DNA of 10,440 nt from Solirubrobacteraceae bacterium (GTDB taxonomy: Bacteria; Actinomycetota; Thermoleophilia; Solirubrobacterales; Solirubrobacteraceae): assembly GCA_025935735.1 (NCBI GenBank), contig JAICUS010000169.1, positions 1 to 10,440 of the forward strand, read 5' to 3'. How positions within the stretch are numbered: position 1 is the first letter of the stretch; each line of letters begins with the position of its first letter. Positions 1 through 10,440 of this stretch are shown here, piece by piece. Position numbers and translations under genes: made by a program. The notes below the pieces were generated by a model. That model made no database searches. It saw only the letters and a list, made by a program, of their open reading frames with translations, and had not been told where the DNA came from.

Positions 1-135
1 GAGCGGCTCGTGCTCTCCCCGCTGACCGCCAAGACCCACGTCGCCCGCCTGTTCATGAAGCTCGGCGCCCGCGACCGAGCCCAGCTGGTCGTGCTGGCGT
101 ACGAGACCGGGCTCGTCGTACCCGGCCGGGCTTAG
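1..135 (+). CDS. LuxR/NarL-type transcriptional regulator, C-terminal HTH (partial)
   Basis: The reading frame is open from the first base and stops at TAG 133-135, giving the last 44 residues of a protein whose start lies outside the window. The visible part is the second half of a LuxR-type (GerE) helix-turn-helix: the stretch LSPLTAKTHVARLFMKLGA matches the family's turn and DNA-recognition helix, and RDRAQLVVLAYETGLV matches the dimerising last helix. In the NarL/FixJ response-regulator class this domain sits at the extreme C-terminus and the protein ends a few residues later, as here. The receiver domain, if there is one, cannot be seen, so a two-component role is inferred. The stop codon overlaps a possible -10 element for the next gene. 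Confidence 0.85.
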   Translation, partial: ERLVLSPLTAKTHVARLFMKLGARDRAQLVVLAYETGLVVPGRA

Positions 136-138
136 AGT
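133..138 (+). promoter_or_regulatory. Possible -10 element (TAGAGT) of a leaderless promoter
   Basis: TAGAGT lies eight bases before the GTG start at 147, so transcription would begin at or just before the start codon. It overlaps the stop codon of the upstream regulator. I see no Shine-Dalgarno before 147 and no good -35. The same layout, TAGCGT + 8 bases + GTG, occurs at 10298-10314, which is the main support. Confidence 0.35.
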
Positions 139-146
139 CCCCGGGC

Positions 147-695
147 GTGGCCAAGCTGATCTATTCCGCGATCGCCTCGCTCGACGGCTACGTCTCCGAC
201 AGCGACGGGAAGTTCGACTGGGCAGCGCCCGACGAGGAGGTGCACGCGTTCGTGAACGACCTCGAGCGGCCCATCGGCACCTACCTCTACGGCCGCCGGA
301 TGTACGAGACGATGGTCTTCTGGGAGACGATGGACGATCCCGCGCCGATCATGCGCGACTACGCGCAGCTGTGGCGGGCGGCCGACAAGGTCGTCTACTC
401 CCGCACGCTCGATGCCGTCTCCACGCGGCGCACACGGCTCGAGCGCGAGCTCGACGCGCCCGCCGTCCGCGCGCTGGTCGCGGATGCCGCGCGCGACGTG
501 AGCATCGGCGGCCCGACCCTGGCGGGGGAGGCGCTGGCCGCCGGCCTGGTGGACCAGATCCAGCTCTTCCTGGCCCCGATCGCGGTCGGCGGCGGCAACC
601 CGGCGCTCCCACACGACGTCCGCGTGGACCTCCAGCTGCTCGACCAACGCCGCTTCGGCAACGGCGTCGTCTACCTCGACTACCGCGTGCGATGA
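147..695 (+). CDS. Dihydrofolate reductase-like / RibD C-terminal domain protein
   Basis: A 182-residue protein of the RibD_C/DHFR fold, the size of the stand-alone family members that are usually annotated as dihydrofolate reductase family or deaminase-reductase proteins. Visible marks are the N-terminal strand and turn with SLDGYVSD (residues 11-18), the YGRRMYETM block (48-56), the nucleotide-binding-type turn SIGGPTLA (119-126) followed by GLVDQ, and the late GGGNPAL loop (148-154). Family knowledge suggests an NADPH-dependent cytoplasmic reductase. The substrate is not known, and these paralogs are generally not the cell's folate reductase. The GTG at 147 is chosen because the conserved first strand (KLIYSAIASLDG) begins right after it. 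The end overlaps the amidase start (ATGA at 692-695), so the two genes are probably cotranscribed and translationally coupled. Confidence 0.85.
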   Translation: MAKLIYSAIASLDGYVSDSDGKFDWAAPDEEVHAFVNDLERPIGTYLYGRRMYETMVFWETMDDPAPIMRDYAQLWRAADKVVYSRTLDAVSTRRTRLERELDAPAVRALVADAARDVSIGGPTLAGEALAAGLVDQIQLFLAPIAVGGGNPALPHDVRVDLQLLDQRRFGNGVVYLDYRVR

Positions 696-2077
696 CCGAC
701 CTGGCGACGCTGGATCTGATCGGGCACGCCGCGCTGGTGCGCGCGGGCGAGGCGACCGCGCTGGAGCTGGTGGACGCCGCGATCGCGCGCATCGAGGCGG
801 CGCGGGAGCTCAACGCGGTGATCTGCGACCTGTTCGACCGAGCGCGGGAACAGGCCGTGCGGCCGCTGCCCGACGGGCCGCTGGCGGGCGCGCCGTTCCT
901 GCTCAAGGACATCGGGGAGCCGCTCGCCGGCGTGCCGGAGCGGATGGGCTCGGTGGCGCTGCGCGACCACGTGTCCGACCAGACGTCGGTGGTGGTCCAG
1001 CGCTATCTGGCCGCCGGGCTGATCGTCGCCGGCAAGACGAACACGCCGGAGTGGGGCAACCACTGCACGACCGAGCCGGTGCTGTTCGGGCCGACGATCA
1101 ACCCGCGCGCGCGGGACCGCTCGCCTGGCGGATCGAGCGGCGGCGCGGCCGCGGCGGTGGCCGCCGGGCGCGTCCCCGCGGCATCGGGCGGCGACGGCAC
1201 CGGGTCGATCCGCGTGCCGGCGTCGGCCTGCGGCGTCATCGGCCTCAAGCCCGCCCGGGCGCGCAAGACGATGGCGCCGGACGCCGGCCACGGGCTCGAG
1301 GGCCTGGTCAACGAGCACGCGCTGACCCGCACGGTGCGCGACTGCGCCGCGCTGCTGGACGCCACCGCCGGCCCGGCGCCCGGCGACCCGTACGCCGCGC
1401 CCGCGCCCGCCGAGCCGTGGCTGCAGGCCATCGAGCGCGACCCAGGGCGGCTGCGCATCCGCTTCACCGCGGACGGGCCGTTCGGCGGCGAGACGCATCC
1501 CGAGACCCGCGCGGCGGTGGAGGCCGCCGCGCACCGCCTGGAGGACCTGGGCCACGCGGTCGAGCCGGGCGCGCCCGAGTTCGACACCGAGGCCGTGGTC
1601 GACGCCGTCGCCACCCTGCACCAGGTGTCCAACCTCGAGCTCTACGCGCTCGCCGAGCAGACCCTGGGCCGCCCGCCGGAGCACGGCGAGCTCGAGCCGA
1701 CGGCCTGGGAGATGCTCGAGGAGGGCCGCGGCGTGACCGGCGAGCGCTACGCCGGCGCGATCGCCGCCGTGCACGCGCAGACCCGGCGCTTCGCGGCAGG
1801 CCTCGACAGACACGACGCCTTCCTCGTCCCCACGCTGCTGACCGGCGGCCCGCCGCCGCTCGCCCACCTCAACCAGCCGCGCGGCTCCACCCAGGAGTTC
1901 TTCCGCGTGGAGTTCGCCACCACCGGCTGGACGTGCATGGCCAACGTCTCCGGCTTCGCCGCGATCTCGCTGCCGCTGGCGACGACGAAGGACGGCCTGC
2001 CGATCGGCATCCAGCTGATGGCCCCGCAGGAGACCGTGCTGCTCCAGCTCGCGCAGCGGCTGCTGGCAGACTCGTAA
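692..2077 (+). CDS. Amidase-signature family hydrolase (GatA/NylA-like)
   Basis: A 461-residue amidase-signature enzyme. These cytoplasmic serine hydrolases cleave carboxamide bonds using a Ser-cisSer-Lys triad. All three residues are visible with family spacing: Lys72 in LLKDI, cis-Ser148 in SPGGSSGG (144-151), and nucleophile Ser172 in [13 protein letters not shown] (166-178). The blocks [10 protein letters not shown] (114-123), GVIGLKP after the nucleophile and [20 protein letters not shown] recall 6-aminohexanoate cyclic-dimer hydrolase-like amidases more than the GatA subunit of the tRNA-Gln amidotransferase; no GatB or GatC neighbour is seen. The substrate is unknown. The ATG at 692 is chosen because it overlaps the previous stop (ATGA) and the protein begins properly there; longer in-frame readings run antisense-like through the upstream gene. 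The next gene starts 6 bases after its stop. Confidence 0.9.
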
Positions 2078-2083
2078 GCACGC

Positions 2084-2746
2084 ATGGCCGCATTGCTGCT
2101 GGTCGACGACGACGCCCCGATCCGCCGGATGCTCGCGCGCACCCTCGCCGCCGAGGGCTACGAGGTGGAGGCCGCGGCCGACGGCGGCGCGGCGCTGGCC
2201 GCGGTCGAGCGCTCGCTGCCCGATGCGATCGTCCTCGACGTCACGATGCCCGGCCTGGACGGCCTCGCGGTCACCCGCCGGCTGCGGGCCAAGGGCCTGC
2301 GCGTGCCGATCCTGCTGCTGACCGCGCGCGACGCCATCCACGAGCGCGTCGCCGGGCTGGACGCCGGCGCGGACGACTACCTGGTCAAGCCGTTCGACAC
2401 GGCCGAGCTGACCGCCCGCGTCCGGGCGCTGCTGCGCCGCAACGAGCCGCCGGGCGAGCCCGCGCTGGCCTTCGCCGACGTGACGCTGGACCCGGCGACC
2501 GGCACCGTCCAGCGCGCCGGGCAGACGATCGAGCTCACCCGCCGCGAGGCCGAGCTGCTGGCGCTGCTGCTGCGCAACGCCCGCGGCGTCGTCACCCGCG
2601 AGCTGGCGCTCGAGGAGGTATGGGGCGGCGAGGGCGAGGCCACGCCGAACGCCGTCGACCGCTACGTCGCCTACCTGCGCCGCAAGCTCGGCGAGCCGCC
2701 GCTGATCCACACCGTGCGCGGCGTGGGCTTCAAGCTGGACCGGTGA
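2084..2746 (+). CDS. OmpR/PhoB-family response regulator
   Basis: A 220-residue two-component response regulator. The receiver domain (about 1-115) has the acidic pocket D8-D10, the phospho-acceptor Asp52 in IVLDVTMPG, the switch Thr80 in LLLTA and Lys102 in LVKPF. The C-terminal winged helix (about 128-220) shows the Trans_reg_C signature: LTRREAELLALLLRN, the EVWG turn, NAVDRYVAYLRRKLG as recognition helix and the terminal hairpin HTVRGVGFKL. Proteins of this class bind direct repeats of 10-11 bp as head-to-tail dimers, and a repeat of that period occurs at 4032-4051. The layout resembles actinobacterial MprA-type regulators, but I do not claim orthology. The ATG at 2084 lies 6 bases after the amidase stop with no clear Shine-Dalgarno. 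The stop overlaps the kinase start (GTGA at 2743-2746), the usual coupling of regulator and kinase. Confidence 0.95.
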   Translation: MAALLLVDDDAPIRRMLARTLAAEGYEVEAAADGGAALAAVERSLPDAIVLDVTMPGLDGLAVTRRLRAKGLRVPILLLTARDAIHERVAGLDAGADDYLVKPFDTAELTARVRALLRRNEPPGEPALAFADVTLDPATGTVQRAGQTIELTRREAELLALLLRNARGVVTRELALEEVWGGEGEATPNAVDRYVAYLRRKLGEPPLIHTVRGVGFKLDR

Positions 2747-4077
2747 CCCTCCGCGCCCGCGTCGCGCTGGCGGCGGCGACGGCGATCGTCCTGGCCGTCG
2801 TGCTGCTGGCCATCGCCGTCCCCGCCGTGCTCTCCGACCAGCTGCGCGGCGCGCTGGACGACGACCTGCAACGCCGTGCGGCCGAGGTCGCGCAGCTCAA
2901 CGCCGCCACGCCGGCCCAGCTGACCGAGCCGGGCGCGCTGGAGGGCCGGCTGGGCGGCAGCGCGCTGCTCGTGGAGGTGCTCGACCGGCGCGGGCGGATC
3001 GTCGTGCGCTCCTCCGGCCTGGGCGGGCGCCTGCTGCCGTTCAACGGCGCCGTCCGCAGCGCGCTGCAGCGCCGCGAGCCGGCGTTCGCCGACGACGCGC
3101 TGGGGACGGACCAGGTGCGCATGTACGCGGCGCCGCTGGGCTCGCTCGGCCGCGGCGCGGCCGCCGGCGGCGCCGTGGTCGTGGCGGGGACGACGTCCGG
3201 CATCCAGCGCACGCTCGACCACACGCGCACGCTCGTGCTGCTGTGCGCGCTGGTCGCCGGCCTGCTGGCGGCCGGGCTCGCGACCTGGCTCACCCGCCGC
3301 GCGCTGCGCCCGCTCACCCGCCTGTCCGCCGGCGCGCGGGCGATCGAGCGCTCCGGCGACGCCGCCGAGCGCCTGCCCGAGCCGCCGGTGCGCGACGAGG
3401 TGGGCGAGCTGGCCGGCACGCTGAACGCGATGCTGGCCTCGCTCGAGCGTGCCCGGGAGGCCGAGCACCGCTTCGTCGGCGACGCCTCGCACGAGCTGCG
3501 CACGCCGCTCACCGCGCTGCGCGGCAACGCCGCCTACGTGGCCCGCCACGGCGCCGACCCGGCGGTGCTGGCCGACATCGAGGCCGACGCGGCGCGGCTG
3601 AGCGCGCTGCTGGAGTCGCTGCTCGCGCTGGCCCGCGAGGACGCCGCGGCGCCGGTCAAGGGCGAGCCGGTCGAGCTGGCCGAGCTGGCCCGCGGGCTGG
3701 ACGCCGAGGTCGACGCGCCGGCACCCGTGTGGGTGCTGGGCGAGCGGCCGGCGCTGGCGCGCGCGCTGGAGAACCTCGTGGCCAACGCGCACCGCCACGG
3801 CCGGGGCCGGGTGACGGTCACGGTGGGCGCGCGCGACGGCTGGGCGCAGGTCACCGTGGCCGACGAGGGTCCCGGCATCCCGCCCGAGCAGGCGGCGCGG
3901 GCGTTCGAGCGCTTCTGGCGCGCCCCGGACGCGCGCGGCGAGGGCTCCGGGCTCGGCCTGGCGATCGTCCGCGCGATCGCCGAGCGCCACGGCGGCCGCG
4001 TCACCGTCGACGGCCCACGGTTCACACTGGCTATCAAGGAACTCTCAAAGATCGCCCGTACAACCGACGCACCATGA
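2743..4077 (+). CDS. HAMP-domain sensor histidine kinase
   Basis: A 444-residue membrane sensor kinase, partner of the regulator whose stop it overlaps. In order: transmembrane helix 1 (about 8-28); an extracytoplasmic sensor region of roughly 130 residues; transmembrane helix 2 (about 164-184, LVLLCALVAGLLAAGLATWL); a HAMP linker (about 185-237, including ALRPLTRLSAGARAIE and DEVGELAGTLNAML); the HisKA H-box with phospho-acceptor His250 in DASHELRTPL; the N-box around Asn348 in ENLVANAHRHG; the G1 box DEGPGI (374-379); the F box FERFWRA; and the G2 box GSGLGLAIV (401-409). The kinase is thus complete. After the usual final strand (RFTLAI) it carries an odd tail, KELSKIARTTDAP, encoded by DNA of clearly lower GC that may be regulatory. 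Start is GTG 2743 inside GTGA. The signal sensed is unknown; the next genes suggest envelope or drug stress. Confidence 0.94.
   Translation: MTLRARVALAAATAIVLAVVLLAIAVPAVLSDQLRGALDDDLQRRAAEVAQLNAATPAQLTEPGALEGRLGGSALLVEVLDRRGRIVVRSSGLGGRLLPFNGAVRSALQRREPAFADDALGTDQVRMYAAPLGSLGRGAAAGGAVVVAGTTSGIQRTLDHTRTLVLLCALVAGLLAAGLATWLTRRALRPLTRLSAGARAIERSGDAAERLPEPPVRDEVGELAGTLNAMLASLERAREAEHRFVGDASHELRTPLTALRGNAAYVARHGADPAVLADIEADAARLSALLESLLALAREDAAAPVKGEPVELAELARGLDAEVDAPAPVWVLGERPALARALENLVANAHRHGRGRVTVTVGARDGWAQVTVADEGPGIPPEQAARAFERFWRAPDARGEGSGLGLAIVRAIAERHGGRVTVDGPRFTLAIKELSKIARTTDAP
4032..4051 (+). promoter_or_regulatory. Candidate response-regulator box: 11-bp-period direct repeat
   Basis: TATCAAGGA (4032-4040) and TCTCAAAGA (4043-4051) match at seven of nine positions and are offset by 11 bases, one turn of DNA. 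OmpR/PhoB-class regulators typically bind this arrangement. A weaker third TCA lies at 4022-4024. The surrounding bases 4021-4050 contain only 13 G/C of 30, against a very GC-rich background. The site lies in the last codons of the kinase gene and just upstream of a -10-like hexamer. Binding by the regulator encoded at 2084-2746 is inference. Confidence 0.4.
4059..4064 (+). promoter_or_regulatory. Possible -10 element (TACAAC) of an internal promoter
   Basis: TACAAC matches TATAAT at four of six positions and lies 9 bases before the ATG at 4074, so the message would be leaderless or nearly so; no Shine-Dalgarno precedes that ATG. The direct repeat at 4032-4051 would cover the -35 region, as expected for activation by a PhoB-type regulator. 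The call is weak without start-site mapping. Confidence 0.3.
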
Positions 4078-5243
4078 GACGACTCCGGACTGCATCGACT
4101 CGACACCTCCTCGCCTTCGTCGCCGCGGTGGTCGTGCTGGCCGCCGGCGCGGCGGTGGCCCGCGCCGCGCTGGACGGCGCCTCCGCCCCGCCGGCCAAGC
4201 CGCTCGACCGCGCCGTCTATGACGCGGTGAGCGCGCCCGACGTCGCGGGCATCACCGCGCGCATCCACTTCACCAACGACCTGCTGCCGTCCGGCTCGCT
4301 GCCCGAGGGCAGCACCTCGCCGCTGATCAGCGGCGCCGACGGCCGCCTGTGGCTCGGCAACGACGGCCAGCTGCGCCTCGAGCTGCAGTCGGACTCCGGC
4401 GACGCCCAGATCGTGGCCGACGGCCACGGCTTCATGGTCTACGACGCGACCTCGAACACCGCCTACACCGGCTCGCTCTCCGAGGAGCAGCCGCAGAAGC
4501 AGCAGGCGGATCAGAAGCCGACGCTCGCGGGCGTCGACAAGGCGCTGGCCCACCTCGAGCAGATGTGGACGCTGTCCGGCGCGCAGCCGGGCACGACCGC
4601 CGACCGGCCCAGCTACACCGTCCGCATCTCGCCCAAGGACGACGGCGGGCTGCTCGGCGCGGCCGAGCTGGCCTGGGACTCCGCCCACGGCGTGCCGCTG
4701 CGCGCCGCGGTCTACGCCCAGGGCCAGGCCACGCCGGTGCTCGAGCTCAAGGCCACGCACGTCGCCTACGGCTCGCTCCCGGCCTCGACGTTCACCACCA
4801 AGGCGCCGGCCGGCGCGAAGGTGACGCAGATCTCGCAGGCCGCGCCGCCCGCCGCGGGGAAGCACTCCTCCCCCTCCGACGTGACCGGCGCCGCCGCGGT
4901 CGCCAAGGCCGTCGACTTCCGGCTCGCCGCGCCCAAGACGCTGGCCGGGCTGCCGCTCAAGCAGGTGCGGCTGGTGAAGTCGCACGACGGCACGGGCGCG
5001 ATCAGCACCTACGGCCAGGGCCTGGGGGCGATCATCGTCCTGCAGTCCAAGGCCGGCAAGGGCGGCGAGAACCCGCTCTCCCAGCTGCGGCTCCCGCGGA
5101 TCGCCATCGGCAACGCGACCGGCTCCGAGCTCGCCACCGCGCTCGGCACGGTGCTGATCTTCCAGCGCGCCGGGGTGAGCTACGTGGTGGCCGGCTCGGT
5201 GCCGCCGCTGGCGGCGGAGAACGCGGCGCGCGGTCTGCGATGA
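4074..5243 (+). CDS. Exported LolA/RseB-like protein with C-terminal DUF4367-like domain
   Basis: A 389-residue protein with a basic N-terminus (MRRLRTASTRH) and one hydrophobic segment (about 11-32), so it is secreted or anchored by its N-terminus. There is no lipobox cysteine. The middle (about 45-265) resembles LolA/RseB-type beta folds: DGRLWLGNDGQLRLELQS, DAQIVADGHGFMVYD and SNTAYTGSL follow the pattern of lipoprotein-carrier-like proteins. A glutamine-rich linker follows near 140-150. The C-terminal part (about 280-389) resembles the DUF4367 domain, with DFRLAAPKTLAGLPL, STYGQGLGAIIVLQS and a final SYVVAGSVPPLAAE. Members of this group are thought to bind lipids or report envelope stress; the function here is inferred. 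Its start overlaps the kinase stop (ATGA 4074-4077) and its stop overlaps the ABC ATPase start, placing it between sensor and transporter. Confidence 0.72.
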   Translation: MRRLRTASTRHLLAFVAAVVVLAAGAAVARAALDGASAPPAKPLDRAVYDAVSAPDVAGITARIHFTNDLLPSGSLPEGSTSPLISGADGRLWLGNDGQLRLELQSDSGDAQIVADGHGFMVYDATSNTAYTGSLSEEQPQKQQADQKPTLAGVDKALAHLEQMWTLSGAQPGTTADRPSYTVRISPKDDGGLLGAAELAWDSAHGVPLRAAVYAQGQATPVLELKATHVAYGSLPASTFTTKAPAGAKVTQISQAAPPAAGKHSSPSDVTGAAAVAKAVDFRLAAPKTLAGLPLKQVRLVKSHDGTGAISTYGQGLGAIIVLQSKAGKGGENPLSQLRLPRIAIGNATGSELATALGTVLIFQRAGVSYVVAGSVPPLAAENAARGLR

Positions 5244-6256
5244 GCGCCCCGGCGATCGAGGCCCGCGGCCTGCTCAAGCGCTACGGCGAGCTGACCGCGG
5301 TCGACCACGTCGACCTGACCGTCCGGGCCGGCGACGTCTACGGCTACCTCGGCCCCAACGGCGCCGGCAAGACCACGTCGCTGCGGATGATGCTCGGGCT
5401 GATCCGGCCGGACGGCGGCGCGGTGAAGCTGTTCGGCCGCGACCCATTGCAGGAGGGTGTGCAGGCCCTCGACGGAGTGGCGGGCTTCGTCGAGGCGCCG
5501 CGCTTCTACTCCTACCTGAGCGGCCGGCGCAACCTCGAGCTCGTGGCCGGGCTGGACGGCGGCGACGCAGCGGACCGCATCGACGAGGCACTGGCCACGG
5601 TCGACCTGGCCTCGCGTGCGGGAGACAAGGTGCGCGGCTACTCGCACGGCATGCGCCAGCGCCTCGGCATCGCCGGGGCGCTGCTGCGCGCGCCGCGGCT
5701 GCTCCTGCTCGACGAGCCGACCACCGGCCTGGACCCCGCGGGCATGCGCGACATGCGCGCGCTGATCCACCGGCTGGCGGCCGACGGGATCACGGTCCTG
5801 CTGTCCTCGCACCTGATGAGCGAGGTCGAGGAGCTGTGCGACCGCGTGGCCATCGTGTCGCGCGGCCGGGTGATCCACGAGGGCTCGCTGGAGGAGCTGA
5901 TCGAGAGCAGCGCCGGCGGTTACGCGCTGCGCACCACCGACGACGCGCGGGCGGCGGCCGTGGCGCGCGAGTCCGCCGGGATCGGCGCGGTCGAGGCCAC
6001 CGACGCCGGTCTGGCCTTCCGGGCCACCGTCGAGCCCGCCGTGGCGGGCCTGTCGATGGCGCTGGCCCAGGAGGGGATCGGCATCCTCGCGCTCGTCCCG
6101 CGGATGGCCTCGCTGGAGGAGCTGTTCTTCCGGCTCACCGAGGGCGGCGCCGAGCCGGCCCCGGACGCGCCGCGAGAGGCAGATCCCTGGATGAGCGAAC
6201 AAACCGGTTCGACACCGCCGGTGGCGACGGGCAGCGCACGCGGAGCAGAAGCGTGA
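5240..6256 (+). CDS. ABC transporter ATP-binding protein (BcrA/CcmA-like)
   Basis: A 338-residue ABC-2-type exporter ATPase. It shows Walker [10 protein letters not shown] (38-46, Lys44), an ABC signature of the degenerate form YSHGMRQ (134-140), Walker B LLLLDEP with Asp158-Glu159, the D-loop TTGLDP, and the switch His191 in LSSHLMSEVEEL. The Q-loop position reads GFVEAPRFYSYLSGRRNL, a form familiar from bacitracin-exporter BcrA-like ATPases. After the nucleotide-binding domain there is an additional C-terminal domain (about 220-300) and then a low-complexity Pro/Ala/Glu/Gly tail (about 300-338) that looks dispensable. The start ATG overlaps the previous stop (ATGA 5240-5243) and the stop overlaps the permease start (GTGA 6253-6256). 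It should energise the permease encoded next. The exported substrate is unknown; a peptide antibiotic, lipid or other envelope-active compound is a guess from context. Confidence 0.95.
   Translation: MSAPAIEARGLLKRYGELTAVDHVDLTVRAGDVYGYLGPNGAGKTTSLRMMLGLIRPDGGAVKLFGRDPLQEGVQALDGVAGFVEAPRFYSYLSGRRNLELVAGLDGGDAADRIDEALATVDLASRAGDKVRGYSHGMRQRLGIAGALLRAPRLLLLDEPTTGLDPAGMRDMRALIHRLAADGITVLLSSHLMSEVEELCDRVAIVSRGRVIHEGSLEELIESSAGGYALRTTDDARAAAVARESAGIGAVEATDAGLAFRATVEPAVAGLSMALAQEGIGILALVPRMASLEELFFRLTEGGAEPAPDAPREADPWMSEQTGSTPPVATGSARGAEA
6242..6245 (+). promoter_or_regulatory. Ribosome binding site (GGAG) fixing the permease start
   Basis: GGAG with a seven-base spacer to GTG 6253. It is one of the few clear Shine-Dalgarno sites in the window and supports GTG 6253 over other starts; the only ATG nearby (6191) is in the ATPase frame. 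Confidence 0.55.
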
Positions 6257-7101
6257 GCGCCGTCGCCGTCCCCGCACAGTTCAAGCGCCCCGGCGTGGGC
6301 ACCGCCTACGCCTGGGAGCTGCGCAAGCTGCGCGCCCAGAAGCGCACGTACCTCGGCCTCGGCGCCGCGTTCGTGTTCCCGCTGATCTTCGTCTTCGCCC
6401 TGCTGCTGGGCGACGGCGGTCCGAACGACATCCCGTTCGGCCGCTACGTGCGCGAGTCCGGCCTGGCCATCCCCCTGGTCGCGCTGATCTTCGGCGCGAT
6501 CTGGTTCTTCCCGCTCGTCACGGCGCTGGTGGCCGGCGACATCGTGGCCGCCGAGGACAGTCAAGGGACGCTGAAGACCATCCTCACCCGCTCGGTCGAC
6601 CGCCAGCAGATCTTCGCCGCCAAGGCGTTCGCCGCGCTCACCTACGGGCTCGCCGCGCTGGTGATCTACGTCGGCGTCGGCCTGGTCGCCGGCGGCATCG
6701 CCTGGGGGTTCAACGGGCTGCCGTCGCTGTCGGGCACCTACGTGACCGTGGGGCGCGGGCTCGTCCTGCTGGGCGCCAGCACCGCGGCCTACTTCATGCC
6801 GACGATCGCCGTCGCCTCGATCGCGCTGCTGCTCTCCACCGTGACCCGCAACTCCGCCGCCGCGGTGGTGGGGACGCTGATGATCTCGCTGGTCATGCAG
6901 CTGATCGGGGTCATCTCTGCGCTCGACTTCCTGCACCCCTACCTGCTGTCCACGCAGTTCAACGCCTGGCAGGGGCTGCTGCGCGACCCGATCGACTGGG
7001 CGCCGGTGATCCGCGGCGCCTGGGTGTCAGCGCTGTACGCGTGGCCCTGCCTGGGCGTGGCCTTCATGGTGTTCCTGCGGCGCGACGTGGCGGGGGGCTA
7101 A
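6253..7101 (+). CDS. ABC-2 family transporter permease
   Basis: A 282-residue polytopic membrane protein, partner of the ATPase it overlaps. About six hydrophobic segments are visible: residues 33-53 ([20 protein letters not shown]), 71-95 (starting [16 protein letters not shown]), about 127-152, about 171-193, about 198-222 and about 255-275. Between the second and third lies the typical ABC-2 cytosolic motif [19 protein letters not shown] (102-120) followed by [10 protein letters not shown], the coupling-type loop seen in BcrB/NatB-like exporters. The cytosolic start [16 protein letters not shown] is also typical. The GTG start at 6253 is supported by GGAG at 6242-6245 and the GTGA overlap. 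The 3' end overlaps the tail of the convergent ribbon-helix-helix gene by 75 bases, with no room for an ordinary terminator. Substrate unknown. Confidence 0.92.
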
Positions 7102-7242
7102 GCGGCCGGCCTTCCGCGCCTGTTCCGCCAGCAGGTACTCGATCTGCGCGTTGATCGAGCGCAGGTCGTCGTCGGCCCAGCGGCGCACGGCCTCGAACAC
7201 CTCGGGGCTGAGCCGGAGCAGGAACCGCTTCGCATCCGCCAT
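7027..7242 (-). CDS. Arc-type ribbon-helix-helix DNA-binding protein
   Basis: A 71-residue protein starting at ATG 7242. The strand KRFLLRL (5-11), helix [16 protein letters not shown] (12-26) and helix [19 protein letters not shown] (29-46) form a full Arc/MetJ-type ribbon-helix-helix fold. NAQIEYLL is the most typical block of the Arc group. Such proteins act as dimers or tetramers on palindromic operators and are often autoregulators or antitoxins. The start overlaps the SPFH stop by one base (TGATG at 7240-7244), so the two genes are translationally coupled. Residues after about 47 ([20 protein letters not shown] and on) are encoded entirely inside the 3' end of the convergent permease gene and look like read-through sequence rather than a domain. 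No toxin gene adjoins it, so regulation of the neighbouring palindrome at 8107-8120 is the likeliest role, by inference. Confidence 0.8.
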
Positions 7243-8102
7243 CAGGTGTACAGCGAGCCGGTGTTCAGGACCGGCGTCGGCGCGTGGTCGCCCGAGAGCA
7301 CGACCATGAGGTTCGACACCATCGCCGCCTTGCGCTCGGGGTCGAGGTCGACGAGGTCGCTGTCGGCGAGCTGGGCCAGCGCCATCTGGACGATCCCGAC
7401 CGCGCCGGCGACCATCGTCCGGCGGGCGGCGAGGATCGCCTCCGCCTGCTGGCGGCGCAGCATCACCTCGGCGATCTCCGCCGCGTACGCGAGGTGGGTG
7501 AGGCGGGTCTCCAGCACCTCGATGCCGGCGGTCTGGAGCCGGGCCTGGAGCTCGGCGTGCAGGCTCTCCAGCACCTCGCCGGCGTTCCCGCGCAGCGACA
7601 CGGCCGCCGCGTCGTAGTCGTCGTAGGGGTACGTGCTCGCGAGGTGGCGCAACGCCGTCTCGCTCTGCACGACCACGTAGCGCTCGAACTCGTCGACGTC
7701 GAAGATCGCCTTCGCGGTGTCGGTGACCCGCCAGACCACGACCGCCGCGATCTCGATCGGGTTGCCGCTGGCGTCGTTGACCTTGATCCGCTCGCTCTGG
7801 AAGTTGCGCACGCGCAGCGAGACGGTCACGCGCCAGAACGTCGTGAACGGGTTCACCCACCACGGCCCCGGCCCGGTGACCGTGCCGGTGTAGCGGCCGA
7901 ACAGGATCAGCGCCCGCGACGAGTTGGGCTGGACGAACACGAAGCCCTTCAGGCCGAGCGCGGCGAGCACGAGCACGACCGCGCCGGGGATCGTCACCCC
8001 GGTGAGCACCAGCGCGACGCCGGCCGCGAGCACCAGCACGGCGACGGCGGCCGCCGGGGCGCCCGGGATGGCGCGGGCGGAATGTTGATGGTGGGTCGCG
8101 AT
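7242..8102 (-). CDS. SPFH/band-7 (stomatin-prohibitin-like) membrane protein, start uncertain
   Basis: A membrane-anchored SPFH protein. A hydrophobic hairpin near the N-terminus is followed by [20 protein letters not shown], the [13 protein letters not shown] loop, and the band-7 core with [38 protein letters not shown] and [19 protein letters not shown], then the coiled helical region rich in Glu/Arg/Ala ([20 protein letters not shown]). These proteins form oligomers in membrane microdomains. The first usual start codon is GTG 8039 (265 residues), but it would cut the first membrane segment. The frame continues upstream without a stop to 8117, and starting at 8102 gives [16 protein letters not shown], where RAIPG is, from memory, common near the N-terminus of this family. 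That codon is ATC, six bases after a TATCAT on this strand. I therefore annotate the 286-residue form as more likely, with a non-standard, mutated or misread start. It is coupled to the Arc-type gene and divergent from an ABC exporter. Confidence 0.8.
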
Positions 8103-8113
8103 ATTCCGATGAT
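8085..8113 (+). promoter_or_regulatory. Alternative -35/-10 promoter reading for the second ABC operon
   Basis: TTGATG (8085-8090) and GATGAT (8108-8113) are separated by 17 bases and each matches its consensus at four of six positions. This is an alternative to the TATCAT -10 at 8113-8118. The start site would then lie near 8120, only a few bases before ATG 8125. In either reading the palindrome at 8107-8120 overlaps the -10 element, so a bound protein would block the promoter. Confidence 0.3.
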
Positions 8114-8120
8114 ATCATCG
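8107..8120. promoter_or_regulatory. Perfect 14-bp palindrome: divergent promoter/operator
   Basis: CGATGATATCATCG equals its own reverse complement and sits between the divergent SPFH and ABC genes. It contains TATCAT on both strands (8113-8118 on +, 8114-8109 on -), each matching the -10 consensus at five of six positions. On + the ATG at 8125 follows after six bases; on - the ATC codon at 8102 in the SPFH frame follows after six bases. A further GATAT at 8100-8104 is offset by 11 bases from the GATAT inside the palindrome. No Shine-Dalgarno precedes 8125. The arrangement suggests divergent leaderless promoters overlapping an operator. The binding protein is unknown; the Arc-type protein at 7027-7242 is the local candidate, and a PadR- or MarR-type regulator elsewhere is an alternative. 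Confidence 0.6.
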
Positions 8121-8124
8121 TGAC

Positions 8125-9030
8125 ATGACGGAAGCGGCGCTGGAGGTCCACGGGCTGGGCAAGCGCTTCGGCGAGCGCGTTGCCTTCGCCGACGTCTCGT
8201 TCGCGCTCGGCTACGGCGAGGTGTTCGGCTTCCTCGGCCCCAACGGCGCGGGCAAGACGACCACCGTCCGGACGCTGGGCACGCTGCTCGCGCCGAGCAC
8301 CGGCTCGGCCACGGTCGCGGGCATCCCGCTGGCGCCCGAGAACGGCGTGGAGATCCGCCGGCGGATCGCGATCATGCCCGAGTCCCCCGGCCTGTACGAG
8401 CGCCTCACGGTGCGCGAGAACCTCGAGTGCTTCGCCGATCTGTACGAGTCGCGCGGCGGCCGGATCGGGCGCGCGCTGGAGGCGGCCGGGCTGGCCGACC
8501 GGGCCGGCGACCGCTGCGGCACGCTGTCCAAGGGCCTGCGCCAGCGGGTCGCACTCGCCCGCGCCCTGCTCAGCGACCCGCGGGTGCTGTTCCTCGACGA
8601 GCCGACCGCCGGGCTGGACCCGGTCGCGGCCCACGAGGTGCACGAGCTGATCGCGGAGCTGCGGCGCGACGGCGTGACGATCTTCCTCACCACGCACCGG
8701 CTGGAGGAGGCCGAGCGGCTGTGCGACCGCGTGGCGATCCTCAACACCACGCTGCGGACGATCGGCCGCCCGGACGAGCTGCGCGACCGGCTGTTCGCGC
8801 GCACGCTGACCGTCCGCACCCGCGAGCCGGTCCCCGGGGAGGTCTTCGCCGGGCTGCCGGCCGTCGAGGACTGGCGGGCCGACGGCACCGGGTACCGGCT
8901 GAGCGTGACCGACGCGGACGTCGCCGCCCCGGCCGTCACCCGCGCGCTGGTGGCGGCCGGCGCCGACGTGCTGGCGCTGGCCGAGGACCGCCGCTCGCTC
9001 GAGGACGTCTACCTGGAGCTGGTCGGATGA
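8125..9030 (+). CDS. ABC transporter ATP-binding protein (ABC-2 exporter type)
   Basis: A 301-residue ATPase. It has Walker [10 protein letters not shown] (38-46, Lys44), the Q-loop region [17 protein letters not shown] in which Glu86 replaces the usual Gln (a form I recall in NatA-like ATPases), signature LSKGLRQRV (134-142), Walker B VLFLDEP with Asp158-Glu159, D-loop TAGLDP and switch His191 in [14 protein letters not shown]-terminal domain of about 90 residues follows and ends in [14 protein letters not shown], the usual end of this class. The ATG at 8125 is chosen because the conserved first strand ([13 protein letters not shown]) begins directly after it and because it lies six bases after TATCAT in the palindrome. 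The stop overlaps the permease start (ATGA 9027-9030). It should drive export through that permease; the substrate is unknown. It is only distantly similar to the ATPase at 5240-6256, so a recent duplication is unlikely. Confidence 0.95.
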
Positions 9031-9728
9031 GCCGCCGGCGCGTGCGGGCGATCGCGCGCAAGGAGCTGCGCGAGATCCGCCACAACCGCTCGCTGCTGGT
9101 GGGGATGGCGATCCTGCCGCTGCTGTTCCTGATCCAGCCGCTCGTGGCGGTGTTCGCCGTGCCCGCGGGCGGCGCGGGGCAGCTGCGCCACGAGGACGAG
9201 CTCATCTACATGCTCGGGATCCCGGCGCTGGTGCCGGCGCTGCTCGCCGCCTATGCGGTGGTCGGCGAGCGCGCCCAGGGGACGCTCGAGCCGCTGCTGA
9301 CCACGCCGATCCGCCGCGAGGAGCTGCTGGTGGGCAAGGCGCTGGCCGTGCTCGGGCCGGCGGTCGCCGTCTCCTACGCGGTCTTCGGGCTCTTCCTCGC
9401 CGCCGTGGCGCTCTTCGCCCGGACGGGGGTGGCCGGCGCGCTGATCCGCGGCCCCGGCCTCGCCACCCAGGTGCTGCTCACGCCGCTGGTCACCGGCTGG
9501 TCGATGTGGCTCGCCATGGCGATCTCCTCGCGCGCGGGCGACATCCGGGTGGCGCAGCAGCTCAGCGTGCTCGCGGCCGCGCCGACGGTCGCGGTGGCCG
9601 CGCTGGTCGCCTTCGGGACGATCCCGGCGAGCTTAGGGCTGGTCGCGGCGCTGCTGGTCCTGAACGGCCTCGGCTGGCGGCTGACCGTCGCCGCCTTCGA
9701 CCGCGAGCGGCTGGTTCAGCGCCTGTAG
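9027..9728 (+). CDS. ABC-2 family transporter permease
   Basis: A 233-residue membrane protein coupled to the ATPase it overlaps (ATGA), with GGAG eight bases before its ATG. The cytosolic start [19 protein letters not shown] is typical of ABC-2 permeases, as is the motif [20 protein letters not shown] followed by [15 protein letters not shown]. Hydrophobic segments are visible around residues 24-46, 60-80, 108-133, 145-170 (with [19 protein letters not shown]) and 180-220, so about five or six spans. The protein is short for the family but has no obvious break. Its 3' end overlaps the convergent small exported-protein gene by 13 bases. Together with 8125-9030 it forms an exporter in divergent arrangement with the SPFH gene; transport of a membrane-active compound or lipid is a guess from that context. 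Confidence 0.9.
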
Positions 9729-10213
9729 AAGCGGCGCGGCGCGGACTGGAGCTTCTTGGCCGCGCCCGCCTTGAAGCGCGCGCCGGTCCACGTGTAGCGG
9801 GTCTGGCGGAACGAGCTCGGGCAGCAGTTCGGGTCGTTACGGCCGTAGTGCGGCTGCAGGACGTCGAACGAGCGGCGGTCGTGGCGGGCGATGCCCACCT
9901 TGTAGGCCTGCCGGTAGAGCACGAGCTTCGGGTTGGTCCCGCCGCGGTAGACGCCGAAGCGGATGTCGCCGGCCGTGCCGCCGCTGTTGATCGTGAACAC
10001 GGCGTCGGCCTTCCCGTCGGCGGTCACGTCGCCGCAGCGGATCAGGTCGACGTCCTCGTGGGCCTTGACGGCCGCCTCGTCGAGCTTGCCGTCGGCGACC
10101 AGGAGCTGGTCGATCGCGCCGGCGAAGCAGAGCGTGGGCTTGGCGGCCGCGCGGGACGGCGTCAGCGCGGCGATCCCGGCGAGGATGGCGAGGGGCAGCA
10201 GAAGCTTCGGCAT
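9716..10213 (-). CDS. Small exported protein with FG-GAP-like Ca-loop and CC motif
   Basis: A 165-residue protein I do not firmly recognise. It begins with a good signal peptide ([20 protein letters not shown], probable cleavage after RAAA near residue 24). The mature part has DVTADGKAD (62-70), which fits the DxxxDGxxD calcium loop of FG-GAP/VCBS-type repeats, then AVFTINSGG and GVYRGG, and a late DPNCCPSSF (127-135) followed by [10 protein letters not shown]. The cysteines at 29, 60, 130 and 131 could form two disulphides. The DG...D, GG and CCPS patterns remind me of LppP/LprE-like exported actinobacterial proteins, with low confidence. ATG 10213 is preferred because GGGAGGG lies nine bases upstream; an ATG 18 bases further up (10231) also has a GGAG and would add MGGLRD. 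It is convergent with the permease and not obviously part of that operon. Confidence 0.75.
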
Positions 10214-10222
10214 GTCGCGCAA

Positions 10223-10229
10223 CCCTCCC
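10223..10229 (-). promoter_or_regulatory. Ribosome binding site GGGAGGG for the small exported protein
   Basis: On the - strand GGGAGGG lies nine bases before ATG 10213. It favours that start over the in-frame ATG at 10231, though the latter has its own GGGGGAG five bases upstream, so the choice is not certain. Confidence 0.5.
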
Positions 10230-10251
10230 ATGCGCGCTCCCCCCGGTGCAA

Positions 10252-10268
10252 TCGGGGTGTCACCCCGA
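10252..10268. promoter_or_regulatory. 17-bp inverted repeat, possible operator
   Basis: TCGGGGTG-T-CACCCCGA is a perfect 8+1+8 inverted repeat between two divergent genes (the exported protein on - and the MDR gene on +). With an RNA loop of five it could also form a six-pair hairpin, but it lacks a T-run on either side and lies upstream of both genes, so an operator is more likely than a terminator. No local regulator gene suggests what binds it. Confidence 0.4.
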
Positions 10269-10297
10269 AATCAGTCCACGCGGGCCGCTCGCTGGGC

Positions 10298-10303
10298 TAG
10301 CGT
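10298..10303 (+). promoter_or_regulatory. Possible -10 element (TAGCGT) of a leaderless promoter
   Basis: TAGCGT lies eight bases before the GTG at 10312, the same spacing as TAGAGT and GTG at 133-149. No Shine-Dalgarno precedes the GTG, and the -35 region is poor (TCCACG at 10275-10280 with a 17-base spacer matches three of six). Confidence 0.35.
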
Positions 10304-10311
10304 CGCGCCGC

Positions 10312-10440
10312 GTGCTCGCGCTGACCGCCCGCACCGCCGCGCTGACCGAGGTGCCCGACCCGGCGCCGGCGCCCGATCGGGCGCTGGTGCGGGTGCGGGC
10401 GACGTCGCTCAACCGCGGCGAGGTGCTCGACCTGGCGGAC
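10312..10440 (+). CDS. MDR-family zinc-type alcohol dehydrogenase/quinone oxidoreductase (partial)
   Basis: The first 43 codons of a gene that runs off the window. The N-terminal pattern, a short strand, then [25 protein letters not shown], is the GroES-like start of medium-chain dehydrogenase/reductases; [14 protein letters not shown] is the typical block where the family has an Asn or Cys near the active site. Asn-Arg at this place favours the quinone-oxidoreductase or zinc-binding-dehydrogenase-like branch. The Rossmann domain and any zinc ligands are outside the window, so substrate and cofactor are unknown. Start is GTG 10312, directly following a -10-like TAGCGT. Confidence 0.75.

Follow-up and report, generated by a model that had tools for sequence, protein, structure and literature searches.

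The stretch of DNA analyzed here, referred to as the window, comprises 10,440 nucleotides of a contig assigned to the Solirubrobacteraceae. Its minus strand carries a gene for an SPFH/Band 7 membrane protein followed by one for a small Arc-like protein, and two ABC-2 exporter genes lie divergently on the plus strand. The features of the locus are as follows.

7027-7242, minus strand: Arc-like ribbon-helix-helix (RHH) protein of 71 amino acids, its ATG overlapping the SPFH stop codon (Pfam PF03869)
7242-8102, minus strand: SPFH/Band 7 membrane protein frame, 286 codons from ATC plus stop (Pfam PF01145)
8037-8039, minus strand: GTG, first standard start in the SPFH frame, truncating the N-terminus; the start called for homologue P0001
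8085-8093, minus strand: N-terminal H-x-Q motif, conserved in the alignment of homologues and lying upstream of GTG 8039
8100-8102, minus strand: ATC in the SPFH start-codon slot, in the same register as the ATG of relative L001
8107-8120, both strands: 14-bp palindrome CGATGATATCATCG with core TGATATCA, the proposed SPFH-Arc operator, from sequence and locus comparison
8109-8117, minus strand: putative extended -10 TGA-TATCAT of the SPFH gene, in the register of L001, where ATG lies six bases past TATCAT
8110-8118, plus strand: putative extended -10 TGA-TATCAT of the ABC gene (TGN-TANNNT six bases before ATG 8125)
8115-8117, minus strand: in-frame TGA, the upstream bound of the SPFH frame, from sequence
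8116-8118, minus strand: ATG inside the palindrome in another frame, reading MISSEYRD... out of the SPFH frame; a rival start, not favoured
8125-9030, plus strand: ABC-2 exporter ATPase (DrrA-like), divergent from SPFH (PF00005, PF13732)
9027-9728, plus strand: ABC-2 permease, its start overlapping the ATPase stop (PF12679)

The SPFH protein scored 91.2 bits against Pfam Band_7 (PF01145; cut-off 23.6) and belongs to this family, its frame, bounded upstream by the TGA at 8117-8115, passing ATC 8102 and ending with the stop codon at 7244-7242. The 71 residue protein passed the Pfam Arc cut-off narrowly (PF03869; 22.4 bits against 20.4), and its first 49 residues had no match in NCBIfam. On the plus strand ATG 8125 is well supported as the ATPase start because the four closest non-identical homologues (P0122-P0125, 90-98% identical) share the N-terminus MTxxALEV with the window protein.

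For comparison of loci, the best 80 of 150 SPFH relatives among species genomes were kept together with 30 further SPFH loci from 232 genomes of the order to which the genome of L001 belongs; omission of five repeats of species-genome loci and 11 loci below E 1e-15 left 95, window included. A later class-level search of 399 genomes, with matches at E 1e-60 or better in 23 and none closer than those of the order, yielded loci (L111-L124) that do not enter the 95-locus counts. In a plasmid collection 852 records resembled the query DNA (60-90%), none of them over 80% of its length. An Arc-like frame (phmmer E 0.01 or better, within 900 bases) was located downstream of SPFH in 90 of the 95 loci; each of the other five has at most 141 bases of downstream sequence, and an Arc-like gene follows SPFH at every locus with more than that. 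An ABC exporter is also a frequent neighbour, either divergent (approximately 70% identity in L005; 36-41% in L003, L084, L085 and L086) or downstream on the same strand (73% in L002; approximately 30-36% at many Streptomyces loci). SPFH genes are known from pairs with NfeD, such as QmcA/YbbJ and Atu3772/Atu3773, and as far as the available text of PMC8656257 describes these, the present locus resembles them in placing an SPFH protein in a two-gene unit and differs in that the second gene encodes a DNA-binding protein of the Arc-like kind and an ABC exporter is often close by. At locus L096 (G120:C239:932-1228) the SPFH match has 85-87% identity and extends only from about residue 188 to 286, with non-matching sequence upstream, indicating a truncated gene or a chimeric assembly.

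The intergenic palindrome and its recurrence at SPFH loci

Read base by base, 8107-8120 is CGATGATATCATCG and identical to its own reverse complement, confirming the perfect 14-bp palindrome with TATCAT on both strands described in the first-pass annotation. Also in base-for-base agreement with that description, TATCAT at 8113-8118 of the plus strand is followed by CGTGAC and ATG 8125, and TATCAT at 8114-8109 of the minus strand by CGGAAT and the ATC at 8102-8100. Palindrome length was dropped as evidence, as perfect 14-bp palindromes are expected in the window by chance: at least one was present in 198 of 200 dinucleotide shuffles, and the window has six perfect palindromes of at least 14 bases versus a mean of 4.06 starting positions in the shuffles. 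Others in the window include those at 4318-4335 (18 bases), 8352-8367 (16) and 10369-10384 (16). The AT-rich core TGATATCA occurs once in the window versus a mean of 0.01 in shuffles, and the arrangement TANNNT-6-ATG, counted on both strands together, once versus 0.165, making it less rare than the core.

At each locus the position corresponding to residue 1 of the window protein was located, and a zone reaching from 250 bases upstream of it to 60 bases downstream was searched. The core TGATATCA was present around the SPFH start in 73 of the 95 loci (window included), many of which are Streptomyces and hence not independent; outside these zones three exact copies were found in 676,575 bases of the same loci. 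Core-bearing loci carry the labels Streptomyces, Solirubrobacterales, Chloroflexi, Gemmatimonadetes and proteobacteria, and the commonest letters of the site across loci are AAAGTGATATCACTT. The 22 loci lacking an exact core comprise 15 with a one-mismatch match, a number obtained without a chance control and made up of TGCTATCA or TGTTATCA in 12 cases, and seven with none, among them L096, where the N-terminal part of the SPFH gene is missing. It is as a conserved site, and not as a 14-mer, that the palindrome goes beyond chance.

When 11 whole genomes chosen from among the relatives were scanned for RTGATATCAY, 19 sites were found, one to three per genome, compared with two for the same pattern read backwards. 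The SPFH promoter carries such a site in nine of the 11, and variants of it in the other two (G004 and G005); in G004 the RTGATATCAY site is on the SPFH contig, 1.7 kb upstream of the gene. Seven of the ten sites away from SPFH were fetched (L126, L131, L132, L135, L137 and L140, at position 1501, and L138, at position 528), and none of these loci had an SPFH or Arc match; L140 had one ABC match at 37%, and the sites of L131 and L138 are near reading frames resembling lipoproteins by eye. These sites are possible further members of a small regulon.

Autorepressed operons are built in this way, with a palindromic site at the promoter and an RHH gene among their genes. Arc, CopG and ParD are examples of autoregulated RHH repressor operons, and the present case, known from sequence, is alike in having a small Arc-like protein in the operon and a palindromic site at its promoter, both of them conserved (90 and 73 of 95 loci, respectively), and unlike in that the partner gene encodes an SPFH membrane protein rather than a toxin or phage gene. 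The core looks like an operator through which a widespread SPFH-Arc operon regulates itself, with the Arc-like protein as the presumed ligand of the site. Conservation of the core at SPFH-Arc promoters is absent from the first-pass annotation and would explain the palindromic form of the site. Backed by many genomes, the candidate operator and its operon are the strongest result of this analysis, and among the matches listed in a PMC full-text search no paper on an SPFH-Arc operator was found.

Promoter layout, start slot and SPFH N-terminus

The palindrome is probably also the promoter core for both genes, TGATATCAT supplying an extended -10 to each of two divergent leaderless promoters, so that operator and -10 elements overlap. 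No -35 element was apparent on either strand, with at most two of six matches to TTGACA at spacers of 15-20, and a scan of 8000-8250 for the sigma-70 consensus with a -35 16-18 bases before the -10 found no promoter. The same interval contained no terminator consensus, and a search of 7950-8250 against Rfam gave nothing at E 0.1 or better. In M. tuberculosis, according to the available text of PMC3898074, 73% of primary starts have a TANNNT centred 7-12 bases before them and lack a -35 motif, and extended -10 promoters are stronger; TGATATCAT and the missing -35 in the window fit this pattern by analogy. Set against the leaderless promoters of M. tuberculosis and M. smegmatis as the available text of PMC3898074 and PMC4633059 presents them, the window is alike in its TANNNT distance, the lack of a recognisable -35 and a start at the predicted +1, with full agreement on the ABC side, where TATCAT, six bases and ATG 8125 give a leaderless layout in sequence. 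It is unlike them in that the -10 lies within a conserved palindrome serving both strands, and in that the SPFH side, where the leaderless spacing recurs, has ATC 8102 rather than ATG or GTG at the predicted +1. Since TGATATCAT, six bases and ATG form a leaderless layout on the same palindrome, the ABC exporter may be under the same repressor.

Spacing was read in 11 close relatives of 55-78% identity with readable upstream DNA. In six of these TANNNT is followed after exactly six bases by an in-frame start codon (ATG in L001; GTG in L004, L084, L085, L086 and L097) and in five it is not. In-frame spacings of 5, 7 and 8 did not occur, a spacing of 4 was seen twice (L002 and L098), spacing 0, an ATG directly after the box, four times, and spacing 1 three times; other in-frame values up to 14 gave at most two each, and in the two other frames spacings of 4-8 gave at most one each. 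No TANNNT lies 4-8 bases before an in-frame ATG or GTG in L003, L005 and L089. A Shine-Dalgarno-like stretch is present at the candidate start of L089, L098 and all six more distant relatives examined (L090-L095), and as the latter have no TANNNT at spacings of 4-8 before ATG or GTG, the leaderless layout is limited to the close group. Several relatives appear to start on the operator itself (GTG ATA TC...), as with GTG ATA TCA in L002 and ATG ATA TCA in L098, so that in this group the operator often overlaps the start region.

The window has one in-frame place six bases past a TANNNT, and the codon there is ATC. In L001 TGATATCATCG is followed by four bases and ATG, with the same in-frame TGA, and in the window TGATATCATCG is followed by four bases and ATC; no other codon from the TGA to the H-x-Q motif is a single base away from ATG. 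Given the six-base spacing in six of 11 relatives and the ATG of L001 in the same register, ATC on this sequence evidence fills the SPFH start slot. TANNNT, six bases and an in-frame ATC also occur in two of 17 other loci (L003 and L091), where standard starts lie downstream, showing that chance can produce such a place. The divergent leaderless promoter put forward in the first-pass annotation is supported in its spacing, found at the starts of six of 11 close relatives, and in its placing of ATC 8102 at the SPFH start position.

Alignment of the SPFH protein with its 120 best homologues (clusters) bears on where translation should begin. Of the 104 homologues that cover window residues H4 and Q6, 98 have the H and 103 the Q, and of the 105 that cover A9, 100 have the A; the codons of all three lie within 8093-8076, upstream of GTG 8039. 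A start at GTG 8039 therefore truncates the family N-terminus, upholding the first-pass annotation in its view that the SPFH N-terminus lies upstream of that codon. As called, 15 of the 120 clusters, P0001 among them, have no residue upstream of the motif. For P0011 (90% identical, on a contig of 1,628 bases) an internal start call was seen by eye, the alignment having scattered its first residues, and P0040, called as MIANGGGGVAAAA..., by eye has an operator-type start (MIA) and no H-x-Q motif. A protein search with SPFH residues 1-45, a query unable to show or exclude longer close homologues, gave 3,671 candidates and none at E 0.1 or better. The earlier argument that third-position G/C marks coding at 8040-8099 proved weak and was dropped, as first codon positions of 8102-8040 are nearly as G/C-rich (17 of 21) as third positions (18 of 21); five of the first eight codons from ATC end in G/C, and the firm evidence for the frame is homology.

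Rare residues at strongly conserved columns number two in the window and two in P0001, within a family range of 0-6, and apart from one residue the SPFH protein is without sign of decay, which fits recent loss of the start and equally continued translation. The exception is residue 77 (7874-7872, minus strand), which is G in the window and E in P0001; among the 120 homologues it is E in 77, D in 28, Q in nine and G in none.

Readings of the ATC codon and proposed mechanism

A natural substitution in the start slot is the likeliest origin of the ATC because leaderless starts in M. smegmatis need ATG or GTG. In the available text of Shell et al. (PMC4633059) ATG or GTG at the 5' end is necessary and sufficient for leaderless translation, CTG and TTG are poor, and the negative control was ATC; ATT is mentioned solely as one of the codons that start leadered messages, and a selection returned leaderless RTG in all but 547 of 343,242 reads. 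In vitro, according to the available text of PMC10158994, two mismatched initiator anticodons yielded no product on AUC at IF3 up to 1.5 uM, a result that does not cover AUC with the natural CAU anticodon. In PMC full text no literature joining 'leaderless' and 'AUC start codon' was found, and mitochondrial genomes predominate among the matches listed for ATC or AUC start codons. Since the actinobacterial tests needed ATG or GTG with ATC as negative control, efficient AUC initiation is unsupported, and of the two options left by the first-pass annotation, AUC initiation or a changed or misread ATG, a changed start is the likelier.

That AUC is nonetheless a working leaderless start in this lineage, at a reduced but useful level, is unlikely, given the M. 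smegmatis and in vitro results. In its favour ATC is the only codon of the slot one base from ATG, six bases past the -10 and in the register of the L001 ATG, the N-terminal motif is intact, and the missing start may be shared. P0001, on a contig of 7,312 bases and from a 90%-identity cluster of 11 sequences, differs from the window at one residue of 265 and is called from the same internal GTG as window GTG 8039, and the window ABC protein occurs letter for letter on two contigs, the longest of 10,440 bases (P0121). This suggests a second assembly also without a standard SPFH start, although P0001 was compared as a protein and may share its sample with the window, and the second contig of P0121 may be the one that carries P0001. 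The internal calls of P0001 and P0011 fit, without showing, a shared loss of the standard start, and hint that the window is not alone in lacking it and that its replacement perhaps works; an AUC start that functions would gain in probability from such a common loss. An extension, that a subclade of Solirubrobacterales-like bacteria starts SPFH at AUC on leaderless messages, perhaps keeping the operon low because the promoter core is also the repressor's operator, is unlikely.

The same call from GTG 8039 makes an error in base calling or assembly at the start slot very unlikely, as a separate, non-identical record then appears to lack the start too, though ATC is one base from a standard start and the G at residue 77 is seen in none of 120 homologues. 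Initiation at GTG 8039 as the normal start, with the upstream codons now a 5' untranslated stretch, is quite unlikely. The minus strand from 8117 to GTG 8039 contains no ATG, GTG, TTG or CTG in any frame, so that this GTG is the first standard start after the -10, and the 15 clusters without a residue upstream of the motif and P0040 without the motif speak for such a start; it would, however, remove a motif kept in 98-103 of 104 homologues, it begins by eye inside the first membrane segment, and the preceding 20 bases lack a Shine-Dalgarno-like stretch. Relatives that seem to start on the operator, L002 and L098, find a parallel in the ATG ATA TCA at ATG 8118 of the window, from which an indel or ribosomal frameshift could lead into the SPFH frame. 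This is highly improbable: no TANNNT is present among hexamers 3-9 bases before this ATG, the codon would be absent from a message starting after TATCAT, and the frame change is a second oddity.

The favoured account, a self-repressed SPFH-Arc operator with divergent leaderless -10s and a lineage-specific ATC substitution lowering full-length SPFH, is given a probability of roughly 0.55 as a whole. Building on the observed site conservation and Arc neighbour, the palindrome would be an operator bound, we infer, by the Arc-like RHH protein encoded downstream of SPFH, binding of which would cause the operon to repress itself. In this lineage operator and -10 region appear to be one and the same place and, since TGATATCAT reads as an extended -10 in either direction, two divergent messages are predicted, with starts at approximately 8125 (ABC, ATG) and 8102 (SPFH). 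The observed frame, N-terminal motif and spacing point to ATC in a slot where close relatives have ATG or GTG, most likely through a natural lineage-specific substitution. Production of full-length SPFH would then fall or cease, and what remained would be trace initiation at AUC at most, or a shorter protein from GTG 8039. Because the Arc-like gene begins on the SPFH stop codon, the repressor too could become scarcer, through lost coupling, if SPFH is poorly translated.

For annotators, the first standard start, GTG 8039, removes a family-conserved motif. The ATC slot represents a natural test of the strictness of leaderless starts outside mycobacteria, and the recurrent site with its Arc neighbour predicts a self-repressed membrane-protein operon.
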